From Phocaeicola plebeius DSM 17135 (GTDB lineage Bacteria > Bacteroidota > Bacteroidia > Bacteroidales > Bacteroidaceae), in contig NZ_DS990122.1 of the NCBI RefSeq assembly GCF_000187895.1, forward strand, positions 1-64,000: a DNA stretch of 64,000 bases. Direction: 5' to 3'. A program made the translations under genes and the position numbers. The notes under the pieces were generated by a model. The model ran no database searches and was not told the DNA's origin. It was given only the letters and a program-made list of their open reading frames with translations. Numbering within the stretch: position 1 is the stretch's first letter; each line of letters starts with the position of its first letter. Below, piece by piece: positions 1-64,000 of the stretch.

Positions 1-733
<733 letters not shown>

Positions 734-952
734 AAATATTTTCTTACTCTTTCGAGTATTGTTGTCTCTGTTCAGGAAACCGATTTTTTTTCATTTTCCT
801 TGTTTCCAAGGGTTATTGACGGTTATCTTCCGTTCATCCCATATATACATTATATAAAGGACTACTTCTTGTACTACATCCTAGTCTGTTTATCTAAAGT
901 CTTTCAAAGAACTATCTTTTCTCAAGCTCCCGTTTCAGCGGGAAAGCGTTTG
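734..952 (-). other. 16S rRNA 5' leader
   Basis: This stretch lies between the mature 16S 5' end and the nearer rRNA promoter and should be the transcribed leader that is removed during rRNA processing. It is AT-rich and has no credible coding frame. The extent follows from the promoter -7 box at 953-960. Confidence 0.6.
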
Positions 953-984
953 CAAAGGTAAGGCGTTTTTTCGTAACCTCCAAA
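953..984 (-). promoter_or_regulatory. rRNA promoter P2 (proximal)
   Basis: On the minus strand a -7 box TACCTTTG (953-960) is preceded by a -33 box TTTG (981-984) with a 20-bp spacer, an exact fit to the Bacteroidetes sigma-ABfr consensus TTTG-N19-21-TAnnTTTG. It points toward the 16S gene. Confidence 0.8.
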
Positions 985-1169
985 TTTTTTCAAAGTTTTT
1001 TTTGAAAAAATTTTTCAGAAGGTTTCAAGAAGGCGTGCGGCTTACCCTTTCTCGCTCCCTTGCTCATCCGCAAGGTAAGATACTCGGTGCAGCATCCGGC
1101 ACTCTCTTCCGTAGCCCCAGCTTTACTCAGTCTGTCATCTTCAGCGGCTCTCCCTCTCGAAAGCGGTTG

Positions 1170-1199
1170 CAAAGGTACAGACTTTTTCCTTTTCTGCAA
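1170..1199 (-). promoter_or_regulatory. rRNA promoter P1 (distal)
   Basis: A second minus-strand promoter: TTG (1197-1199), a 19-bp spacer, then TACCTTTG (1170-1177). Downstream of both -7 boxes the sequence continues similarly (TACCTTTGCAA then CGCTTTC), so the two tandem promoters share an initiation region. Confidence 0.75.
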
Positions 1200-1469
1200 C
1201 TCTTATGGCACATTTTTTTGAAATATTTTTTCAGGGGTTTATCTAACTCACTGATTTACTTTATGCTATAAAGCATACTTTTTATTGCTATGTGGAAATC
1301 CGTGTGAAATACCCTACATTATATAATTCGTGCGTGCGCGTGCATGCGTGCGCGAACAGATGCAGGGAAAGTTTCACGAAAGGCTGAAAAAAACAGCTGC
1401 AAAGCCTGAAGCTGCGCACGGAATACGGAAAAAGGAACGGGATTTTTACACGGACAAAAAGGAACTTTT

Positions 1470-1557
1470 TACGTTTCCGTTACGAAAAACCTACGGTTCC
1501 GCAACGCAAAACGTACGGTTCGCACGGCGGAAACATACGTTTCGCCGAAGGAAAACA
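1470..1557. repeat. 22-bp tandem dyad repeat array, locus A
   Basis: Four consecutive units of exactly 22 bp begin at 1470, 1492, 1514 and 1536. Each fits TANGKTTC-N6-G(R)AAA(M)A, an imperfect inverted repeat GTTTC/GAAAC. A weaker unit precedes them at about 1448. The stretch 1200-1717 contains no credible gene; besides this array it holds a 26-bp alternating purine-pyrimidine run at 1329-1354. The same repeat family recurs at 18393-18480 and 34486-34573. Confidence 0.8.
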
Positions 1558-1717
1558 TAAAAACAATGGAAACGTTACGAGATTTTCTACCCGAGGTTTG
1601 CAAAAAAATTGGCTCCCATATACATAAAACAACAAACAGGAAAAGGAATAAAGACTTTTTTCTACTCCTCAAATTACATTCGTGTAACGAATTTTACAAA
1701 GCTGTTTCATAAATATA

Positions 1718-1806
1718 ATATTAATATGACATTATAAAGCATTATAAAAATCCGCTATTATACATCATAAATTAATTTTTTCAGATTCCTTCTCCCCGTA
1801 GCTTTG
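1718..1806 (+). promoter_or_regulatory. Shared phosphonate-operon control region, copy 1
   Basis: Three blocks match the control region of the second transporter gene (minus strand, 11038-11127). Block 1 is at 1718-1739, containing ATATTAATATGACATTATA, 21 of 22 identical. Block 2 is at 1755-1787, 31 of 33 identical. Block 3 is TAGCTTTGCC at 1799-1808, whose TAGCTTTG is a -7 box. Spacers between blocks have nearly the same length but unrelated sequence, so the blocks look selected. The -33 position carries only a T-run, consistent with activator dependence. Confidence 0.8.
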
Positions 1807-1835
1807 CCATCGAATTTAATGAATCTCACTAAAAA

Positions 1836-3203
1836 ATGGAGCAAAGAAGCAAACATAAAAAATTATCGGATATTGCATTTGTCTTATGGGCCGGAACAAC
1901 TGCCCTTTTATCTTATTCACTAGTATACGCACTTCGTAAACCATTTACCGCAGCAGAATTTGAAGGTCTGCAAATAATGGGAATGGATTATAAGATAGCA
2001 GTAAGTATCGTACAACTAATAGGCTATGTATTTGCCAAGCTTTTAGGAATCAAATACATTTCAGAATTAAAGCCAGAAGGGAGATTAAAGTTCATTATCG
2101 GATCGGCTGCACTTTCTGAAATTTCCTTATTAGCTTTTGGATTACTGCCAATTCCTTTCAATATTGTTGCCTTATTTTTCAACGGACTTTCATTAGGATG
2201 TATGTGGGGCGTGATTTTCAGCTTTTTAGAAGGAAGACGCACCACCGATTTTCTAGCCAGCATCATGGGAGTCAGCATGGCACTTAGTTCGGGAGTTGCC
2301 AAATCGCTCGGACTATACGCCCTGAATTCACTCCATGTCAGTGAGTTTTGGATGCCTGCACTCATCGGCGCCCTCGCATTCCCTCTATTATGCTTCACCG
2401 GATGGATGATGACCAAATTTCCGGCACCAACGGCAGAAGACATCGCTTCACGCTCCGTACGTGTCACCCTTAACGGTCAGCAACGATGGGAACTGTTCCG
2501 CAAATTCATGCCGCTGCTCATACTGCTATTCGGAGCCAACCTGCTTTTAACCGTGCAGCGCGACATCAAAGAAGATTTCATTGTCTGTATCATCGATGTG
2601 AGCACCGTATCCTCATGGGCATTCGCACAAATTGACAGCATCGCTACTTTCGTCATGTTGGCAGCCTTTGCCTTGCTTGCCACAACGTATAACCACCTGC
2701 GGGTGCTGTGCATACTGCTGATACTTTCCATCATGGGAATGGGTACACTTGCCTTCTTAGGAGCCAACTTCCACGAAGTAGCCTTGCCCACCACCATCTG
2801 GCTTTTCCTGCAAAGTCTCTGCCTGGACATTGCCTACCTGAGTTTCCAGACCATATTCTTTGAACGCTTCATCGCGTGCTTTAAAATCAAAGGTAATGTG
2901 GGCTTCTTCATCATCACCATCGACTTCATTGGCTACATGGGTACACTTGCTCTCCTGTTCTTCAAGGAATTCTATGCCTCACATATCCACTGGGCAGATT
3001 TCTACAACCAGATGAGCGTCTATATAGGCACCGCTTGCTGTATTGCCTTTGTCGGCTCGTTTATCTACATCCTTGTAGAAAAGAACCGGAAACGCAATAC
3101 CCCGCAAACTCCTTCCAGCCACCATAAAGCGCTGGAAACCTCCAACCTCGAAAATCAAGAAATAACCAATACGAAAATTTGTTTAACAACTACTGCAATA
3201 TGA
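1836..3203 (+). CDS. DUF5690-type MFS-like transporter, paralog 1
   Basis: A 455-residue polytopic inner-membrane protein with about 12 hydrophobic segments. It resembles the DUF5690 family, which looks like major facilitator permeases of sugar-phosphate or organophosphate type. Conserved stretches shared with the paralog at 9696-11006 are SLVYALRKP (about residue 28), GLSLGCMWGVIFSF (about 117), RDIKEDF and FIACFKIKGNVGFFI (C-terminal half). It is the first gene of an operon with phnX and phnW, and its stop overlaps the phnX start (ATGA at 3200-3203). Context makes 2-aminoethylphosphonate or a related compound the likely cargo; that is inference. The shared control region lies immediately upstream. 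The last ~50 residues are polar and probably cytoplasmic. Confidence 0.85.
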   Translation: MEQRSKHKKLSDIAFVLWAGTTALLSYSLVYALRKPFTAAEFEGLQIMGMDYKIAVSIVQLIGYVFAKLLGIKYISELKPEGRLKFIIGSAALSEISLLAFGLLPIPFNIVALFFNGLSLGCMWGVIFSFLEGRRTTDFLASIMGVSMALSSGVAKSLGLYALNSLHVSEFWMPALIGALAFPLLCFTGWMMTKFPAPTAEDIASRSVRVTLNGQQRWELFRKFMPLLILLFGANLLLTVQRDIKEDFIVCIIDVSTVSSWAFAQIDSIATFVMLAAFALLATTYNHLRVLCILLILSIMGMGTLAFLGANFHEVALPTTIWLFLQSLCLDIAYLSFQTIFFERFIACFKIKGNVGFFIITIDFIGYMGTLALLFFKEFYASHIHWADFYNQMSVYIGTACCIAFVGSFIYILVEKNRKRNTPQTPSSHHKALETSNLENQEITNTKICLTTTAI

Positions 3204-3994
3204 AAAAGATTGAATGTGTAATTATGGACTGGGCAGGAACTGCCGTCGACTATGGATGTTTTGCACCTGTATCTGCTTTCATTGAAAGCTTCCGTGCAAT
3301 AGGTATTGAAATCACAGCAGAAGAAGCACGCCGCCCAATGGGACTGACCAAGATTGATCACGTACGCGCGCTCTTTCAGATGACACGCATCGGAGAAAAA
3401 TTCCAGGAAAAGTATGGCCGTCCGTACAACGAGAATGACGTACAGGGACGATACGCTGAATTCCAGCGGTTGCTTTTTGCCACGCTGAAAGAATACACCG
3501 GACCTATCTCTTATGTTATTGAAACTATTGACACACTTCGCCAGAAAGGAATCAAGATTGGCTCCACCACAGGCTACACCAAAGAAATGATGGATGTGGT
3601 CATTCCCGAAGCTGCTGCCAAAGGCTATAGCCCGGACAACTGCGTAACTTCCGACGGACTTCCAGCAGGACGCCCATATCCTTACATGATTTACAAGAAC
3701 ATGTGCGACCTTGCCGTGCCTTCACGTTTTTCGGTACTGAAATACGGAGATACCATTTCCGACATCAAGGAAGGACTCAACGCCGGAGTATGGACAGTGG
3801 GCGTAATTTTAGGAAGTAACGAAATGGGACTTACCGAAGAAGAAGTACAGGCACTTCCGGAAAAAGAACTGAAAAGCCGCATGAGTGAAGTAAGAAACCG
3901 CATGTATGCAGCCGGTGCTCACTATGTAGTGGACAGCATCAAAGAACTTCCCGCCCTGATTGAATGTATCAACGCCCGTATGGCAAACGAATAA
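3200..3994 (+). CDS. phnX: Phosphonoacetaldehyde hydrolase (phosphonatase)
   Basis: A HAD-superfamily enzyme of 264 residues that cleaves the C-P bond of phosphonoacetaldehyde to acetaldehyde and phosphate. The N-terminal MDWAGTAVDYG carries the nucleophilic Asp in the phosphonatase-typical DWAGT context. MGLTKIDHVRAL (about residue 50) carries the Schiff-base Lys of the cap domain. GSTTGYT (about 118) and KYGDTISDIKEGLNAG (about 180) are HAD motifs II and IV. I chose the start at 3200 because it overlaps the upstream stop by ATGA and gives the usual MKKIE-type N-terminus; an upstream in-frame ATG at 3179 would extend into the transporter gene. It is cytosolic and acts directly after PhnW. 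Confidence 0.96.
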   Translation: MKKIECVIMDWAGTAVDYGCFAPVSAFIESFRAIGIEITAEEARRPMGLTKIDHVRALFQMTRIGEKFQEKYGRPYNENDVQGRYAEFQRLLFATLKEYTGPISYVIETIDTLRQKGIKIGSTTGYTKEMMDVVIPEAAAKGYSPDNCVTSDGLPAGRPYPYMIYKNMCDLAVPSRFSVLKYGDTISDIKEGLNAGVWTVGVILGSNEMGLTEEEVQALPEKELKSRMSEVRNRMYAAGAHYVVDSIKELPALIECINARMANE

Positions 3995-4027
3995 ATTTAT
4001 CACGTAAACATAAAAAAACAACAAGAT

Positions 4028-5119
4028 ATGAGACCTTATTTATTACTGACTCCCGGCCCTCTGACCACAAGTGAAACCGTAAAACAAGCCATGATGAGTG
4101 ACTGGTGCACATGGGATGAAGATTACAACGTAGGAATAGTAGAAGTTATCCGCAAAGAACTGGTAGAACTGGCCTGCAGCCGTCCTGAAGAATATACCGC
4201 CGTTCTGATGCAAGGAAGCGGAAGTTTCTGCGTAGAAGCTACACTTGGCTCAGTGATACGTCCTGAGGATCATCTGCTGGTAGCAGCCAACGGAGCCTAC
4301 GGAAAACGTATGGGAGTCATTGCCGAATATTATCACCTGAACTGCCATGTAATGAAGTTTGAAGAAACTCAGGCAGTCGATCCGGCACAGATTGAAGCTT
4401 ATCTGCAGGCACATCCGGAGGTAACCCACGTGTCAGTGGTACATTGCGAAACTACCACCGGCGTACTGAATCCCATCGAAGAAATTGCCCGCATCGTAAA
4501 AAAACATCATAAGGTACTGATTGTAGACGCAATGAGCAGTTTCGGCGGAGTACCCATCGACATGGCTGCATTAGGAATTGACTTCATGATCAGCAGCGCC
4601 AACAAATGTATCCAGGGAGTACCAGGATTCGGATTTATCATTGCCCGTCGCTCCTTACTTGAGCAGTGCAAAGGCGTAGCACGTTCCTTGTCTCTCGACT
4701 TATACGACCAATGGGAAACCATGGAGAAAGGACATGGCAAATGGCGTTTTACCTCACCTACGCATGTGGTACGCGCTTTCATGCAAGCCATGAACGAACT
4801 GAAAGAAGAAGGAGGAGTTGCCGCACGTCATGCCCGTTACAGCGAAAATCACCGCGTGCTGGTAGAAGGAATGAGAAGCTTAGGATTCAAGACTCTGCTT
4901 CCCGATGAAGAACAGTCGCCCGTTATTACTTCCTTCTATTATCCGAATGCGGAATTCAACTTCAAAGACTTCTATACCAAGCTGAAAGCAAAAGGATTTG
5001 TGATTTATCCGGGTAAAATCTCACAAGCGGATACCTTCCGTATCGGTAACATTGGAGATGTACACCCCGATGATTTCCGCCAGCTGATTGAAGCAATCAA
5101 AGAAATACAATTGCAGTAA
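4028..5119 (+). CDS. phnW: 2-aminoethylphosphonate:pyruvate transaminase
   Basis: A 363-residue class-V PLP aminotransferase. It converts 2-aminoethylphosphonate plus pyruvate into phosphonoacetaldehyde and alanine, the substrate step for PhnX. The N-terminus [12 protein letters not shown] is diagnostic. [11 protein letters not shown] (about residue 62) is the phosphate-cup region, VDAMSSFGG (about 166) carries the Asp that contacts the pyridine nitrogen, and [15 protein letters not shown] (about 188) carries the PLP lysine. Length is normal for the family. It follows phnX after 33 bp and ends just before a strong terminator, so transporter-phnX-phnW is a complete short operon. Confidence 0.97.
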
Positions 5120-5156
5120 TTGTGTATAATGAGCAACGTATTGTTGCTGTCTTTAT

Positions 5157-5200
5157 CCCTGTATTCTTCCCTTTCCGAAGCGGAAAATACAGGGATTTTT
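5157..5200 (+). terminator. Rho-independent terminator of the phnXW operon
   Basis: The stem CCCTGTATT/AATACAGGG (5157-5194) encloses a second helix TTTCCG/CGGAAA and is followed by ATTTTTATT. It closes the plus-strand operon. Confidence 0.8.
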
Positions 5201-5246
5201 ATTGTCTTTCCTCTTTAAAATCAGTACTAAAAATACCCTATAAAAA

Positions 5247-5282
5247 ATGCCTTTGTGTTTTGGTTGGAACACAAAGGCATTT
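5247..5282 (-). terminator. Terminator of the minus-strand transporter/oxidoreductase/etf/porin operon
   Basis: The stem AATGCCTTTGTGTT/AACACAAAGGCATT is followed on the minus strand by a T-run (5241-5247). It lies 18 bp after the porin stop codon, so the two convergent operons are separated by back-to-back terminators. Confidence 0.8.
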
Positions 5283-5299
5283 ACAAACAAACGAATTAA

Positions 5300-6430
5300 T
5301 TAGAAAATATATTGAAGACGAGCCTGAGCCAAGAAAAAGTTTTTCTGGTAGAATGCATTGCAATGCGAGCCAACCCACACATAACTACCGTTTATCTTGA
5401 CCCCAATATACTGGTTCAAATAAAAATTTACTCCCAATGACAAATCCTTTTCTTCTCCCCCATAAATTTCAGCCCGATCATCGTTCATATCCGTATAATT
5501 GAAACGGGCTACCAACTCTATGGCCTTGGCAGTAGACGGACGCCCAGGAACACCATACTTCGCATCGTATTCAAAGCCCCTTCCCTTCAACAGAAAACCA
5601 CCCTGTATATATCCTCCATGCGGACGGTAAGCCTTCTCGCCTGAAGTGCGATTCATACGGTCGAAAAAATACTCCGCTTGCACCATAAAGCGAGGAGCCA
5701 GATACAAGGCTTCCACTAGTCCTTTCACCTCCGTACCCATATCGGGGAAAGAAGCTTCCAGCAGCGGTTCCGAGAATAATGAAGTCACCCCGTCACTACT
5801 TACGCTACCTTCAGGAGAAGCAGAAGTATTTACTTCCTTAGTGCGGAAAGAGAAAGCTCCTCCCACATGCCACAGTCTCTCCTGTTGTGAATCCGAGCAA
5901 CGCCATACCGCACGAGAAGTAGACACAAATGCATTTTTCTGTGTATCCCCTAATTTATTGATGTCATTATGTGTATAAACTCCCATACAAAACAAATAAT
6001 GAGGTGCATGATAATAATAGGTAGCCCCCAGTTTCCGGCTGTTGGTATAAGCCAGAACGGAGGCTGCGGACTGATTAAAACGTAAATCGGCTGTACTGAT
6101 GAGCATATCCATTGAAAACGGCTCGTACCCGTTACCGAAGGAGACGGTGTGATTTCCCCAGTGATAGTTCAGCAGCAAATCCTTTATTGCTACTTTTCCA
6201 CCCCCTAATCCCACATCCGCTTTTACCTCGTATTGACCGTAAGTGGCTTTGAAACCCACCCGGAAATCTTCCACCCGATAATATCCTTGCGTACTTTCTT
6301 TTCCATAACCGGAAACAGAAGTATCCAGCAATGCCCGGGAGCGGAACTTCACTTTCAATGTTTCCTGAGCCGTCACATTCATCCCGACACAAAGGCACAG
6401 AGCCAGACAGGCAGAAACCGTCTTTTTCAT
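5300..6430 (-). CDS. Outer-membrane porin, OprO/OprP (phosphate-selective porin) type
   Basis: A 376-residue secreted beta-barrel. A Sec signal peptide (MKKTVSACLALCLCVGMNVTAQ) is followed by alternating amphipathic strands and a C-terminal aromatic residue (YIF) typical of Omp85-inserted barrels. The motif NHTVSFGNGYEPFSMDMLISTADLRF (within residues about 90-120, read in pieces) resembles the conserved region of OprP/OprO family porins. Its ATG overlaps the etfA stop by 4 bp, so it is translationally coupled and last in the minus-strand operon. Probable role: passage of the anionic phosphonate through the outer membrane; specificity is inferred from context only. Confidence 0.8.
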   Translation of the reverse strand: MKKTVSACLALCLCVGMNVTAQETLKVKFRSRALLDTSVSGYGKESTQGYYRVEDFRVGFKATYGQYEVKADVGLGGGKVAIKDLLLNYHWGNHTVSFGNGYEPFSMDMLISTADLRFNQSAASVLAYTNSRKLGATYYYHAPHYLFCMGVYTHNDINKLGDTQKNAFVSTSRAVWRCSDSQQERLWHVGGAFSFRTKEVNTSASPEGSVSSDGVTSLFSEPLLEASFPDMGTEVKGLVEALYLAPRFMVQAEYFFDRMNRTSGEKAYRPHGGYIQGGFLLKGRGFEYDAKYGVPGRPSTAKAIELVARFNYTDMNDDRAEIYGGEEKDLSLGVNFYLNQYIGVKINGSYVWVGSHCNAFYQKNFFLAQARLQYIF

Positions 6431-7626
6431 TTATCACCCTGCATTAATTGCACAATAGCCTCCTCCGCAGACATAACCCAGCCGTAATCTGCCACATTAA
6501 AAATAGGTGCTGCCGCATCCGGATTAATGGCGATAATCTTCTTGGCTCCGGTAATGCCCGCCGTATGCTGAATCTGCCCGCTGATACCTATGGCAATGTA
6601 TACATCCGGCAAAACGGTATGGCCAGTCTGGCCTATCTGCATTTTAGCATCAATCAATCCGGCTTCTACGGCCGCACGAGAACCGGCCACGACCGCTCCT
6701 ATGCGTTCCGCCCATTGGCGTATCTGCGCCACGGTTTCATGCTTCTTTACTCCTCGTCCTATTCCCACAATCACCTTGCTGTCACTCAGAGATTCTCCTC
6801 CGATGGTTTCTTCCATCTCACTCAGCAAACGTACACGTCCGTCGGGCACAAATGACGACAAGTCGTGTGCTATGACTTCAGCCTTTTTAGCGCAATCCGG
6901 TTGTAACGCTTTCATGATACCCGGACGCACCGATGCCATCTGCGGACGGTGGTTGGGAGTGGTAATGGTCGCCATCAGATTTCCACCAAAGGCCGGACGT
7001 ATCTGGTGCAGTAACAATGTATCCGCATCAATATCCAGTTGCGTACAATCGGCCGTCAACCCCGTTTGCAACAAGGCCGCCAGACGGGCAGAAAGTCCAC
7101 GTCCTTTGGGAGTAGCTCCTACCAACAAGATTTCCGGCTGTAACTCTCGGACAAGCTGTGCCACGACCTCTGCATAATTTTCTTCTACAAATGCTTCCAG
7201 CTTTTCCGATTCCAGTAAATGAATCCTGCAAGCTCCATAACGTTCCAATTCCGGAACGAAACGCTGCAGTTTATTTCCTGCCAGCACTACCTCCGGCATC
7301 TGGCCCAACTTTTCACCTAATTCAGTTGCCTTTCCCAACAATTCACGGGTGACCGGTGCCAGTTCATCTCCTTCCGTTTCGGCCAGAACCCATATTCCTT
7401 TTGCAGAGACAGCAGGCTGAGCTACTGGACTGACCGCTTCCTGCATGTCCCAAGCCTCAGCCGGACAAGCCTGCACACATGTGCCGCACAAACGACAGCT
7501 GTATGGATCGACTTCAGGGTATTCATTAAATTGTATGGCGCCGAACGGACAGCTATCCGCACAAATACCACACTGCGTACATGCATCTCTTCGCAACTGA
7601 AGAGCAAACGTATCTTTGATTGCCAT
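6427..7626 (-). CDS. etfA: Electron transfer flavoprotein alpha subunit with N-terminal 2[4Fe-4S] ferredoxin domain
   Basis: A 399-residue protein. Residues about 15-60 form a bacterial-type diferredoxin: CTQCGICADSCP and, after about 23 residues, CRLCGTCVQACP. An EtfA N-terminal domain follows (about 75-260), then the FAD-binding C-terminal domain (about 275-395) with VGIGRGVKK, GSRAAVEAG, IGQTGHTVLPDVYIAIGISG and AGITGAKKIIAIN. The ferredoxin fusion is known from anaerobic ETFs and adds extra redox centres for transfer to or from other proteins. It pairs with EtfB (4-bp gap) and should accept electrons from the adjacent FAD oxidoreductase. No ETF:quinone oxidoreductase gene is in the operon, so the final acceptor is unknown. 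Confidence 0.93.
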   Translation of the reverse strand: MAIKDTFALQLRRDACTQCGICADSCPFGAIQFNEYPEVDPYSCRLCGTCVQACPAEAWDMQEAVSPVAQPAVSAKGIWVLAETEGDELAPVTRELLGKATELGEKLGQMPEVVLAGNKLQRFVPELERYGACRIHLLESEKLEAFVEENYAEVVAQLVRELQPEILLVGATPKGRGLSARLAALLQTGLTADCTQLDIDADTLLLHQIRPAFGGNLMATITTPNHRPQMASVRPGIMKALQPDCAKKAEVIAHDLSSFVPDGRVRLLSEMEETIGGESLSDSKVIVGIGRGVKKHETVAQIRQWAERIGAVVAGSRAAVEAGLIDAKMQIGQTGHTVLPDVYIAIGISGQIQHTAGITGAKKIIAINPDAAAPIFNVADYGWVMSAEEAIVQLMQGDK

Positions 7627-7630
7627 AATT

Positions 7631-8413
7631 TTATTTCTTCTGAGAGTGAATATTCTGATAGATTACCTGCATGACTGCTGCTCCATCGACCAGCCATTGC
7701 AACGACTTTTTATTTTGAGGAACCTCCGTAGACACCACCTTGGTGGGAGAAGCATGCAAACCGACACTTCCAGCATCCAAGTTCAGGTCTTTCTCATTCC
7801 AACATGTTATCACTTTTTTCTGGGCCTCTCTCCATCCCGCCAGCGTAGGAGGAGCCACTTCTCCGTTTTCCTTACTTACCATCACGGCACAAGGGAAAGC
7901 AATTTCCATTTGCTGACATACGTTGCCCGCTCTTTTGGCAAGCCAGATGGAAGACGGAGTGATACCCTCTATGCGTATCAGTTGTGTAACCTGAGGAATC
8001 CCCAGCTGTCCGGCCACTTCCGGTCCTACTTGTGCCGTATCTCCATCAATAGCCATACGACCGAAAAACAGCAAATCGAACGTTCCTATTTTTTGAACGG
8101 CTGCAGCCAATACTTTACTGGTACACCAGGTATCACTTCCTGCAAAAGCCGGCGATGAAAGTAAGACAGCACGGTCGGCTCCATGCTGCAAAGCTTCGCG
8201 TAACACGGTCTCCGCAGAACCGGGTCCCATACTTACCGCTACCACTTCGGCCTGAGTTTCTTTTTTCAGATTCAATGCAGCCTGCAATGCACACAAATCA
8301 TCCGGATTTGTCTGGCAAAGAGCTGAAGAACGTTTTAATGTATTCGTCACCGGGTCTATCTCCACCCGCGTAGACTGAGGTACTTGCTTCAAAAAAACTA
8401 TATATCGTTTCAT
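7631..8413 (-). CDS. etfB: Electron transfer flavoprotein beta subunit
   Basis: A 260-residue EtfB. The N-terminal motif IVFLKQVPQSTRVEIDP, the central VVAVSMGPGSAETVLREAL (about residue 60) and ADRAVLLSSPAFAGSDTWCTSKVLA (about 85-110, in pieces) are typical of EtfB. FGRMAIDGDTAQVGPEVAGQLGIPQ (about 125-150) is the AMP/FAD-binding signature region. It forms the heterodimer with the following etfA. It starts 55 bp after the oxidoreductase stop, in the same minus-strand operon. Confidence 0.95.
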   Translation of the reverse strand: MKRYIVFLKQVPQSTRVEIDPVTNTLKRSSALCQTNPDDLCALQAALNLKKETQAEVVAVSMGPGSAETVLREALQHGADRAVLLSSPAFAGSDTWCTSKVLAAAVQKIGTFDLLFFGRMAIDGDTAQVGPEVAGQLGIPQVTQLIRIEGITPSSIWLAKRAGNVCQQMEIAFPCAVMVSKENGEVAPPTLAGWREAQKKVITCWNEKDLNLDAGSVGLHASPTKVVSTEVPQNKKSLQWLVDGAAVMQVIYQNIHSQKK

Positions 8414-8467
8414 TTCTATGCGATTAAATCATATTTATAAATTGACGAGGAATACACACACCCTGTC

Positions 8468-9694
8468 TTATCCTCCTTTTTTATTGGAACGTGCGTCGGC
8501 ACAGCGCTGCTGGAATTCAGCAGAAAAAGGATCGACCTCTCCAAAGCGTTCTGGAGAGAACAATTCCGGATTCACAAACGGCGTTTCTCCTAAAATCAGT
8601 TCGGCAGCCAGACGGCCCATGCCACCTCCGGCAGCGACTCCACCTCCGCAGCATCCGGTCACCGTATGCAATCCTTTGTAACGTGCTACCGGACCAATAA
8701 TGAATTTTGCATCCGGCACATAGCAGGAAGGTCCAGACATATAGTGTGCAATCGGGAGGTCGTCAATATCTTTCAAATACTTTTTCAACAGCGGGGCACA
8801 TTCATCCAGCACAGTCCACTTTGCCGCCTTATTAAAATCGAAATCCTCCAGCTTTTCAGTCAATGTAGAAGGGTCAAAAGCCTGGCACTGGCTTTCGCGC
8901 AGACCGATAATCAAGGCCCCCACATCGGAACGGGTAAAGGCACGTGCATCCGGAATGACCGTAAACGGATGATTGGCAGGGAAGCGTGTAGCATCAATGG
9001 AAGTAATCCAGAAATGGCTTCTTACAGGAGTAAACGGTAAACCGACTTTCAACGGACGCATTAGCAAATTAGCCCATGAACCAGCTGCATTTACTACCAC
9101 CGGAGCCGTTACCGTTTCTCCGGTTGCCAGTCTGACACCTTTCACCTCAGCATCTTCCACCAGAATTTCCTTTACCTTACAATTTGAACGTAAAGTTACT
9201 CCCAGCTTACGGGCAGCTTTGGCATAACCCGAACAAAGAAGTGCTGAATCAATGAACGCATCCGTCGGCATATAAAGTGCCACATCTACCGCTTCCTCCT
9301 CAATCCAAGGAAGTAATTCCTTTACCCGTTCCTTTCCAATCCGTTCATTGGGTATTCCAAAACGGCAGGCCGCTTCTTCCAACGCCTCCAAGCCTTTCAA
9401 AGAAGCTTCTGATGAAGCAATTGTAATACTTCCGCACATCTGGAGTTCCAGCGACTCATCTAAAAGAGATTCTATCTCCTCGATACAATCGTATGTTTCC
9501 TGTACCAGCTCCATCAATGCCGGTTTAGTACGAGCACGCGTCAGGAGACAAGCCGCACGGGCCGATGCCTGAGAGGCAATTTCATTTCCGTCCAGCAACA
9601 GGATATTCCCTGCATGACGTTTCGCCAGCTGATATGCGGTAGCACATCCCAGCAGTCCGCCTCCTATAATAATAATGTCATAATCTTGTTTCAT
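8468..9694 (-). CDS. FAD-dependent amine oxidoreductase, DAO family (sarcosine/glycine oxidase-like)
   Basis: A 408-residue flavoprotein of the D-amino-acid-oxidase fold. The N-terminal dinucleotide motif IIIGGGLLGCATAYQLAK ends in the ribose-binding acidic residue of LLLDG. VVNAAGSWAN (about residue 213) and a C-terminal GCCGGGVAAGGGMGRLAAELI (about 350) contact FAD; the CCGGG is unusually cysteine- and glycine-rich. Relatives oxidise secondary or N-methyl amines, and dehydrogenase members pass electrons to ETF. That fits the adjacent etfBA genes and an anaerobic host. It starts 1 bp from the stop of the transporter gene. The phosphonate context suggests an N-alkylated aminoethylphosphonate or other amino-phosphonate as substrate. 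No direct sequence evidence fixes the substrate. Confidence 0.85.
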   Translation of the reverse strand: MKQDYDIIIIGGGLLGCATAYQLAKRHAGNILLLDGNEIASQASARAACLLTRARTKPALMELVQETYDCIEEIESLLDESLELQMCGSITIASSEASLKGLEALEEAACRFGIPNERIGKERVKELLPWIEEEAVDVALYMPTDAFIDSALLCSGYAKAARKLGVTLRSNCKVKEILVEDAEVKGVRLATGETVTAPVVVNAAGSWANLLMRPLKVGLPFTPVRSHFWITSIDATRFPANHPFTVIPDARAFTRSDVGALIIGLRESQCQAFDPSTLTEKLEDFDFNKAAKWTVLDECAPLLKKYLKDIDDLPIAHYMSGPSCYVPDAKFIIGPVARYKGLHTVTGCCGGGVAAGGGMGRLAAELILGETPFVNPELFSPERFGEVDPFSAEFQQRCADARSNKKGG

Positions 9695-9695
9695 C

Positions 9696-11006
9696 TTAAA
9701 TCGTATTATATTGAGGGTTTATATAAAAATCTGTATTCTTGAGTTTCAAGCCTTGCATATACTTCCGGTGAATCAGGATGCTGGCCACAATAAACAGAAT
9801 CGAACAAGTGGCTCCTACAAAACCGGCTATATGGTTGAACAAGGCAAACCATTCCAACTCGATGTTCAGGAATTCCTTGGTAGAAAGTAAGGTTACCGTA
9901 CCCAGATACCCGATAAAATCAATTAGTGCAATAAAGAATCCCACATTTCCCTTAATGCGAAAACAAGCAATAAAACGGTCGAAGAAAATGGTCTGGAAAG
10001 TCAGATAAGCTATGTAAAGCGACAAACTTTGGATAAACAGCCAGGTGACCGGTTTCAAGTCCAGCGTTTCATAATGGAAAGACACGTATGTCATGGTCAG
10101 ACATCCGGCTATTACCAGCGTCATCAGCCACAACAGCGCTCTGATATTACTACGGAAAAATGCAAACAAGGCAAATATTCCCAAAATAATCAATGTGACA
10201 ATGGTATCAATGCGGGCAAACAACCAGGAAGACTGATTGCTCATATCCAAAATGTTCACCAGGAAATCTTCTTTAATATCACGTAAGACCAGCAACATGA
10301 AGTTACCGATGAAAAGCAGCGTAAGAATCGGAGCATATTTCCGGAACAAAGCCACACGTCCTTTTCCATCAAGCACTACCCGCTCGTTACGCAACGCAAT
10401 ATCTTCTGCCGTAGGCTGGGGCAAACGTTTCAGCATATATCCCATAAAGACCAGCAAAGGCAAGGCAAAACCTCCGATTACTGCCGGCATCCAGAATTGG
10501 TCTATCTGCATTTCATTCATGGCAAACAAGCCAAAGCTTTTTGCAACTCCCGAGCTGAACACCATGCTCACCCCGAGTAGACTGGCCAAGATGTCCGTCA
10601 CCTTCCGTCCTTCGATAAAACTGAAAATCACTCCCCACATACAACCTAATGAAAGTCCGTTGACAAACATGGCAGCCACATTATAAGGTGCTTCCAAAAG
10701 CCCGAAGCCTACCAAAGCCAGTTCTGCCAAAATCGCAGAACCAACGAAGAACCGAAAGCGATTTTCCTTCTTCAGTTCCGATATAATTTTTATTCCAAAG
10801 AACTTGGCAATGACATATCCTAAAATCTGGATAGTAGTCACCGCTACCTTATAGTCACTTCCCATAAAAGTCAGCCCCTCGAACGAAGCAGCCGTGTACG
10901 GTTTACGTAACGCATACACCAGGGAATAAGAGAGCAATGCCGCACCACCGGCCCAAAGTATCAGCAGTGCATCAGATAAATGTTTTTGATTGGTTGTCTG
11001 TTTCAT
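9696..11006 (-). CDS. DUF5690-type MFS-like transporter, paralog 2
   Basis: A 436-residue polytopic membrane protein, clearly paralogous to the 1836-3203 product. Shared segments include SLVYALRKPYTAASFEGL, GLSLGCMWGVIFSFIEGR, LRDIKEDFLVNILDMS and FDRFIACFRIKGNVGFFI (all spread over the full length). It is the first gene of the minus-strand operon, directly ahead of the FAD oxidoreductase. Keeping one permease with phnXW and another with the oxidoreductase suggests two related but distinct substrates. Its control region carries the same blocks as paralog 1. It lacks the polar C-terminal tail of paralog 1. Confidence 0.87.
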   Translation of the reverse strand: MKQTTNQKHLSDALLILWAGGAALLSYSLVYALRKPYTAASFEGLTFMGSDYKVAVTTIQILGYVIAKFFGIKIISELKKENRFRFFVGSAILAELALVGFGLLEAPYNVAAMFVNGLSLGCMWGVIFSFIEGRKVTDILASLLGVSMVFSSGVAKSFGLFAMNEMQIDQFWMPAVIGGFALPLLVFMGYMLKRLPQPTAEDIALRNERVVLDGKGRVALFRKYAPILTLLFIGNFMLLVLRDIKEDFLVNILDMSNQSSWLFARIDTIVTLIILGIFALFAFFRSNIRALLWLMTLVIAGCLTMTYVSFHYETLDLKPVTWLFIQSLSLYIAYLTFQTIFFDRFIACFRIKGNVGFFIALIDFIGYLGTVTLLSTKEFLNIELEWFALFNHIAGFVGATCSILFIVASILIHRKYMQGLKLKNTDFYINPQYNTI

Positions 11007-11037
11007 ATTCGTATCACATTCGTTTCATTTTCTGCGG

Positions 11038-11127
11038 CAAAGCTATCACAGACCAAAATCTGAAAGAATTAATTTATCATGTATAATAGAGGGGCTGTTT
11101 GAGGGCTGTATAATGTCATATTAATAT
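11038..11127 (-). promoter_or_regulatory. Shared phosphonate-operon control region, copy 2
   Basis: Minus-strand counterpart of 1718-1806: block 1 at 11106-11127, block 2 at 11057-11089, and the -7 box TAGCTTTG at 11038-11045. Distances from block 1 to the start codon are about 97-100 bp in both copies. The intervening spacers (about 15-16 and 11 bp) keep their length but not their sequence. The region also lies upstream of the divergent regulator gene, so one bound protein could act in both directions. Confidence 0.8.
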
Positions 11128-11133
11128 GATGAT

Positions 11134-11190
11134 TATGACATATTTTTGTAAAGAATGACATACCGTTGTAACAACTATGACGTATCTTTG
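11134..11190 (+). promoter_or_regulatory. Regulator promoter region with ATGAC-TA direct repeats
   Basis: Three copies of ATGAC(A/G)TA occur at about 20-bp spacing (starting near 11136, 11155 and 11177), the last adjoining a -7 box TATCTTTG (11183-11190). The related string ATGACATTA is in the shared block 1. These could be autoregulatory sites; no consensus -33 box is evident at 19-21 bp. Confidence 0.4.
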
Positions 11191-11208
11191 CTGCAAACCT
11201 CATCATCT

Positions 11209-12099
11209 ATGAACAGACTGGTATTACTTTATGAAAGAATGAAAAAGCTCCGGGAATCGGGCGTCAGAATGAAAGACATTTCAGAAGAAACTGATATTGC
11301 TTCAAGTGTATTGTCCTCGCTGTATTCTTCTGTCCTTCCTATGTATGTAAACCTGCTTTCCGGAGGAGATGACCCCGAAACGGCACTGGACAAGGCTTTG
11401 CAACAAGTCAATAATGTTTCCAAACGTAAATTGTTAGGATGCCTGGATGAACTGTATGAAAAAGTCTGCCACATCGAACCGCGTCTTGTTTCTTCCAAGA
11501 ACAGCGGACGTCCTTTCCTGGATGACATCGAACGGGAAGCCATCAAGTACCTGCCCAATGCCGGAGTCTATACAGGATTGTACCTGGCCTATAGTTCCTC
11601 TTCTTTCTCAGACGGCCTGAAAGTAGAGCCTTACATGATTACTTCCATCACCGACGGTGAAACCCTGCCTAAAGTTTACAGCCAGAGTATGTCGGGCGAT
11701 TATTATGCCGGCATCGGACTGTTTTCGCCATTTCAAATAGGATACCTGATGTTCAATGAACAGAAACGCCTGCAACTGGCGCTGAAGGTTATCTATCTGC
11801 AACTGCCTATCATCGAATATCCCAACCTGGTAAAGGGCATTTACCTGACTCACGACTACAACCGGAATCCGATAGCACGCCGCATTCTGTTTGTCAGACA
11901 AGGAGATGAAATTCCTCTGGAAGAATTTGCCAACCTGCGCACCAAAGTCATTCCCAGAGAAAAGCTGACTCCGGAAGAAGCTGACTACTATGACTATACC
12001 TGTCACACTGGAGACGTAATCAAAAGCATGATGCTGGTCTCCCCCGATAAAAACATAGAGGACCTGAAACGGGAAAAAAGAATTCTGGAGCTTCTTTGA
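11209..12099 (+). CDS. Putative HTH-type transcriptional regulator of the phosphonate genes
   Basis: A 296-residue soluble protein that I do not recognise as a named family. The N-terminal ~40 residues (YERMKKLRESGVRMKDISEE, then TDIASSVLSSLYSSVLP) look like a helix-turn-helix. The remaining ~240 residues, with KLLGCLDELYEKV, a GLYLAYSSSS segment and a YPNLVKGIYLTHDYNRNPIARRIL segment (in pieces), look like a ligand-sensing domain. I start it at 11209 because a -7 box (11183-11190) lies downstream of the in-frame ATG at 11155. It is divergent from the second transporter operon and is the only regulator candidate in the island. The function is inferred from position and the HTH-like start. Confidence 0.6.
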   Translation: MNRLVLLYERMKKLRESGVRMKDISEETDIASSVLSSLYSSVLPMYVNLLSGGDDPETALDKALQQVNNVSKRKLLGCLDELYEKVCHIEPRLVSSKNSGRPFLDDIEREAIKYLPNAGVYTGLYLAYSSSSFSDGLKVEPYMITSITDGETLPKVYSQSMSGDYYAGIGLFSPFQIGYLMFNEQKRLQLALKVIYLQLPIIEYPNLVKGIYLTHDYNRNPIARRILFVRQGDEIPLEEFANLRTKVIPREKLTPEEADYYDYTCHTGDVIKSMMLVSPDKNIEDLKREKRILELL

Positions 12100-12147
12100 T
12101 ATTCAGAAAAATCCGCTAACTTAGCCCCTCTTAAAAATGATTTACCT

Positions 12148-12678
12148 ATGGCACTTATCAAATCAGTAAGAGGGTTTACTCCTCAAATCGGTGAGAATTG
12201 TTATCTGGCCGACAATGCCACCATCATCGGCGATGTAATAATGGGAAAGGATTGCAGTGTTTGGTTCAATGCAGTTCTCCGCGGAGATGTAAACTCTATC
12301 CGTATCGGCGACCGTGTGAACATTCAGGACGGTACCGTGCTTCATACGTTATATGAGAAATCAACCGTAGAAATAGGCAATGATGTATCCATCGGCCACA
12401 ACGTGACACTTCACGGAGCTTGTGTGCACGACAATGCCCTGATTGGAATGGGGTCTACCCTGCTCGACCATGCCGTAGTAGGTGAAGGAGCCATCGTAGC
12501 TGCCGGCGCACTGGTACTTGCCAATACCGTCATTGAACCGCACACGCTTTGGGGCGGCGTACCTGCCAAGTTTATCAAGAAAGTTGACCCTGCACAGAGC
12601 AAGGAACTGAATCAGAAAATTGCCAACGGATATCTGATGTATGCTTCCTGGTTCAAAGAGGAAGAAACCGAGAAATAA
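12148..12678 (+). CDS. Gamma-carbonic anhydrase-family hexapeptide-repeat protein
   Basis: A 176-residue left-handed parallel beta-helix protein with isoleucine/valine-rich hexapeptide repeats over residues about 15-150. NAVLRGD (about residue 34), NIQDGTVLH (about 54) and SIGHNVTLHG (about 78) supply the Arg, Gln and Asp and the three histidines that bind metal in gamma-carbonic anhydrases. CO2 hydration is therefore possible, though many bacterial members (YrdA, PaaY) have untested roles. The protein is cytosolic and likely a trimer. It follows the regulator gene by 48 bp and ends at a bidirectional terminator. Confidence 0.85.
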   Translation: MALIKSVRGFTPQIGENCYLADNATIIGDVIMGKDCSVWFNAVLRGDVNSIRIGDRVNIQDGTVLHTLYEKSTVEIGNDVSIGHNVTLHGACVHDNALIGMGSTLLDHAVVGEGAIVAAGALVLANTVIEPHTLWGGVPAKFIKKVDPAQSKELNQKIANGYLMYASWFKEEETEK

Positions 12679-12680
12679 AA

Positions 12681-12734
12681 AACAGCCTCGCAAGGTTTAC
12701 GGCATTCGATTCCGTAAGTATTGCGAGGCTGTTC
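12681..12734. terminator. Bidirectional terminator
   Basis: The stem AACAGCCTCGCAA/TTGCGAGGCTGTT has a poly-A run on the left and a T-run on the right. It separates the convergent carbonic-anhydrase-like and threonine-aldolase genes. Confidence 0.85.
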
Positions 12735-12754
12735 CTTTTTATCTTTACCTAAGA

Positions 12755-13789
12755 TTACTTGTTTTTCAACTCTTCCAGCAATTCAGCCACATCTTCTTCA
12801 CGTGTAGCCCAACTGGTCGCGATACGTACCACTGTCGTACCGTCAGCACGTTTTTCCCATACCTCAAAGCCTATACGCTGTGCCAGTTTCTCGTACAAGC
12901 TATTTTCAAGCTTTACAAACAACTGATTGCTCTGCGGACGAATGTAAAATGTATAACCGTTTGCTTTCAATCCTTCCACAATCCGGTCAGCCATATCAAT
13001 GGCATGACGGGCAATTTTCAGGTACAAGCCATCTGTAAACAAGGTATCAAACTGCAAACCTAACAGACGCCCCTTGGCCAACAACACGCCCCGTTGCTTG
13101 ATAATCGTATCAAACTGACGAATCAGTCCGGGCTGCGGAATTACGACCGCCTCGCCAAACAAGGCTCCGACCTTGGTTCCGCCAATATAGAAAATATCAC
13201 ACAAAGAAGCGATATCTTTCAAAGTCACATCCGTATCCCGTGCCGCCAGTCCGTAACCCAGACGAGCCCCGTCGAGGAACAACGGAATCTTATGCTTACG
13301 GCACACGGCAGACAAAGCCTTCAGTTCATCCAGCGTGTAAAGTGTACCGTATTCCGTAGGATGCGATATATATACCATTCCCGGAGCCACCATGTGATCC
13401 CAGCTCGGGTCCTGGTAGAAAGCCGTCACATAACGGTCTACTTCTTCCGCATCCAACTTTCCTTCATGGTGAGGCAAAGCCAGCACTTTATGTCCTCCTG
13501 CTTCCACCGCCCCGGCTTCATGCTGGTTGATATGACCCGTTTCTGCTGCAATCACTCCCTCATACGGACGAAGCAAGGCCGTAATGACCGTGGAATTGGT
13601 CTGTGTACCTCCCACCATAAAATGTACTTCTGCCTGCGGGCATCCGCAAGCTTCTGCAATTTTCCGGCGAGCCGATGCACAATACTCATCCGTGCCATAG
13701 CCCGAAGTTTTCTCCATGTTCGTCTGGCACAAGCGCTCCAAAATCAGCGGATGCGCTCCTTCCATGTAATCACTTTTAAAATATTGCAT
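12755..13789 (-). CDS. Low-specificity L-threonine aldolase / beta-eliminating lyase family
   Basis: A 344-residue fold-type I PLP enzyme; family members cleave L-threonine or L-allo-threonine to glycine and acetaldehyde. The motifs are YGTDEYCASARRKIAEACGC (about residues 36-55), FMVGGTQTNS (about 63), HEAGAVEAGGHKV (about 90), FLDGARLGYGLA (about 171, PLP-nitrogen Asp) and YIGGTKVGALFGEA (about 201, PLP Lys). Length is normal. It sits between the terminator and a response regulator gene (19 bp apart) in the same orientation, with no evident functional link to it. Acetaldehyde is also the PhnX product, but the two are on separate transcripts. Confidence 0.87.
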   Translation of the reverse strand: MQYFKSDYMEGAHPLILERLCQTNMEKTSGYGTDEYCASARRKIAEACGCPQAEVHFMVGGTQTNSTVITALLRPYEGVIAAETGHINQHEAGAVEAGGHKVLALPHHEGKLDAEEVDRYVTAFYQDPSWDHMVAPGMVYISHPTEYGTLYTLDELKALSAVCRKHKIPLFLDGARLGYGLAARDTDVTLKDIASLCDIFYIGGTKVGALFGEAVVIPQPGLIRQFDTIIKQRGVLLAKGRLLGLQFDTLFTDGLYLKIARHAIDMADRIVEGLKANGYTFYIRPQSNQLFVKLENSLYEKLAQRIGFEVWEKRADGTTVVRIATSWATREEDVAELLEELKNK

Positions 13790-13808
13790 ATTCGTTTTGT
13801 ATTTTAAA

Positions 13809-14519
13809 TTAGACTTTTTCTTCCAACATCAAACCCACTCCCTTCACAGTCTTCAGTTCCACCGTATCATCGGCCACTAACAGTTTGCGCAAGCGAGACA
13901 CGAATACATCCAAACTGCGCGAAGCAAAATAATCTTCCTCCGTATTCCATAGACGCGACAAGATGACTTCCCGCCGCACGACCTGTCCCTTGTGTTCACA
14001 CAACATACGAAGCAAATCGGCTTCCCGCACCGTCAGTATACGTTCTTCTCCGCCTTTCTGTTTCCATACGCCACGCACCGTATCAAAGGAGAACAGTTTC
14101 CCGATGGGTACCTCCCGGACCTCTTTCTGCGCCGATACCCCTCGCGTCAGTTTCAGCAATGCCGTGATATGTGCATGCAGTTCCTCGGCCAAAAATGGCT
14201 TTTTGACATAGTTATTCACACCCAGTTCATAACCTTTCACCACATCTTTCGGTGACACACGCCCGGAAGTAAACAAGATGGGTACATGCTCATCCTGTTC
14301 CCGGATAAGCCGTACCATCTCATATCCGTCCATTACCGGCATCTCAATGTCGGCTACGATGACATCCGGCTGCTGTGCCTTCCATACGGCCAGTCCTTCC
14401 TCGCCATTGGATGCCGTCAGCACCTGATACCCTCCAATCATATCCTCCAAACCACCCTGAATGATATAACACAGATTCGCGTCATCTTCCACCAACAACA
14501 ATTTGATTATCTCTTCCAT
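13809..14519 (-). CDS. OmpR/PhoB-family response regulator
   Basis: A 236-residue two-domain regulator. The receiver (about residues 5-120) has the acidic pair LLVEDDAN, phospho-acceptor DVIVADIEMPVMDGYEM, TSGR and the Lys in NYVKKPF. The C-terminal winged helix (about 140-235) has LTVREADLLRMLCEHKGQVV, SRLWNTEEDYFASRSLDVFV and KTVKGVGL. I start it at 14519, directly after the kinase stop codon; the frame extends upstream but that part overlaps the kinase gene. It is co-transcribed with the kinase. Three 11-bp-spaced TTAAC repeats upstream of the divergent outer-membrane gene are likely binding sites. The overall arrangement resembles Bacteroides RprXY-type systems. Confidence 0.92.
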   Translation of the reverse strand: MEEIIKLLLVEDDANLCYIIQGGLEDMIGGYQVLTASNGEEGLAVWKAQQPDVIVADIEMPVMDGYEMVRLIREQDEHVPILFTSGRVSPKDVVKGYELGVNNYVKKPFLAEELHAHITALLKLTRGVSAQKEVREVPIGKLFSFDTVRGVWKQKGGEERILTVREADLLRMLCEHKGQVVRREVILSRLWNTEEDYFASRSLDVFVSRLRKLLVADDTVELKTVKGVGLMLEEKV

Positions 14520-14520
14520 T

Positions 14521-15918
14521 TCACTGTTCCTCTTTTTTATTCTCCAGGGCACTCTCCGGAGGAAAAACCAAGGTAAACCGACTGTATTCCCCCTCCATGC
14601 TTTCCAACGTAACCCGTCCGCCGTGCGCTTCCATAATCCGAAGCACATAATTCAGTCCCAGTCCGAAACCAGATACTCCACCGGAACGACTGCGTTCACT
14701 GGCTGCCGCCCGTTCGTATTTCTCAAAAATCTTCCGCTGGTCTTTCAACGGAATACCGAAACCATTGTCGGCCACCGTTACACAGACCGTTCCATCCGCT
14801 TTCCGTTCCGAAAGAAATGTAATTTCCACGGCTTCGTCCGAATATTTCAATGCATTGTCTATCAAATTACTGAGCGCTTCCCTCAGAAATTCCTCATCTG
14901 CCCAAACCACATCTTCCTGCAAGTTCCATACAAACGCAACCTGCTTAGCAGTTTTTGCCTTATACTTCTCCGCCAAATCCTCCAGAATCGGGCGTAGCAG
15001 ACAATCCGTCTGTTGCAATTTCAATGCATGATTCTCCAGTTTGGAAAGCGTCAGTACCTTGTTGGTCAACGCCAGCAGATGCTCTCCTTCCTCTTTCACA
15101 ATCCGGAAATACCGTTCCTTCTTTTCCGGCTGTCCGTCCAAACGTCCGCTTTCCAGAATCTCTGTTCCCATCAGAATAGAACTTAACGGAGTCTTCATGT
15201 CGTGAATCATGGCATACGAAAAGTCCTCTCTCACCTTGGCTATCTTGTCCTGCCGGATAATGACACGAATCTGATACACAATACAGATAATAACCAGTAC
15301 CATAATCAGCACCGTGGCAATCAACAAGAGGGTCATACGCTGGAAAATCACCCAGTAAGGATTCAGAATCACCCCTTGCAGATAGCGGGTATATGCCTTA
15401 TTTATAGGTACCATCCTTGTTCTCAAGTATTTTTGTCCTTCCAGTTTTGCCTGTGGAGAGGATGCCCGCAACACATTACCTAACGAATCCGTCACACAAG
15501 TCGACACCTTGGCCGGGATACCGACCGAATCCAGCATGTGGGCATAAATAGAATCCAGATTATGCAAGGACACATCTATCTTGAACGTATTCGATACCCC
15601 TTCCTGTATGGCGATGAACACAGCCGATTCAATAAACTGACGTGTTTCCGGAGTTGGAGTCTGTGTTTCGTCATCCTCCACGTCCTCATTCAGGTCAAAC
15701 CGATACGTGTACGTGGAATCCTTCTTCCCATGCAACTCTTTCCAAAGGCCTATCCGATCAAAAGCCTCCTTAAGTGCCGCATCCTTAAAAAGCTCATGGC
15801 TCTGCCGCATGACGTTCTCACGGGTCAGCTTGTAAGTGTTGACCAGCCAGACATACTGTAGTTCGACAATTGCAATCAGTCCCACTACCGCAATCCAGCG
15901 AATGTGTTTCATCTTCAT
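14521..15918 (-). CDS. Membrane sensor histidine kinase
   Basis: A 465-residue two-component sensor. An N-terminal membrane segment (about residues 8-27) is followed by a ~165-residue periplasmic domain with no recognised fold and a second membrane segment (about 197-220, LLLIATVLIMVLVIICIV). HisKA carries FSYAMIHDMKTPLSSILMG with the phospho-acceptor His. The HATPase_c domain carries NLIDNALKYSD (N box), VADNGFGIP (G1) and GFGLGLNYV (G2). It precedes the response regulator with a 1-bp gap and is divergent from the outer-membrane barrel gene at 16045. The stimulus is not evident; an envelope signal is plausible. Confidence 0.93.
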   Translation of the reverse strand: MKMKHIRWIAVVGLIAIVELQYVWLVNTYKLTRENVMRQSHELFKDAALKEAFDRIGLWKELHGKKDSTYTYRFDLNEDVEDDETQTPTPETRQFIESAVFIAIQEGVSNTFKIDVSLHNLDSIYAHMLDSVGIPAKVSTCVTDSLGNVLRASSPQAKLEGQKYLRTRMVPINKAYTRYLQGVILNPYWVIFQRMTLLLIATVLIMVLVIICIVYQIRVIIRQDKIAKVREDFSYAMIHDMKTPLSSILMGTEILESGRLDGQPEKKERYFRIVKEEGEHLLALTNKVLTLSKLENHALKLQQTDCLLRPILEDLAEKYKAKTAKQVAFVWNLQEDVVWADEEFLREALSNLIDNALKYSDEAVEITFLSERKADGTVCVTVADNGFGIPLKDQRKIFEKYERAAASERSRSGGVSGFGLGLNYVLRIMEAHGGRVTLESMEGEYSRFTLVFPPESALENKKEEQ

Positions 15919-15948
15919 AAGCGTATATTCTTCACGTAAACGAAAGAC

Positions 15949-16006
15949 GTTAACGTAGCGTTAACCTTGCCTTAACCCAAAAAGCGAAACGGGCTTTTTA
16001 GTTTTG
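15949..16006 (+). promoter_or_regulatory. Triple TTAAC direct repeat plus -7 box
   Basis: GTTAAC (15949), GTTAAC (15960) and CTTAAC (15971) are spaced exactly 11 bp apart, one helical turn, the arrangement expected for tandem OmpR/PhoB-type regulators. They are followed after 22 bp by the -7 box TAGTTTTG (15999-16006) with no -33 TTG at the right distance. They lie in the divergent kinase/barrel intergenic region, pointing at the barrel gene as a target of the adjacent system. Confidence 0.6.
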
Positions 16007-16044
16007 CAGTGTCAAAGATAATGAAAGATAAAGACACGAACGAT

Positions 16045-18330
16045 ATGAAAAAGTATTTTTTAGTGAGCATCTTGTTACTGCTCGGTACGATGCTCGGAAC
16101 AGCCACCGCACAAACCATTTCAGGCAAAGTTACCGACCCTTCCCGTCAACCTATTGACGGGGCTACGGTCGTGCTCCAGACACCCGATTCCATATTTGTA
16201 GAAGCTACCATTACAAATGCTGACGGTACTTTCCTGCTGAATCACCAGCCGGCACACTATCGTCTGCTGTTCCAACACCTGCTATATGAACCGCAGGAGA
16301 AAGAAGGCACAGGGACCGATGCCGGCACGTTTACACTGCAACCGAAAGACTACGCACTTCAGGAAGTCGTGGTACAAGGCGAACGCCCGCTGGTCACTGT
16401 GGAAGGCAGCCGACTGACCTATGACATGCCGCAACTGACCTCCCAACGGCTGGTCACCAACGCGTACGAAGCCCTAAAACAGCTTCCGGGCGTTATCGAA
16501 CAGAACGATGTACTGACACTGGCCGGAGCAGGCGGAGTCAGCCTGCTGCTGAACGGACGTCCCTCGTCAATGACCTACGAACAACTCATCACTCTCTTAA
16601 AGGGTATGCCGGCCTCGCGCGTGGAAAAAGCGGAAGTGATGTACAGCGCTCCTCCGCAATACCACGTGCGCGGTGCGGCTATCAACCTCGTACTGAAAGG
16701 ATATAAACCCGGCGAAGGAGGCTTGCAAGGAGAAGTCAACGGTGAATATAAACAGCAGAAGGAAGCCGGGGGCAACGGAGGCGTCACACTGGCCTATACC
16801 TCTCCTAAAATTGACTTCGATTTCATGTACAATCTTCAGAGCAACTATACCCGTGGCTACATTGATTTCATCGCCCGTCATACGGTGAAGGAGCAGGTAT
16901 ATGATGTGAATCAGGTGACGGACAATGAAGGACGTAGCCTGACGCACACCCTGCGCGCCGGAGGGACGTATAAATTTGATAAAGACAACTCGCTGAACTT
17001 GTCCTATACCACCCAGTTCAGTCCGGACAAAACCGGCGACAGCCATTCCAACGGGAATATTTCCGAATCATTCAATCATTCCCAGGCTCACCATCAGATG
17101 CACAATGCCGCATTGTATTATACCTCCGGATTCGGATTTCAGGTAGGAGCCGACTACACGTATTTTACCTCGACCGATACGCAAAACTTCTTCGACCGAA
17201 GTTCGGAAGAGGTAGAAACCCGCTTCATAAGCTGTTCCGGCCAGCACATCGACCGCTGGAAAATCTATGCCGACCAGCACCACACACTGCCACAAAACTG
17301 GACCCTGAACTACGGGACTTCTTTTACCTACGTCAACAACCGGAACACCCAAAACTATGATTTGCCGGAAATGCAAGGCAACAACCTGCACAGCCGTATC
17401 CGTGAATACACCTATAACGTCTACGCCGGATTCGACAAGCCGTTCAACTCCCAATGGACCCTGAGTGCCTCTGCCACATTGGAATACTACCAGATGCAAG
17501 ATTACCGGAAATGGGCTGTCTACCCCACTCTCCAGTTGAACTACATGCCGTCTGCCTCACACATTCTCCAGTTGTCTTTCAGCTCTGACAAGACTTATCC
17601 CGATTACTGGACACTGAGTGGCGCCACCAGCTACCTGAACGGTTACAACGAAAGTCTGGGCAACCCATTCCTTCGTCCCTACACCGATTACAACGTCGAT
17701 CTGACTTACATCCTGAAAAGTAAATACATCTTCCAGGCAAGTTACAGCTATACACCCGACTACTTCATGCAGACCGTCTACCTGGATTCCAACCGTCTGA
17801 AAGCCATCTACAACTGGCAGAACTGGGATTACACTCAGGACCTTTCTTTCACCGCTATTCTCCCTTTCAAGGCAGGAAGCTGGTGGGACAGCCGTCTTAC
17901 CCTGCAGGCTACCTTGAAACACGACAAAGCCAGTGTATATTACGATGCACCTTTCAATCAGAAGCAATGGGTCGGCGTAGGACACTGGACACATACCTTC
18001 CAGCTATGCCGCCAGCCTAACCTGAAAATGGAGGTTACCGCTTTCGGACAAACCCAATCCATACAAGGCAGTTACGACATTCAACCTGTGGCCTTCGTAG
18101 ATGCAGCCCTGCGCTATACCTTTGCAAAGGACAAAGCTATGCTTCAACTGAAAGGACGTGATTTATTCAATACGATGAACCCCAAGACAGAAGTCCGGAA
18201 CGGCGCGCAACATCTCGACATGAATACCAAAAGCTACATGCAGAGCATTACCCTTTCGTTCAGCTATCGCTTTGGCGGCTACAAGAAAAAAGAAATGAAG
18301 GAAGTAGATACCTCACGATTTGGGAATTAA
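16045..18330 (+). CDS. Outer-membrane beta-barrel protein with CarboxypepD_reg-like and plug-like domains (OMP_b-brl_3 type)
   Basis: A 761-residue outer-membrane protein. Signal peptide MKKYFLVSILLLLGTMLG ends at AQ. A CarboxypepD_reg-like domain follows (about residues 24-105, SGKVTDPSRQPIDGATVVLQ). A plug-like domain is next (about 110-220, ALKQLPGVIEQNDVLTLAGA and LLNGRP, in pieces), then a long barrel region ending in ITLSFSYRFGG. It resembles TonB-dependent receptors but lacks a clear TonB box and fits the outer-membrane-barrel family found near two-component systems in Bacteroides. I chose 16045 because it gives a clean signal peptide; an in-frame ATG is at 16021. Downstream of -7 box 15999-16006. 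Substrate unknown. Confidence 0.85.
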   Translation: MKKYFLVSILLLLGTMLGTATAQTISGKVTDPSRQPIDGATVVLQTPDSIFVEATITNADGTFLLNHQPAHYRLLFQHLLYEPQEKEGTGTDAGTFTLQPKDYALQEVVVQGERPLVTVEGSRLTYDMPQLTSQRLVTNAYEALKQLPGVIEQNDVLTLAGAGGVSLLLNGRPSSMTYEQLITLLKGMPASRVEKAEVMYSAPPQYHVRGAAINLVLKGYKPGEGGLQGEVNGEYKQQKEAGGNGGVTLAYTSPKIDFDFMYNLQSNYTRGYIDFIARHTVKEQVYDVNQVTDNEGRSLTHTLRAGGTYKFDKDNSLNLSYTTQFSPDKTGDSHSNGNISESFNHSQAHHQMHNAALYYTSGFGFQVGADYTYFTSTDTQNFFDRSSEEVETRFISCSGQHIDRWKIYADQHHTLPQNWTLNYGTSFTYVNNRNTQNYDLPEMQGNNLHSRIREYTYNVYAGFDKPFNSQWTLSASATLEYYQMQDYRKWAVYPTLQLNYMPSASHILQLSFSSDKTYPDYWTLSGATSYLNGYNESLGNPFLRPYTDYNVDLTYILKSKYIFQASYSYTPDYFMQTVYLDSNRLKAIYNWQNWDYTQDLSFTAILPFKAGSWWDSRLTLQATLKHDKASVYYDAPFNQKQWVGVGHWTHTFQLCRQPNLKMEVTAFGQTQSIQGSYDIQPVAFVDAALRYTFAKDKAMLQLKGRDLFNTMNPKTEVRNGAQHLDMNTKSYMQSITLSFSYRFGGYKKKEMKEVDTSRFGN

Positions 18331-18392
18331 AAAAACAGACTCTCTCCAATAATAAGGACAAAGAATTAATCAACAAAGAAATCCTTATCTTT

Positions 18393-18480
18393 TACGTTTC
18401 TCACCGCGAAGCCCTATGTTTTTCTTATGGGAAACATAGGGCTCTGCCATGAAAAACATACAGTTCTGACACAGAAAACT
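18393..18480. repeat. 22-bp tandem dyad repeat array, locus B
   Basis: Four units of exactly 22 bp start at 18393, 18415, 18437 and 18459, each TAnGTTTC-like at the left and GAAAACA-like at the right, as in loci A and C. The array lies between the barrel gene and the next porin gene, 88 bp upstream of that gene's -7 box. Confidence 0.8.
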
Positions 18481-18567
18481 TAAAAGGTCTTTTTGTCTAA
18501 TAATAAATATTCCGAGATAAATTACACTTTTCTGCTAATACCCTCTTTTTTATTTCCAATTAATATC

Positions 18568-18575
18568 TACCTTTG
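18568..18575 (+). promoter_or_regulatory. -7 box of the small porin gene
   Basis: TACCTTTG at 18568-18575 matches TAnnTTTG and is followed by GCAG and the start codon 24 bp later. No -33 TTG is visible at the usual distance. Confidence 0.5.
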
Positions 18576-18599
18576 CAGAAACTCTAAACGAAACAAGAT

Positions 18600-19193
18600 A
18601 TGAAGAAGTTATTATCTACACTGATGGTAATTGCCTGTCTGGCACTTGCCATTCCGGCACAAGCCCAAATAAAATTTGGAGTAAAAGCAGGTTTGAACGT
18701 TTCCAAACTGCATCTTTCTGAGAATATAGTTAGTAAAGACAACAGAGCTGGATTCTTTGTGGGTCCGACTGCAGAATTCACATTGCCACTTTTGGGATTA
18801 GGTATTGACGGTTCTGTATTATACAACCAGTTCGGCGTAGACTCAGAAGAAGGAACTTCTACAAAGAAGAGCATTGAAATTCCTATCAACCTGAGATGGA
18901 CTGTCGGATTCAGTAGCCTGGTAGGTGCATACGTAGCTGTAGGTCCTCAGTTTGGATTCAATATAGGTGACCGCTGGTTTAATTCTATCGACAATGTATG
19001 CGAATTCAAGAAAAATACGACTAGCTTCAATGTCGGTGCAGGTTTGAAACTCCTTGGCCATTTGCAGGTAGGTGCCAACTACAACTTCGCTCTAAAAGAC
19101 AATGGAAAAATACATGATGGTGACATAGAAGATTTGGCCACTATCGGTTTCAAACAAAATACTTGGCAAGTTTCTGTTGCTTATCTATTCTAA
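18600..19193 (+). CDS. Small outer-membrane beta-barrel protein (porin family, OMP_b-brl_2 type)
   Basis: A 197-residue secreted barrel. The signal peptide MKKLLSTLMVIACLALAIPA ends QAQ. The mature part starts IKFGVKAGLNVSKL, the usual first strand of the PorT/OMP_b-brl_2 family, and ends QVSVAYLF with a terminal aromatic. About eight amphipathic strands can be counted. It is probably a structural or small-solute outer-membrane protein; no specific substrate can be assigned. Single-gene unit with its own -7 box and a downstream terminator. Confidence 0.85.
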   Translation: MKKLLSTLMVIACLALAIPAQAQIKFGVKAGLNVSKLHLSENIVSKDNRAGFFVGPTAEFTLPLLGLGIDGSVLYNQFGVDSEEGTSTKKSIEIPINLRWTVGFSSLVGAYVAVGPQFGFNIGDRWFNSIDNVCEFKKNTTSFNVGAGLKLLGHLQVGANYNFALKDNGKIHDGDIEDLATIGFKQNTWQVSVAYLF

Positions 19194-19212
19194 AAACACA
19201 TAGAAAACCATA

Positions 19213-19262
19213 AAAAACCTCCTTTCAGGTGATATAGAATATTCACTTTGAAAGGAGGTTTC
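19213..19262. terminator. Bidirectional terminator
   Basis: The stem AACCTCCTTTCA/TGAAAGGAGGTTT is flanked by an A-run on the left and a T-run on the right. It serves the porin gene and the convergent Gfo/Idh gene. Confidence 0.85.
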
Positions 19263-19283
19263 CTTTTTTATCATACAGACCGT

Positions 19284-20267
19284 TTATTCGTTATCGCAAG
19301 GATACACTACTCCCCATTCCCGGCGAAGTGCATCCATCTGCTGCATGATGCGGAGTGTCTCGGCATGCGGCATGTAAGGCGATTCCAGCCAGCCTTTTTC
19401 AATTGCTTCCAATGAAGCGTACACCTGATACTCATAGCCTGTAATCTGTTGCGGGACATTGTATACGGCTACAGTCTGATAATTCGTATCCAGCACTTTG
19501 ACCGACTGCGGATTGTTGATGTTTTCTACTATCAAATGACCTTTATCTCCCGAAATGATACCCATGCGATCGGTAGCGGCATGAATGCTTACCTGCAAGG
19601 CAGCCATCTTGCCATCCTTATACAGCAACGTAATATTTTCCTGTGCATCCACTCCTGTATCCGTTTTCTGGCAGACGGAATGCACGGAAGCTACTTCCTT
19701 TCCGAAATACATGGCAGCAAAGTTGAGCAGGTACACACCCAAATCGAGTAAGGCACCGCCCGCCAGTTCCGGACGCAAAATACGTTCCTTCCGGTCAATT
19801 ACATACCCTAAATTGGCCGATAAAATATGGGGCGTGCCTATCACTCCTTCTTCTAATAGCTCACGAATCTTCAACGAAAGTGGCATGTAACGGGTCCAGA
19901 TGGCTTCGGTCAGGAAAACTTTCTTCTCTTCAGCCAGATTCAGCAGGTCGGCTGCCTGGCGGGCATTGGCTGTAAAAGCCTTCTCACACAGCACCGGCTT
20001 TCCTTTCTCAATACACAAGCGGGCATTGTCATAGTGCATGGCATGAGGAGTAGCAATATAAATCAAATCCACTTCCGCATCGGAAGCCAGTTCTTCATAA
20101 CTCCCGTAAGCCTTCGCAAACTGCCATTTCTCGGCAAAAGCCTTTGCCTTTTCTACCGTGCGCGAAGCCACGGCATAGCGTTTCACTCCTTTCATTCCTC
20201 CAAGCGTGGCTGCCATCTTTGCCGCAATGCTACCACATCCGATGATTCCAATATTGTAAATTTTCAT
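19284..20267 (-). CDS. Gfo/Idh/MocA-family NAD(P)-dependent oxidoreductase
   Basis: A 327-residue soluble oxidoreductase. The N-terminal Rossmann motif is NIGIIGCGSIAAKMA. The family signature CEKAFTANARQA (about residue 94, where the usual EKP is EKA) carries the conserved Lys. The C-terminal alpha/beta domain starts near GTPHILSANLGY, and GGALLDLGVYLLNF carries the conserved Asp. Similar proteins oxidise hydroxyls of sugars or dihydrodiols; the substrate cannot be told. Single gene, facing away from priA. Its upstream region carries a minus-strand -7 box TAGATTTG (20297-20304). Confidence 0.88.
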   Translation of the reverse strand: MKIYNIGIIGCGSIAAKMAATLGGMKGVKRYAVASRTVEKAKAFAEKWQFAKAYGSYEELASDAEVDLIYIATPHAMHYDNARLCIEKGKPVLCEKAFTANARQAADLLNLAEEKKVFLTEAIWTRYMPLSLKIRELLEEGVIGTPHILSANLGYVIDRKERILRPELAGGALLDLGVYLLNFAAMYFGKEVASVHSVCQKTDTGVDAQENITLLYKDGKMAALQVSIHAATDRMGIISGDKGHLIVENINNPQSVKVLDTNYQTVAVYNVPQQITGYEYQVYASLEAIEKGWLESPYMPHAETLRIMQQMDALRREWGVVYPCDNE

Positions 20268-20358
20268 TTTGAATTAAAGATTAAAAACAGCAGGTACAAA
20301 TCTATAAAAGTTTCAGGAGGGAACCAGCTATGTGAGGGGCTTTTTGTAACTTTGCAAT

Positions 20359-22821
20359 ATGAAAAAATTCGTGGATGTCATAGTACCCCTGCCTATTGCC
20401 AGCCAGTACACGTATTCGCTTCCGGAAGGTATGGAAGCCAGCATACAGCCTGGCTGCCGGGTCATCGTGCCATTCGGCCCTAAAAAGTTTTATACGGCCA
20501 TTGTTACCAAGGTACACGAAACGGCCCCAGAGGCGTATGAAACCAAAGACATCTCGGAAGTGCTCGACTCACGCCCGGTTTTGTTAGGACAGCAGTTTTC
20601 TTTCTGGAAATGGCTGGCCGACTATTACCTCTGCACGTTGGGAGACGTGTACAAAGCAGCCCTTCCTTCGGGTATGAAACTGGAAAGCGAAACATTAGTG
20701 GAATACAATCCGGACTTTGTGGCTTCGGAACCACTCCCTCCTCGGGAACAGCGAATTCTGGACTTGCTCAGTGCCGACCCGGAGCAATGCGTCACCCAAC
20801 TGGAAAAGGCCAGCGGCATGAAGAATTTGTTGCCGGTCATCAAATCGCTGCTGGAGAAAGAGGCCATCTGCATCAAAGAAGAAATCAAGCGAAGCTACAA
20901 ACCACGCACAGAAGTACGGGTACGACTGACAGAAGCATTGCAGAACGAACATCACCTGCACATTCAGTTTGATTTACTGGCACGGGCCCCCAAGCAGCAG
21001 GCCATTCTGATGAAATACCTTGAATTGTCGGGATGGAACTCCGAAGGGAAAAATATCCGGGAAGTCAGCAAGAAGGAGTTGCTCGATGCTTCCGGACAGA
21101 CGCAATCCGTCTTCAAGAACTTAGTAGACAAACAGATACTGGAGACGTACCTGCATGAGATTGGCCGACTTACGGGAAACCACGCCGAGACGGTTCCACT
21201 ACACACCCTGAGCCCCGCACAGCAACGGGCGTTTTATGAAATCCTGACTTCCTTCCAGACCAAGAACGTATGCCTACTCCATGGCGTAACGGCCAGCGGA
21301 AAGACAGAAATCTATATCCATCTGATAGAAGAAGTGCTGAAAGCCGGAAAGCAGGTACTTTACCTTCTTCCGGAAATTGCCCTGACAACCCAGATTACCG
21401 AACGGTTACGACGGGTATTCGGCAAACGCTTAGGAGTATATCACTCTAAGTTTCCGGATGCAGAACGGGTGGAAATCTGGCAAAAGCAACTGACCGAGCA
21501 AGGTTATGACGTAATATTGGGAGTCCGTTCCTCGGTATTCCTTCCGTTCCGGCGACTGGGACTGGTCATCGTGGACGAGGAACATGAAACGAGCTACAAG
21601 CAGCAGGACCCTGCCCCACGCTATCATGCACGGAATGCCGCCATCATGCTGGCTTCCATGTACGGTGCCAAAACCCTGTTAGGTACGGCCACGCCCAGCC
21701 TGGAGAGTTATTACCACGCCCGCAACGGGAAATACGGTCTGGTAGAACTGACCGAACGCCATCAGCAGATTCAGTTGCCACACATTGAGTTAGTGGACAT
21801 CAAGGAACTGGCCCGTAAGAAACGGATGACGGCACAGTTCTCTCCGCTTTTGTTACAGAAAATACGGGAAGCTTTGGAGCAGAAAGAACAAGTCATCTTG
21901 TTCCAAAACCGACGGGGTTTTGCCCCGATGATTGAATGCCGCACCTGCGGATGGGTACCACGTTGCAAAAACTGCGACGTAAGTCTGACCTATCACAAGG
22001 GACTTCACCAGCTGACGTGTCACTATTGCGGCTATACCTACGCCGTGCCTACAGTCTGCCCGGCTTGTGGAGGAGTGGAACTTATGAACCGCGGATTTGG
22101 CACGGAAAAGATTGAAGACGACATCAAGCAGATTTTTCCGGAAGCCAAAGTGGCCCGAATGGATCTGGATACCACCCGCACCCGCACGGCCTACGAGCGT
22201 ATCATCAACGACTTTGAAGAGGGGAAAACGGATATTCTGATTGGCACGCAGATGATTTCCAAAGGACTGGACTTCGACCGGGTAAGTGTGGTCGGTATTC
22301 TGAACGCCGATTCGATGATGAATTATCCCGATTTCCGATCGTACGAACGGGCGTTCCAGCTCATGGCACAGGTAGCCGGAAGAGCCGGACGAAAGAACAA
22401 GCAGGGACTGGTGGTGCTTCAGACGAAGTCGCCGGAAAATCCGCTTATTCATCAGATTATGGCCAACGATTACACCCGTTTGTATCAGGAACAGATGGAA
22501 GAACGCAGCCTGTTCAAATACCCTCCCTTCTACCGGCTGATTTATGTATATTTGAAGCACCGTAAGGAGGACATCCTGAATCAGGCAGCCGACCTGATGG
22601 CCGCTCACCTGCGACAAGGCATGGGCGAACGGATATTAGGTCCGGACAAACCACCCGTAGCACGGATACAATCGCTTTTCATCCGGAAGATTGTTATCAA
22701 GATAGAGCAGGAAGCTTCCATGAGCAAGGTACGCCGCTACCTGACGCAGGTACAACGCACCCTCATAGAGGATGAGCGTTTCCGCTCACTGATGGTATAT
22801 TATGATGTAGACCCTACCTAA
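20359..22821 (+). CDS. priA: Primosomal protein N' (replication restart helicase)
   Basis: An 820-residue superfamily-2 DNA helicase. The N-terminal DNA-binding domain begins KKFVDVIVPLPIASQYTYS. Walker A is LLHGVTASGKTEIY (about residue 310) and the DEAH-type box is VIVDEEHETSYKQ (about 407). The zinc module between the helicase lobes has CRTCGWVPRCKNCD and CHYCGY/CPACGG, eight cysteines. Motif VI region is QLMAQVAGRAGR. The enzyme unwinds forked DNA at stalled replication forks and loads the primosome. The next gene starts 11 bp after its stop. A -7-like TAACTTTG ends only 4 bp before the ATG. Confidence 0.97.
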   Translation: MKKFVDVIVPLPIASQYTYSLPEGMEASIQPGCRVIVPFGPKKFYTAIVTKVHETAPEAYETKDISEVLDSRPVLLGQQFSFWKWLADYYLCTLGDVYKAALPSGMKLESETLVEYNPDFVASEPLPPREQRILDLLSADPEQCVTQLEKASGMKNLLPVIKSLLEKEAICIKEEIKRSYKPRTEVRVRLTEALQNEHHLHIQFDLLARAPKQQAILMKYLELSGWNSEGKNIREVSKKELLDASGQTQSVFKNLVDKQILETYLHEIGRLTGNHAETVPLHTLSPAQQRAFYEILTSFQTKNVCLLHGVTASGKTEIYIHLIEEVLKAGKQVLYLLPEIALTTQITERLRRVFGKRLGVYHSKFPDAERVEIWQKQLTEQGYDVILGVRSSVFLPFRRLGLVIVDEEHETSYKQQDPAPRYHARNAAIMLASMYGAKTLLGTATPSLESYYHARNGKYGLVELTERHQQIQLPHIELVDIKELARKKRMTAQFSPLLLQKIREALEQKEQVILFQNRRGFAPMIECRTCGWVPRCKNCDVSLTYHKGLHQLTCHYCGYTYAVPTVCPACGGVELMNRGFGTEKIEDDIKQIFPEAKVARMDLDTTRTRTAYERIINDFEEGKTDILIGTQMISKGLDFDRVSVVGILNADSMMNYPDFRSYERAFQLMAQVAGRAGRKNKQGLVVLQTKSPENPLIHQIMANDYTRLYQEQMEERSLFKYPPFYRLIYVYLKHRKEDILNQAADLMAAHLRQGMGERILGPDKPPVARIQSLFIRKIVIKIEQEASMSKVRRYLTQVQRTLIEDERFRSLMVYYDVDPT

Positions 22822-22832
22822 ACCCTATACAC

Positions 22833-23549
22833 ATGAAGATAGAATTAGATGTACATACGCACACCATTGCCAGCGGACATGCTTTCAGCAGTCTGCAGGA
22901 AATGGCACGGGCAGCCGCCGACAAAGGCCTGAAGTTGCTCGGTATCACGGAACATACACCGGGAATTCCCGGAAGCTGTCACCTGATTTACTTTCGCAAC
23001 CTGCACGTGGTACCGCGGCAGATGTACGGCATCGAGCTCCTGCTTGGGGCGGAAATCAATATCCTCGACACACAAGGTACACTCGACCTGGATGAATTCC
23101 ACATGAACTTGCTGGATTTGCGAATCGCAGGTATTCATTCCTTGTGCTATACGCCGGGAACTCCCGAAGAAAATACGCAAGGAATGATTAAGGCCATTGA
23201 GAATCCTTACACGCACATCATCAGCCATCCGGGGGATGGTACGGCCAAGTTGCTTTTTGAACCGATTGTGCAGGCCGCAAAAGCCCATCACACCTTGCTG
23301 GAAATCAACAACAGTTCCTTGAAGCCTTGCCGCAACAAAGTAGAGGCAAGGCCCAACAACTTAGAAATACTCCGTCTCTGCAAGCAATATGAGGTGCCCG
23401 TCATCCTGGGAAGTGATGCACATATCTCATTCGACATTGCGACCTACGACCATGCCTTAGAGCTGGTCAAGGAAACCGAGTTTCCCGAAAGCCTCATCCT
23501 GAATACGGATGTAGCACGTTTTAAACAGTATTTACACCTTGATAAATGA
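22833..23549 (+). CDS. PHP-domain phosphatase (YcdX-like)
   Basis: A 238-residue polymerase-and-histidinol-phosphatase domain enzyme. Metal ligands are visible in LDVHTHTIASGHAFS (residues about 5-19), GITEHTP (about 38), LLGAEINI (about 73), IAGIHS (about 107), ISHPGD (about 131) and LGSDAHIS (about 195), matching the YcdX trinuclear-zinc set. It is cytosolic and probably hydrolyses a small phosphate ester; the substrate is unknown. It is in an operon with priA upstream and the phosphatase gene downstream (ATGA overlap at 23546-23549). Confidence 0.88.
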   Translation: MKIELDVHTHTIASGHAFSSLQEMARAAADKGLKLLGITEHTPGIPGSCHLIYFRNLHVVPRQMYGIELLLGAEINILDTQGTLDLDEFHMNLLDLRIAGIHSLCYTPGTPEENTQGMIKAIENPYTHIISHPGDGTAKLLFEPIVQAAKAHHTLLEINNSSLKPCRNKVEARPNNLEILRLCKQYEVPVILGSDAHISFDIATYDHALELVKETEFPESLILNTDVARFKQYLHLDK

Positions 23550-24028
23550 TGAAACAAAGAATATTATTCGTCTGTCTTGGCAACATCTGCCGCTCCTCCT
23601 CTGCCGAAGAAATCATGCGTACGCTGGTGCGCCGGGCAGGAAGAGAAAAAGAGTTTGAAATTGATTCCGCAGGCATCAGCGGTTTTCACGAAGGAGAACT
23701 GCCCGATGAACGTATGCGGGCTCACGCCAGCCGCAGAGGCTACCAGCTGACCCACCGCTCGCGTCCGGTACGCACGGAAGATTTCTATCACTTCGACTGG
23801 ATTTTAGGTATGGACGACCGCAACATCGATGCCCTGCGCGACAAAGCGCCGGACGTGGAAAGTGAACAGAAGATTCACCGCATGACCGATTTCTGCCGTA
23901 CCAAGGTAATTGACTATGTGCCTGACCCCTATTATGGAGGCGCTCAAGGCTTCGAGAATGTGCTCGACATACTGGAAGATGCCTGCGAAGGACTATTAGC
24001 ACATCTTTCCGAAAAAAACGAAAAATAA
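23546..24028 (+). CDS. Low-molecular-weight protein-tyrosine phosphatase family protein
   Basis: A 160-residue enzyme. The active-site P-loop FVCLGNICRSSSAEEIM (residues about 8-24) has the CX5RS signature with catalytic Cys and Arg, and the general-acid loop VPDPYYGG (about 129) supplies the Asp. The family dephosphorylates phosphotyrosine proteins and sometimes other phosphoesters. It has Ser after the P-loop (CRSSSAE) where many members have CRSPTAE. The start overlaps the PHP gene stop, so translation is coupled. Two ATGs (23546 and 23549) are possible. Confidence 0.9.
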   Translation: MMKQRILFVCLGNICRSSSAEEIMRTLVRRAGREKEFEIDSAGISGFHEGELPDERMRAHASRRGYQLTHRSRPVRTEDFYHFDWILGMDDRNIDALRDKAPDVESEQKIHRMTDFCRTKVIDYVPDPYYGGAQGFENVLDILEDACEGLLAHLSEKNEK

Positions 24029-24056
24029 CTTGAATACTTACTTAAACCACGATACC

Positions 24057-25283
24057 ATGAATCAAACCATTGCGCCTTTTGCCCGTCCGCTATATGTAAT
24101 GACAAAACCCGTAGGGGCAGTCTGCAACTTAGCTTGCGACTATTGTTACTACCTGGAAAAGGCCAACTTATATAAAAACATCTCCAAGCACGTAATGAGC
24201 GACGAACTGCTGGAGAAATTTATCCGCGAATACATCGGCTCACAGACCATGCCGCAGGTGCTCTTTACCTGGCACGGCGGAGAGACTCTGATGCGTCCGC
24301 TCAGCTTCTACAAGCGAGTAATGGAACTGCAACAGAAATATGCCGGAGGACGTACCATCGACAACTGTATCCAGACCAACGGTACCTTGCTGACGGATGA
24401 GTGGTGCGAATTCTTCAAAAAGAATAACTGGCTGGTAGGCGTGTCCATCGACGGGCCACAGGAGTTCCATGATGAATACCGCAAGAACCGTCAGGGACGC
24501 CCATCATTCACCAAGGTAATGCAAGGCATTCACTTGCTGAAGAAACACGGGGTAGAATGGAACGCCCTGGCCGTAGTGAATGACTTCAACGCAGACTATC
24601 CGCTGGACTTCTATCATTTCTTCAAGGAAATTGACTGCCACTACATCCAGTTTACACCAATTGTAGAGCGTATCAGTCCCCATGCTGACGGCCGTCATCT
24701 GGCCAGTCCGTTACAGAAAGACGAGAAATTAGCCGATTTCTCCGTATCACCGGAACAATGGGGCACCTTCCTCTGCACCTTGTTTGACGAATGGGTACGC
24801 CAGGATGTAGGCAATTTCTTCATCCAGTTGTTCGACTCCACCCTGGCCAACTGGGTAGGTGCGCAGCCGGGGGTCTGCACCATGGCCAAGACTTGCGGAC
24901 ATGCCGGCGTTATGGAATTCAACGGCGACGTATATTCCTGCGATCACTTTGTATTTCCGGAATACAAGCTAGGCAACATTCATGAAAAAACACTGGTGGA
25001 AATGATGTACAGCGAACGCCAGATGAAGTTCGGGCAAATGAAACAAGAATCCCTCCCCCGCCAGTGCAAGGAATGTGAATTCCTCTTTGCCTGCAACGGT
25101 GAATGCCCGAAAAACCGATTCTCCCGCACAGCCGATGGTGAACCTGGACTGAACTACCTGTGCAAGGGATATCATCAGTTCTTCCAGCACGTAGCCCCTT
25201 ACATGGATTATATGAAAAAAGAACTACTGGCCGAACGTGCTCCAGCCAACATCATGGAAGCTATAAAAAAAGGAGAGCTGTAA
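24057..25283 (+). CDS. chuR: Anaerobic sulfatase-maturating radical SAM enzyme
   Basis: A 408-residue radical SAM/SPASM enzyme that converts an active-site Cys or Ser of sulfatases to formylglycine before export. The radical SAM cluster is CNLACDYCYY (residues about 23-32, CX3CX2C). The SPASM region holds the auxiliary-cluster cysteines: CTMAKTCGHAGVMEFNGDVYSC (in pieces, about 275-297), CKECEFLFACNGECPKNRF (about 340) and the final YLCKGY. It closely resembles the Bacteroides ChuR/anSME sequence as I know it. I prefer the ATG at 24057 (MNQTIAPFARP) over 24030. The last gene of the priA run, closed by a terminator overlapping its stop. No sulfatase gene is in the window. Confidence 0.93.
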   Translation: MNQTIAPFARPLYVMTKPVGAVCNLACDYCYYLEKANLYKNISKHVMSDELLEKFIREYIGSQTMPQVLFTWHGGETLMRPLSFYKRVMELQQKYAGGRTIDNCIQTNGTLLTDEWCEFFKKNNWLVGVSIDGPQEFHDEYRKNRQGRPSFTKVMQGIHLLKKHGVEWNALAVVNDFNADYPLDFYHFFKEIDCHYIQFTPIVERISPHADGRHLASPLQKDEKLADFSVSPEQWGTFLCTLFDEWVRQDVGNFFIQLFDSTLANWVGAQPGVCTMAKTCGHAGVMEFNGDVYSCDHFVFPEYKLGNIHEKTLVEMMYSERQMKFGQMKQESLPRQCKECEFLFACNGECPKNRFSRTADGEPGLNYLCKGYHQFFQHVAPYMDYMKKELLAERAPANIMEAIKKGEL

Positions 25284-25301
25284 GGCCCTCCTTTTTTTAT
25301 A
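25259..25301. terminator. Bidirectional terminator overlapping the chuR stop
   Basis: A near-perfect palindrome, CTATAAAAAAAGGAG/CTCCTTTTTTTATAG, whose left arm covers the last codons of chuR. The A-run and T-run let it work for chuR and for the convergent thioredoxin gene. Confidence 0.85.
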
Positions 25302-25324
25302 GCTGTCTGAATATATATCACACC

Positions 25325-25690
25325 TCAATCGTTTTTCAACAACACATTCTGAATCGCATCCTTCAGGTTTTTCTTAGGCAAGGCTCCCTGTGCCATCTGC
25401 GGAGTACCGTTCATCGGTACAAACAGCAGGGAAGGCACGCTGCGGATGCCAAACAAGGCTGCCAGTTCTTCTTCTTCGTCTACATTCACCTTATAGATGT
25501 CTACCTGTCCGGCATATTCATCGGCCAACTCATCCAATACCGGAGCCAACATCTTGCACGGACCACACCAGGTGGCATAGAAATCAATCAAGGCCGGACG
25601 CTCACCCAGAAATTTCCATTCGTTCGGATTTGCTTCATAGTTTGCTACTCTTGTCAAAAAATCTGCTTTGGTTAAATGTACTGCACTCAT
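25325..25690 (-). CDS. Thioredoxin
   Basis: A 121-residue thioredoxin fold protein with the catalytic motif FYATWCGPCKMLAPVLDEL (residues about 34-52) and the conserved cis-proline region VPSLLF (about 83). It has no signal peptide, so it is cytosolic. It reduces disulfides and supports peroxide defence. It lies 20 bp after the small membrane-protein gene, whose promoter faces the oxyR gene, so OxyR control is likely. Confidence 0.95.
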   Translation of the reverse strand: MSAVHLTKADFLTRVANYEANPNEWKFLGERPALIDFYATWCGPCKMLAPVLDELADEYAGQVDIYKVNVDEEEELAALFGIRSVPSLLFVPMNGTPQMAQGALPKKNLKDAIQNVLLKND

Positions 25691-25710
25691 ATTCTTCTGT
25701 TTTTAAATTT

Positions 25711-25956
25711 TTACTTACTTTCTTTTGTAGCCTGATAAGGTTTCACAAAATCCTTATACAACGCTTTGTTCCCGGACGAGGTGTCACATCCTCCTGCCGC
25801 ACAGCAGGACCAGTTCACCATAGCCATCAGCATCAACAACCCACCTAATACTATCATCAGGGAGTCTGAGGCATAGATACCATAAGCGGCAAACATAGCT
25901 CCCGAAAGGAGGCGTATCACCCGGAGAACATCCCAATTACGAAATAATCTTTTCAT
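25711..25956 (-). CDS. Small membrane protein, DUF2892/YgaP-type
   Basis: An 81-residue protein starting MKRLFRNWDVLRVIRL, with two hydrophobic helices (about residues 12-28 and 31-50) ending in a cysteine-rich WSCCAAGGCD. The arrangement matches the DUF2892 inner-membrane module also found at the C-terminus of rhodanese YgaP. The function is unknown; the CC-x4-C cluster suggests thiol or metal chemistry. The start at 25956 is set by the promoter (-7 box 25987-25994), which excludes the longer frame starting at 25989. It is co-transcribed with the thioredoxin gene. Confidence 0.75.
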   Translation of the reverse strand: MKRLFRNWDVLRVIRLLSGAMFAAYGIYASDSLMIVLGGLLMLMAMVNWSCCAAGGCDTSSGNKALYKDFVKPYQATKESK

Positions 25957-25986
25957 TGTCAACACCTTTTTTGTTTGTTTCTGATG

Positions 25987-26017
25987 CAAATGTAGAGGGA
26001 AATACGCAGGAACACAA
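25987..26017 (-). promoter_or_regulatory. Promoter of the DUF2892/thioredoxin operon
   Basis: Minus strand TTG (26015-26017), a 20-bp spacer, TACATTTG (25987-25994): a full match to the Bacteroidetes promoter. Confidence 0.7.
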
Positions 26018-26018
26018 C

Positions 26019-26050
26019 AGATTTTATTTATCTTTGTATTGATAAAATCT
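26019..26050. promoter_or_regulatory. Putative OxyR operator between oxyR and the thioredoxin operon
   Basis: The inverted repeat AGATTTTAT (26019-26027) and ATAAAATCT (26042-26050), 14 bp apart, covers the oxyR -7 box TATCTTTG (26029-26036). It abuts the -33 box of the minus-strand promoter. That placement suits autorepression of oxyR and activation of the thioredoxin operon. Confidence 0.55.
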
Positions 26051-26058
26051 ATTGAACC

Positions 26059-27003
26059 ATGACGTTACAACAGATGGAATATATCGTGGCACTGGACAAG
26101 TACCGCCACTTTGTACTTGCAGCCGAGGCGTGTGGAGTAACACAACCTACCCTCAGTGCGATGATTCAAAAGCTGGAAGAAGAACTTGATGTCAAGATAT
26201 TCAACCGCGACCGGAAAAATATCACCCCTACCCGCATCGGTGAAAAAATCATCCGTCAGGCACAGATTGTACTGAATGAAACCCAATGCATAAAGGAGGT
26301 AGTAGCCGACGAAACGGACAGCATGAACGGTAACCTGCGTATCGGTATTCTGCCCACCATTGCTCCCTACCTCGTACCCGACTTTATCCATCATTTCCGG
26401 AAAACCTACCCGCACGTAAGCCTGTTCATTGATGAGAAAGAAAACAAATCATTGCTACAGGAACTGCACTATGGCAACCTGGACATTATCCTGACCACCA
26501 CGCCAGAAGACTTGAACGGCCTGTTAGAGATTCCGGTCTATACCGAGAAGTTCGTGGCCTACTTTTCTGAAGCATGCGACCAGGCCAAAAGCTGTATCGC
26601 CAACGGCACCCTCCCTCCTGAACAAATGTGGATACTGAAAGAAGGTCATTGTGTACCCAACGGCGGAATGAATTTCTGCAAGAACAAGGACATCGGCAAT
26701 CACATCTACGAGGCCGGAAGCATCGAGACTCTCATAAAAATCGTGGACCGAAACGGTGGATATACCATCATCCCCGAACTTCATATTGCGTCACTAACCG
26801 AGAAACAGAAAGCCCATGTCCTGCCTCTTCAGGCAAACCCTCCGGCACAACGCCACGTATCTATTCTTATCAAAGAAGACTTTATCCGCGAAAGAATGGT
26901 CAATGCGGTTATAGATACTCTTAAATCTATCATTCCCGCTTCTATGTTAGAAAAACGGCTGTCTTCACATTCCGTCAAGCTAAGACATACCCAAAAACAA
27001 TAA
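26059..27003 (+). CDS. oxyR: Peroxide-responsive LysR-family regulator OxyR
   Basis: A 314-residue LysR-type regulator. The N-terminal helix-turn-helix is in residues about 3-62 (RHFVLAAEACGVTQPTLSAM, then IQKLEEELDVKIFNR). The substrate-like domain follows from about 90. The redox pair is present as EGHCVPNGGMNFCKN (about residues 202-216), Cys-X8-Cys, the same spacing as the two redox cysteines of E. coli OxyR. That separates it from ordinary LysR proteins. It senses hydrogen peroxide and activates defence genes; the divergent thioredoxin operon is a natural target. Confidence 0.93.
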   Translation: MTLQQMEYIVALDKYRHFVLAAEACGVTQPTLSAMIQKLEEELDVKIFNRDRKNITPTRIGEKIIRQAQIVLNETQCIKEVVADETDSMNGNLRIGILPTIAPYLVPDFIHHFRKTYPHVSLFIDEKENKSLLQELHYGNLDIILTTTPEDLNGLLEIPVYTEKFVAYFSEACDQAKSCIANGTLPPEQMWILKEGHCVPNGGMNFCKNKDIGNHIYEAGSIETLIKIVDRNGGYTIIPELHIASLTEKQKAHVLPLQANPPAQRHVSILIKEDFIRERMVNAVIDTLKSIIPASMLEKRLSSHSVKLRHTQKQ

Positions 27004-27015
27004 ATCCATAAGCAA

Positions 27016-27051
27016 AACTGCAGACCCGAATTTCTTCAGAAGTCTGCAGTC
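27016..27051 (+). terminator. Terminator-like hairpin after oxyR
   Basis: The stem CTGCAGAC/GTCTGCAG is followed by CCCATTTATAAAA, a weak T-run. It may also act for the opposite strand gene ending at 27078. Confidence 0.5.
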
Positions 27052-27077
27052 CCATTTATAAAAAACCAAGAAAAGTG

Positions 27078-28385
27078 TTATTTATAGAACTCTCTCATAA
27101 AAAAGATACCCACCGGATAACAAGTCTGGTTCACCAGTTTTTTCACTAGTACCGGACTAGTTCCGCTGCAGTCATACACCAATAAATAGTTTTTATCCGG
27201 CGTTTCCATCTCGCTGTATGCATTCGAAACAGCTACATACACATATTGGGTGGAAGGATCAGCTACTACATTACAGTTCAAATGCGGAGCATCAGGTGCA
27301 TCTTTAGACGCATCTATAAACACCTCACTTTTCCAGGTTTTCAACGAAAGCCGCCGCACCGTGGTACTCCCTGCTGCATAATACAAATAATCGCCAGCCA
27401 ACGAAACACCTGAATTATTAAAAAACTCCGCGGAAATATCCTCTGAAATCTTTTTTTCCTTCACAATCTTCCATTCATCCAGGTTCACAAACAGCAAATA
27501 ACTGTTCTTTTCACCTCCTCTGCCACAAGTAGCCAGCATAATTTCACGTTCTCCTGTCTGGCAAATCCCGCTAATGAACTGCCCTTTCAAATCGGGCAAT
27601 ACACGGCTAACCTTGTTCATTCCTTTTGATAATTCAATCAAGCGGGTAGATTCCCAAAATCCACCTCCAGCACAATACAAACAGTCGCCTACCCGTATAA
27701 CTCCAGTAGTACTCGCCACATTTTCAATGGTATTTCCCTGATTTCCGAAATGATAAGCACCTTCCACGATATTTACTTCTCCAGTAGTGCTGTCAAAGCG
27801 AAACAAAGCCTGCCCTTCAGAAAAGAAAATATTTTGCTCATCAAGCACCGCTACGTTATCAAAAGGCGTATGCATAGGCATCCATTCTTCCGGATCAAGG
27901 CATCCCGGCGGACGCTTGAACTTCAAATCATCCATTCTGAATACCTTTTCACGCTTCAGTGTCACCGCATCTGCAATCACCAGAATACCGTCGGCCTCCT
28001 CTCCCTTGGGAGCATAAATGCCATTGCTAATAATATACAACTTCCCATTGTACATCCACAAGCCCTGTGCTTCGTTTCCAAAAGCCGTACCGTTCACGCC
28101 TCGATATACATGTTCTTCTACTGTACCATCAGGAGCCAGATAAGTGAGTGAACTGTTTTCCAGCCTTCGTGCTCCCTGGTTTAATATCATCACTCCTTCC
28201 GGACGAGCATAACCATCCAGGTATGTCACTTCCCCAGAGTTATCCGAACCGGAAGGATTTTCTTCCGTTCCGCCAGAAGGTGTTTCTGCAGGTGGTTGTT
28301 CCAGTTTATTTTCTTTCGAACAGGCTGTCAGCAAAACAACCCCCAACAATGCAATACACATTGCACGCAACAGATTCTTTCTCAT
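27078..28385 (-). CDS. Surface lipoprotein, BtuG-like/DUF5074 beta-propeller, paralog 3
   Basis: A 435-residue lipoprotein with a signal ending at lipobox LLTAC (Cys about residue 22), then an acidic Gly/Ser-rich linker. The propeller part begins RPEGVMILNQGARRLENSSL and continues with FGNEAQGLWMYNGKLYIISNG. These match the opening of BtuG (FVLNEGNMGSN, LGDVGNDLQVYGNRLYAVVN) and of the neighbouring 28406-29881 product. It is the last gene of the riboswitch-controlled operon. A role in binding or passing corrinoids at the cell surface is inferred. No catalytic motif is seen. Confidence 0.75.
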   Translation of the reverse strand: MRKNLLRAMCIALLGVVLLTACSKENKLEQPPAETPSGGTEENPSGSDNSGEVTYLDGYARPEGVMILNQGARRLENSSLTYLAPDGTVEEHVYRGVNGTAFGNEAQGLWMYNGKLYIISNGIYAPKGEEADGILVIADAVTLKREKVFRMDDLKFKRPPGCLDPEEWMPMHTPFDNVAVLDEQNIFFSEGQALFRFDSTTGEVNIVEGAYHFGNQGNTIENVASTTGVIRVGDCLYCAGGGFWESTRLIELSKGMNKVSRVLPDLKGQFISGICQTGEREIMLATCGRGGEKNSYLLFVNLDEWKIVKEKKISEDISAEFFNNSGVSLAGDYLYYAAGSTTVRRLSLKTWKSEVFIDASKDAPDAPHLNCNVVADPSTQYVYVAVSNAYSEMETPDKNYLLVYDCSGTSPVLVKKLVNQTCYPVGIFFMREFYK

Positions 28386-28405
28386 TGTTTCATTCCTTTT
28401 AAAGA

Positions 28406-29881
28406 TTAATTATTAGGTGCAAAGAAGAAGCCAGCCGGGAAATGAGTATAGTTCTCATATTTAGCCACCGGAGTATCCGTACTCGCTGAAAAATCAAAAG
28501 ACCAGATCTGATTCTCTGTAAACTGCGCATAACCTTTAATGGTATTGATATACACATATCCAGTAACCGGATGTACCGCCATTCCATTGTACATCAAACC
28601 CGCGTGACTATCCATGGCATTAAGGTCACAAAGCTGTTCCTCGGCTTCCAGTCCTGAAGACGGAGCCAACTCTTCATTGGTATCAAACTTCATCCGATAA
28701 ACCGTAGTATTATCCGCATAATACAATTCATTCCCTTTTGCGGCAAAAGCCACACCCGAAGAACCCACAGACGGCTTTATACTAATTTGACGTTGAATTG
28801 TTTTCCCTGTAGAAATATTAAAACGACTGACAGAAGATTTACCAGCCCCAAATCCCATTACCCAGAATTCGTCGTTATCTGCCGCCCTGATTCCCAGCGT
28901 TTCATTAATCTGAAGCTTAAGCGTATAAGGGAACTTTATCTTGCGTGCCTCATCTTTCTCAGGAGAGATTTCAAGAATTCCACCTATTAAACCAGGCTTA
29001 TACGTATACACTTTTCCATTCATCACCACAAACTGACTCTTAGGAGCTTTTTCCGTTCCTGCCACAAACTTCATTTCCTTTGTCTGAAGATTCAAACGAT
29101 AAATCCCTTTGTTATCACGGACATACACATGCGCCTCATCCAATACGGCTATATGCGTAGGCCAGTCAATACTAGGTAAATCATTCTTACTCAAAGCCAT
29201 TTCCTTTTTCAATGTCTTGGCATTCATCACAATCAGCATACCGTCATTCTCAAACTTTGTACCGACCGGATTTTCATCTCCATTCTGAGTGATGACATAA
29301 ATCTTGCCATTGCAAAAAGCCATATCTTGTGCAACGTTTCCAAGTTCCGTGCCATTCACTTTCTTATACGCGTCCCCTATCACATAGCCTTCGGGAGTAA
29401 TGTAAGTAAGCGAGCCATTTTCAGTAGTCATGTTACCTTCGTTCAAGACAAAGACACCTTTAGAATCAGTAAATGAGTTCAAACAATAAAAATCGATTTC
29501 TTTCCGTACTTCTTTCCCATCTTCACCTACAGCTTTCAAGGTGATTCTGGCTTTTTGCACAGCTTCTGCACCTGCTTTCACCTCCACATTTCCAGCAGTT
29601 TCATCCACCTTAGCTGTCCATCCCTCAGGGGCATCTACTGCCTCAACCGACTTGACATGTTCCGCTGTATACTCCAACCGGAAAACAGAATCCGGAAGAA
29701 GCATCACCGGACTCACACTATCCAGTTCCGTTTTCAATTCAAAAGAAATCGATACAGGGGGAGCCGCAGGTTCCTCACCTGTAAAGTTATTTTCTTTACT
29801 ACAACCACTGGCCAGCCATGTCATGGTAAGCAACACTACGGGCAAGGCATTCTTCACGCTAAAAAAGTCCTTTAGTTTCAT
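28406..29881 (-). CDS. Surface lipoprotein, BtuG-like/DUF5074 beta-propeller with N-terminal Ig-like extension, paralog 2
   Basis: A 491-residue lipoprotein, lipobox LASGC (Cys about residue 27). Residues about 40-135 form a beta-rich Ig-like or Bacuni-type domain (PVMLLPDSVFRLEYTAEHV, then APEGWTAKV and KARITLKAVG). From about residue 140 a propeller starts with KGVFVLNEGNMTTENGSLTY and LGNVAQDMAFCNGKIYVIT, homologous to BtuG. It is 20 bp from the next gene in the same operon. The Ig-like front may act as a spacer from the membrane. A B12-related role rests on operon and homology; ligand binding is untested. Confidence 0.78.
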   Translation of the reverse strand: MKLKDFFSVKNALPVVLLTMTWLASGCSKENNFTGEEPAAPPVSISFELKTELDSVSPVMLLPDSVFRLEYTAEHVKSVEAVDAPEGWTAKVDETAGNVEVKAGAEAVQKARITLKAVGEDGKEVRKEIDFYCLNSFTDSKGVFVLNEGNMTTENGSLTYITPEGYVIGDAYKKVNGTELGNVAQDMAFCNGKIYVITQNGDENPVGTKFENDGMLIVMNAKTLKKEMALSKNDLPSIDWPTHIAVLDEAHVYVRDNKGIYRLNLQTKEMKFVAGTEKAPKSQFVVMNGKVYTYKPGLIGGILEISPEKDEARKIKFPYTLKLQINETLGIRAADNDEFWVMGFGAGKSSVSRFNISTGKTIQRQISIKPSVGSSGVAFAAKGNELYYADNTTVYRMKFDTNEELAPSSGLEAEEQLCDLNAMDSHAGLMYNGMAVHPVTGYVYINTIKGYAQFTENQIWSFDFSASTDTPVAKYENYTHFPAGFFFAPNN

Positions 29882-29908
29882 GTTATTTTAGATTTTAATA
29901 AATATAGA

Positions 29909-30955
29909 TTAGAGTTTTCGGTTCTCAAGTAAATGCAAGTCTTCTACCCCCATAAGTTCCGTGGAACACTCTCCAAGCCAGCCGTTCACCTGGTTTACTC
30001 CTGTATAGATTTTCACAAAATCCACTCCTGGAAGATGTACTGCCGCCCCATTCACATCGACCGCCCAATCAATGTCAATGGCTGCTCCTTCAGAATCATT
30101 CAGGGCATTATCGGCATAACCGTATGCAAAACTGAAAAGCACAAAATAAGGAGCCGCTTCCGTGCCACGATTGATGGCATTTTGTGGCAGACGTGTTCCT
30201 TTAAACGTCAGTTTATCTGATTGAATCCATTGCGGGAAGTACGGCTGACGGTGGTACTCATTTTTAGGAATATACCCTTCACCTCCTTTATTGTCTGTCC
30301 AGCGAATGTATTTTTCATCTTCTTCCGGTGTAGACGGTTCAGACTGAGGCTTATAATAAGTAATCTCATAATCAGCATAACAGTTCACATCGTTTCCTGC
30401 ACACTCAGCCTCAACATACCAAGGTTCCCTGTAACCTTTTTGCTGTGCACTACCCTGAATCTCATACCACTCATCAGCATCTGGCTTTCCATTGCCATTC
30501 TTGTCGTAAGCCACTAAAATGATACCCGGTTCATAACTTCCTCCCTTTGTTGCTCCACTGACTGCCGCCGAGGAGTTACCATTGAAAGCATTGCCCAGCA
30601 CTCGGAAATCCCTGCTGCCAGGCTTATTTTCAATAGTATGGTCGAAACCTACCACCACGTATCCTCCAAAACCACCGAGTGAAATCAATCCTCGCTTATT
30701 GTTTCCGATAAGCTGGAGCACTTTCTCATTCATTACTTCCTGCGTATCACCCTCTTCAAATTCCGGCAAAACATTGACAAACTGCCCGGGACAAGGCACA
30801 AATTCCAATACTTTCGTAATGTAAGGAGTAGCCAGAACTTCCGGCCCTTTACTTGCAGGCTCATCTATATCGTTGCTACACGATGACACTACCCCTCCAC
30901 ACAACAATACCGTTCCCAGAAAACGGCCTGCTTCATTCATTGTTCTTTTTTTCAT
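29909..30955 (-). CDS. Uncharacterised surface lipoprotein with an EF-hand-like calcium loop
   Basis: A 348-residue lipoprotein with signal MKKRTMNEAGRFLGTVLL and lipobox VSSC. I do not recognise its family with certainty; it looks like secreted cell-surface proteins seen next to BtuB/BtuG in Bacteroides. The motif DKNGNGKPDADEW (about residue 157) fits a 12-residue EF-hand Ca2+ loop (D1, N3, N5, D9, E12). A beta-rich body follows, with GGEGYIPKNEYHRQPYFP and GAAIDIDWAVDVNGAAVHLPG. I used the ATG at 30955; 30940 is also possible. It sits between btuG and two BtuG-like genes in the riboswitch operon. Confidence 0.7.
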   Translation of the reverse strand: MKKRTMNEAGRFLGTVLLCGGVVSSCSNDIDEPASKGPEVLATPYITKVLEFVPCPGQFVNVLPEFEEGDTQEVMNEKVLQLIGNNKRGLISLGGFGGYVVVGFDHTIENKPGSRDFRVLGNAFNGNSSAAVSGATKGGSYEPGIILVAYDKNGNGKPDADEWYEIQGSAQQKGYREPWYVEAECAGNDVNCYADYEITYYKPQSEPSTPEEDEKYIRWTDNKGGEGYIPKNEYHRQPYFPQWIQSDKLTFKGTRLPQNAINRGTEAAPYFVLFSFAYGYADNALNDSEGAAIDIDWAVDVNGAAVHLPGVDFVKIYTGVNQVNGWLGECSTELMGVEDLHLLENRKL

Positions 30956-30998
30956 ACATTCCAATATTAGTATAGTCACAAGTTTATTTCAAGGTACC

Positions 30999-32150
30999 TC
31001 AATAAAAATCAACAGAGGTAAAGGCGAAATGGGCCGGAATATCACCGGCACGCACCTTCCATTGCATTCTACCTTCTGCAGAGAAACAATAGAGATAGCC
31101 GGGAGTCACATAGTCAGTGGCATCCGACACAAAAATTTCTTTGGTTTCAGAATTCACTCCCAGACCGTAAGGTATCTTTATCTCCTTTTCCGTTCCGTCC
31201 GTAATGAAACTGTGTGGCAGGATTTCTTTCTTCCGGGTATCATAGAGCGTATACCGGACTTCATTTTTCCCTGACACATAACTCCACTCCACACTTATCA
31301 GATACAAATAGTCACCATCCATGCACATTTCACTGGCAGCCACGCCCAAGTGTCCGACTACCTTCTGCGTCTCCGGATTGACCACAAACACATCCGATCC
31401 CGTACCGTAATAATCTCCTCGGGAACTGACATAAATAAGTCCATCGGGAGCCAATTCCATACGGTGCAGATTAATGGCCACATCAATAGTATTCACTACC
31501 TCAAATGTTCCCAGGTCTACGACCGATACCGTACGGTCATAATCAGGGAAACGATATCCGCCCGAATTGGCCACATACAGCAAACCATCCCTTATTACCA
31601 TCTCTTCCGGCTGATAGCCCACCACTACTTCCCTCGTTATCTCCAAGGTATTCACATCAAACTCCACAATCTTACCCGGACGCGCATCGGGGTCAATCTG
31701 TACAGGACCGGCATACGAGCTAACATACGCTTTGTCGCCAGAAAACGCGATATACCGGCAATTCGTGATGTTCACACTACCGATATGCTGTGCCGTACGC
31801 ACATCCATTACCTCTACGTAATGCGAACAATTGACTACTGCATACAGCCTGTTTCCATACACTTGTAAATCGTTTCCCACATCACCCAGTTCCTTCACTA
31901 CCTCCGGATTTCGCTCCGGATAAATGTTACGAGTATAGAATCCGCTTCTGAAATCCAGAAAATCGATGCTGCATTTGTTACTGCCCATATTTCCCTCGTT
32001 CAGCACAAACATGCCTTTTATCTCATGCGGGCTACCCGGACGAGTGACGACCTCACTTTCCGAACGGAGCACGGGAAGATCTTCCCTACAAGCAGAAAAG
32101 GAAAAAAGAAGACAAACCACCAGCAAGGGCTTTTGAATGATTCTTTTCAT
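30999..32150 (-). CDS. btuG: Surface cobalamin-binding lipoprotein BtuG (YncE-like seven-bladed propeller)
   Basis: A 383-residue lipoprotein with signal MKRIIQKPLLVVCLLFSFSA and lipobox Cys about residue 21. The mature protein is a beta-propeller: FVLNEGNMGSNKCSIDFLDF (about 47), VKELGDVGNDLQVYGNRLYA (about 80) and regular YxxSxxxGxVxxxD blade repeats such as IYVSSRGDYYGTGSDVFVV. BtuG2 of B. thetaiotaomicron, with this fold and partner gene, binds cobalamin very tightly and caps BtuB. The gene directly follows btuB (stop to start 5 bp), which supports the assignment. The start at 32150 gives the lipoprotein signal; a longer frame would run into btuB. Confidence 0.88.
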   Translation of the reverse strand: MKRIIQKPLLVVCLLFSFSACREDLPVLRSESEVVTRPGSPHEIKGMFVLNEGNMGSNKCSIDFLDFRSGFYTRNIYPERNPEVVKELGDVGNDLQVYGNRLYAVVNCSHYVEVMDVRTAQHIGSVNITNCRYIAFSGDKAYVSSYAGPVQIDPDARPGKIVEFDVNTLEITREVVVGYQPEEMVIRDGLLYVANSGGYRFPDYDRTVSVVDLGTFEVVNTIDVAINLHRMELAPDGLIYVSSRGDYYGTGSDVFVVNPETQKVVGHLGVAASEMCMDGDYLYLISVEWSYVSGKNEVRYTLYDTRKKEILPHSFITDGTEKEIKIPYGLGVNSETKEIFVSDATDYVTPGYLYCFSAEGRMQWKVRAGDIPAHFAFTSVDFY

Positions 32151-32155
32151 AAGTT

Positions 32156-34165
32156 TTAAAAGGTATATTGAACTATGCATTTAAAATTAATTCCCGGCAT
32201 GGGATAACAAGCCACGACCTCATATTGCTGATTGAACAGGTTATTCACTTCCAGGGTCGCCTTCAGTTCTCCAGGCCCCCAGTTCAGCCGATGAGACAGG
32301 GAGAAATCACTCGTGTACCACGGCTGCTGGTAGTTGACCGGAATGTTAGCCTGCGAAGTATATCGCTCACCGGTATAAATAAAGCTATAGTTAGCCTCCC
32401 ATTTCTTCCAGTTAAGATTCATCACGGCCGAACCGCTATGCCACGGTATATACGGAATCTGACCACCATAAAATTCAGCCGACGGATCTGTAAAATCTTG
32501 CGCTTTCTGGTAAGTGTAATTCACCCGTGCCGTCAGCAACGTGTATTTTCCATATTGCCACACACTCTGCACGGCTGCATCCACTCCTCGAATTTCTACC
32601 TGACCGAGATTAACCATTGTCCACCTGAAAAAATTGGAAGTAGGTGTGGCTACAATTTTATTCTCTACCTCATTATAATATGCATCAACCTGTAGTTCCA
32701 GATGCCTTAACCAACAATCAGAAAAAGTTTTGCCATAAGTCAGTCCCACGTTGAACTGGTTTGTAAACTCCGGTTCCAACTCCACATTTCCAATGAAAGT
32801 ATAATACAGATCATTCAGTGTTGGCATACGGAAAATCCGCTTGTAGAACGCCCGAAAATTCAAGTCCGTCTCGTCCCATGGCTTATAAGCACAGATCAAA
32901 GCCGGAGTCCATTCATCCCTACCCGGTGCTGCCTGTCCAGCCCCCTTGACGCGTTCTTGAACAAATGTACCCAACACACTTCCCTGCAACTTAAGGCCAC
33001 CGATTTCAAGTGACGTAGCCACAGCTACCATCTCCGTATGCCGGCGGGGATAAGCAAAATCCGTCAAATCTGCATTCAACAGATTAAACTGATAATCTAT
33101 CGAAAGACTTACATCCCAAAAAGGAGTCACAGCCCAGCGATTAGCCAGAGAAGCATACACTTCCTGCTGATAATAATGATTATTGGTGTACATGAGTGAC
33201 TCATCTTTGTTCGGATCGGCCAGATAATGCAGATAATCATAGGCATATTTCACATTTGCCATCAGGCTATACCAGTCTGTCACATCCTTCTTGAAAGCCC
33301 CTTGAGTAAAGAAATTCGTATCCCACTGCCGGTCTTCATGTGAGAACTTATTGCGGACAATTGCCCCCGGATAGCCTCTCTCCGAATGATACAAGTAAGA
33401 CTTTGCCCGCCAGTAGCCACGTGGTATCTTTCCGTAAAGTCCTCCCTCTAGCCGAAGCGCGTTCACATCGCCGTTCTGTCGGACCGCAGTCGTGTCATAT
33501 CCATCTTGCTTACGATAAGAGAACTTGTATTTACCCGTGGTATACATATATTCTGCGCTCAGTGAAGCATTCACCTTCTCCGTCAGTTTCCGTTCCCACA
33601 GCAAGGAAGGATTCACCACCCCAAACGAACCCGTCTTAAAAGTAGCCTTGACATGCTGATTCTCCTTTTCCGAAAAAACAGGTACTCTGGACTGCAAATA
33701 AATGGAACCTGCCGACCCAAAATCTTTAGCCGGCTGAAAAATGGCACTCTTCTGCCCATTATATAAGGTGACCGACTCCATGTTGTCGAGAGAAAAACGT
33801 CCCAAATCGACCGTACCATTCTGTGCGTTGCCCAGCTCCACTCCGTCATAAAACACCCCTACATGGTTTGTGCCCATACTCCGGATGTTGACAGTCTTTA
33901 GTCCGCCTACACCGCCATAATCCTTTATCTGTAACCCCGAGAAATACCTCAGGGCATCTGCCACACTATGAGAAGACAATCTGCCGAGTTGCTCTCCCGC
34001 CAGTTGCTGCACAGGTATTACCTCCTTGGGCAAAGAACGTACCGTCACCACCACCTCGTCCAGGTGCTGCAAGCTGTCGAGCCTGCTCTGCGAATGTATG
34101 GCCACAGTATTCCCTAGCCAAAGAATACCCCCCAGTGTGACAGACAAAAACTTCTGTCCACACAT
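32156..34165 (-). CDS. btuB: TonB-dependent vitamin B12 receptor BtuB
   Basis: A 669-residue TonB-dependent transporter. Signal peptide ends near HSQ, followed by a TonB-box-like LDEVVVTV, a plug domain (about residues 40-165, LSSHSVADALRYFSGLQIKD, IRSMGTNHVGVFYDGVELGN) and a 22-strand-type barrel ending FKCIVQYTF with the C-terminal Phe. It has the carboxy-terminal TonB-receptor signature NNLFNQQYEVVACYPMPG. B12 specificity is supported by the cobalamin riboswitch in its leader and the following btuG. First gene of a five-gene operon. No inner-membrane BtuCDF genes are in the window. Confidence 0.94.
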   Translation of the reverse strand: MCGQKFLSVTLGGILWLGNTVAIHSQSRLDSLQHLDEVVVTVRSLPKEVIPVQQLAGEQLGRLSSHSVADALRYFSGLQIKDYGGVGGLKTVNIRSMGTNHVGVFYDGVELGNAQNGTVDLGRFSLDNMESVTLYNGQKSAIFQPAKDFGSAGSIYLQSRVPVFSEKENQHVKATFKTGSFGVVNPSLLWERKLTEKVNASLSAEYMYTTGKYKFSYRKQDGYDTTAVRQNGDVNALRLEGGLYGKIPRGYWRAKSYLYHSERGYPGAIVRNKFSHEDRQWDTNFFTQGAFKKDVTDWYSLMANVKYAYDYLHYLADPNKDESLMYTNNHYYQQEVYASLANRWAVTPFWDVSLSIDYQFNLLNADLTDFAYPRRHTEMVAVATSLEIGGLKLQGSVLGTFVQERVKGAGQAAPGRDEWTPALICAYKPWDETDLNFRAFYKRIFRMPTLNDLYYTFIGNVELEPEFTNQFNVGLTYGKTFSDCWLRHLELQVDAYYNEVENKIVATPTSNFFRWTMVNLGQVEIRGVDAAVQSVWQYGKYTLLTARVNYTYQKAQDFTDPSAEFYGGQIPYIPWHSGSAVMNLNWKKWEANYSFIYTGERYTSQANIPVNYQQPWYTSDFSLSHRLNWGPGELKATLEVNNLFNQQYEVVACYPMPGINFKCIVQYTF

Positions 34166-34235
34166 AATTTTTTCCGTAGTAATTGAATTAAAATCGTTTC
34201 AACCGCCTAATCCCACGAGCACGGTTTACATGTAT

Positions 34236-34402
34236 GATGGCAGGTCTTCTGACTTACTCCCCAGCTGGAGCCTTCCCGATAGTGTTCAGTCATCAGTGGC
34301 ATGAGTCTTTTCCAGCAGGTTGAATGGAGCTTACAGCAGCGGGACTGTTCAGGATTTGCACCTGATTCCCTTTTAATCCGAAAGTCTGAACAGGCTTCCG
34401 AA
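34236..34402 (-). ncRNA. Cobalamin riboswitch
   Basis: On the minus strand the leader of btuB contains, in order, AAAGGGAATC...GGTGCAAATCC, the ACAGTCCCGC-CTGTAAGC core, GCCACTGATGACTG, CGGGAAGGC and the terminal AGTCAGAAGACCTGCC. This is the classic B12-box order. The -7 box TACCTTTG at 34416-34423 places a start site just upstream of the element. It should shut down the btuB operon when cobalamin is plentiful, probably by hiding the translation start, as no intrinsic terminator is evident before the ATG at 34165. Confidence 0.93.
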
Positions 34403-34415
34403 ACCATTCTGAGGG

Positions 34416-34423
34416 CAAAGGTA
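34416..34423 (-). promoter_or_regulatory. -7 box of the btuB operon
   Basis: TACCTTTG on the minus strand, a TAnnTTTG match just upstream of the riboswitch. The -33 region has no clear TTG at 19-21 bp. Confidence 0.5.
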
Positions 34424-34485
34424 ATACAATCAGACAAATTTCTTACACCACGATTAAAATATTTTTCATACCCCAAGAAGCTTTC

Positions 34486-34573
34486 TATATCTCCTGCCCA
34501 AGAAACATATAGTTTCCCATCGAAAAACATAGGTTTCTCAGACGGGAAACGTAAGTTTTCCAAAGAGGAAACA
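34486..34573. repeat. 22-bp tandem dyad repeat array, locus C
   Basis: Units of 22 bp start at 34486 (weaker), 34508, 34530 and 34552. The best one reads TAGGTTTC-N6-GGGAAACG, followed by TAAGTTTTC-N6-GGAAACA. Same family as loci A and B; it lies 63 bp upstream of the btuB-operon -7 box. Confidence 0.8.
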
Positions 34574-35255
34574 TTAAAACTCGCTCCATAAACTAATATA
34601 AAATATTAAGGTTTATGAGATAAAAACATAAATCTTATCCTAAGCCATCAGGCATTCTATAAATACAGAAATATATTCCATATAAAAACATCAAAAAATA
34701 TTCAATTAGAAAGTCCTTTCTATAGCAAAAAAACCATATCCTTGTCTATTTCTCCTTCAAAAAAGCCTTACCATTTATCTAATTACAAATTAATAATTGT
34801 ATATTATCATAAAGTATTTGTCGATTTAATTTTCTCATATTTATAGAACGACAAATAAGAAAAATTTAGAAGAAAAACAGAATGAGAATTTCATAATTTT
34901 TACGCATATTCCCCATGACTTTATTAGCCTTTTAGATAGTTAAATTTCAAGGTAAGTTCAATTTTAAAAATATAGTTGATAAAGGTCAATAAAAACAGAA
35001 TAAACATACTAAAACGCCCTTTAAAGGCAAACAAAAGGATATATTCACCCGTTCTATACAAGCAACTGATTTTATAACCTTGAAAGAAAATCTCATAATA
35101 TAAGGCAAAAAACCTTGATATAGAATTCTGCAAAATCACTAATTTATTTTATTGTTTCCGACAAATAAACGGAGCTATTTTCAGTCTATCTTCGCAACAT
35201 CGATATGGATTAAATATAATTAAATAGAATGTGTCACTAAAAGAAAATTACGACT
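34574..35255. other. AT-rich gene-free stretch ahead of the peptide/capsule block
   Basis: No credible gene is seen in these ~680 bp. It is strikingly AT-rich compared with the preceding 34 kb. It contains TATTTGTCG (34815-34823) and two copies of its complement CGACAAATAA (34849-34858 and 35159-35168). A -7-like TATCTTCG (35187-35194) could start the following operon, with a ~60-nt leader. It marks the left edge of the accessory block. Confidence 0.5.
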
Positions 35256-35441
35256 ATGAAAAAGGCAGAAACGACAAAAGAAAAAAGAGTTTATGAAGCA
35301 CCATCTATGAGAGAAATTCCTGTACAATTATGTGATTGCATTGCAGGAAGTGCAATAGCTATTAAAGAAGGTACATCTCAGATTAAAGAGATACGTGAAG
35401 ACAACGTAAACATTGTACTTGGAGGAAAAGGAAGACTCTGA
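35256..35441 (+). CDS. 61-aa peptide, possible RiPP-like or secreted precursor
   Basis: A 61-residue peptide: a charged Lys/Glu-rich start (MKKAETTKEKR), then VYEAPSMREIPVQL, a CDC pair at residues 27-29 followed by IAGSAIAI, and a C-terminus VLGGKGRL containing a double Gly. Similar short proteins with a KxYxxP...hydrophobic...GS pattern are common and unassigned in Bacteroidales. Nearby PqqD-like, peptidase and ABC exporter genes make a processed and exported product plausible. No signal peptide is visible, so export would need the leader and dedicated machinery. It lies 45 bp before the lipoprotein gene. Confidence 0.6.
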   Translation: MKKAETTKEKRVYEAPSMREIPVQLCDCIAGSAIAIKEGTSQIKEIREDNVNIVLGGKGRL

Positions 35442-35486
35442 TAATAAAAATTAAGTATCTATAATCAATAAAAAAGTGAAAATAAA

Positions 35487-37055
35487 ATGAAATTACAATG
35501 GCTTATAGTAGCATGCTGCGCAATATCTTTTGCGGCATGCAATAACGAAGATATTATGTCTGAACAACCTGGAACAGACAATACAGTACCAGATTATGTA
35601 AAAGATCTAGAATTCCATGATTTAATCACAATGGAAGCCAGTACAGAAGAAGGTACTTCTAATAGCCAGAACTCTAGCCAAGGTATTGGTAGCCGTGCCC
35701 CAGAAAATGTAACAGAAAATGGACGTCCTAAAGGAGTATATCCGTTGGATTATCTATATTTTGTAGTTACTAACCCAACAAAACAACCTACACAAGGAGG
35801 TTCAATTGCCGATTTGGAACCAGAACTGGCAAGTTGTACCCAGTTCGCAGTAAATGGTGAATTCTCCTTACAATTTGCAGAAGACCAAGGAAACATAAAA
35901 GATAAAAATGGAATTTATTCTGACCAAGGAAAAATTTGGATAAAGCTTCCTAATGGAAACTTTGTACCTGTTAATCTAAGTGTGACAAATAAAGACTTAG
36001 TAGGAAATGAACAGATTCCATTAAATAATTTAGCATTTGATTATATGGAAGCACCAAGAGGTTCTTCTATATATTATACATCATATGATGTAAATCTTCC
36101 AGAATTCACATCAGAAACTAAATCTAGCTGGTTAACTTATGACTTTTCCGATAACGAAACGGCTTATGACTTATGGCTTGACATGCGCGAAAGTTATAGC
36201 ATAGGATTTACAGATCCTGTAAAAACTCCTAAAATGAATGTGGAATTTGGCGACAAACTATTTGTAGGAAATGAATTAATGGCTTTTGCAAAAGATGGTC
36301 AGATTTACGTTTATGAGGTAACAGCCAACGGAATTCATAGTGGTTATAACCTACAATATGCATTTAGTAGTGGAGATGAATTGCATAAAACTGAAATTAG
36401 CATGAAACGCCTAACTGCAACAGTAAATGCATCTTTCACATTTACAGGTGACTATGCAAAGAATGCTACTTCTCAAACATCTGTAGAAGAGTTGTTTGAC
36501 GAATTAGAAGCATCTATAGGTTTTGATTTGGAGGGGATGGATTGTCCATATGCAACAATTGATGGATTATCTCTCTACTACAATCCAAACACAGGAGAAA
36601 CATCTGAAAATGCAGGCCGCGTTTTATTATGGGATTATGACTCAGAAAATAAAGAGTGGAGAACGAGCTGTAACTGTAAACCTGCAAATGTATCCTACTC
36701 GTTAAATAATGGACAAGGTTCAGCTATCGGAGTAGGAATTTTAGGAAATGCACATGCTTTCGTATTCCCAACTAAAGATTTGAGTGGTTATGTATTATCA
36801 TTCTGGGTAAACTTACCGGAAAAATACAATGCATGGATTCGTATCGATGCAGAATTTCCCAAAGACATGGGATTGGATCAAAATGCCAACACCCAGTTAG
36901 TAGCACTGGTTCCGTCAGAAGCTGGAAATTATGATGGCATTCAGGTAGATAGAGGTCTTAAAGAAGTATTGGAAGAAGCTGTCAAAAATCAGACTATTAC
37001 ACGCAGTAGCGCGAAAAAGATATATACAATGAAAGTTCCGGGTATCATTAAATAA
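35487..37055 (+). CDS. Large surface lipoprotein, possibly fimbrillin-like
   Basis: A 522-residue lipoprotein with signal MKLQWLIVACCAISFAAC (lipobox SFAAC). It is beta-rich, low in charge, and has no recognised catalytic motif. ISMKRLTATVNASFTF (about residue 305) resembles the Arg-containing stretch of fimbrillin (FimA/Mfa-like) proteins, which often follow short YxxP peptides of the kind found upstream. It has a DxNxxTGE-like NPNTGETSENAG and a CNC pair (about 392). Codon use is AT-rich as in the following genes. It ends at a terminator. Its role as pilus subunit or peptide partner is open. Confidence 0.6.
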   Translation: MKLQWLIVACCAISFAACNNEDIMSEQPGTDNTVPDYVKDLEFHDLITMEASTEEGTSNSQNSSQGIGSRAPENVTENGRPKGVYPLDYLYFVVTNPTKQPTQGGSIADLEPELASCTQFAVNGEFSLQFAEDQGNIKDKNGIYSDQGKIWIKLPNGNFVPVNLSVTNKDLVGNEQIPLNNLAFDYMEAPRGSSIYYTSYDVNLPEFTSETKSSWLTYDFSDNETAYDLWLDMRESYSIGFTDPVKTPKMNVEFGDKLFVGNELMAFAKDGQIYVYEVTANGIHSGYNLQYAFSSGDELHKTEISMKRLTATVNASFTFTGDYAKNATSQTSVEELFDELEASIGFDLEGMDCPYATIDGLSLYYNPNTGETSENAGRVLLWDYDSENKEWRTSCNCKPANVSYSLNNGQGSAIGVGILGNAHAFVFPTKDLSGYVLSFWVNLPEKYNAWIRIDAEFPKDMGLDQNANTQLVALVPSEAGNYDGIQVDRGLKEVLEEAVKNQTITRSSAKKIYTMKVPGIIK

Positions 37056-37096
37056 CATATCGGAAATAAAAAAGGAAAGTCCAATATATTTAAAAT

Positions 37097-37148
37097 CGAA
37101 TGTGAAATCTACTTTTCATTTTTGAAAGCCTTTCACATTCGATTTTTT
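37097..37148 (+). terminator. Terminator after the lipoprotein gene
   Basis: A long stem AAAATCGAATGTGAAA/TTTCACATTCGATTTT is followed by TTTT. It separates the peptide/lipoprotein pair from the PqqD-peptidase-transporter genes; read-through or a second promoter would be needed for co-expression. Confidence 0.85.
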
Positions 37149-37168
37149 ATCGTAAAAATATAGAACAT

Positions 37169-37453
37169 ATGATGGAAATTACATACAAACTAAAATCTGG
37201 TTATCAAATACAAGATGTGGCCAATGAAAAAGTTCTGATGGTAGGCATGGGGAACCATATTAACCTATCAAAAATGATTATTTTAAATGAAACCGCAACT
37301 GTATTAATAGATTTATTAAGTAAAAAAGCTGTAACATTAAATCAACTAATAGAATGTTTGACATCACAATATAATGTCACAAGAGCTCAAGCCCAAGCAG
37401 ATGTAGAACAATTATTGAACCAACTAGATGAATTAAGAGTATTACAAGATTAA
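37169..37453 (+). CDS. PqqD-family protein (RiPP recognition element)
   Basis: A 94-residue single-domain protein. The PqqD pattern is clear: an N-terminal beta hairpin (GYQIQDVANEKVLMV), then LNETATVLIDLLSKKAVTLN and VTRAQAQADVEQLLNQLDEL. PqqD-type domains bind leader peptides and present precursors to modifying enzymes. It is the first gene of a run with the peptidase, nucleotidyltransferase and ABC transporter (gaps of 41 and 27 bp), and it stands alone, not fused to a radical SAM enzyme. Start at 37169 or 37172. The natural partner peptide is the 35256-35441 product. Confidence 0.82.
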   Translation: MMEITYKLKSGYQIQDVANEKVLMVGMGNHINLSKMIILNETATVLIDLLSKKAVTLNQLIECLTSQYNVTRAQAQADVEQLLNQLDELRVLQD

Positions 37454-37494
37454 ATAATACGAGCAATCATTTAATTTTAGGATTCATTCATTTT

Positions 37495-37962
37495 ATGGCG
37501 CAAGAAATATTGAAAGTATCAAACGAAATATTGATGAAGTATGTCTGTGACAATTTAGCAGTCGGAAAGTTTGTCACCATAAGGGTAAGAGGAAACAGCA
37601 TGCTTCCTTTCTTGCGAGATAATAAAGATTGTGTAACCCTCAAGAAAGTGGAAGAAAACCATTGTTTTGCAAATGGTGATATCATTTTATTTCACTACAA
37701 TGGTAAATATCTACTTCATCGCATCATTCATCAAGAAGGAGAAAAACTTTATGTACGTGGGGATAATCGATGGACAAAAGAATATGAGATTATCACAGCA
37801 CAAGATGTAATAGGTCTTGTGCATTCGGTGAATAGAAACGGACATTATATAAAATGTGACAGACATTTATGGAAATGGTGCTCAAAAATTTGGATAATTT
37901 GTTTTACTTGCTTATCTCATTTACATCACAAATATAAACAAGGAATAACATTATTCAAATAA
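37495..37962 (+). CDS. S24/S26-type peptidase, SipW-like signal peptidase
   Basis: A 155-residue protein. VRGNSMLPFLRDNKD (about residue 30) supplies the catalytic Ser of S26 peptidases. GDIILFHYNGKYLLHRII (about 61) has His-Arg in the position where ER/SipW-type signal peptidases use His instead of Lys, and YVRGDNRWTKE is the box E region. A hydrophobic patch near residue 125 (IWIICFTCLSHL) may tether it to the membrane. It could remove the leader of the 61-aa peptide. A LexA/repressor role is unlikely because no DNA-binding domain is present. Confidence 0.75.
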   Translation: MAQEILKVSNEILMKYVCDNLAVGKFVTIRVRGNSMLPFLRDNKDCVTLKKVEENHCFANGDIILFHYNGKYLLHRIIHQEGEKLYVRGDNRWTKEYEIITAQDVIGLVHSVNRNGHYIKCDRHLWKWCSKIWIICFTCLSHLHHKYKQGITLFK

Positions 37963-37989
37963 TAACAAAAAAACAAATCAACACTTAAT

Positions 37990-39102
37990 ATGAGTTATTT
38001 GCAATTACCAGACCCTTTAGTATTTAATGCTTTTCGCGAATTATTATGCTGTGGATTATGGAATCGATCTCCAAAAGAAGTTTTATTTCATAAGCTAAAT
38101 CAAACTCATTGGCAGTTAATTATGAGACTTTCCATAGACCAAGCAGTAAATGGAATCGTCTTTTCTGCTGTAGATCTACTTCCTGAAGAATTACGTCCTA
38201 ACAAATCTCTTTACCTACAATGGTTTGCCCAAGTTCAACAAATAAAATCGTATAACCGTCATCTGCGTAAAACATGGGCTGAATTATGTGACGTACTACG
38301 CCTGAACGAATTGGAACCTGTATTAATGAAAGGGCTTGGAGCTTCAACTTGGTATCCAGATCCTTTATTACGGCGCCAGGGCGATTTAGATGTATATATT
38401 CCTTACAATTATGACAAAGCTATAGAAGTCATGATGCTGAAAGCCCAATTAGCACACTACGGCGACGAGCATGACGTATTTTCTTTTCATGGAGTAACAG
38501 TAGAGCTTCACCGAAACGGAGTTTATGGTTTGAATGGCAAAGATGTTATCAGTATAGAAGATGAGTACGGATACTATACCATACCCAACAATGAACATAA
38601 TGCTGTTTTATTACTACAGCATGCAGCCAAACATTACTTTTATGTAGGGCTCGGATTACGCCATTTATGTGATTGGGCATTATTTTTAGCTCAAAATTCA
38701 GAGAAAACCAATTTTGACTATGTAATAACTCAGGCGCACCAAAAAGGATTTGCCCGTTTTACAAAAGTCTTCACCCATTTAGCTGTTTCTTTCCTTGAGA
38801 TGCCCACTCAATATGTGTTTTTTCAGAATAACTCTAAACTCTCCAAAGAGGCTGATTTTTTGCTCCGTCAAATCATATGTATTGGCGATTTCAGTAAAGG
38901 GCAATGGCAAACTTCAAAACATATCTTCAGCAACAAACGCTCTTTCTTTTCATCACTTGTAGACATAGCCACTTATTATTATCGCGGTTTAATACGTTTA
39001 TGGGGAGGATATCGTTGGTATCCTCAAATGGCCCGAACCAAAATGCTTGAATCTTTTTCAAACAGTTTTAACTTTATCAAATATAAATTTTCTCATAAAT
39101 AG
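37990..39102 (+). CDS. PF14907-type nucleotidyltransferase (NTP_transf_5)
   Basis: A 370-residue protein of the uncharacterised nucleotidyltransferase group PF14907. The signature VLMKGLGASTWYPDPLLRRQGDLDVYIP (in pieces, residues about 110-138) has the Lys-Gly pair and the metal-binding DxD. HHxxx-like LLLQHAAKHYFYVGLGLRHLCDW (in pieces, about 200) is the second conserved part. Family members often sit next to PqqD and peptide or polysaccharide genes. AMP/UMP transfer to a peptide or carrier is possible but unproven. It overlaps nothing and lies 27 bp after the peptidase gene. Confidence 0.75.
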   Translation: MSYLQLPDPLVFNAFRELLCCGLWNRSPKEVLFHKLNQTHWQLIMRLSIDQAVNGIVFSAVDLLPEELRPNKSLYLQWFAQVQQIKSYNRHLRKTWAELCDVLRLNELEPVLMKGLGASTWYPDPLLRRQGDLDVYIPYNYDKAIEVMMLKAQLAHYGDEHDVFSFHGVTVELHRNGVYGLNGKDVISIEDEYGYYTIPNNEHNAVLLLQHAAKHYFYVGLGLRHLCDWALFLAQNSEKTNFDYVITQAHQKGFARFTKVFTHLAVSFLEMPTQYVFFQNNSKLSKEADFLLRQIICIGDFSKGQWQTSKHIFSNKRSFFSSLVDIATYYYRGLIRLWGGYRWYPQMARTKMLESFSNSFNFIKYKFSHK

Positions 39103-39109
39103 CAACTTT

Positions 39110-40729
39110 ATGCATAGAATAACAAAGTATTGGTACCAATTAATAAAGAAATATTATGCATCTATATTATTTATCTCAGTGATAGGTGCAGTAGATGTAG
39201 CTTTATCACTAAGTACCATTACTTTGTCTAAACGTTTAATAGATACGGCCACTGGAGTACAAAGCGGAAGCCTTTTAACAGTATTGGCCATATTTAGTGT
39301 AATCATTCTAACATCTATTTTACTCGATGCCATTATTTCCGCTTTTAAGGTACGATTCAATACTAAGTTGGTCAACAGTTTACGCTCAGATATTTTTACG
39401 CATTTGATGAGAGCTGAGTGGCAGAAACTACAAAATTTCCACAGTGGCGATATCATGACACGTATAAGCTCTGATATAAATGAAATAAAATCTCTACTAT
39501 CAGGTACGATGCCAGATTTAGTTGCCATACTTCTTAAATTAGGAGGAGGTTATATTATGCTTTACACAATGGATGCGCAACTTGCATTGATCCTACTTGT
39601 ATTGATTCCAGGAGCCATCATTATCAGTAAGATTTATTTCAAAAAAATGCGTCATTACTCTCGCCTGATAAAAGAATCCAACAGCAAAGTTCACCTTTTT
39701 TTTCAGGAATCGATACAAAATTACGGAATGGCAAAAGCTCTCCGTCTAGAAGGAATGTTCAAGAAAATATTAAATGAACGACAAACTGACTACAGAGAAA
39801 AAATAAAAAAACAGAATATATTATCACTATTCTCAAGAGGCATACTGTCAATTGGTTTCTCATTTGGATATTTACTCGTCTTTGGATGGAGCGCTTATCG
39901 ACTTCAACAAGGAGAGATTACATTTGGCACAATGACTGCCTTTTTACAATTAGTTAACACAATCCAAGCACCAGCACTAGCATTGCTTTACACTGTACCA
40001 ACCTTTATATCAGCCTATACTTCTACAGAACGCATAATAGAGCTCCAAAATCTTCCAGAAGAAAAAAGAAGCGGAAAAGGTATACTACTTCCAGATTTAA
40101 AGCAAATAGATATCTGCAATGTATCATATTCTTATGTAAACAGCAAACAAATATTAAAAGACTGTTCCGTTTCCTTCCATAGAGGAACTATGACCGCCCT
40201 AGTAGGAGAAACGGGCTGTGGAAAAACAACCCTTATCCGCCTAATATTGGCACTCATGCCAGTAGAAAAAGGAGAAATAATATTACGCACCGAAACAGAT
40301 GAATATCAAGCATCTGTAGATACTCGGGTAAATTTTTCTTATGTACCCCAGCAAAGTTGCCTATTTTCAGGAACAATTCGGGACAATTTACGAATGGGAA
40401 AAGCAAATGCAACTGACGAAGAAATCACCAATGCTTTACAGAAAGCTGCAGCTAATTTTGTTTTCCAATTACCAGACGGAATAAATACGATGTTGAAAGA
40501 AGGTGGGCGAGGCCTATCAGGCGGACAAATACAACGACTAGCCATTGCCCGAGCTCTATTACATCCTTCTCCTGTACTTTTACTAGATGAAATAACCTCT
40601 TCTTTAGATGAAGAAACAGAAAAAGATATTGTTCAGTCACTTAAACAACTTGCTCCTGAAAAAATCATTATCTTTGTCACCCATAAAATTCAAGTAGCAG
40701 CTGCATGTGATTACGTATATAAAATGTAA
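39110..40729 (+). CDS. ABC exporter (fused permease-ATPase)
   Basis: A 539-residue half-transporter: six membrane helices in residues about 1-300, then an ATPase domain. Walker A is ALVGETGCGKTTLI (about 357), signature LSGGQIQRLAIARALLHPSP (about 465) and Walker B VLLLDEITSSLD. There is no N-terminal C39 peptidase domain, so any leader removal must be done elsewhere, for instance by the S26-like gene upstream. I start it at 39110 (MHRITKYWYQL), just after the nucleotidyltransferase stop, instead of the longer frame starting inside that gene. Likely exports the matured peptide; lipid or glycan export is the alternative. Confidence 0.88.
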   Translation: MHRITKYWYQLIKKYYASILFISVIGAVDVALSLSTITLSKRLIDTATGVQSGSLLTVLAIFSVIILTSILLDAIISAFKVRFNTKLVNSLRSDIFTHLMRAEWQKLQNFHSGDIMTRISSDINEIKSLLSGTMPDLVAILLKLGGGYIMLYTMDAQLALILLVLIPGAIIISKIYFKKMRHYSRLIKESNSKVHLFFQESIQNYGMAKALRLEGMFKKILNERQTDYREKIKKQNILSLFSRGILSIGFSFGYLLVFGWSAYRLQQGEITFGTMTAFLQLVNTIQAPALALLYTVPTFISAYTSTERIIELQNLPEEKRSGKGILLPDLKQIDICNVSYSYVNSKQILKDCSVSFHRGTMTALVGETGCGKTTLIRLILALMPVEKGEIILRTETDEYQASVDTRVNFSYVPQQSCLFSGTIRDNLRMGKANATDEEITNALQKAAANFVFQLPDGINTMLKEGGRGLSGGQIQRLAIARALLHPSPVLLLDEITSSLDEETEKDIVQSLKQLAPEKIIIFVTHKIQVAAACDYVYKM

Positions 40730-40756
40730 AATTATCAAATAAAAAAATCAAATAAA

Positions 40757-42667
40757 ATGAACCAAAGTAAATTCTTTGCTAAAATTTCACAGATGCAATA
40801 TGCTAGCCAATGGCTCGTATTTGCATGTGATTTTTTCCTTGCGTTATTATCTACATTTCTAACGGCATTGTTGATTGTTCATTTGTGGAAAATAGAAAAT
40901 TACAATGAACTATTTAGCAAATTGATAGCCTTCAGCATATTATCTAGCACTATAGGCATTCTATCCTTCAAAACATACAAAGGGCTTATACGTCATTCCT
41001 CTTTAACAGAAGCAGGCAGACTTGCTTCAGCCAACATACTGCGTTTTATACTATCCTTATTTTTATACATTTTTTTATTAGAAGATTGTCCATATTGGAT
41101 GGCAATACTAATAAGTTTACTAGATTTGGGCATGGTATTTTTTCTTCAAACCTCATTCCGTTCTGTTGTTGTAGCAGTATATTGGAGAGCAGTTCATCAA
41201 TCCAGTAATATAGGACGTGAAATGTTGATTTGTATCGATGAACAGTCGATGGAACGATTTGGATTCTTAAATGCGGTAAGTTTCAGTGGCTATCACGTTA
41301 CTGGTTATGTACGCTATGGAGAGCCTGGAAAAATGCGCATGAGCGATTTACAAGTCTATTCAGTAGAATCCCAAGAGGAATTTAATACTCTTATTAAATC
41401 ACGTGGAATTCAGGCTGTTTTGTTCCCTAGCCAAGAAATGTTACAAACAGAAAGTGAACGTTTATTACGCTTTGCCAACCGAGCTATGGTTCGTTCATTG
41501 TTACTCCCAGCTGCAGATGAAATCAAAAAAGGGAAATCAGTTATCTCTGCCTTGCCAGAAGTACGTATCGAGGACTTATTAGGACGTGACGAAATAAAAA
41601 TTAACCTAGTAGAAATTATCAACCAGCTTAAAGGCAAGGTGGTACTGGTAACAGGAGCTGCAGGTTCTATTGGCAGTGAACTTTGTCGCCAGCTCTGCAC
41701 ATTCGGATTAAAACGACTAATCTTATTTGACAATGCAGAGACCCCCATGCATAATATCCGATTAGAACTGGAAGAAACATTTCCCAATATGGACTTGATA
41801 CCAGTCATAGGAGACGTACGTATGATTAATCGTCTGGAAATGTTATTCAAACGTTATAAACCGCAATATATATTCCATGCTGCCGCTTACAAACATGTCC
41901 CATTAATGGAGGAAAATCCATGTGAGGCAGTTTATACAAATGTATATGGCACCCGCAATGTAGCAGAAATGGCTGTAAAATATGATGTAGAAAAATTCAT
42001 TATGATTTCTACGGATAAAGCAGTAAATCCAACTAACGTAATGGGAGCTTCCAAACGTTTAGCCGAAATTTATGTACAGAGCTTAAGCATCTCTATCAGC
42101 AAAGGAGTTATTGAGGGGAAAACACGGTTCATTACAACCCGTTTTGGTAATGTATTGGGCAGTAATGGTTCTGTCATTCCCCGATTCAGGAAGCAGCTGG
42201 AAAAAGGAGGCCCTTTAACGGTAACCCACCCAGACATCATACGCTACTTCATGACTATTCCCGAAGCCTGCCGCCTTGTACTGGAAGCTGCTTATTTGGG
42301 ACAAGGTGATGAAATCTTTGTGTTTGATATGGGTACTCCCGTAAAAATAGCCGACTTGGCACGCAGAATGATAGAATTATCCGGTATGATTCCTGACAAA
42401 GACATAGACATCATCTATACAGGACTGCGCCCAGGAGAAAAGTTATATGAGGAGTTGCTGGCTACTAAAGAAAATACGCTTCCCACAGAAAATAAGAAAA
42501 TTTTCCGTGCGCAAGTACGTGAATATGATTACCAAACTATTTGTAAGGAATATGATATACTGACTGACTACGCTCTTCAGGTACGTAAAATGGATACTGT
42601 ACAAATGATGAAAAAAATTGTCCCCGAATTCAAAAGCCGCAATTCCATTTACGAAGAATTAGACTGA
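40757..42667 (+). CDS. UDP-N-acetylhexosamine 4,6-dehydratase (PglF/WbpM/CapD type)
   Basis: A 636-residue membrane-anchored short-chain dehydrogenase. Four N-terminal membrane helices (residues about 15-150) are followed by a domain of about 130 residues and the catalytic SDR domain from about 290. The NAD motif is VTGAAGSIGSEL and the active-site region is MISTDKAVNPTNVMGASKRLAE (in pieces), with T-D-K and M-x3-K in place of the usual Y-x3-K, as in PglF. It makes the 4-keto-6-deoxy sugar nucleotide that the DegT enzyme at 60451 can aminate. First gene of the capsule run, 27 bp after the ABC exporter. Confidence 0.92.
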   Translation: MNQSKFFAKISQMQYASQWLVFACDFFLALLSTFLTALLIVHLWKIENYNELFSKLIAFSILSSTIGILSFKTYKGLIRHSSLTEAGRLASANILRFILSLFLYIFLLEDCPYWMAILISLLDLGMVFFLQTSFRSVVVAVYWRAVHQSSNIGREMLICIDEQSMERFGFLNAVSFSGYHVTGYVRYGEPGKMRMSDLQVYSVESQEEFNTLIKSRGIQAVLFPSQEMLQTESERLLRFANRAMVRSLLLPAADEIKKGKSVISALPEVRIEDLLGRDEIKINLVEIINQLKGKVVLVTGAAGSIGSELCRQLCTFGLKRLILFDNAETPMHNIRLELEETFPNMDLIPVIGDVRMINRLEMLFKRYKPQYIFHAAAYKHVPLMEENPCEAVYTNVYGTRNVAEMAVKYDVEKFIMISTDKAVNPTNVMGASKRLAEIYVQSLSISISKGVIEGKTRFITTRFGNVLGSNGSVIPRFRKQLEKGGPLTVTHPDIIRYFMTIPEACRLVLEAAYLGQGDEIFVFDMGTPVKIADLARRMIELSGMIPDKDIDIIYTGLRPGEKLYEELLATKENTLPTENKKIFRAQVREYDYQTICKEYDILTDYALQVRKMDTVQMMKKIVPEFKSRNSIYEELD

Positions 42668-42694
42668 GAGTAAATTAAACGAAGATTAGTAAAA

Positions 42695-44230
42695 ATGAGT
42701 TCTACAGGAAGTAATAAAAGGATAGCAAAGAACACTCTACTACTATATGTACGCATGGGGATTACCATGCTAATATCTCTCTATACTTCACGAATTGTAT
42801 TACAAGTACTTGGAGTAAATGATTATGGTATATATAGCGTAGTGGGAGGTATTACAGCCATGTTTACCTTTATTAATGGCAGTCTTAGTGGAGCCACTTC
42901 CCGCTTCTTAACTTATGAGCTAGGAACAGGAAACATGAATCAGCTCAATAAAACATTTAGCGCAGCAATAGTTAACCATTTTATCCTAGCACTAATTATA
43001 CTCTTACTATGTGAAACTATCGGTTTATGGTTTCTTGCCTATAAATTGGTCATCCCTGCCGAACGCATGTTTGCAGCCCATTGGCTATACCAATTCTCTG
43101 TATTTTCCACTATACTTGGAATCATGCAGGTACCATTTGGCGCATTAATTATGGCACACGAAAAAATGGGAGTATACGCCTACTTATCAATTGTGGAGGT
43201 AACATTAAAGTTATTACTTGTTTTCACACTTCCCATCATACCAATGGACAAACTCATCTTCTGGAGCCTGGGAGGAACATGTATTAGTTTTCTCTATACT
43301 ATTTTTAATTATATTTATTGTCTCCGGCATTTTGAAGAATCACATTACCGTTTCCATAAAGATATTATTCTATATAAACAAATGTTCTCCTATTCCTTTT
43401 GGGATTTTTTAGGAAATATGTCCACTCTTGCGCAAGGACAAGGACTAAACATGCTATTGAATATATTTTTCGGGCCAGCCGTAAACGCCGCCCGAGGAAT
43501 TGCCATGACAGTACAAGGTGCCGTCGTACAATTCTCTAGTAACTTTGTTATTGCATCTAAACCCCAGATTATTAAACTTTATGCAGAAGGTAACATCAAA
43601 GAAATGATGTCTCTCGTTTATGCGTCAAGTTGCCTTGCGTTCTATTTATTATACATCTTTGCTCTTCCTCTTTGCCTGGAATTAGACTATGTACTGACAC
43701 TATGGTTAGGAGAATATCCGGAAAATACAGTTCAGTTTACTATTTGGATTTTACTGAACAGTTTGTTATGGAGTTTAAAATCATCGCGCATTACAGCTAT
43801 GCATGCTACGGGGAAAATCAAATTATCTAATTTAACAGTAGGAGTTATGTTGTGTATGACATTTCCCATATCATATGTATTCTTAACCTGGGGATATCCT
43901 CCTTTATCTGTTTTCATTATCACAGTTATCATGACTTTCTCAGCCGAAATGGTCGCTTGCCTGGTATTACGTAAATATTTAGATTTTTCTCTAGTGAATT
44001 ACTTAGCGAACGTGTACGGACGCTCTTTTCTAGTAGCCGTATTATCTTTACTCCCTGTTTATGCCGTTCATGAATCAATGTCCAGCGGATTTATACGCTT
44101 AGTGGCTGTAACAGCCACATCTATTATCAGCATATCCTCCATCGCTTTTTATTGTGGCTTTACCATTACTATAAGAAACCAAATAAAAGATGTCATAAAA
44201 AACAAACTCATAAAATTTAAAGGTAAATAA
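42695..44230 (+). CDS. Wzx-type polysaccharide flippase
   Basis: A 511-residue polytopic protein of the MOP/PST exporter superfamily with 12-14 hydrophobic helices. The start KNTLLLYVRMGITMLISLYTSR and VLQVLGVNDYGIYSVVGGI (in pieces, residues about 13-52) are typical. It flips undecaprenyl-diphosphate-linked repeat units to the periplasm for polymerisation by the EpsG-type polymerase at 50600. It is 27 bp after the dehydratase gene and followed by a 228-bp gap without a gene. Confidence 0.92.
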   Translation: MSSTGSNKRIAKNTLLLYVRMGITMLISLYTSRIVLQVLGVNDYGIYSVVGGITAMFTFINGSLSGATSRFLTYELGTGNMNQLNKTFSAAIVNHFILALIILLLCETIGLWFLAYKLVIPAERMFAAHWLYQFSVFSTILGIMQVPFGALIMAHEKMGVYAYLSIVEVTLKLLLVFTLPIIPMDKLIFWSLGGTCISFLYTIFNYIYCLRHFEESHYRFHKDIILYKQMFSYSFWDFLGNMSTLAQGQGLNMLLNIFFGPAVNAARGIAMTVQGAVVQFSSNFVIASKPQIIKLYAEGNIKEMMSLVYASSCLAFYLLYIFALPLCLELDYVLTLWLGEYPENTVQFTIWILLNSLLWSLKSSRITAMHATGKIKLSNLTVGVMLCMTFPISYVFLTWGYPPLSVFIITVIMTFSAEMVACLVLRKYLDFSLVNYLANVYGRSFLVAVLSLLPVYAVHESMSSGFIRLVAVTATSIISISSIAFYCGFTITIRNQIKDVIKNKLIKFKGK

Positions 44231-44458
44231 AATATATATAATCAAATAGCGTTCATGACTGCTTACAATTATATGTATCATAGCCCTAAATAGGCTCTTG
44301 TTTCAGACAATGTATTAACATAAATAAAAATAACCTTAAGGAAAAAAGAACAACAATACAAATTCAAAATTTAATAAAAATACCCAGTCATAAAATATAT
44401 TCATTTTATAAAATAAATATATTAGCGTTTTCACACATCTTAATATATAAACGTATTC

Positions 44459-45442
44459 ATGCCTATGTCAGCTTTAATTTCTGTAATTGTTCCTGTCTAT
44501 AAAGTAGAACCATACTTACATCGTTGTGTAGAAAGCATATTGAAGCAAACCTATACAAATCTGGAAATAATATTGGTTGATGACGGTTCTCCTGATAAAT
44601 GTGGAGAAATCTGTGATGAACTTGCCAGCACTGATAAACGCATACAAGTCATACATCAAAAAAACAAAGGACTATCAGGAGCTCGAAACAGCGGACTGAA
44701 TATCGCCACAGGTGAATACATTGCATTTGTAGACAGTGATGACTGCCTTCATCCAGAAATGTATAAAAGACTATATGAAGACATTTGCCTCCACAATGTA
44801 AAATTAGCCTTTTGTCAGGCAAACATGTGCCATGGAGAAGTTATCAAGGTTACATGTAACCAACCCACCGTATGTAAAGAAAAAAACTATGTCATGTATC
44901 GCAGCTTATCAGAATCTATCTGGTGGGCAGCATGGACGAAACTCTATCACCGTTCTTTATTGGAAAATATTCGGTTTCCTGAAGGACGAACCAATGAAGA
45001 TTATGCGGTCATGATGCTCATTTATGACCAATGCGAACAAATTGCCATCAATTTCAACCGGCTCTATAATTACTGCATACGTGAAAACAGTATTTGTACA
45101 TCTTCTCTGAACATACATAAATTTGACCAACTAATCAGTGCAGAAGAAGTACTTATATACATAAAAGAAAGACATCCAGAATTTAAAAAATTCGCAGAAG
45201 CAATATTAATGTCTTCTTGCTTAGGGTTGCTGCATGCTCTACATAAAGAGGACAAAAAAAAAGACTTCACAGCACAAGAGAAAAAAATCTATCAACTAAT
45301 ACAGAAATATTTTTCTACGGCTATTTGGAATAACAAAATTCTAACCAAACAACGCATATTACTTTTGGCAGCACGTATTCATCCTACTATTTACAAACGT
45401 TGCATTACTTTATATGAACATATAAAAAATCAGAAGAAATGA
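44459..45442 (+). CDS. Family 2 glycosyltransferase (1)
   Basis: A 327-residue GT-A enzyme. SVIVPVYKVEPYLHRCVESI at the N-terminus, VDDGSPDKCGEICDE (about residue 40) and the metal-binding FVDSDDCLHPEMY (about 90) define GT2. It uses a nucleotide sugar at the cytoplasmic face to extend the lipid-linked repeat unit. Sugar and linkage cannot be read from sequence. It begins a run of tightly packed genes; its stop overlaps the next start (ATGA at 45439-45442). A second ATG is at 44465. Confidence 0.9.
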   Translation: MPMSALISVIVPVYKVEPYLHRCVESILKQTYTNLEIILVDDGSPDKCGEICDELASTDKRIQVIHQKNKGLSGARNSGLNIATGEYIAFVDSDDCLHPEMYKRLYEDICLHNVKLAFCQANMCHGEVIKVTCNQPTVCKEKNYVMYRSLSESIWWAAWTKLYHRSLLENIRFPEGRTNEDYAVMMLIYDQCEQIAINFNRLYNYCIRENSICTSSLNIHKFDQLISAEEVLIYIKERHPEFKKFAEAILMSSCLGLLHALHKEDKKKDFTAQEKKIYQLIQKYFSTAIWNNKILTKQRILLLAARIHPTIYKRCITLYEHIKNQKK

Positions 45443-46452
45443 CTCCTACCCTATCTATCATTATCCCAGTTTATAATAAAGAGCAATATATTGTACGATG
45501 TTTATCTTCTATTCTGGAACAATCGTACTCAGACTTTGAAATCATCGTCATTAATGATGGTTCCAAAGACTTCTCCGGTTCTCTTATAGAAGGTATAGCT
45601 CGTTATGAAAAAAGAATACATTATTATAAATTTGAGAATGCAGGAGTTTCTGTAGCAAGGAATAGAGGCATTGCATTGGCAAAGGGAACTTATATTATGT
45701 TTATAGATGCAGATGACTGGATAGATAAAGGGTATTTAAAAAATATCATGAATAAAGTAGAAAAATCATCTGCTGATTTATATATTTGGGGGATTACAAA
45801 AGATTTCGAAGACAGAACCCATAGGGTATGGCTACCTTATATGTGTGGATATTATTCAGTTATAGATTTCTTACGTAATTTTATTCAAGAACAATATGAA
45901 AGTCATCGTGGATTATACGGCTATATTTCCAACAAGCTATTGAAACGAGATATTGTAGAGAAATGGAATATCCGTTTTAAAGAAACATTAAAATTAATGG
46001 AAGACTACGATTTCTTTCTTACTTATTACGAGTATTGCAAAGATGTTATACTTTTTGATGAAATAGGTTATCACTATGTCGCAGGAACAGAATTTTCTTC
46101 AGGAAAACGTATCAAAAAAACAGACTTCATCTCTATCATAGATATTCATAGAAAGTGTCTGAACTTACTGAAAAATAAGAATGCACTAACAAGCCAAAAT
46201 GAGAATATGTTGTTGAGTGCCATCAAGAATATTGCATTTGCTGTTTTTTGGGAGATGACTCCTATATGTAGAAAAGAAATAAAAGAAGCATTAAAAAACC
46301 TATTATCTAGGCCAGAGGTATTAAAATCTTTCAACGAAACTAATTCCCAAAAAGAAAAGCTGCTAGCAAAAATGATTACTCAAAAAAATGAATGGGGATT
46401 ATTCTGGTTTACACATTGCTGGAGAATTTATTTAAAACTAAGAAGATTATGA
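45439..46452 (+). CDS. Family 2 glycosyltransferase (2)
   Basis: A 337-residue GT2 protein: SIIIPVYNKEQYIVRCLSSI, VINDGSKDFSG (about residue 36) and FIDADDWIDKGYL (about 91). The C-terminal half is not recognised and probably carries acceptor contacts. Its start and stop overlap the neighbouring genes by 4 bp each, indicating translational coupling. It probably acts next to the pyruvyltransferase it precedes. Confidence 0.9.
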   Translation: MTPTLSIIIPVYNKEQYIVRCLSSILEQSYSDFEIIVINDGSKDFSGSLIEGIARYEKRIHYYKFENAGVSVARNRGIALAKGTYIMFIDADDWIDKGYLKNIMNKVEKSSADLYIWGITKDFEDRTHRVWLPYMCGYYSVIDFLRNFIQEQYESHRGLYGYISNKLLKRDIVEKWNIRFKETLKLMEDYDFFLTYYEYCKDVILFDEIGYHYVAGTEFSSGKRIKKTDFISIIDIHRKCLNLLKNKNALTSQNENMLLSAIKNIAFAVFWEMTPICRKEIKEALKNLLSRPEVLKSFNETNSQKEKLLAKMITQKNEWGLFWFTHCWRIYLKLRRL

Positions 46453-47606
46453 AAATAACATTATATGCTCATGGAGGCAGTGCTAATCACGGATGTGAAG
46501 CACTAGTACGTTCTACTATTAAAGTATTAAAGAAAAATGAAACGGAATTCTCATTACTGTCAGAACAGCCTCAAGAAGATTTATACTATGGCATAAATCA
46601 AATAACAACGGTTAATAATGCCAAGGATGATTTACCACATGGGATAAGCAAATTGCCCTATCTGATATTAATGAAGTTACGAAAAGATGACAGTGTATAT
46701 TATGAAGCCATATATCGACATTTCACTCATAAAATAGGTAATACAGATTGGGCGCTAGCTATTGGAGGAGACAATTACTGCTATACAGGATTTCCAGAAC
46801 AATATGCCTTATTAAACAAAAAACTCCATGCCGCTCACATACATACGGCCTTATGGGGATGCTCTATCGACCCATTTCGTATAAACAGTAAGATGGAAGA
46901 AGACTTACGATTATACAATCTAATTACAGTTCGCGAAAGCATCACATACCAAGCTTTAAAAGAACGACAGATTCCTAATATACATTGGGTACCAGATACA
47001 GCTTTTGTATTAGACAAAATAGAGAAACCTTTACCCGAAGGATTTGAAGAAGGAAATACGGTAGGTATTAACGTAAGCCCGCTTATTTTAAATCACGAAA
47101 GCAACCAAGGTATTACACTAAAGAATTATGAAAAACTAATCGACTTTATTTTGTCCCGTACACAAATGCAGATAGCATTAATACCTCATGTCGTATGGAG
47201 CCACAATGATGACCGAAAACCTCTTACCTGCCTATACGAACACTATAAAGATACAAATAGGGTGATACTTTTAGATGACCATAATTCCATGGAACTAAAA
47301 GGCTACATTGCACGATGCCGATTTTTGGTTGCAGCAAGGACACACGCATCTATTGCAGGATACTCGGAGAAGGTTCCTACACTGGTTGTCGGATATTCTG
47401 TCAAAGCAAAAGGCATAGCAATGGATTTATTTGGTACCGATGAAAACTATGTAATACCTGTTTCATCGCTCAGCCAACCCGATACCTTGACAAAACACTT
47501 CGAATGGCTAATGAAAATGGAAGATAAAATCCGAAACTATTATGATGTTCGTTTACCTAATTACATTTCAGAGATAAGTAAGCTGGACAGCTTGTTAAAA
47601 AAATAA
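46449..47606 (+). CDS. Polysaccharide pyruvyl transferase family protein
   Basis: A 385-residue member of PF04230, which transfers pyruvate from phosphoenolpyruvate onto sugar hydroxyls to form ketals. The N-terminal HGGSANHGCEALVRSTIKVL (residues about 7-26), the ALAIGGDNYCYTG (about 102), VPDTAFVLD (about 183) and AARTHASIAGYS (about 300) blocks are typical. I start it at 46449, which overlaps the preceding stop by ATGA; a longer frame from 46392 lies inside the previous gene. It would add an acidic group to the repeat unit. Confidence 0.87.
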   Translation: MKITLYAHGGSANHGCEALVRSTIKVLKKNETEFSLLSEQPQEDLYYGINQITTVNNAKDDLPHGISKLPYLILMKLRKDDSVYYEAIYRHFTHKIGNTDWALAIGGDNYCYTGFPEQYALLNKKLHAAHIHTALWGCSIDPFRINSKMEEDLRLYNLITVRESITYQALKERQIPNIHWVPDTAFVLDKIEKPLPEGFEEGNTVGINVSPLILNHESNQGITLKNYEKLIDFILSRTQMQIALIPHVVWSHNDDRKPLTCLYEHYKDTNRVILLDDHNSMELKGYIARCRFLVAARTHASIAGYSEKVPTLVVGYSVKAKGIAMDLFGTDENYVIPVSSLSQPDTLTKHFEWLMKMEDKIRNYYDVRLPNYISEISKLDSLLKK

Positions 47607-47616
47607 AATTTAAAAG

Positions 47617-48672
47617 ATGAAAAACTACAAAGTAAGTATCATTACCTGTCTATACAATGTCAGCCGTTTTCTGCCTGCAGGACTAGATTGCTTGTTAAAC
47701 CAAACTTATCCAAACTTGGAAATTATTATCATCGATGATGGCTCTACGGATGACTCGGTTGAGAAATGCCGTAAAGTCGCAGCCCATGATGCAAGGATAA
47801 AAATCTACAGCAAAGAGAATGGAGGTTTAGGCAGTGCACGCAACTGGGGACTTGATTACGCTACAGGAGATTTCATTTACTTTTACGATGTAGATGACCG
47901 TATTGAACTTACCTTGGTGGAACGCAACGTACAATTAATGGATAAACACAACTTGGATTTGATTATTTTTGGGTTCTATGTATATGATGAAAAGTTCCAT
48001 ACCACAGATTCTTTGCAATTTCAGGAAACTCTAATCGAATCTAATGAGAAGTTGCGAGGCATCTACATGGACAAGCTCTTGTTAGTACGCTATGGAAATG
48101 GATTTGCATGGAATAAATTTTATCGCCGCTCTTTTATTGAAGCGCACCATCTTCGTTTTGAGAATCAGCGCATCCAGCAAGATGAGGTGTTTAACCTGAA
48201 GTTCTACCCTAAACTACAAAGGGTATATCTCTCACCAGATATTTTATATCATTACTTTATCTATGATACAGGAAATACTCGATCACGATTTATCCCAGAC
48301 CGTTATGAGATTTACTTATCTATATTCCAACATCTTATGACATTTTCTAAAGAATGGGGAATTCAGGATGAACGCTTCAAACAATACGCCTATTCACGCT
48401 TCTATGCAGGAATAACTAATTCCATTTTATACAATGCATTTCATCCTAATGCCCCTTATTCTAATGTTGAACGGAAAAAGGATATTTTGCGAATATTGCA
48501 AAAAGAAGAAGTGCGTGAATGTCTTTCCTATATCCAAGAGAACCAACCAATGGGAATTGAAACATATTTATATTGGAGAGCATTCACCCAAATGTCCTAT
48601 AGACAAATTGTTTTGTGGAAGAATTTATTTAATACACTAAGGTTATTAAAACAAAAAATGTTCAGGAAGTAG
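47617..48672 (+). CDS. Family 2 glycosyltransferase (3)
   Basis: A 351-residue GT2 enzyme with SIITCLYNVSRFLPAGLDCL, IIDDGSTDDSVEKC (about residue 38) and the metal motif FYDVDDRIEL (about 88, DVD in place of DSD). It carries RRSFIEAHHLRFENQRIQQD (about 175) resembling the acceptor-loop E(D/E) block of capsule GT2 proteins. It lies 10 bp after the pyruvyltransferase gene. Confidence 0.9.
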   Translation: MKNYKVSIITCLYNVSRFLPAGLDCLLNQTYPNLEIIIIDDGSTDDSVEKCRKVAAHDARIKIYSKENGGLGSARNWGLDYATGDFIYFYDVDDRIELTLVERNVQLMDKHNLDLIIFGFYVYDEKFHTTDSLQFQETLIESNEKLRGIYMDKLLLVRYGNGFAWNKFYRRSFIEAHHLRFENQRIQQDEVFNLKFYPKLQRVYLSPDILYHYFIYDTGNTRSRFIPDRYEIYLSIFQHLMTFSKEWGIQDERFKQYAYSRFYAGITNSILYNAFHPNAPYSNVERKKDILRILQKEEVRECLSYIQENQPMGIETYLYWRAFTQMSYRQIVLWKNLFNTLRLLKQKMFRK

Positions 48673-48678
48673 TTAATT

Positions 48679-49884
48679 ATGGAAGAGAAAAAAAGAATCT
48701 TTATAGCAATTCATTATATGGAAATAGGGGGTGCCGAACGCAGTCTTCTAGGATTGCTGAATGCCTTTGATACCTCTCATTACGAAGTAGATTTATTTCT
48801 ATATAGCCATCGTGGTGAGTTTATGCCATTAATTCCTGAGAAAATACATTTACTCCCAGAAATTGCCACATATGCATCTTTAGAGAAACCAATTGTACAA
48901 ATTCTAAAAGAAGGACATTGGCTGATTGCAGGCGCACGATTATGGGCCAAGTGGAAATGCGCACACTATAGAAAACATCACCCTGTAAAGAATGATGCAT
49001 CCATTTTTCAATATGTAGCTAATACTACAACTCGTTTTTTACCATCCTTAAGAAAATATGGAGAGTATGATTTGGCTATCAGTTTCCTAACTCCCCATAA
49101 CATTGTACTTAAGAAGGTGAATGCTAAGAAAAAAATAGCATGGATTCACACAGATTATTCTTATATTCAGGTAAATGCGGCCATCGAACTTCCCGTTTGG
49201 TCGGGTTATGACTACATTGCCTCCATCTCAGAGGCTGTAACAGAATCATTTCTGCGCGTATTCCCTTCACTGAAAAATAAGATTGTATTGATTGAAAATA
49301 TACTTTCCCCTTCTTTCATTCGACAGCAAGCCGATATGGAAAATGTAAGCAAAGAAATGGAAGTTCCTGCAAATGCCATCAAATTCTGTTCAGTAGGAAG
49401 ATTTACAGATGCCAAAAACTTTGACAACGTTCCTTGGATTCTAAAAGAAATACGTACACAAGGAACAGATGCCTACTGGTTCATTGTGGGATATGGAGGT
49501 GACGAAGCACTCATACGCAACCAAATCCAAAAAGCTAACATGGAAAAATACGTAATTCTGCTTGGAAAAAAGACAAACCCCTATCCATATATAAAAAATT
49601 GTGACTTTTATATCCAACCTTCACGCTATGAAGGAAAAGCAGTGACAGTTAGAGAGGCTCAAATTTTGCATAAACCAGTTATTATTACGAACTTTGCCAC
49701 ATCGCGCAGTCAATTAAAAGATGGAATAGATGGAGCCATTGTACCACTTGACATTTCTGGATGTGCAAAAGCATTGATCAATATTGTATTAAATAAAGAA
49801 AAACAAGCACAATGGATACAAAATATGCAATTATTTAATTATGGGAATGAATCAGAGGTATACAAACTCTACAAACTTATTTAA
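48679..49884 (+). CDS. Family 4 glycosyltransferase (1)
   Basis: A 401-residue GT-B enzyme. HYMEIGGAERSLLGLL (about residue 12) is the acceptor-side glycine loop; SVGRFTDAKNFDN (about 235) and QPSRYEGKAVTVREAQIL (about 312) form the nucleotide-sugar site with the E-x7-E pair. Retaining mechanism expected. It starts 6 bp after the previous gene. Confidence 0.9.
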   Translation: MEEKKRIFIAIHYMEIGGAERSLLGLLNAFDTSHYEVDLFLYSHRGEFMPLIPEKIHLLPEIATYASLEKPIVQILKEGHWLIAGARLWAKWKCAHYRKHHPVKNDASIFQYVANTTTRFLPSLRKYGEYDLAISFLTPHNIVLKKVNAKKKIAWIHTDYSYIQVNAAIELPVWSGYDYIASISEAVTESFLRVFPSLKNKIVLIENILSPSFIRQQADMENVSKEMEVPANAIKFCSVGRFTDAKNFDNVPWILKEIRTQGTDAYWFIVGYGGDEALIRNQIQKANMEKYVILLGKKTNPYPYIKNCDFYIQPSRYEGKAVTVREAQILHKPVIITNFATSRSQLKDGIDGAIVPLDISGCAKALINIVLNKEKQAQWIQNMQLFNYGNESEVYKLYKLI

Positions 49885-49895
49885 AAGAAAAATTT

Positions 49896-50588
49896 ATGAT
49901 ACCAAAAATTATTCATTATTGTTGGTTTGGGGGAAAAGATAAACCCAAAGAAGTTTTACGCTGCATCACTTCATGGAAAAAATATTGTCCTGATTATCAA
50001 ATTAAAGAGTGGAATGAAACAAATTTCAACATTCATTCTTGCCGTTATACAGAAGAAGCTTATCAAAACAAAAAATGGGCTTTTGTAAGTGACGTTGCAC
50101 GTGTACATGCTTTATGTACTGAAGGAGGTATATACATGGATACAGATGTAGAAGTGATTCGCCCTTTAAATGAATTATTATCCTATAAAGGCTTTTTAGG
50201 TTTTGAAGGAACACAATGGATTGCAACCAACATCATAGGAGCTGAGAAAGAGAATATTGTATTAACACAATTCTTAAAAGCATATCAACATAAAAGCTTT
50301 GTGCAGCAAGATGGTTCTTTAGACTTAACCACTAACGTAGAAGAATTAACTGCATTACTTACTCAAAAATATGCATTGAAATTAAATGGGAAGAGACAAA
50401 TAGCAGGTGACTTTGAAATATTCCCAACAGACCATTTTTCACCCTATGATTATATAACAGGAAAACTTAACTCAACCTATAATACATATACAATCCATTG
50501 GTTCTCACAAACATGGATTCCAAGAAATCCATGGAAGAAAAAAATTATGCAATGGTACCATCGCCTATTGGGGATTAAAATGAAATAA
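49896..50588 (+). CDS. GT32-like glycosyltransferase (DXD sugar-binding type)
   Basis: A 230-residue short GT-A enzyme: IPKIIHYCWFGGKDKPKEVL at the start, KKWAFVSDVARVHALCTEGG (about residue 58) and the DXD in IYMDTDVEVIRPL (about 79). These match the Gly_transf_sug (OCH1/capsular) group. The C-terminus is basic (KKKIMQWYHRLLGIKMK), suggesting membrane contact. It lies 11 bp after the GT4 gene. Confidence 0.9.
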   Translation: MIPKIIHYCWFGGKDKPKEVLRCITSWKKYCPDYQIKEWNETNFNIHSCRYTEEAYQNKKWAFVSDVARVHALCTEGGIYMDTDVEVIRPLNELLSYKGFLGFEGTQWIATNIIGAEKENIVLTQFLKAYQHKSFVQQDGSLDLTTNVEELTALLTQKYALKLNGKRQIAGDFEIFPTDHFSPYDYITGKLNSTYNTYTIHWFSQTWIPRNPWKKKIMQWYHRLLGIKMK

Positions 50589-50599
50589 TAATTTAGCCT

Positions 50600-51673
50600 A
50601 TGTTTGACTTTATAGCACCTGCATCTTATTTTCCTTTTTTTTTACACCTCATACTCTTATTGGTGTGCATCAAATGTGGCAGACTGTCCAGTTCCGACAA
50701 AGGTTTATTCTTGCTAGTCACCATTTTCCTAATTCTGTTTCTAGGAAACAGACAATTGAGTGGAGCCTATTTCGGAGATACCTCCAACTATGCAAGAAAC
50801 TTTGCAAGAATGAAAAACTATGTATATTACAAACCTGGCACAGAATATGTATTCAACTACCTAATGTACGGTTTTGCCAGATTTGGACTTTCAGTCACAG
50901 ATTTTTTTACATTTGTTGCAACAGTTTATGTAGGATGCTCAGCATGGGCTTGTCAACGCATGTTCAAGGAACAAGGTTATTTAGCATTTCTTTTAGTATT
51001 AGGGGCTTTTTCATTCTTTTCATATGGAACCAATGGAATACGTAATGGAATGGCTGCTGCAGTTATGATGCTAGCTCTAAGTTTTCTAGAAAACAAAAAA
51101 TGGATTGCAATCCTCATTGCTCTTATTTCCATAAATATACACAACTCCATGATGCTCCCATTATTTTCTGCAATAGTCTGTTTGTTTTACAATAACAGTA
51201 AAAATTATTTCTACTTTTGGCTATTCTCCATTGTGCTTTCTGTAATAGCCGGTGGACCTATTTCTAATTTCTTCTTATCATTGGGAATTGTAGAAGACGA
51301 TCGCCTTACCGGTTATATTGCAGGAACTACAACTGATCAATTTTCCAGTACGGGTTTCCGATGGGATTTTCTGATGTATAGCTGTATACCGATATTGGTA
51401 GGTTTCTACTATACTGTTAAACGAGGATTTGAAGATAAAACCTATCAATTTATACTGAATACTTACATTCTAGCAAATAGTTTCTGGGTAATGGTGATTC
51501 GAGCGAATTATTCTAATCGATTTGCCTACTTATCCTGGTTCTTATATGGTATTGTATTAATCTATCCTTTTCTGAAATGTGAGGATGTACCAGGACGTAT
51601 CGACAAAATACGAATGGCACTCTTCGGAAATGTTACGTTTACTTACATCATGTGGTTAATGGGAAAATGTTAA
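50600..51673 (+). CDS. EpsG-family polysaccharide polymerase (Wzy)
   Basis: A 357-residue polytopic protein with about 9-10 helices. GDTSNYARNFARM (about residue 54), YGTNGIRNGMAAAVMMLAL (about 140) and IHNSMMLPLFSA (about 176) are the loop signatures of EpsG/Wzy proteins, with the conserved R-N-x2-A. YSNRFAYLSWFLYG (about 306) is the C-terminal signature. It joins flipped repeat units into polymer at the periplasmic face. It is the only polymerase candidate in the locus. Confidence 0.88.
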   Translation: MFDFIAPASYFPFFLHLILLLVCIKCGRLSSSDKGLFLLVTIFLILFLGNRQLSGAYFGDTSNYARNFARMKNYVYYKPGTEYVFNYLMYGFARFGLSVTDFFTFVATVYVGCSAWACQRMFKEQGYLAFLLVLGAFSFFSYGTNGIRNGMAAAVMMLALSFLENKKWIAILIALISINIHNSMMLPLFSAIVCLFYNNSKNYFYFWLFSIVLSVIAGGPISNFFLSLGIVEDDRLTGYIAGTTTDQFSSTGFRWDFLMYSCIPILVGFYYTVKRGFEDKTYQFILNTYILANSFWVMVIRANYSNRFAYLSWFLYGIVLIYPFLKCEDVPGRIDKIRMALFGNVTFTYIMWLMGKC

Positions 51674-51689
51674 ATGAAACTATACAAAT

Positions 51690-52589
51690 ATGAAACCAAC
51701 ACTTACAATATTTACACCAGCATACAATCGAGCACATACAATTGGCCGTACTTACAAAAGTCTTTGCCAGCAAACCTCCAAAGATTTTTGCTGGCTGATT
51801 ATAGATGACGGTTCTTCTGACAATACAAAAGAATTAGTTAAAGGTTGGATAAAAGAAAACAAAATTCCAATACAATACATTTACCAAGCCAACCAAGGTA
51901 TGCATGGAGCACATAACACGGCATATCATCACATTGACACAGAATTGAACACTTGCATTGACTCCGACGATTATATGCCTGAAAATGCAGTTGAAATCAT
52001 TGTCAATTTCTGGAAAAAATACGGTTCTGAGAAATATGCTGGTATCATCGGACTTGATAAGGCTGACGGAGGAGATATTATCGGAACAAGATTTCCACTA
52101 GCTATGAAAGAAACCACCTTAGGGGGATTTTATGCACAAGGAGGAAAAGGAGACAAAAAAATGGTATACCGAACTGATGTGATTCGCCAATACCCAGATT
52201 ATCCGATCTTCAAAGGTGAAAAATATGTCAGTCTAGGATATAAATACCAGTTAATTGACCAAGACTATACCTTATTAACTATCAACAAACCATTAGTTAT
52301 AGTAGAATACCAGCAAGACGGTTCAAGCATGAACATGTACAGACAATACTGGAATAACCCACGGGGATTTGCATTTATTCGAAAAGTAGACATGCAACTT
52401 TCCCCTTCCTGGAAACGAAAATTTGAAGCTTGTATTCATTATGTGTCTAGTTCTATCCGCACTAAAAACTGGAAGTTTATTCAAGAATCTCCCAGCCCCT
52501 TTCTCACCATACTAGCTATCTTCCCAGGATTATTGCTTTATGGACTAACCCGCTACAAAGTAAAAACGAATAAAAAGTTTAAAATATGA
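51690..52589 (+). CDS. Family 2 glycosyltransferase (4)
   Basis: A 299-residue GT2 enzyme: TIFTPAYNRAHTIGRTYKSL, LIIDDGSSDNTKELV (about residue 37) and TCIDSDDYMPENAVE (about 88). NQGMHGAHNTAYHHI (about 69) is the donor-loop block. A C-terminal hydrophobic segment (FLTILAIFPGLLLYGL, about 272) may dip into the membrane. The stop overlaps the next start (52586-52589). Confidence 0.9.
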   Translation: MKPTLTIFTPAYNRAHTIGRTYKSLCQQTSKDFCWLIIDDGSSDNTKELVKGWIKENKIPIQYIYQANQGMHGAHNTAYHHIDTELNTCIDSDDYMPENAVEIIVNFWKKYGSEKYAGIIGLDKADGGDIIGTRFPLAMKETTLGGFYAQGGKGDKKMVYRTDVIRQYPDYPIFKGEKYVSLGYKYQLIDQDYTLLTINKPLVIVEYQQDGSSMNMYRQYWNNPRGFAFIRKVDMQLSPSWKRKFEACIHYVSSSIRTKNWKFIQESPSPFLTILAIFPGLLLYGLTRYKVKTNKKFKI

Positions 52590-53713
52590 GTGAACCTATT
52601 AGAGTTTTAAACCTTTTCACCATCATGAACCGTGGTGGTGCAGAAACAATGGTGATGAACTATTATCGTCAGCTGGATAAAAGCAAGATACAGTTCGACT
52701 TTATGGTACACCGTCAAGAAAAAGGTGCATATGATGACGAAATAGAAGCTATGGGAGGGCGTATTTATCGAATGTGTCCTATTCAGCCTCAATATATACT
52801 TACTTATAAACGTCTATTAAAGGAGTTTTTCCACACACATACAGAATTCCAAATATTACATTCACATATGTCTGAATCGGGAGTATGGGCATTCAAAGAA
52901 GCCATAAAACATCAGATTCCTGTACGCATATGCCATGCACATAGTTCTCCTAACTTTAAAATGGAGAATTGGCTGGAAAGAGGAAAATCAATGATTCGTG
53001 AAGTCTGGGCAAAAGAAATGCGCCACCTCGCAACTGACTTCTTTGTCTGCAGTAAATCCGCCGGAGAATGGTTATTCGGAAAACAGAACGAGTATCGTTT
53101 TGTAATGATGAATAATGCCATTAATGCAGCTGCATTTGCTTACAGCCAAACCGAAAGTGAACAGAAAAAACAAGAGATGAACTGGAATGGAAAGATTGTG
53201 ATTGGTCACGTCGGACGACTCATCCAGATTAAGAATCAATCTTTCCTGATAGATATTTTCCAGCTCTTCCATCAGAAATATCCTGAAAGTATTTTAGTCC
53301 TAATCGGTGACGGAGAGGAGAAAAAAAAATTAGAAGCTAAAACCCATAGGCTAGGAATCAGCAATTCCGTACAGTTCCTTGGTATGAGAGCAGATACTTG
53401 CAGCTTATACAAGGCACTCGACTTATTCGTATTTCCCTCCCTCTACGAAGGGCTACCTGTCTCCTTAATAGAAGCACAAGCTGCAGGATTACCATGCATT
53501 ACATCTGACACATTTTCTAAGCAAGCCCGAATTTTGCCCAGCTATATTGCCCTCTCTTTGCAAGACAAACCAGAAATATGGGTTGAGCAAATGGAAAAGT
53601 CATTGCTTTTAGAACGAAAAGATACTAGAAAAGAAATTATCGAAGCCGGTTTTGACATTGAAGCAAATGCTGAGTGGTTAACTCAATATTATATAAATCG
53701 TTTAAAAAGCTAG
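52586..53713 (+). CDS. Family 4 glycosyltransferase (2)
   Basis: A 375-residue GT-B enzyme: LFTIMNRGGAETMVMNYYRQ (about residue 10), HVGRLIQIKNQSFLID (about 205) and FPSLYEGLPVSLIEAQAAGL (about 289) with the E-x7-E catalytic pair. It resembles capsule GT1/GT4 proteins of the GGAE group. Coupled to the upstream gene by an ATGA overlap and 3 bp from the next. Confidence 0.9.
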   Translation: MSEPIRVLNLFTIMNRGGAETMVMNYYRQLDKSKIQFDFMVHRQEKGAYDDEIEAMGGRIYRMCPIQPQYILTYKRLLKEFFHTHTEFQILHSHMSESGVWAFKEAIKHQIPVRICHAHSSPNFKMENWLERGKSMIREVWAKEMRHLATDFFVCSKSAGEWLFGKQNEYRFVMMNNAINAAAFAYSQTESEQKKQEMNWNGKIVIGHVGRLIQIKNQSFLIDIFQLFHQKYPESILVLIGDGEEKKKLEAKTHRLGISNSVQFLGMRADTCSLYKALDLFVFPSLYEGLPVSLIEAQAAGLPCITSDTFSKQARILPSYIALSLQDKPEIWVEQMEKSLLLERKDTRKEIIEAGFDIEANAEWLTQYYINRLKS

Positions 53714-53716
53714 CTT

Positions 53717-54742
53717 ATGAAATATCCTCTTATCTCCATTATCGTACCAGTATATAATGTGGAGCAATTCTTACCTATGTGTATTGACAGTTTGCTGGCA
53801 CAGAGCTATCCCTACCTAGAAATATTAGCTGTTAACGATGGTAGCCAAGATCAGTCAGCAGAAATTCTAAAAGAATACGCCCAAAAAGATAGACGTTTAA
53901 AGTTCTTCAATAAAAAGAACTCAGGGGTATCAGACACTCGAAATTTTGCACTAGCACAAGCAAAGGGAGACTACGTAATGTTTGTAGATGCAGATGACTG
54001 GCTTGATAACTCTACTCTAGAAGAATGTATAAATGCGATAAAAGATGCAGATGTATGTTTCTTTCCCTATATCCGTGAATTTTTAAATCACTCATTACTG
54101 AAACAGCTGTTTGACAAGAATTACACTTTTAATGCTGAAGAATGTCAAGAACTCCAACGAAGAATGATTGGCCCAATAGGAAAAGAACTAGCACACCCAG
54201 AAATGCTGGATTCATTAGGTACAATATGGGGAAAACTTTATCGAAAAGAGGTTCTCAATGAAATAAAATTTATTGATTTAAAAATTATTGGAACAGCAGA
54301 AGATACTCTCTACAACTGTATGGTTTTTCGGAATGTAAAGAAAGCTGTATATTTAAACACTCCTTTCTACCATTACCGAAAATTCAACATCCAAGCAGAA
54401 ACCAAGCAATATAAGCCTAGCTTGCCTCAACAATGGAACCAATTGTTTAACTATATCGGTAGCACCATCCTAAACAAGGAGGGAGAGCAAGCTTTATCTA
54501 ATCGAATAGCGCTCAGCATCATTGGATTAGGGCTGAACGAGTGTCTTTCTGCACATTCCTTTCAAGAAAAAAAACATAGAATTAATGAGATTATCCTACA
54601 ACCACATTATACAGAAGCATACCATATACTTAGTCTTTCATATTTTCCATTCCACTGGAAGTTGTTTTTCTACGCAACCAAACATCGTATAAACAACTTA
54701 CTCATCTTATTACTATTGTGTATAAAAAAAATAATATCTTAA
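53717..54742 (+). CDS. Family 2 glycosyltransferase (5)
   Basis: A 341-residue GT2 enzyme: SIIVPVYNVEQFLPMCIDSL, AVNDGSQDQSAEILK (about residue 37) and FVDADDWLDNSTLEE (about 91). EDTLYNCMVFRNVKKAVY (about 195) is the E-D acceptor-loop block found in capsule GT2 proteins. The C-terminus is a hydrophobic helix (LLILLLLCIKKI). Next gene 4 bp away. Confidence 0.9.
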   Translation: MKYPLISIIVPVYNVEQFLPMCIDSLLAQSYPYLEILAVNDGSQDQSAEILKEYAQKDRRLKFFNKKNSGVSDTRNFALAQAKGDYVMFVDADDWLDNSTLEECINAIKDADVCFFPYIREFLNHSLLKQLFDKNYTFNAEECQELQRRMIGPIGKELAHPEMLDSLGTIWGKLYRKEVLNEIKFIDLKIIGTAEDTLYNCMVFRNVKKAVYLNTPFYHYRKFNIQAETKQYKPSLPQQWNQLFNYIGSTILNKEGEQALSNRIALSIIGLGLNECLSAHSFQEKKHRINEIILQPHYTEAYHILSLSYFPFHWKLFFYATKHRINNLLILLLLCIKKIIS

Positions 54743-54746
54743 TACA

Positions 54747-55742
54747 ATGATTAGTGTTATAGTTCCCATCTACAATGTCGCTGAGTATTTACCAGCATGT
54801 ATTGAAAGCATTCTCAACCAAACATATAAAAACCTGGAAATCATATTAGTAGATGACGGTTCCTCCGATAAGTCTGGAGAAATATGTGACTACTATGTGA
54901 AAAGAGATACAAGATGCATAGTAATTCACCAATCCAACAAAGGTCTCTCGGAAGCAAGAAATGCAGGATTAGAATGTGCTACAGGAGAATACATCTCATT
55001 CATTGATGGAGATGACTATATCCATCCCAAAATGTTAGCAACTCTCTATGAAGCATTACAACAAGAAGACTATGATTTTTCAATGATTGCACATACACAA
55101 ACATGGAATCACCATATCGAAAAAGAACCTAAAATGATAAACTCCATAATATTTGAGACTTCAGACCTAATGCAAGGATTGTATAATGTATCATCTAAAA
55201 AGATTTCTTTACCGGAATGTAACTTTCAAGCAGTTTGGAACAAATTATACAGAAGAAACCTTATCGGCTCATCAAGATTTATTACTATAGCTACTGAAGA
55301 TACTGAATTTAACAATAAAATCTTCTTAAAAACCCAAAAAGCAATTTTTCTAGATCAGTGTCTGTATTATTGGGTACAAAGGCCATCTTCCATTACCCAT
55401 CAATCAGTAAATAAAAATTTTATTGACCGGGCATACTCATACTTATTTTGCCTAAATCAAATTCCTAAAAACCATAAAGAATATAGAGCCTATTGCCTAG
55501 AAAAACTATATAAAACAGCCGTCAACGTTCAATATAGAGCAAGAAACACAGAAATCTATAATTATGCTGTAAAAACCGCAGAAGAGCTCAGAGTCAAAAC
55601 GATTAACGAATTCATATCAAATACACATATTAATATATTTCACAAAATAAGTTTGCTTGTTTTCTACTATATTCCATTTACATATCATATTTTTATAAGA
55701 CTACTCGAACTGAAACACCAACTAAATAATAAACAAAAATGA
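54747..55742 (+). CDS. Family 2 glycosyltransferase (6)
   Basis: A 331-residue GT2 enzyme: SVIVPIYNVAEYLPACIESI, ILVDDGSSDKSGEICD (about residue 35) and FIDGDDYIHPKML (about 88). It is closest in its N-terminal half to GT2 (1) at 44459, sharing the SNKGLS(E/G)ARNAGL donor loop. Its stop overlaps the next start (55739-55742). Base composition is especially AT-rich at its 3' end. Confidence 0.9.
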   Translation: MISVIVPIYNVAEYLPACIESILNQTYKNLEIILVDDGSSDKSGEICDYYVKRDTRCIVIHQSNKGLSEARNAGLECATGEYISFIDGDDYIHPKMLATLYEALQQEDYDFSMIAHTQTWNHHIEKEPKMINSIIFETSDLMQGLYNVSSKKISLPECNFQAVWNKLYRRNLIGSSRFITIATEDTEFNNKIFLKTQKAIFLDQCLYYWVQRPSSITHQSVNKNFIDRAYSYLFCLNQIPKNHKEYRAYCLEKLYKTAVNVQYRARNTEIYNYAVKTAEELRVKTINEFISNTHINIFHKISLLVFYYIPFTYHIFIRLLELKHQLNNKQK

Positions 55743-56884
55743 AAATCATATATTGTATAAACAGCATTCGAGGACTAGGGGGCATACAGCGTGTCACTTT
55801 AGTTAAAGCTAATGCTTTAGCTGAAGTAGCAGGAAATCAAGTTTATCTTATTGTCACAGATAACTGGCCGTACCATAAATTAATACATGAAATTTCTGAT
55901 AAGATTACACTCATTCATCTGCCCATTAACTATTACGCAGATGATTATAAGTCAAAATTTCAAAGCTTGATTTCTAATGTGAAAATATTTAAGCACTGGA
56001 AGCTATTACAAAAGACCATCAATCAAATAAAACCAGATGTGATTATATCCGTAGGACAAAGCGAAAAATACATTCTACCATTCCTACATACAAAAGCGAT
56101 TAAAATTAGAGAAATACATTTTAACTCCAACTACCGTGAGTTTACCTATCAAACAAAATGGATAGGAAAACTCTTACAATTCCTAGATTTTCATATCAAC
56201 ACTCACGGTTATGACAAAGTCATCCTACTAACAGAAGAAGATAAAAATGTTAATTTCGCTCACAACAAGAAATTTACGGCCATACATAATCCTTTAACAA
56301 CAGGGAGACTGGAACATTATGAAAAGAGACAGAATAAAAATGTCATTGCAGTAGGCAGACTATCTCCCCAAAAGAACTTTACATCTCTCATCCGGGCATG
56401 GGCCTTAATTGCCACACAAATCCCAGATTGGCATTTAAACATCGTAGGTGAAGGCCCAGAGAGAGAAAAGTTACAGAATGAAATTTATCAATTACATTTA
56501 AAAGATTCTGTTACACTAAAAGGTTTTTCCAGTGAAGTTAATAAGGAACTAAAAGAATCCTCTATCAGCATAATATCCTCACTGTATGAAGGTTTTGCAT
56601 TAGTAATCTTAGAAGCAATGGCTATGGGACTACCAGTCATCTCTTATCGTTTCCCATACGGTCCACAAGATATCATAGACCACGGCAAGAATGGATTCCT
56701 TGTCCCTAATCAAGACGAACAGGCTCTAGCAGCTCGCATTCTAGAACTAGTCCAAAATGAAGAGCTGCGTAATCGTATGGGCCAAGCAGCATTAAAACGT
56801 ACCTATGATTTTGATATTTCATTAATTGTCCAAAAATGGATGACCCTATTTTACAATGAAACTCAACAAAAAAGAAGAAAATAA
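55739..56884 (+). CDS. Family 4 glycosyltransferase (3)
   Basis: A 381-residue GT-B enzyme: SIRGLGGIQRVTLVKANALA (about residue 8), AVGRLSPQKNFTSLIRAWAL (about 202) and SSLYEGFALVILEAMAMGLP (about 282) with the E-x7-E pair, followed by YGPQDIIDHGKNGFLV. This pattern is typical of GT4 enzymes that transfer hexoses or N-acetylhexosamines. It is coupled to its neighbours by overlap upstream and 1 bp downstream. Confidence 0.9.
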   Translation: MKIIYCINSIRGLGGIQRVTLVKANALAEVAGNQVYLIVTDNWPYHKLIHEISDKITLIHLPINYYADDYKSKFQSLISNVKIFKHWKLLQKTINQIKPDVIISVGQSEKYILPFLHTKAIKIREIHFNSNYREFTYQTKWIGKLLQFLDFHINTHGYDKVILLTEEDKNVNFAHNKKFTAIHNPLTTGRLEHYEKRQNKNVIAVGRLSPQKNFTSLIRAWALIATQIPDWHLNIVGEGPEREKLQNEIYQLHLKDSVTLKGFSSEVNKELKESSISIISSLYEGFALVILEAMAMGLPVISYRFPYGPQDIIDHGKNGFLVPNQDEQALAARILELVQNEELRNRMGQAALKRTYDFDISLIVQKWMTLFYNETQQKRRK

Positions 56885-56885
56885 C

Positions 56886-58025
56886 ATGATAAAAAAGAAA
56901 ATCATACGCATCTCTACTGTTCCCATTTCCTTGGAAAGTCTGCTAAAAGGACAATTGAAGATGCTAAATGAACATTATGAAGTAATAGCAGTATCTTCAC
57001 CAGGAAAAGCTTTAGACACAGTCAGACAAAGAGAAGGGGTACGTACGATTGCAATCCCCATGGAGCGACGTATTTCTTTACTAAAAGACCTTTTCTCTCT
57101 AATCAGACTGATAATTCTTTTTCTACGTGAGCGTCCTGAAATGGTACATTCCATTACTCCCAAGGCAGGCTTGCTTTCCATGCTCGCTGCATGGATTACT
57201 CGGATACCTGTACGTATGCATACATTCACCGGGCTCATCTTCCCTACAGCAAGTGGGAAAATGCAGAAATTATTAATACTGACGGATAAACTCACTTGCG
57301 CATGTGCCACCCACATCAATCCAGAAGGTGAAGGTGTAAAACAAGATTTACAAAATTATCATATTACCCGCAAGCCTCTATACATACTTGCTAATGGTAA
57401 TGTAAGTGGCATTGACATGAGTTACTACAATCGAACACCAGACATATTACAGGAAGCCCAAAAATATCGTCAAACTGGGTGCTTCACTTTTTGCTTTATA
57501 GGAAGGATAGTACGCGACAAAGGTATCAATGAATTAATATATGCCTTTCAACATTTATATCAACAATACCCTCATATTCAGCTACTTTTAGTAGGTCCTT
57601 TCGAACAAAAACTTGATCCGATAACTCCCGATGCAGAATATATGATTTTTCATCATCCGGCAATTCGCTTTATGGACTTCCAGCCTGATGTCCGCCCTTT
57701 TCTGGCAGCTTCCGATGCACTCGTTTTTCCAAGTTATAGAGAAGGATTTCCTAACGTTATACTTCAAGCTGGAGCAATGGGGTTACCTTCTATCGTGACT
57801 GACATCAATGGTTGCAATGAAATTATTATACCCCATAAAAATGGAATAATCATTCCTCCAAGAAATAAAACTGCTCTTTATTCCTCCATGGAATACTTCT
57901 TATCCCATCCAGAAGATGTCATGCACATGGCTTCACAAGCTCGAGAATTAGTTGCCGCACGCTATGACCAACATTTAGTGTGGGATGCATTATTGACTCA
58001 GTACAAACAGATATTAACGCAATAG
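56886..58025 (+). CDS. Family 4 glycosyltransferase (4), probable second-sugar enzyme
   Basis: A 379-residue GT-B enzyme: KKIIRISTVPISLESLLKGQ, HSITPKAGLLSMLAAWITRI (about residue 90), FIGRIVRDKGINELI (about 203) and FPSYREGFPNVILQAGAMGL (about 281). In the E-x7-E pair the second Glu is Gln here. This sequence type usually precedes the phosphoglycosyl transferase in Bacteroides and other loci, so it may add the sugar next to the priming residue; that is inference. I start it at 56886 (MIKKKIIRI), after the previous stop, not at 56856. Confidence 0.87.
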   Translation: MIKKKIIRISTVPISLESLLKGQLKMLNEHYEVIAVSSPGKALDTVRQREGVRTIAIPMERRISLLKDLFSLIRLIILFLRERPEMVHSITPKAGLLSMLAAWITRIPVRMHTFTGLIFPTASGKMQKLLILTDKLTCACATHINPEGEGVKQDLQNYHITRKPLYILANGNVSGIDMSYYNRTPDILQEAQKYRQTGCFTFCFIGRIVRDKGINELIYAFQHLYQQYPHIQLLLVGPFEQKLDPITPDAEYMIFHHPAIRFMDFQPDVRPFLAASDALVFPSYREGFPNVILQAGAMGLPSIVTDINGCNEIIIPHKNGIIIPPRNKTALYSSMEYFLSHPEDVMHMASQARELVAARYDQHLVWDALLTQYKQILTQ

Positions 58026-58144
58026 AATCTATGTATTTATTTTTTTAGTAGCTTTACAGCGTTAATCTTTTTAAGACTAAAACAACTATTGATAAAAATA
58101 AATATACAATTATTCAAAAATCAAGCTTTAAACTATATAATTTT

Positions 58145-58753
58145 ATGTACAAACATTGCATAAAAAGATTATTGGACTTTACAATTGCTCTAGCAACCTT
58201 ACTTACAATAGGAATCATAATTATACTTGTAGCAATATGGTTATATTTAGCAAATAAAGGTGCTGGAGTTTTCTTCACACAAGATCGACCAGGGAAAAAT
58301 GGTAAAATTTTTAAAGTCATCAAGTTCAAGACTATGACCGACGAACGCGATGCACAAGGGAATCTTCTTCCTGATGCAGTTCGTCTGACCAAAGTCGGGA
58401 AATTTGTACGCTCCACATCGATTGATGAATTACCTCAACTCATCAATGTTTTGAAAGGAGATATGGCATTAATTGGGCCACGCCCTTTATTACCTCAGTA
58501 CCTGCCACTATATAGCAAAGAACAAGCCCGACGGCATGAAGTACGGCCAGGAATTACCGGATGGGCACAAGTAAACGGTCGAAACACAATTAGCTGGGAA
58601 CGTAAATTTGAGTTGGATGTATGGTATGTAGACCATTGTTCTTTCTGGTTAGATCTAAAAATTCTCATCTTAACTATTAAGAAAGTTTTTATACGCGAAG
58701 GAATTTCTCAAGAGGGTCAAGCCACTATGGAATTTTTTAATGGACATAATTAA
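58145..58753 (+). CDS. Initiating phosphoglycosyl transferase (PglC/WcfS-like)
   Basis: A 202-residue monotopic enzyme of the bacterial sugar transferase family. It has one hydrophobic re-entrant helix (about residues 10-37), then [20 protein letters not shown] (about 41), the catalytic DE in [17 protein letters not shown] (about 97), [16 protein letters not shown] and [14 protein letters not shown]. It moves a phospho-sugar from a UDP-diaminosugar or similar to undecaprenyl phosphate and so starts the repeat unit. The short length, without a membrane-spanning front domain, fits PglC rather than WbaP. A gene-free 119-bp stretch precedes it. Confidence 0.92.
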
Positions 58754-58760
58754 CATAAAA

Positions 58761-59729
58761 ATGAAAAATACAAATATCATTATTACGTCTGCAGGCAAAC
58801 GAGTCACGCTTGTGCGCATGTTCCAAAAAGAACTGAAATCCATTTTTCCTGACTCCAAAGTATACACAACAGATATGAACCCTAGTATGGCACCTGCCGG
58901 AATAGTTTCCGACGGTTGTTTTGCCGTACCACGTGTAACTGATGCCAATTATATCAATGAACTAATACAAATCTGTGAAAAACATCAGATAGCTCTTATT
59001 ATACCAACAATTGATACAGAGCTACTTGTACTAGCCTCTCACAAAAAAATGCTTGCTACCCACGGTATTACTACTATCGTTTCTGATCTTGATTTTGTAG
59101 CATCTTGCCGAGATAAACGTTGCACAATTAACCTGATGAACCGTCTGCATATCCGCATTCCCGAGCCGCGCGACAAGTATCATCCCGTATTTCCACTCTT
59201 TGCCAAACCATATGATGGTTCACTTAGTAAAGATTTATATGTGATTCATTCCAAAGAAGAACTAACTCCAGAAATAATGGAGCATCCTAAGCTAATTTTT
59301 ATGGAGTACATTGATAAAAATGTTTACAAAGAATTTACTGTAGACATGTATTACGGAAAGGATCATCTGGTAAAATGTATTGTCCCTCGCGAACGACTAG
59401 AGATACGAGCTGGAGAAATCAATAAAGGTTTTACTCGTAAAAATTATTTAGTCAACTATTTAAAAGAACGAATGGGATATTTACCAGGAGTAATAGGTTG
59501 TATCTGTATTCAGCTATTTTACCGAGAAAGTGACAACGATGTAGTAGGAATAGAAATAAATCCCCGTTTTGGAGGAGGTTATCCTCTCTCTTATCATGCA
59601 AAAGCAAATTTCCAGCAGTACCTTATTCAAGAGTATCTACAAGGAGACACCATAGATTATTTTGAAGACTGGCTAGATAACACACTAATGTTACGTTATG
59701 ATAGTGAAGTTGTAATATATGAAGAATAA
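58761..59729 (+). CDS. ATP-grasp family ligase (CarB-like)
   Basis: A 322-residue ATP-grasp protein. An N-terminal pre-ATP-grasp domain (NIIITSAGKRVTLVRMF) is followed by LFAKPYDGSLSKDLYVI (about 148, ATP-binding Lys), FMEYIDKNVYKEFTVDMYYG (about 180), and GVVGIEINPRFGGGYPLS (about 265) with the metal-binding E-x-N-P-R. The family joins a carboxylate to an amine or other nucleophile with ATP. Together with the adjacent HAD protein it may decorate a sugar, for example by attaching an acyl or amino-acid group; unproven. The start at 58761 gives a conserved N-terminus (ORF could start at 58740, inside the previous gene). Confidence 0.82.
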   Translation: MKNTNIIITSAGKRVTLVRMFQKELKSIFPDSKVYTTDMNPSMAPAGIVSDGCFAVPRVTDANYINELIQICEKHQIALIIPTIDTELLVLASHKKMLATHGITTIVSDLDFVASCRDKRCTINLMNRLHIRIPEPRDKYHPVFPLFAKPYDGSLSKDLYVIHSKEELTPEIMEHPKLIFMEYIDKNVYKEFTVDMYYGKDHLVKCIVPRERLEIRAGEINKGFTRKNYLVNYLKERMGYLPGVIGCICIQLFYRESDNDVVGIEINPRFGGGYPLSYHAKANFQQYLIQEYLQGDTIDYFEDWLDNTLMLRYDSEVVIYEE

Positions 59730-60381
59730 ATGGATTGTTGTCTTCGATTTAGATGACACACTATACAAAGAAATTGAATTCCTACAGTCAGCTTATTGCG
59801 ATATAGCTTCTACCATCGAAGCTAAATTTAATAAACAAGGAGTATTATCTTTCATGATAAAAAGTTACCAACAAAAACAAGATGTTTTTCAGGAAGTTAT
59901 AAATTACTATGAACTAACAATTGAGAAACAAGAACTTCTACACATGTATCGCACACACAAACCGAGAATATCTTTAATGAGAGAAATAAAAACAACATTA
60001 GAAACTTTACAGACTGAAGGGTGTATATTAGGGTTACTGACTGACGGTAGAAAAACAACTCAAAGAAACAAGATTGAAGCCCTAGGTCTACACAACCTTA
60101 TCAACCAAAAAAACATCATTATTTCAGAAGAGTTCGGTTCAGAAAAACCGGCAAAGCGTAACTACGGATATTTCATGCAACATTATCCAAATAAAAAATA
60201 TTGCTATGTAGGAGATAATGTGAAAAAAGATTTTGTAACTCCCAATACCCTAGGATGGGATACTATTTGTTTACTCGATGATGGAAGAAACATTCATTGC
60301 CAAGATTTTACAATAGGAACACAATTTCTACCTATGCATCGAATCAAATCATTTAAGGAATTACTCAAGATTATAGTATAA
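59719..60381 (+). CDS. HAD-superfamily hydrolase
   Basis: A 220-residue haloacid-dehalogenase-like protein. Motif I is VFDLDDTLYKE (residues about 8-18), motif II LGLLTDGRKTT (about 100), motif III Lys near SEKPAKRNYG (about 140) and motif IV YVGDNVKKDFVTPN (about 155). An alpha-helical C1 cap lies between I and II. It is probably a phosphatase on a sugar or organic phosphate. It overlaps the ATP-grasp gene by 11 bp, so the two are likely partners in one modification. Confidence 0.85.
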   Translation: MKNKWIVVFDLDDTLYKEIEFLQSAYCDIASTIEAKFNKQGVLSFMIKSYQQKQDVFQEVINYYELTIEKQELLHMYRTHKPRISLMREIKTTLETLQTEGCILGLLTDGRKTTQRNKIEALGLHNLINQKNIIISEEFGSEKPAKRNYGYFMQHYPNKKYCYVGDNVKKDFVTPNTLGWDTICLLDDGRNIHCQDFTIGTQFLPMHRIKSFKELLKIIV

Positions 60382-60450
60382 AAAATATTTTAAATCTTTA
60401 CATTTGCAATCACATTTCAGAATATAAAGAATATACATAATAATTTGAAA

Positions 60451-61593
60451 ATGAATAAAAGAATCTGGCTTTCGCTTGCTCACATGTCTGGACGTGAGCA
60501 GGACTTTATTAAAGAAGCATTTGACACAAACTGGGTTGTTCCTTTAGGACCCAATGTAGATGCATTCGAAAAAGAATTAGCTGACTACGTAGGACAGAAT
60601 TGCCACGTAGTAGCACTTTCAGCTGGAACTGCCGCACTACATCTAGGCCTGGTTTTATTAGGAGTAGGACAAGGTGATGAAGTTATATGTCAGTCATTCA
60701 CCTTCTCTGCTTCTGCTAATCCAATCGTTTATCAAGGGGCGACTCCTATATTTGTAGACAGCGAGACAGATACATGGAATATGGATCCAGAGCTTCTTGA
60801 GGAAACAATTAAGGACCGTTTAAAAAAGACCGGTAAACTCCCCAAAGCAATCATTCCAGTTCATCTATATGGTATGCCAGCCAAGATGAACGAAATCCAT
60901 AAAATTGCTACCCGCTATCAGATTCCACTATTGGAAGATGCTGCAGAAGCTTTAGGATCAGAATATTACGGACAAAAATGTGGTACCTTTGGAGAATTCG
61001 GGGCACTTTCTTTTAACGGGAACAAGATAATTACAACTTCCGGAGGAGGAGCCTTAATCTGTAGAACAGAAGAAGAAGCGAAGCGTACAAAATTCTTTGC
61101 CACCCAAGCTCGAGAAAATTTTCCCTACTACCAGCATGAGCACATCGGATATAACTACCGCATGAGTAATATTTGCGCAGGAATCGGACGAGGCCAAATG
61201 ACTGTTCTTGATAAACATATCGCACGTCGTCGGGAAATTCATGCTCTCTATAGTGAAGGTCTGAGAACAATCCCAGGAATAAAAGTCATGCAGAATCCAT
61301 CTGTAAACGTAAAATCCAATTTTTGGTTGACTTGTATTTTAGTGGATTCAAAAATAGCTGGATATACTTGTGAAGATATTCGTTTACATCTAGCAGAAGA
61401 AAATATTGAGACTCGTCCTTTATGGAAGCCCATGCATCTTCAGCCTATTTTTACCAATGCACCAGCTTACGTAAATGGGGTATCAGAACACCTCTTCCAA
61501 ATTGGCTTATGTTTACCCTCTGGATCATCACTTTCAGATGAAGATATACAAAGAGTTATTGACTCAATTACATTATTACAAAAAAAACATTAA
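60451..61593 (+). CDS. DegT/DnrJ/EryC1 sugar aminotransferase (PglE-like)
   Basis: A 380-residue PLP enzyme. The N-terminus is RIWLSLAHMSGREQDFI, and NWVVPLGPNVDAFEKELADY (about residue 28) and ALSAGTAALHLGL (about 55) bind cofactor. LLEDAAEALGS (about 158) carries the PLP-nitrogen Asp, and FNGNKIITTSGGG (about 188) the PLP Lys. It aminates the 4-keto-6-deoxy UDP-sugar made by the 40757 dehydratase to a UDP-4-amino sugar. No acetyltransferase (PglD-like) follows, so the amine may stay free. ATG at 60451 is preferred over the TTG at 60445. Confidence 0.92.
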   Translation: MNKRIWLSLAHMSGREQDFIKEAFDTNWVVPLGPNVDAFEKELADYVGQNCHVVALSAGTAALHLGLVLLGVGQGDEVICQSFTFSASANPIVYQGATPIFVDSETDTWNMDPELLEETIKDRLKKTGKLPKAIIPVHLYGMPAKMNEIHKIATRYQIPLLEDAAEALGSEYYGQKCGTFGEFGALSFNGNKIITTSGGGALICRTEEEAKRTKFFATQARENFPYYQHEHIGYNYRMSNICAGIGRGQMTVLDKHIARRREIHALYSEGLRTIPGIKVMQNPSVNVKSNFWLTCILVDSKIAGYTCEDIRLHLAEENIETRPLWKPMHLQPIFTNAPAYVNGVSEHLFQIGLCLPSGSSLSDEDIQRVIDSITLLQKKH

Positions 61594-61608
61594 AACAAAA
61601 AGTCTCCA

Positions 61609-61637
61609 ATTGTCATTCAATACAAAAAGAGACTTTC
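61609..61637 (+). terminator. Terminator-like hairpin after the aminotransferase gene
   Basis: The stem AAAGTCTC/GAGACTTT is separated by about 13 bp and followed by CCTATATTTT. It ends the capsule gene run just before the inverted end of the IS256-type element. Confidence 0.55.
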
Positions 61638-61735
61638 CTATATTTTAGAGACATTCAAGTAGTGTTTCATTCAGTGTGTCTGAAATAAATCTTCAGATCT
61701 TTTAGTTTTGCAAAGATATCACTTTATTTGATACA

Positions 61736-61763
61736 TCATCGGCAGGTATGCCTGCCGATGATT
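61736..61763. terminator. Strong hairpin at the 3' end of the IS256 transposase gene
   Basis: A 12-bp perfect stem, ATCATCGGCAGG/CCTGCCGATGAT, with a 4-base loop. A T-run follows on the plus side (TATTTTTATT). It probably blocks transcription into or out of the element. Confidence 0.65.
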
Positions 61764-61767
61764 ATTT

Positions 61768-62931
61768 TTATTCGTCTGGAAACAGATTCTTGTCAAGATC
61801 AATTCTTGGAACCTGTCTTAGATAAGACTTCTTGTCCATGGCACTCTTCCCATAAATAGAATGACAGACTCCTCGTTGGGCATTGCGCCACGCATCCTCG
61901 TAGCTCGCCGGAAGTCCTTCTGTAGCCGTTCTATCCAGTTCGTAGTATATATCATAGATTGGATGCGGTGGTCATAGTTCAAGTAAGTGAAATACGCCTT
62001 GTAAGAAGCATCCTCACCACATTTCCTGATACTTCTGTAATACCAGCCCTATTGGACACAGAATTGCTGCCATTCACTCCAGGCCTGTTTACTGTATAGT
62101 TTCTGTTCCCTGTCCGGGAAATATGCCTCAAACCCTCTACCACATCTCCTTTGTTCCCGTTACGGACATCGCTCAAGATGTTGCGCTTTAAGTGGGCAGT
62201 ACATCTTTGAAGTTTAGCCCCAGAGAACACTTCACTGATGACATCTTCAAGTCCCTTAAGACCGTCCGCACATACAAGAGCGATTTTACCGACACCTCTC
62301 TCGTACAAGTCATGTAGCATCTCACCCCGGCCCAAAGCACTTTCTATCGATTTGTTGAAGATACCGAGTACCTCCCTGGTCTTGTCCTCCTTCACGTCCA
62401 AAACGACATAGAAGGCTTCTGTATCAACGCTGCGCTTGCGGTGTACCTTTATGTGGACGCAGTCAATGAACACCACATGATAATAGCTTTCCCAAGAACG
62501 TTCCAGCCAGTCCGTGACATCCTTGTGCAAGTAGTCAAGCATCCGAGATATACTGGCTTTGCTGTAGTGCTCGCCATAGATATCGCTGAACACTTCACCG
62601 ACCTGCTCCTGAATCAGACCTTTGGTATACAAGGTCCCAGCAAGCTGTTCACACTCTTCTTCCTGTTCACGGAGTATGGCCAATATACGGGGATGAAAGT
62701 TACCATACCTGTCACGTGGAATACGGAAAGCCAATGTACGTCCATGCCATATGTACGACCGGGACGGTAGCCGTTGCATTTGTTTCCTGCAACACCCTCT
62801 TCATGAAGATATTCCCTGCACTCTGATACCATCAGGCTTTCATGCATTATTTCCATCAAATCATGTAAGCCATTTTCTTTTTCCGAATATTTGCATATCA
62901 GCTCGGAAAGTTGTTCCTTTGTAAAATTCAT
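61768..62931 (-). pseudogene. IS256-family transposase, frameshifted and with an internal stop
   Basis: The reading starts at 62931 (MNFTKEQLSELICKYSEKEN). It loses frame near 62740 (TYG, then HGRTLAFRIPRDRYG in another frame), continues through the first catalytic Asp (FIDCVHIKV) and the second (CADGLKGL), and loses frame again near 62085. It then meets an in-frame TAG where Trp is expected (62053-62055 region) and shifts once more near 61850 before LDKNLFPDE-stop at 61768. The intact protein would be about 385 residues. It cannot give an active transposase without repair, unless some shifts are sequence errors. Confidence 0.88.
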
Positions 62932-63179
62932 AAAGTCTACTTTTTTTTAAGTTTATTGGCTTGCTGCTACAAATCTAAAAAATCTGTAGACTTTTTTATT
63001 ATCCTATTTAAGACACACTTTTTGAAACAGTATCAGAACAGTCCTTCGACAATACTTCCAAAGGCGATGTTATAAAACTGAGATAAAGCGGTATATTTAT
63101 TCCTGTCCCATCATTTGCCAATCAGAGCTGTTATAAACCTAAAGGAGAATCATTATCCAGATTCAAAAGCATAGAGATC

Positions 63180-63481
63180 GTACATCAAAAGGAGATACGA
63201 TACGCATTCAGGGAGAGTTCAGTTCACAGGAACTTTATTACAACAATCTTATTGAGAATGCAATAAGGCCATTGGCTTTGGGAAGGAAAAACAATCTGTT
63301 CTGTGGCAACAATGTATCGGCATACAGAGCGGCCACTATATATTCCCTAATCGGAACCTGCAAGTCTACCGAAGTTGATTATAGAATATGGATGGAGGAC
63401 GTATTAAGGAAGATACCGTATTATAAAAGAGATAAAAAGGATATGACAGAACTTCTTCCACGGAACTGGGCGAAATCATAA
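63180..63481 (+). pseudogene. IS66-family transposase, C-terminal remnant
   Basis: From about 63236 the translation reads YYNNLIENAIRPLALGRKNN and LFCGNNVSAYRAATIYSLIG, the conserved end of IS66 TnpC with its third catalytic acidic residue (E in NNLIEN). It ends LLPRNWAKS at 63481. Upstream (63031-63235) only fragments in shifted frames remain. The rest of the gene and TnpA/TnpB are missing. The IS256-type element directly adjoins it, so insertion into this already broken gene, or a deletion between elements, is likely. Confidence 0.8.
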
Positions 63482-63765
63482 CAACTCTGTTCCAAATTGA
63501 TATAATTTGATGCTATCAGTCCCGAGTCGGTACGATTCATTCAGATTTGCCTCCGAATCAGGACTGATTTTTCTATTTGAAATATGTACTTCAGTTAATA
63601 CTTACGCTAATTCACAGCACATTGTACATGAATTAGTTGGATAATTTTATTCTATTTAATGAATGTCCCAACTTTATACTTATTGATAAGAATAGTTCGC
63701 TGCTTTATAAATCTACACTATAACTTTATCGGATGCTTACACTTTACCCAAAACTTACAAGAATA
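63482..63765. other. Gene-free interval between IS66 remnant and epimerase
   Basis: About 280 bp without a credible gene. It contains a hairpin ATCAGTCC (63515-63522)/GGACTGAT (63561-63568) followed by TTTT, probably the terminator for the former IS66 gene. Confidence 0.5.
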
Positions 63766-64000
63766 TTATTTCAAAGGATTCTTTTCTGAAAGATACCACT
63801 TTATAAAACGAGCAATGCCCTCATGCAAACTAACACAAGGTTTATAGTTTAATTCTTTTTCTAAACGACTTGTATCAGCGTAAGTCTGATATACATCTCC
63901 TGGTTGCATAGGCAGAAAATTCTTCTGAGCAGTCTTTCCTATGGCTTGTTCAATTGTTTGAATAAAATCCATCAACTTAATCGGAGAAGAGCATCCTATA
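63766..64000 (-). CDS. UDP-glucuronate 4-epimerase-like NAD-dependent epimerase, C-terminal part
   Basis: The open frame continues beyond the window edge; 78 C-terminal residues are visible. GCSSPIKLMDFIQTIEQAIG, FLPMQPGDVYQTYADTSRLE and LNYKPCVSLHEGIARFIKWY match the end of UDP-glucuronate/UDP-galacturonate 4-epimerases, where QPGDV-TYAD is highly conserved. It faces the capsule genes in the opposite direction, so it belongs to a separate transcript, perhaps another polysaccharide locus beyond the window. Confidence 0.88.
   Translation of the reverse strand, partial: IGCSSPIKLMDFIQTIEQAIGKTAQKNFLPMQPGDVYQTYADTSRLEKELNYKPCVSLHEGIARFIKWYLSEKNPLK

Follow-up and report, generated by a model that had tools for sequence, protein, structure and literature searches.

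The locus at the start of contig NZ_DS990122.1 of Phocaeicola plebeius DSM 17135 is, with a probability of about 0.65, an anaerobic aminophosphonate utilization system. A PbfC-type flavoprotein of the DAO family would pass its electrons to a dedicated ETF, and the phosphonoacetaldehyde (PAA) formed would be delivered to PhnX. The window, the whole stretch of DNA analyzed, covers positions 1-64,000 of this contig (GCF_000187895.1; genome, 4.42 Mb). The sequence-only reading had proposed that the DAO flavoprotein oxidizes an N-substituted aminophosphonate and hands the electrons to the ETF. Sequence comparison supports this proposal, as PbfC was the nearest characterized relative found and the co-occurrence described below was seen in 13/13 genomes.

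Gene order, transporters and promoters

The locus consists of two convergent operons, and the gap between phnW and the porin gene is 180 bp. The first operon (1836-5119, + strand) is led by a gene for a DUF5690 membrane protein (T1, 1836-3203; PF18943, 421 bits, cut-off 25) with 12 hydrophobic segments in a simple hydropathy scan. It is followed by phnX for phosphonoacetaldehyde hydrolase (3200-3994; TIGR01422, 350 bits, cut-off 220) and phnW for 2-aminoethylphosphonate-pyruvate transaminase (4028-5119; TIGR02326, 592 bits, cut-off 401), both at the equivalog level. The second operon (5300-11006, - strand) begins with a second DUF5690 membrane protein (T2, 9696-11006; PF18943, 435 bits, cut-off 25; 11 hydrophobic segments). 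The DAO-family flavoprotein (8468-9694; PF01266, 222 bits), a proposed PbfC-like N-methyl-2-aminoethylphosphonate dehydrogenase, EtfB (7631-8413), Fd-EtfA (6427-7626) and an outer-membrane porin of the Porin_O_P family (5300-6430; PF07396, 68 bits) follow in this order. All genes named in the sequence-only reading were found in place, and its pair of convergent operons, each led by a DUF5690-type transporter, was borne out by the gene calls and the PF18943 scores. The ferredoxin had wrongly been taken for a separate gene; Fd-EtfA is a fusion in which a 2[4Fe-4S] ferredoxin forms the N-terminal domain of the ETF alpha subunit.

The DUF5690 gene was detected in 52/52 genomes with phnX, as compared with 2/246 genomes without it. 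Since DUF5690 tracks phnX in this 298-genome sample, phosphonates are probably transported by this protein, and aminophosphonate transport is the function that we predict for this Pfam family. The porin and the two DUF5690 permeases would import aminophosphonates.

The promoter architecture that had been described as common to both operons is real. The promoter/operator-like region of the phnXW operon (1718-1777, + strand) contains ATATTAATATGACATTATA at 1718-1736 and ATTATACATCATAAATTAATT at 1757-1777, and a TAnnTTTG box lies downstream of ATTATACATCATAAATTAATT, about 40 bp ahead of the start codon of the operon. The same two elements occur in the corresponding region of the DAO-etf operon (11067-11127, - strand). 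Both promoters carry exact copies of the 18-mer TATTAATATGACATTATA and the 21-mer ATTATACATNATAAATTAATT; the 18-mer has one more site in the window, at 46448, with 3 mismatches. When up to 3 mismatches were allowed, shuffled windows gave a mean of 0.16 matches for the 18-mer and 0.01 for the 21-mer. Within the genome, the 19-mer ATATTAATATGACATTATA is found exactly only at these two promoters; at 3 mismatches, three more sites appeared, which is not above the reversed-pattern control (5 sites).

The 21-mer (up to 3 mismatches) was detected at 11/16 DAO-operon promoters and at 0/20 phnX-operon promoters of other genomes. With the 18-mer alone at the same threshold, the contrast between the promoter classes was weak (4/16 and 1/20, respectively). 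The phnXW operon of the window does not possess its usual regulator gene and bears the DAO-operon promoter type, an example of an operon with a promoter of the type that serves a functionally linked one. A one-component regulator candidate (11155-12099, + strand), with an N-terminal helical (HTH-like) region and a C-terminal 8-stranded beta-barrel, gave zero matches in Pfam and NCBIfam searches and was the sole member of its family found in the genome. This divergently transcribed regulator, with the barrel as its sensor domain, probably controls both operons via one common operator.

The DAO flavoprotein and its substrate

PbfC of Azospirillum sp. B510 was the closest characterized relative found for DAO, with 40% of 405 residues identical. 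The two proteins have the same length, about 400 residues, and align end to end. The Azospirillum gene sits in a phnW-phnX-DAO-pbfA cluster, and the accessible part of PMC10590968 describes the PbfC gene of this strain in such a cluster; the protein was equated with the published PbfC by strain and gene cluster. In a listing of 30 out of 172 plasmid records, it scored highest with 183 bits, against 109 for the runner-up. When the Azospirillum protein was used to search for further PbfC homologs, no other plasmid record was detected at 1e-20.

The window DAO and PbfC were placed together in a 9-row clade of an 18-row tree with a support of 93/98, which is below the starred level of the tree tool. 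This clade stands apart from PbfD-like and DMGDH-like proteins, and its common residues, including R53, R225-S226, R266 and H317-Y318, are also present in PbfC. In two earlier trees with long-branch rows, the PbfC clade had a support of 58/83 in one and was unresolved in the other. The trees took in one PbfC sequence and zero PbfB sequences. The AlphaFold model of DAO had a pLDDT of 81.6, and the 50 Foldseek matches listed were DAO-fold enzymes (E 2e-30 to 2e-24).

DAO was also scored against other NCBIfam families. It scored 48.5 bits for TIGR03364 (cut-off 285.1), which we infer from gene context to equal PbfD, and fell outside the PbfD-like clade. The scores for N-methyltryptophan oxidase (111 bits), glycine oxidase ThiO (87 bits) and monomeric sarcosine oxidase (76 bits) were below the NCBIfam cut-offs of 257, 251 and 480, respectively. 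The match to TIGR03329, "putative aminophosphonate oxidoreductase", was weak (33 bits, cut-off 633); our guess is that this family equals PbfB.

Among the 298 genomes, all of one family, DAO was present in 13, and all 13 also possess phnX, phnW and Fd-EtfA. The hypergeometric probability of the co-occurrence of DAO with phnX (52/298 genomes) was 4e-11 with kinship ignored. At E<=1e-100, Fd-EtfA was detected in the same 13 genomes and in G262, where the match is an EtfA without the ferredoxin part in another gene neighborhood. Since 39/52 phnX genomes lack both DAO and Fd-EtfA, the DAO-etf cassette is accessory. In 19/19 related loci, EtfB and Fd-EtfA are encoded downstream of DAO; the porin is present in 13/19. 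A location of DAO homologs mostly away from phosphonate genes, which would speak against the proposal, was partly observed: phnXW was found within the flanks examined of only 4/19 loci (L024, L025, L037 and L038), but phnX and phnW are encoded somewhere in every one of the 13 genomes. The order T-phnX-phnW-DAO-etfB-etfA forms a single run in L037 and L038 (Millionella and a Bacteroides MAG); in the MAG, the reading frames of the transporter and of Fd-EtfA are interrupted. In L045, a DAO of 37% identity lies in a phnA-phnY-phnW-DAO-DUF5690 cluster with no ETF match there. The single runs, this ETF-less cluster and the genome-unique promoter sequence further support the link of DAO to phosphonates.

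According to the accessible part of PMC10590968, PbfC is an N-methyl-AEP dehydrogenase that uses O2 very poorly and disfavors AEP about 400-fold, and FAD enzymes of this kind occur mostly in proteobacteria and in some of the PVC group. Its discrimination and the presence of PhnW speak against the alternative that DAO acts mainly on plain AEP or on another aminophosphonate, such as a hydroxylated or N-alkylated AEP, and not on N-methyl-AEP. Because all 13 DAO genomes have PhnW, oxidation of plain AEP by DAO would be redundant. On the other side, an identity of 40% does not fix the specificity, and a substrate that is related but not the same is suggested by the second transporter, encoded in the DAO operon. 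On balance, we consider this alternative unlikely. It is quite improbable that the substrate of DAO is an unrelated secondary amine (sarcosine, dimethylglycine or a proline-like compound) and that its gene lies near phnXW by chance or through shared phosphate-starvation control. The closest solved structure is dimethylglycine dehydrogenase in sequence and, in fold, an archaeal enzyme whose entry title is L-proline dehydrogenase; both would fit such a substrate, as would the 15/19 loci without phnXW in the flanks. The co-occurrence in 13/13 genomes, the DUF5690 genes in both operons and the two single-run orders speak against it. Moreover, DAO is closer to PbfC (241 bits) than to DMGDH-like proteins (at most 159 bits), and the tree agrees.

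The ETF and the electron route

The b-FAD motif DGDTAQVGP is present in 20/20 EtfB proteins (the window and the 19 related loci); it is the EtfB motif of bifurcating ETFs in the accessible part of PMC9232219. EtfA has two CxxCxxCxxxC motifs in the window and in 19/19 loci, with a split frame in L027 and L038. The best solved matches of the subunits were CarE (6fah_A, 306 bits with Fd-EtfA), LctC and CarD. By sequence type, the ETF is bifurcating/confurcating, other than the mitochondrial type. For ETF-QO, no PF05187 match was detected in the genome, and the control search was positive in 3/14 genomes. An RnfB-type protein was found. The genome encodes a second EtfAB, whose motif is also DGDTAQVGP. 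Thus, the motif indicates to which class an ETF belongs and is no proof of confurcation with DAO.

Gut Bacteroidales are strictly anaerobic hosts, in contrast to the Azospirillum host of PbfC. In the proposed pathway, PhnW converts 2-aminoethylphosphonate (AEP) to PAA, from which PhnX frees phosphate; both steps follow the established pathway. DAO would be a PbfC-type dehydrogenase for an AEP derivative unusable by PhnW, most likely N-methyl-AEP, and would form PAA and methylamine directly. The earlier claim that the products enter PhnWX stands as to the pathway; with these products expected by analogy with PbfC, the entry would be at PhnX and not at PhnW. Because no oxygen is available, the FADH2 of DAO would be reoxidized by the dedicated EtfB/Fd-EtfA, as the conserved gene order and co-occurrence suggest. 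Since the ETF is of the CarDE/Ldh-EtfAB type, the likely route for this step is flavin-based confurcation, in which electrons from the amine and from reduced ferredoxin together reduce NAD+. The full reading, an electron-confurcating aminophosphonate dehydrogenase that couples N-methyl-AEP oxidation to PAA with reduced-ferredoxin oxidation and NAD+ reduction, is tentative, at somewhat less than even odds.

The ETF might also be a simple carrier from DAO to an acyl-CoA dehydrogenase or an unrecognized quinone reductase, without ferredoxin/NAD coupling; the substrate and pathway would be unchanged. There is a precedent in Fusobacterium nucleatum, where an ETF joins lactate dehydrogenase directly to butyryl-CoA dehydrogenase (accessible part of PMC12630350), and the second EtfAB adjoins an acyl-CoA dehydrogenase-like gene. 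However, the glycine conserved among bifurcating ETFs is missing from the Fusobacterium ETF (same source), whereas EtfB here retains the DGD motif in all 20 proteins, and none of the 19 loci has lost the ferredoxin motifs. The genome gave no ETF-QO match, and the window's gene run contains no acyl-CoA dehydrogenase gene. A simple carrier is therefore rather doubtful.

Comparison with known systems

Which acceptor takes the electrons of PbfC was left undecided by its discoverers, who suggested a quinone or a carrier protein (accessible part of PMC10590968). For anaerobes, the gut cassette suggests an answer that can be put to the test, namely that a neighboring gene probably encodes the acceptor. 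If true, the confurcating reading names the physiological acceptor of a PbfC enzyme, and bifurcating ETFs would have DAO-fold amine oxidation among their partners, in addition to lactate and acyl-CoA dehydrogenases. Strict anaerobes could then harvest phosphorus from N-methylated phosphonates. The cassette also points to these compounds as a source of phosphorus in the guts of animals.

PbfC of Azospirillum resembles the window DAO in family, length and phnW/phnX linkage. However, the window encodes a dedicated EtfB/Fd-EtfA downstream, whereas no ETF match was found in the 19 kb Azospirillum stretch. The PbfD/TIGR03364 FAD oxidoreductases are likewise phnX-linked members of the DAO family, with the window DAO below the family cut-off. 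The hydrolytic PhnWX pathway has the same phnX and phnW, but the clusters examined in Acinetobacter, Vibrio and Sinorhizobium carry annotated ABC transporters, where the window has DUF5690 and an O/P-type porin. In the sarcosine/dimethylglycine dehydrogenase system, a DAO-family amine dehydrogenase passes electrons to an ETF, as proposed for the window, but to the mitochondrial one (accessible parts of PMC10590968 and PMC12630350). In contrast, the window ETF is of the bifurcating class in a genome with no ETF-QO match, and DAO stops short of the region that corresponds to the C-terminal part of DMGDH. The electron-confurcating Ldh-EtfAB and CarCDE of Acetobacterium woodii share the DGDTAQVGP EtfB, the N-terminal Fd domain of EtfA and an ETF encoded beside a flavin dehydrogenase (accessible part of PMC9232219). 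The partner in the window, however, is a DAO-fold amine dehydrogenase and not a lactate or acyl-CoA dehydrogenase.

Two convergent operons and their shared promoter sequence

The sequence-only reading had placed two convergent operons in this interval, and gene coordinates and profile matches bore this out. The plus-strand operon starts with the gene for a DUF5690 membrane protein, T1 (1836-3203), followed by phnX (3200-3994) and phnW (4028-5119), both above their equivalog cut-offs. The minus-strand operon encodes a second DUF5690 protein, T2 (9696-11006), a DAO flavoprotein (8468-9694), EtfB (7631-8413), an EtfA whose N-terminal part is a 2[4Fe-4S] ferredoxin domain (Fd-EtfA, 6427-7626) and a Porin_O_P protein (5300-6430). 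The DAO, etfB and Fd-EtfA genes are called the cassette below. Transcribed divergently from T2 is a regulator-like gene (11155-12099). A 16S rRNA gene on the minus strand (1-732), cut by the window edge, precedes the phnXW operon.

The T1 and T2 promoters were identical at 108 of 158 aligned bases. They share an exact 19-mer and a 21-mer with one mismatch; both also have a TAnnTTTG box, placed at almost equal spacing. The 19-mer was found exactly at these two sites and nowhere else in the 4.42 Mb genome, so the shared promoter sequence proposed earlier stands. When three mismatches were allowed across the whole genome, the extra sites were no more numerous than in the reversed control.

Two regulator types were recognized, one adjoining phnXW operons and another adjoining DAO operons. 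In 18 of the 19 phnX loci fetched from other genomes, a paralogue 36-47% identical to the window regulator was present; in the window, the 16S rRNA gene occupies this place. The regulator family has a single member in the window's genome. Among promoters of other genomes, the 21-mer at three or fewer mismatches was detected in 11/16 of the DAO type versus 0/20 of the phnX type, and the contrast was weaker for a shared 18-mer (4/16 versus 1/20). Four loci without a transporter gene found beside the cassette (L036, L049, L054 and L060) are omitted from these counts. The window phnXW promoter fits the 18-mer and the 21-mer exactly and has no regulator gene alongside. Because the window promoter pair served to define the motifs, this fit is by construction, whereas the contrast between the classes elsewhere is independent of it. 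Given the DAO-type promoter, the missing adjacent regulator and the single family member, the window phnXW operon has apparently lost the regulator gene that usually accompanies it and gained the promoter type of the DAO operon. Two usually separate regulons would thereby have become one. It is speculation that the 16S rRNA gene marks the point of rearrangement.

The regulator gave no match in Pfam or NCBIfam, and nothing better than E 0.13 against PDB sequences. Its predicted model consists of a helical N-terminus and an eight-stranded beta-barrel. The best Foldseek hit had an E-value of 0.017, and over residues ~133-250 VIA-align matched the model to de novo beta-barrels, avidins and Cap15 with Z-scores up to 9.5. 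The modelled barrel may resemble avidin/calycin/Cap15 barrels. Because this arrangement is common, we do not assign the regulator to a family; these matches bear on the barrel and hardly on the helical N-terminus.

Distribution of the cassette and of DUF5690

A scan of GTDB genomes yielded 20 cassette loci, of which L039 (a 65-residue match, 39%) was left out of all neighbourhood counts. In all 19 remaining loci, EtfB and Fd-EtfA were the next matches after the DAO gene, with gaps of 7 to 430 bases. The match preceding the DAO gene was a DUF5690 gene in 16/19 loci, and the porin was found in 13/19, some loci stopping at contig ends.

We analyzed co-occurrence in 298 genomes of one family, outside which Millionella and G070 fall. 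The DAO gene was detected in 13 genomes and phnX in 52; all 13 DAO genomes carried phnX, and also phnW above its cut-off. The hypergeometric probability of the DAO-phnX overlap was 4e-11 over all 298 genomes and 0.014 within the genus (DAO 6/38, phnX 20/38), kinship being ignored in both values. A search for Fd-EtfA at E 1e-100 matched these 13 genomes plus G262. The G262 protein was rejected as Fd-EtfA; it is an EtfA without the ferredoxin part in another gene neighbourhood, where one gene, judged by eye, resembles an acyl-CoA dehydrogenase gene. Thus, in this sample, every genome with the DAO protein also has Fd-EtfA and vice versa, and all of them carry phnX and phnW.

Comparison of neighbourhoods upheld the proposed phosphonate link at the level of the genome (13/13), but not as close physical linkage; both phnX and phnW lay within the examined flanks of the cassette in only 4/19 loci. 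In two of these, from Phocaeicola (L024, L025), phnXW and the cassette form tandem operons. The other two, from Millionella (L037) and a Bacteroides MAG (L038), have a single run of transporter-phnX-phnW-DAO-etfB-etfA. The reading frames are open in Millionella; in the MAG, those of the transporter (6757-8076) and Fd-EtfA (11995-13202) are broken, either by decay or by sequence error. That the two operons are chance neighbours was rejected on the co-occurrence and the shared operator-like sequence. With 39 of the 52 phnX genomes lacking it, the cassette is accessory to PhnWX.

DUF5690 tracked phnX more widely. It was detected in 54/298 family genomes, namely 52/52 with phnX (some matches partial) and 2/246 without. 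One of the two exceptions, G219, has no standard phnX match and carries pbfA-DUF5690-phnW; this cluster (L088, 3292-8538) encodes PbfA (NF049939, 661 bits), DUF5690 and PhnW, along with a divergent PhnX-like protein that scores under the cut-offs, and perhaps represents a route for hydroxy-AEP (AEP, 2-aminoethylphosphonate). In the other, G322, DUF5690 adjoins a gene 37% identical to the window porin. A divergent DUF5690 in the Bacteroidaceae genome G308 accompanies phosphonopyruvate decarboxylase (TIGR03297) and AEP aminotransferase (TIGR03301) (L090, 4593-10151). This is probably an AEP biosynthesis cluster, through which AEP might be supplied in the gut. Another DUF5690 copy of G308 had no match to the query phosphonate genes within its 11.5 kb. 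Among 14 control genomes, phnX was detected in none and DUF5690 in Caulobacter vibrioides, which counts against a universal DUF5690-phnX link. DUF5690 had no match among PDB sequences, and searches of the open-access PMC literature gave no paper with this word. Within the family, the co-occurrence makes DUF5690 very probably an aminophosphonate transporter; its tracking of phnX gives this unnamed Pfam family (PF18943) a predicted function.

A 44.7 kb circular record (L079, NZ_OY725933.1), deposited as a plasmid of Bacteroides finegoldii, also carries DUF5690-phnX-phnW, and phnX was found on records catalogued as plasmids of Phocaeicola massiliensis and Parabacteroides distasonis. Phosphonate use may be mobile among gut Bacteroidales.

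Kinship of the DAO protein and the proposed electron route

The predicted model of the DAO protein has the DAO fold. The protein reached no family cut-off in NCBIfam, and membership of PbfD, TIGR03329, ThiO, SolA and SoxA was rejected since the scores were under the family cut-offs. Among the best 30 of 172 matching plasmid records, the top match was from Azospirillum sp. B510 (183 bits; next, 109), with 40% full-length identity. The gene order there is phnW-phnX-DAO-pbfA, with pbfA above its cut-off, and the available text of PMC10590968 describes this cluster for PbfC, the N-methyl-AEP dehydrogenase of this strain. No other plasmid record was matched by Azospirillum PbfC at 1e-20, so PbfC is represented here by this one protein. 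Of 296 genomes sampled across the phylum, only the window's own genome and G485, a class-level relative in Bacteroidia, had DAO matches at 1e-40. The G485 protein, 37% identical, is encoded in a phnA-phnY-phnW-DAO-DUF5690 cluster (L045, 7210-15658), with a TIGR03276 HD oxygenase slightly under its cut-off between phnY and phnW. No ETF match was detected in the 19 kb stretch around this DAO gene.

Three trees were calculated, which include 7 of the 20 cassette DAO proteins (L010, which yielded no ORF, is in none). The first, of 19 rows with two partial and several very long, did not settle the placement of PbfC. After removal of four rows, the PbfC clade had a support of 58/83 (15 rows). In the cleanest tree, of 18 rows, where L008 and SolA were also removed and five DAO/DMGDH-like plasmid proteins added, the Bacteroidales DAO proteins, G485 and PbfC fell on one side (93/98). 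Two phnX-linked TIGR03364 proteins (PbfD-like) and the DMGDH-like proteins fell outside this clade. R53, R225, S226, R266, H317, Y318 and S323 are among the residues that all nine PbfC-clade rows keep and no more than one of the eight outgroup rows shares; from the alignment, these are candidates for phosphonate binding. The PbfC clade carries I or L at what we take, from SolA/MSOX, to be the position of the O2-activating lysine. Because the PbfD-like rows, which are expected oxidases, also have I or L, this position does not discriminate and was dropped as a marker.

The anaerobic route proposed from the sequence alone, in which the DAO flavoprotein oxidises an amino-phosphonate, passes electrons to the ETF and feeds PhnWX, is supported by gene order, kinship and co-occurrence, and can be sharpened to a PbfC-type dehydrogenase with a dedicated bifurcating-type ETF. 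Searches of the open-access PMC literature gave no title or abstract opening on ETF-coupled phosphonate oxidation, nor is it described in the available portions of PMC4046663 and PMC5748707.

The EtfB motif DGDTAQVGP was present in 20/20 cassette EtfB proteins. According to the accessible part of PMC9232219, this motif recognizes the bifurcating FAD and is absent from non-bifurcating ETFs. The closest solved relatives of EtfB were bifurcating ETFs (up to 167 bits; canonical ETF chains, 60 or less), and EtfA matched CarE with 306 bits, ferredoxin domain included. The genome encodes one other EtfAB, with DGDTAQVGP and without the ferredoxin domain, beside an acyl-CoA dehydrogenase-like gene. A search of the genome for ETF-QO gave no match, and an RnfB-type protein was found above its cut-off.

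As described in the available text of PMC10590968, O2 is a very poor acceptor for PbfC, neither NAD+ nor NADP+ is reduced by it, and it prefers N-methyl-AEP ~400-fold over AEP; PbfC and PbfD yield phosphonoacetaldehyde and methylamine, and the electron acceptor of PbfC is left open there. For the Bacteroidales DAO protein, the adjacent ETF would be the obvious acceptor. Lactate oxidation with NAD+ is uphill (PMC9232219, in the part available), and by analogy amine oxidation with NAD+ probably is as well; for this reason we prefer a route in which EtfB/Fd-EtfA would confurcate electrons from the amine, delivered by the DAO protein, with those of reduced ferredoxin.
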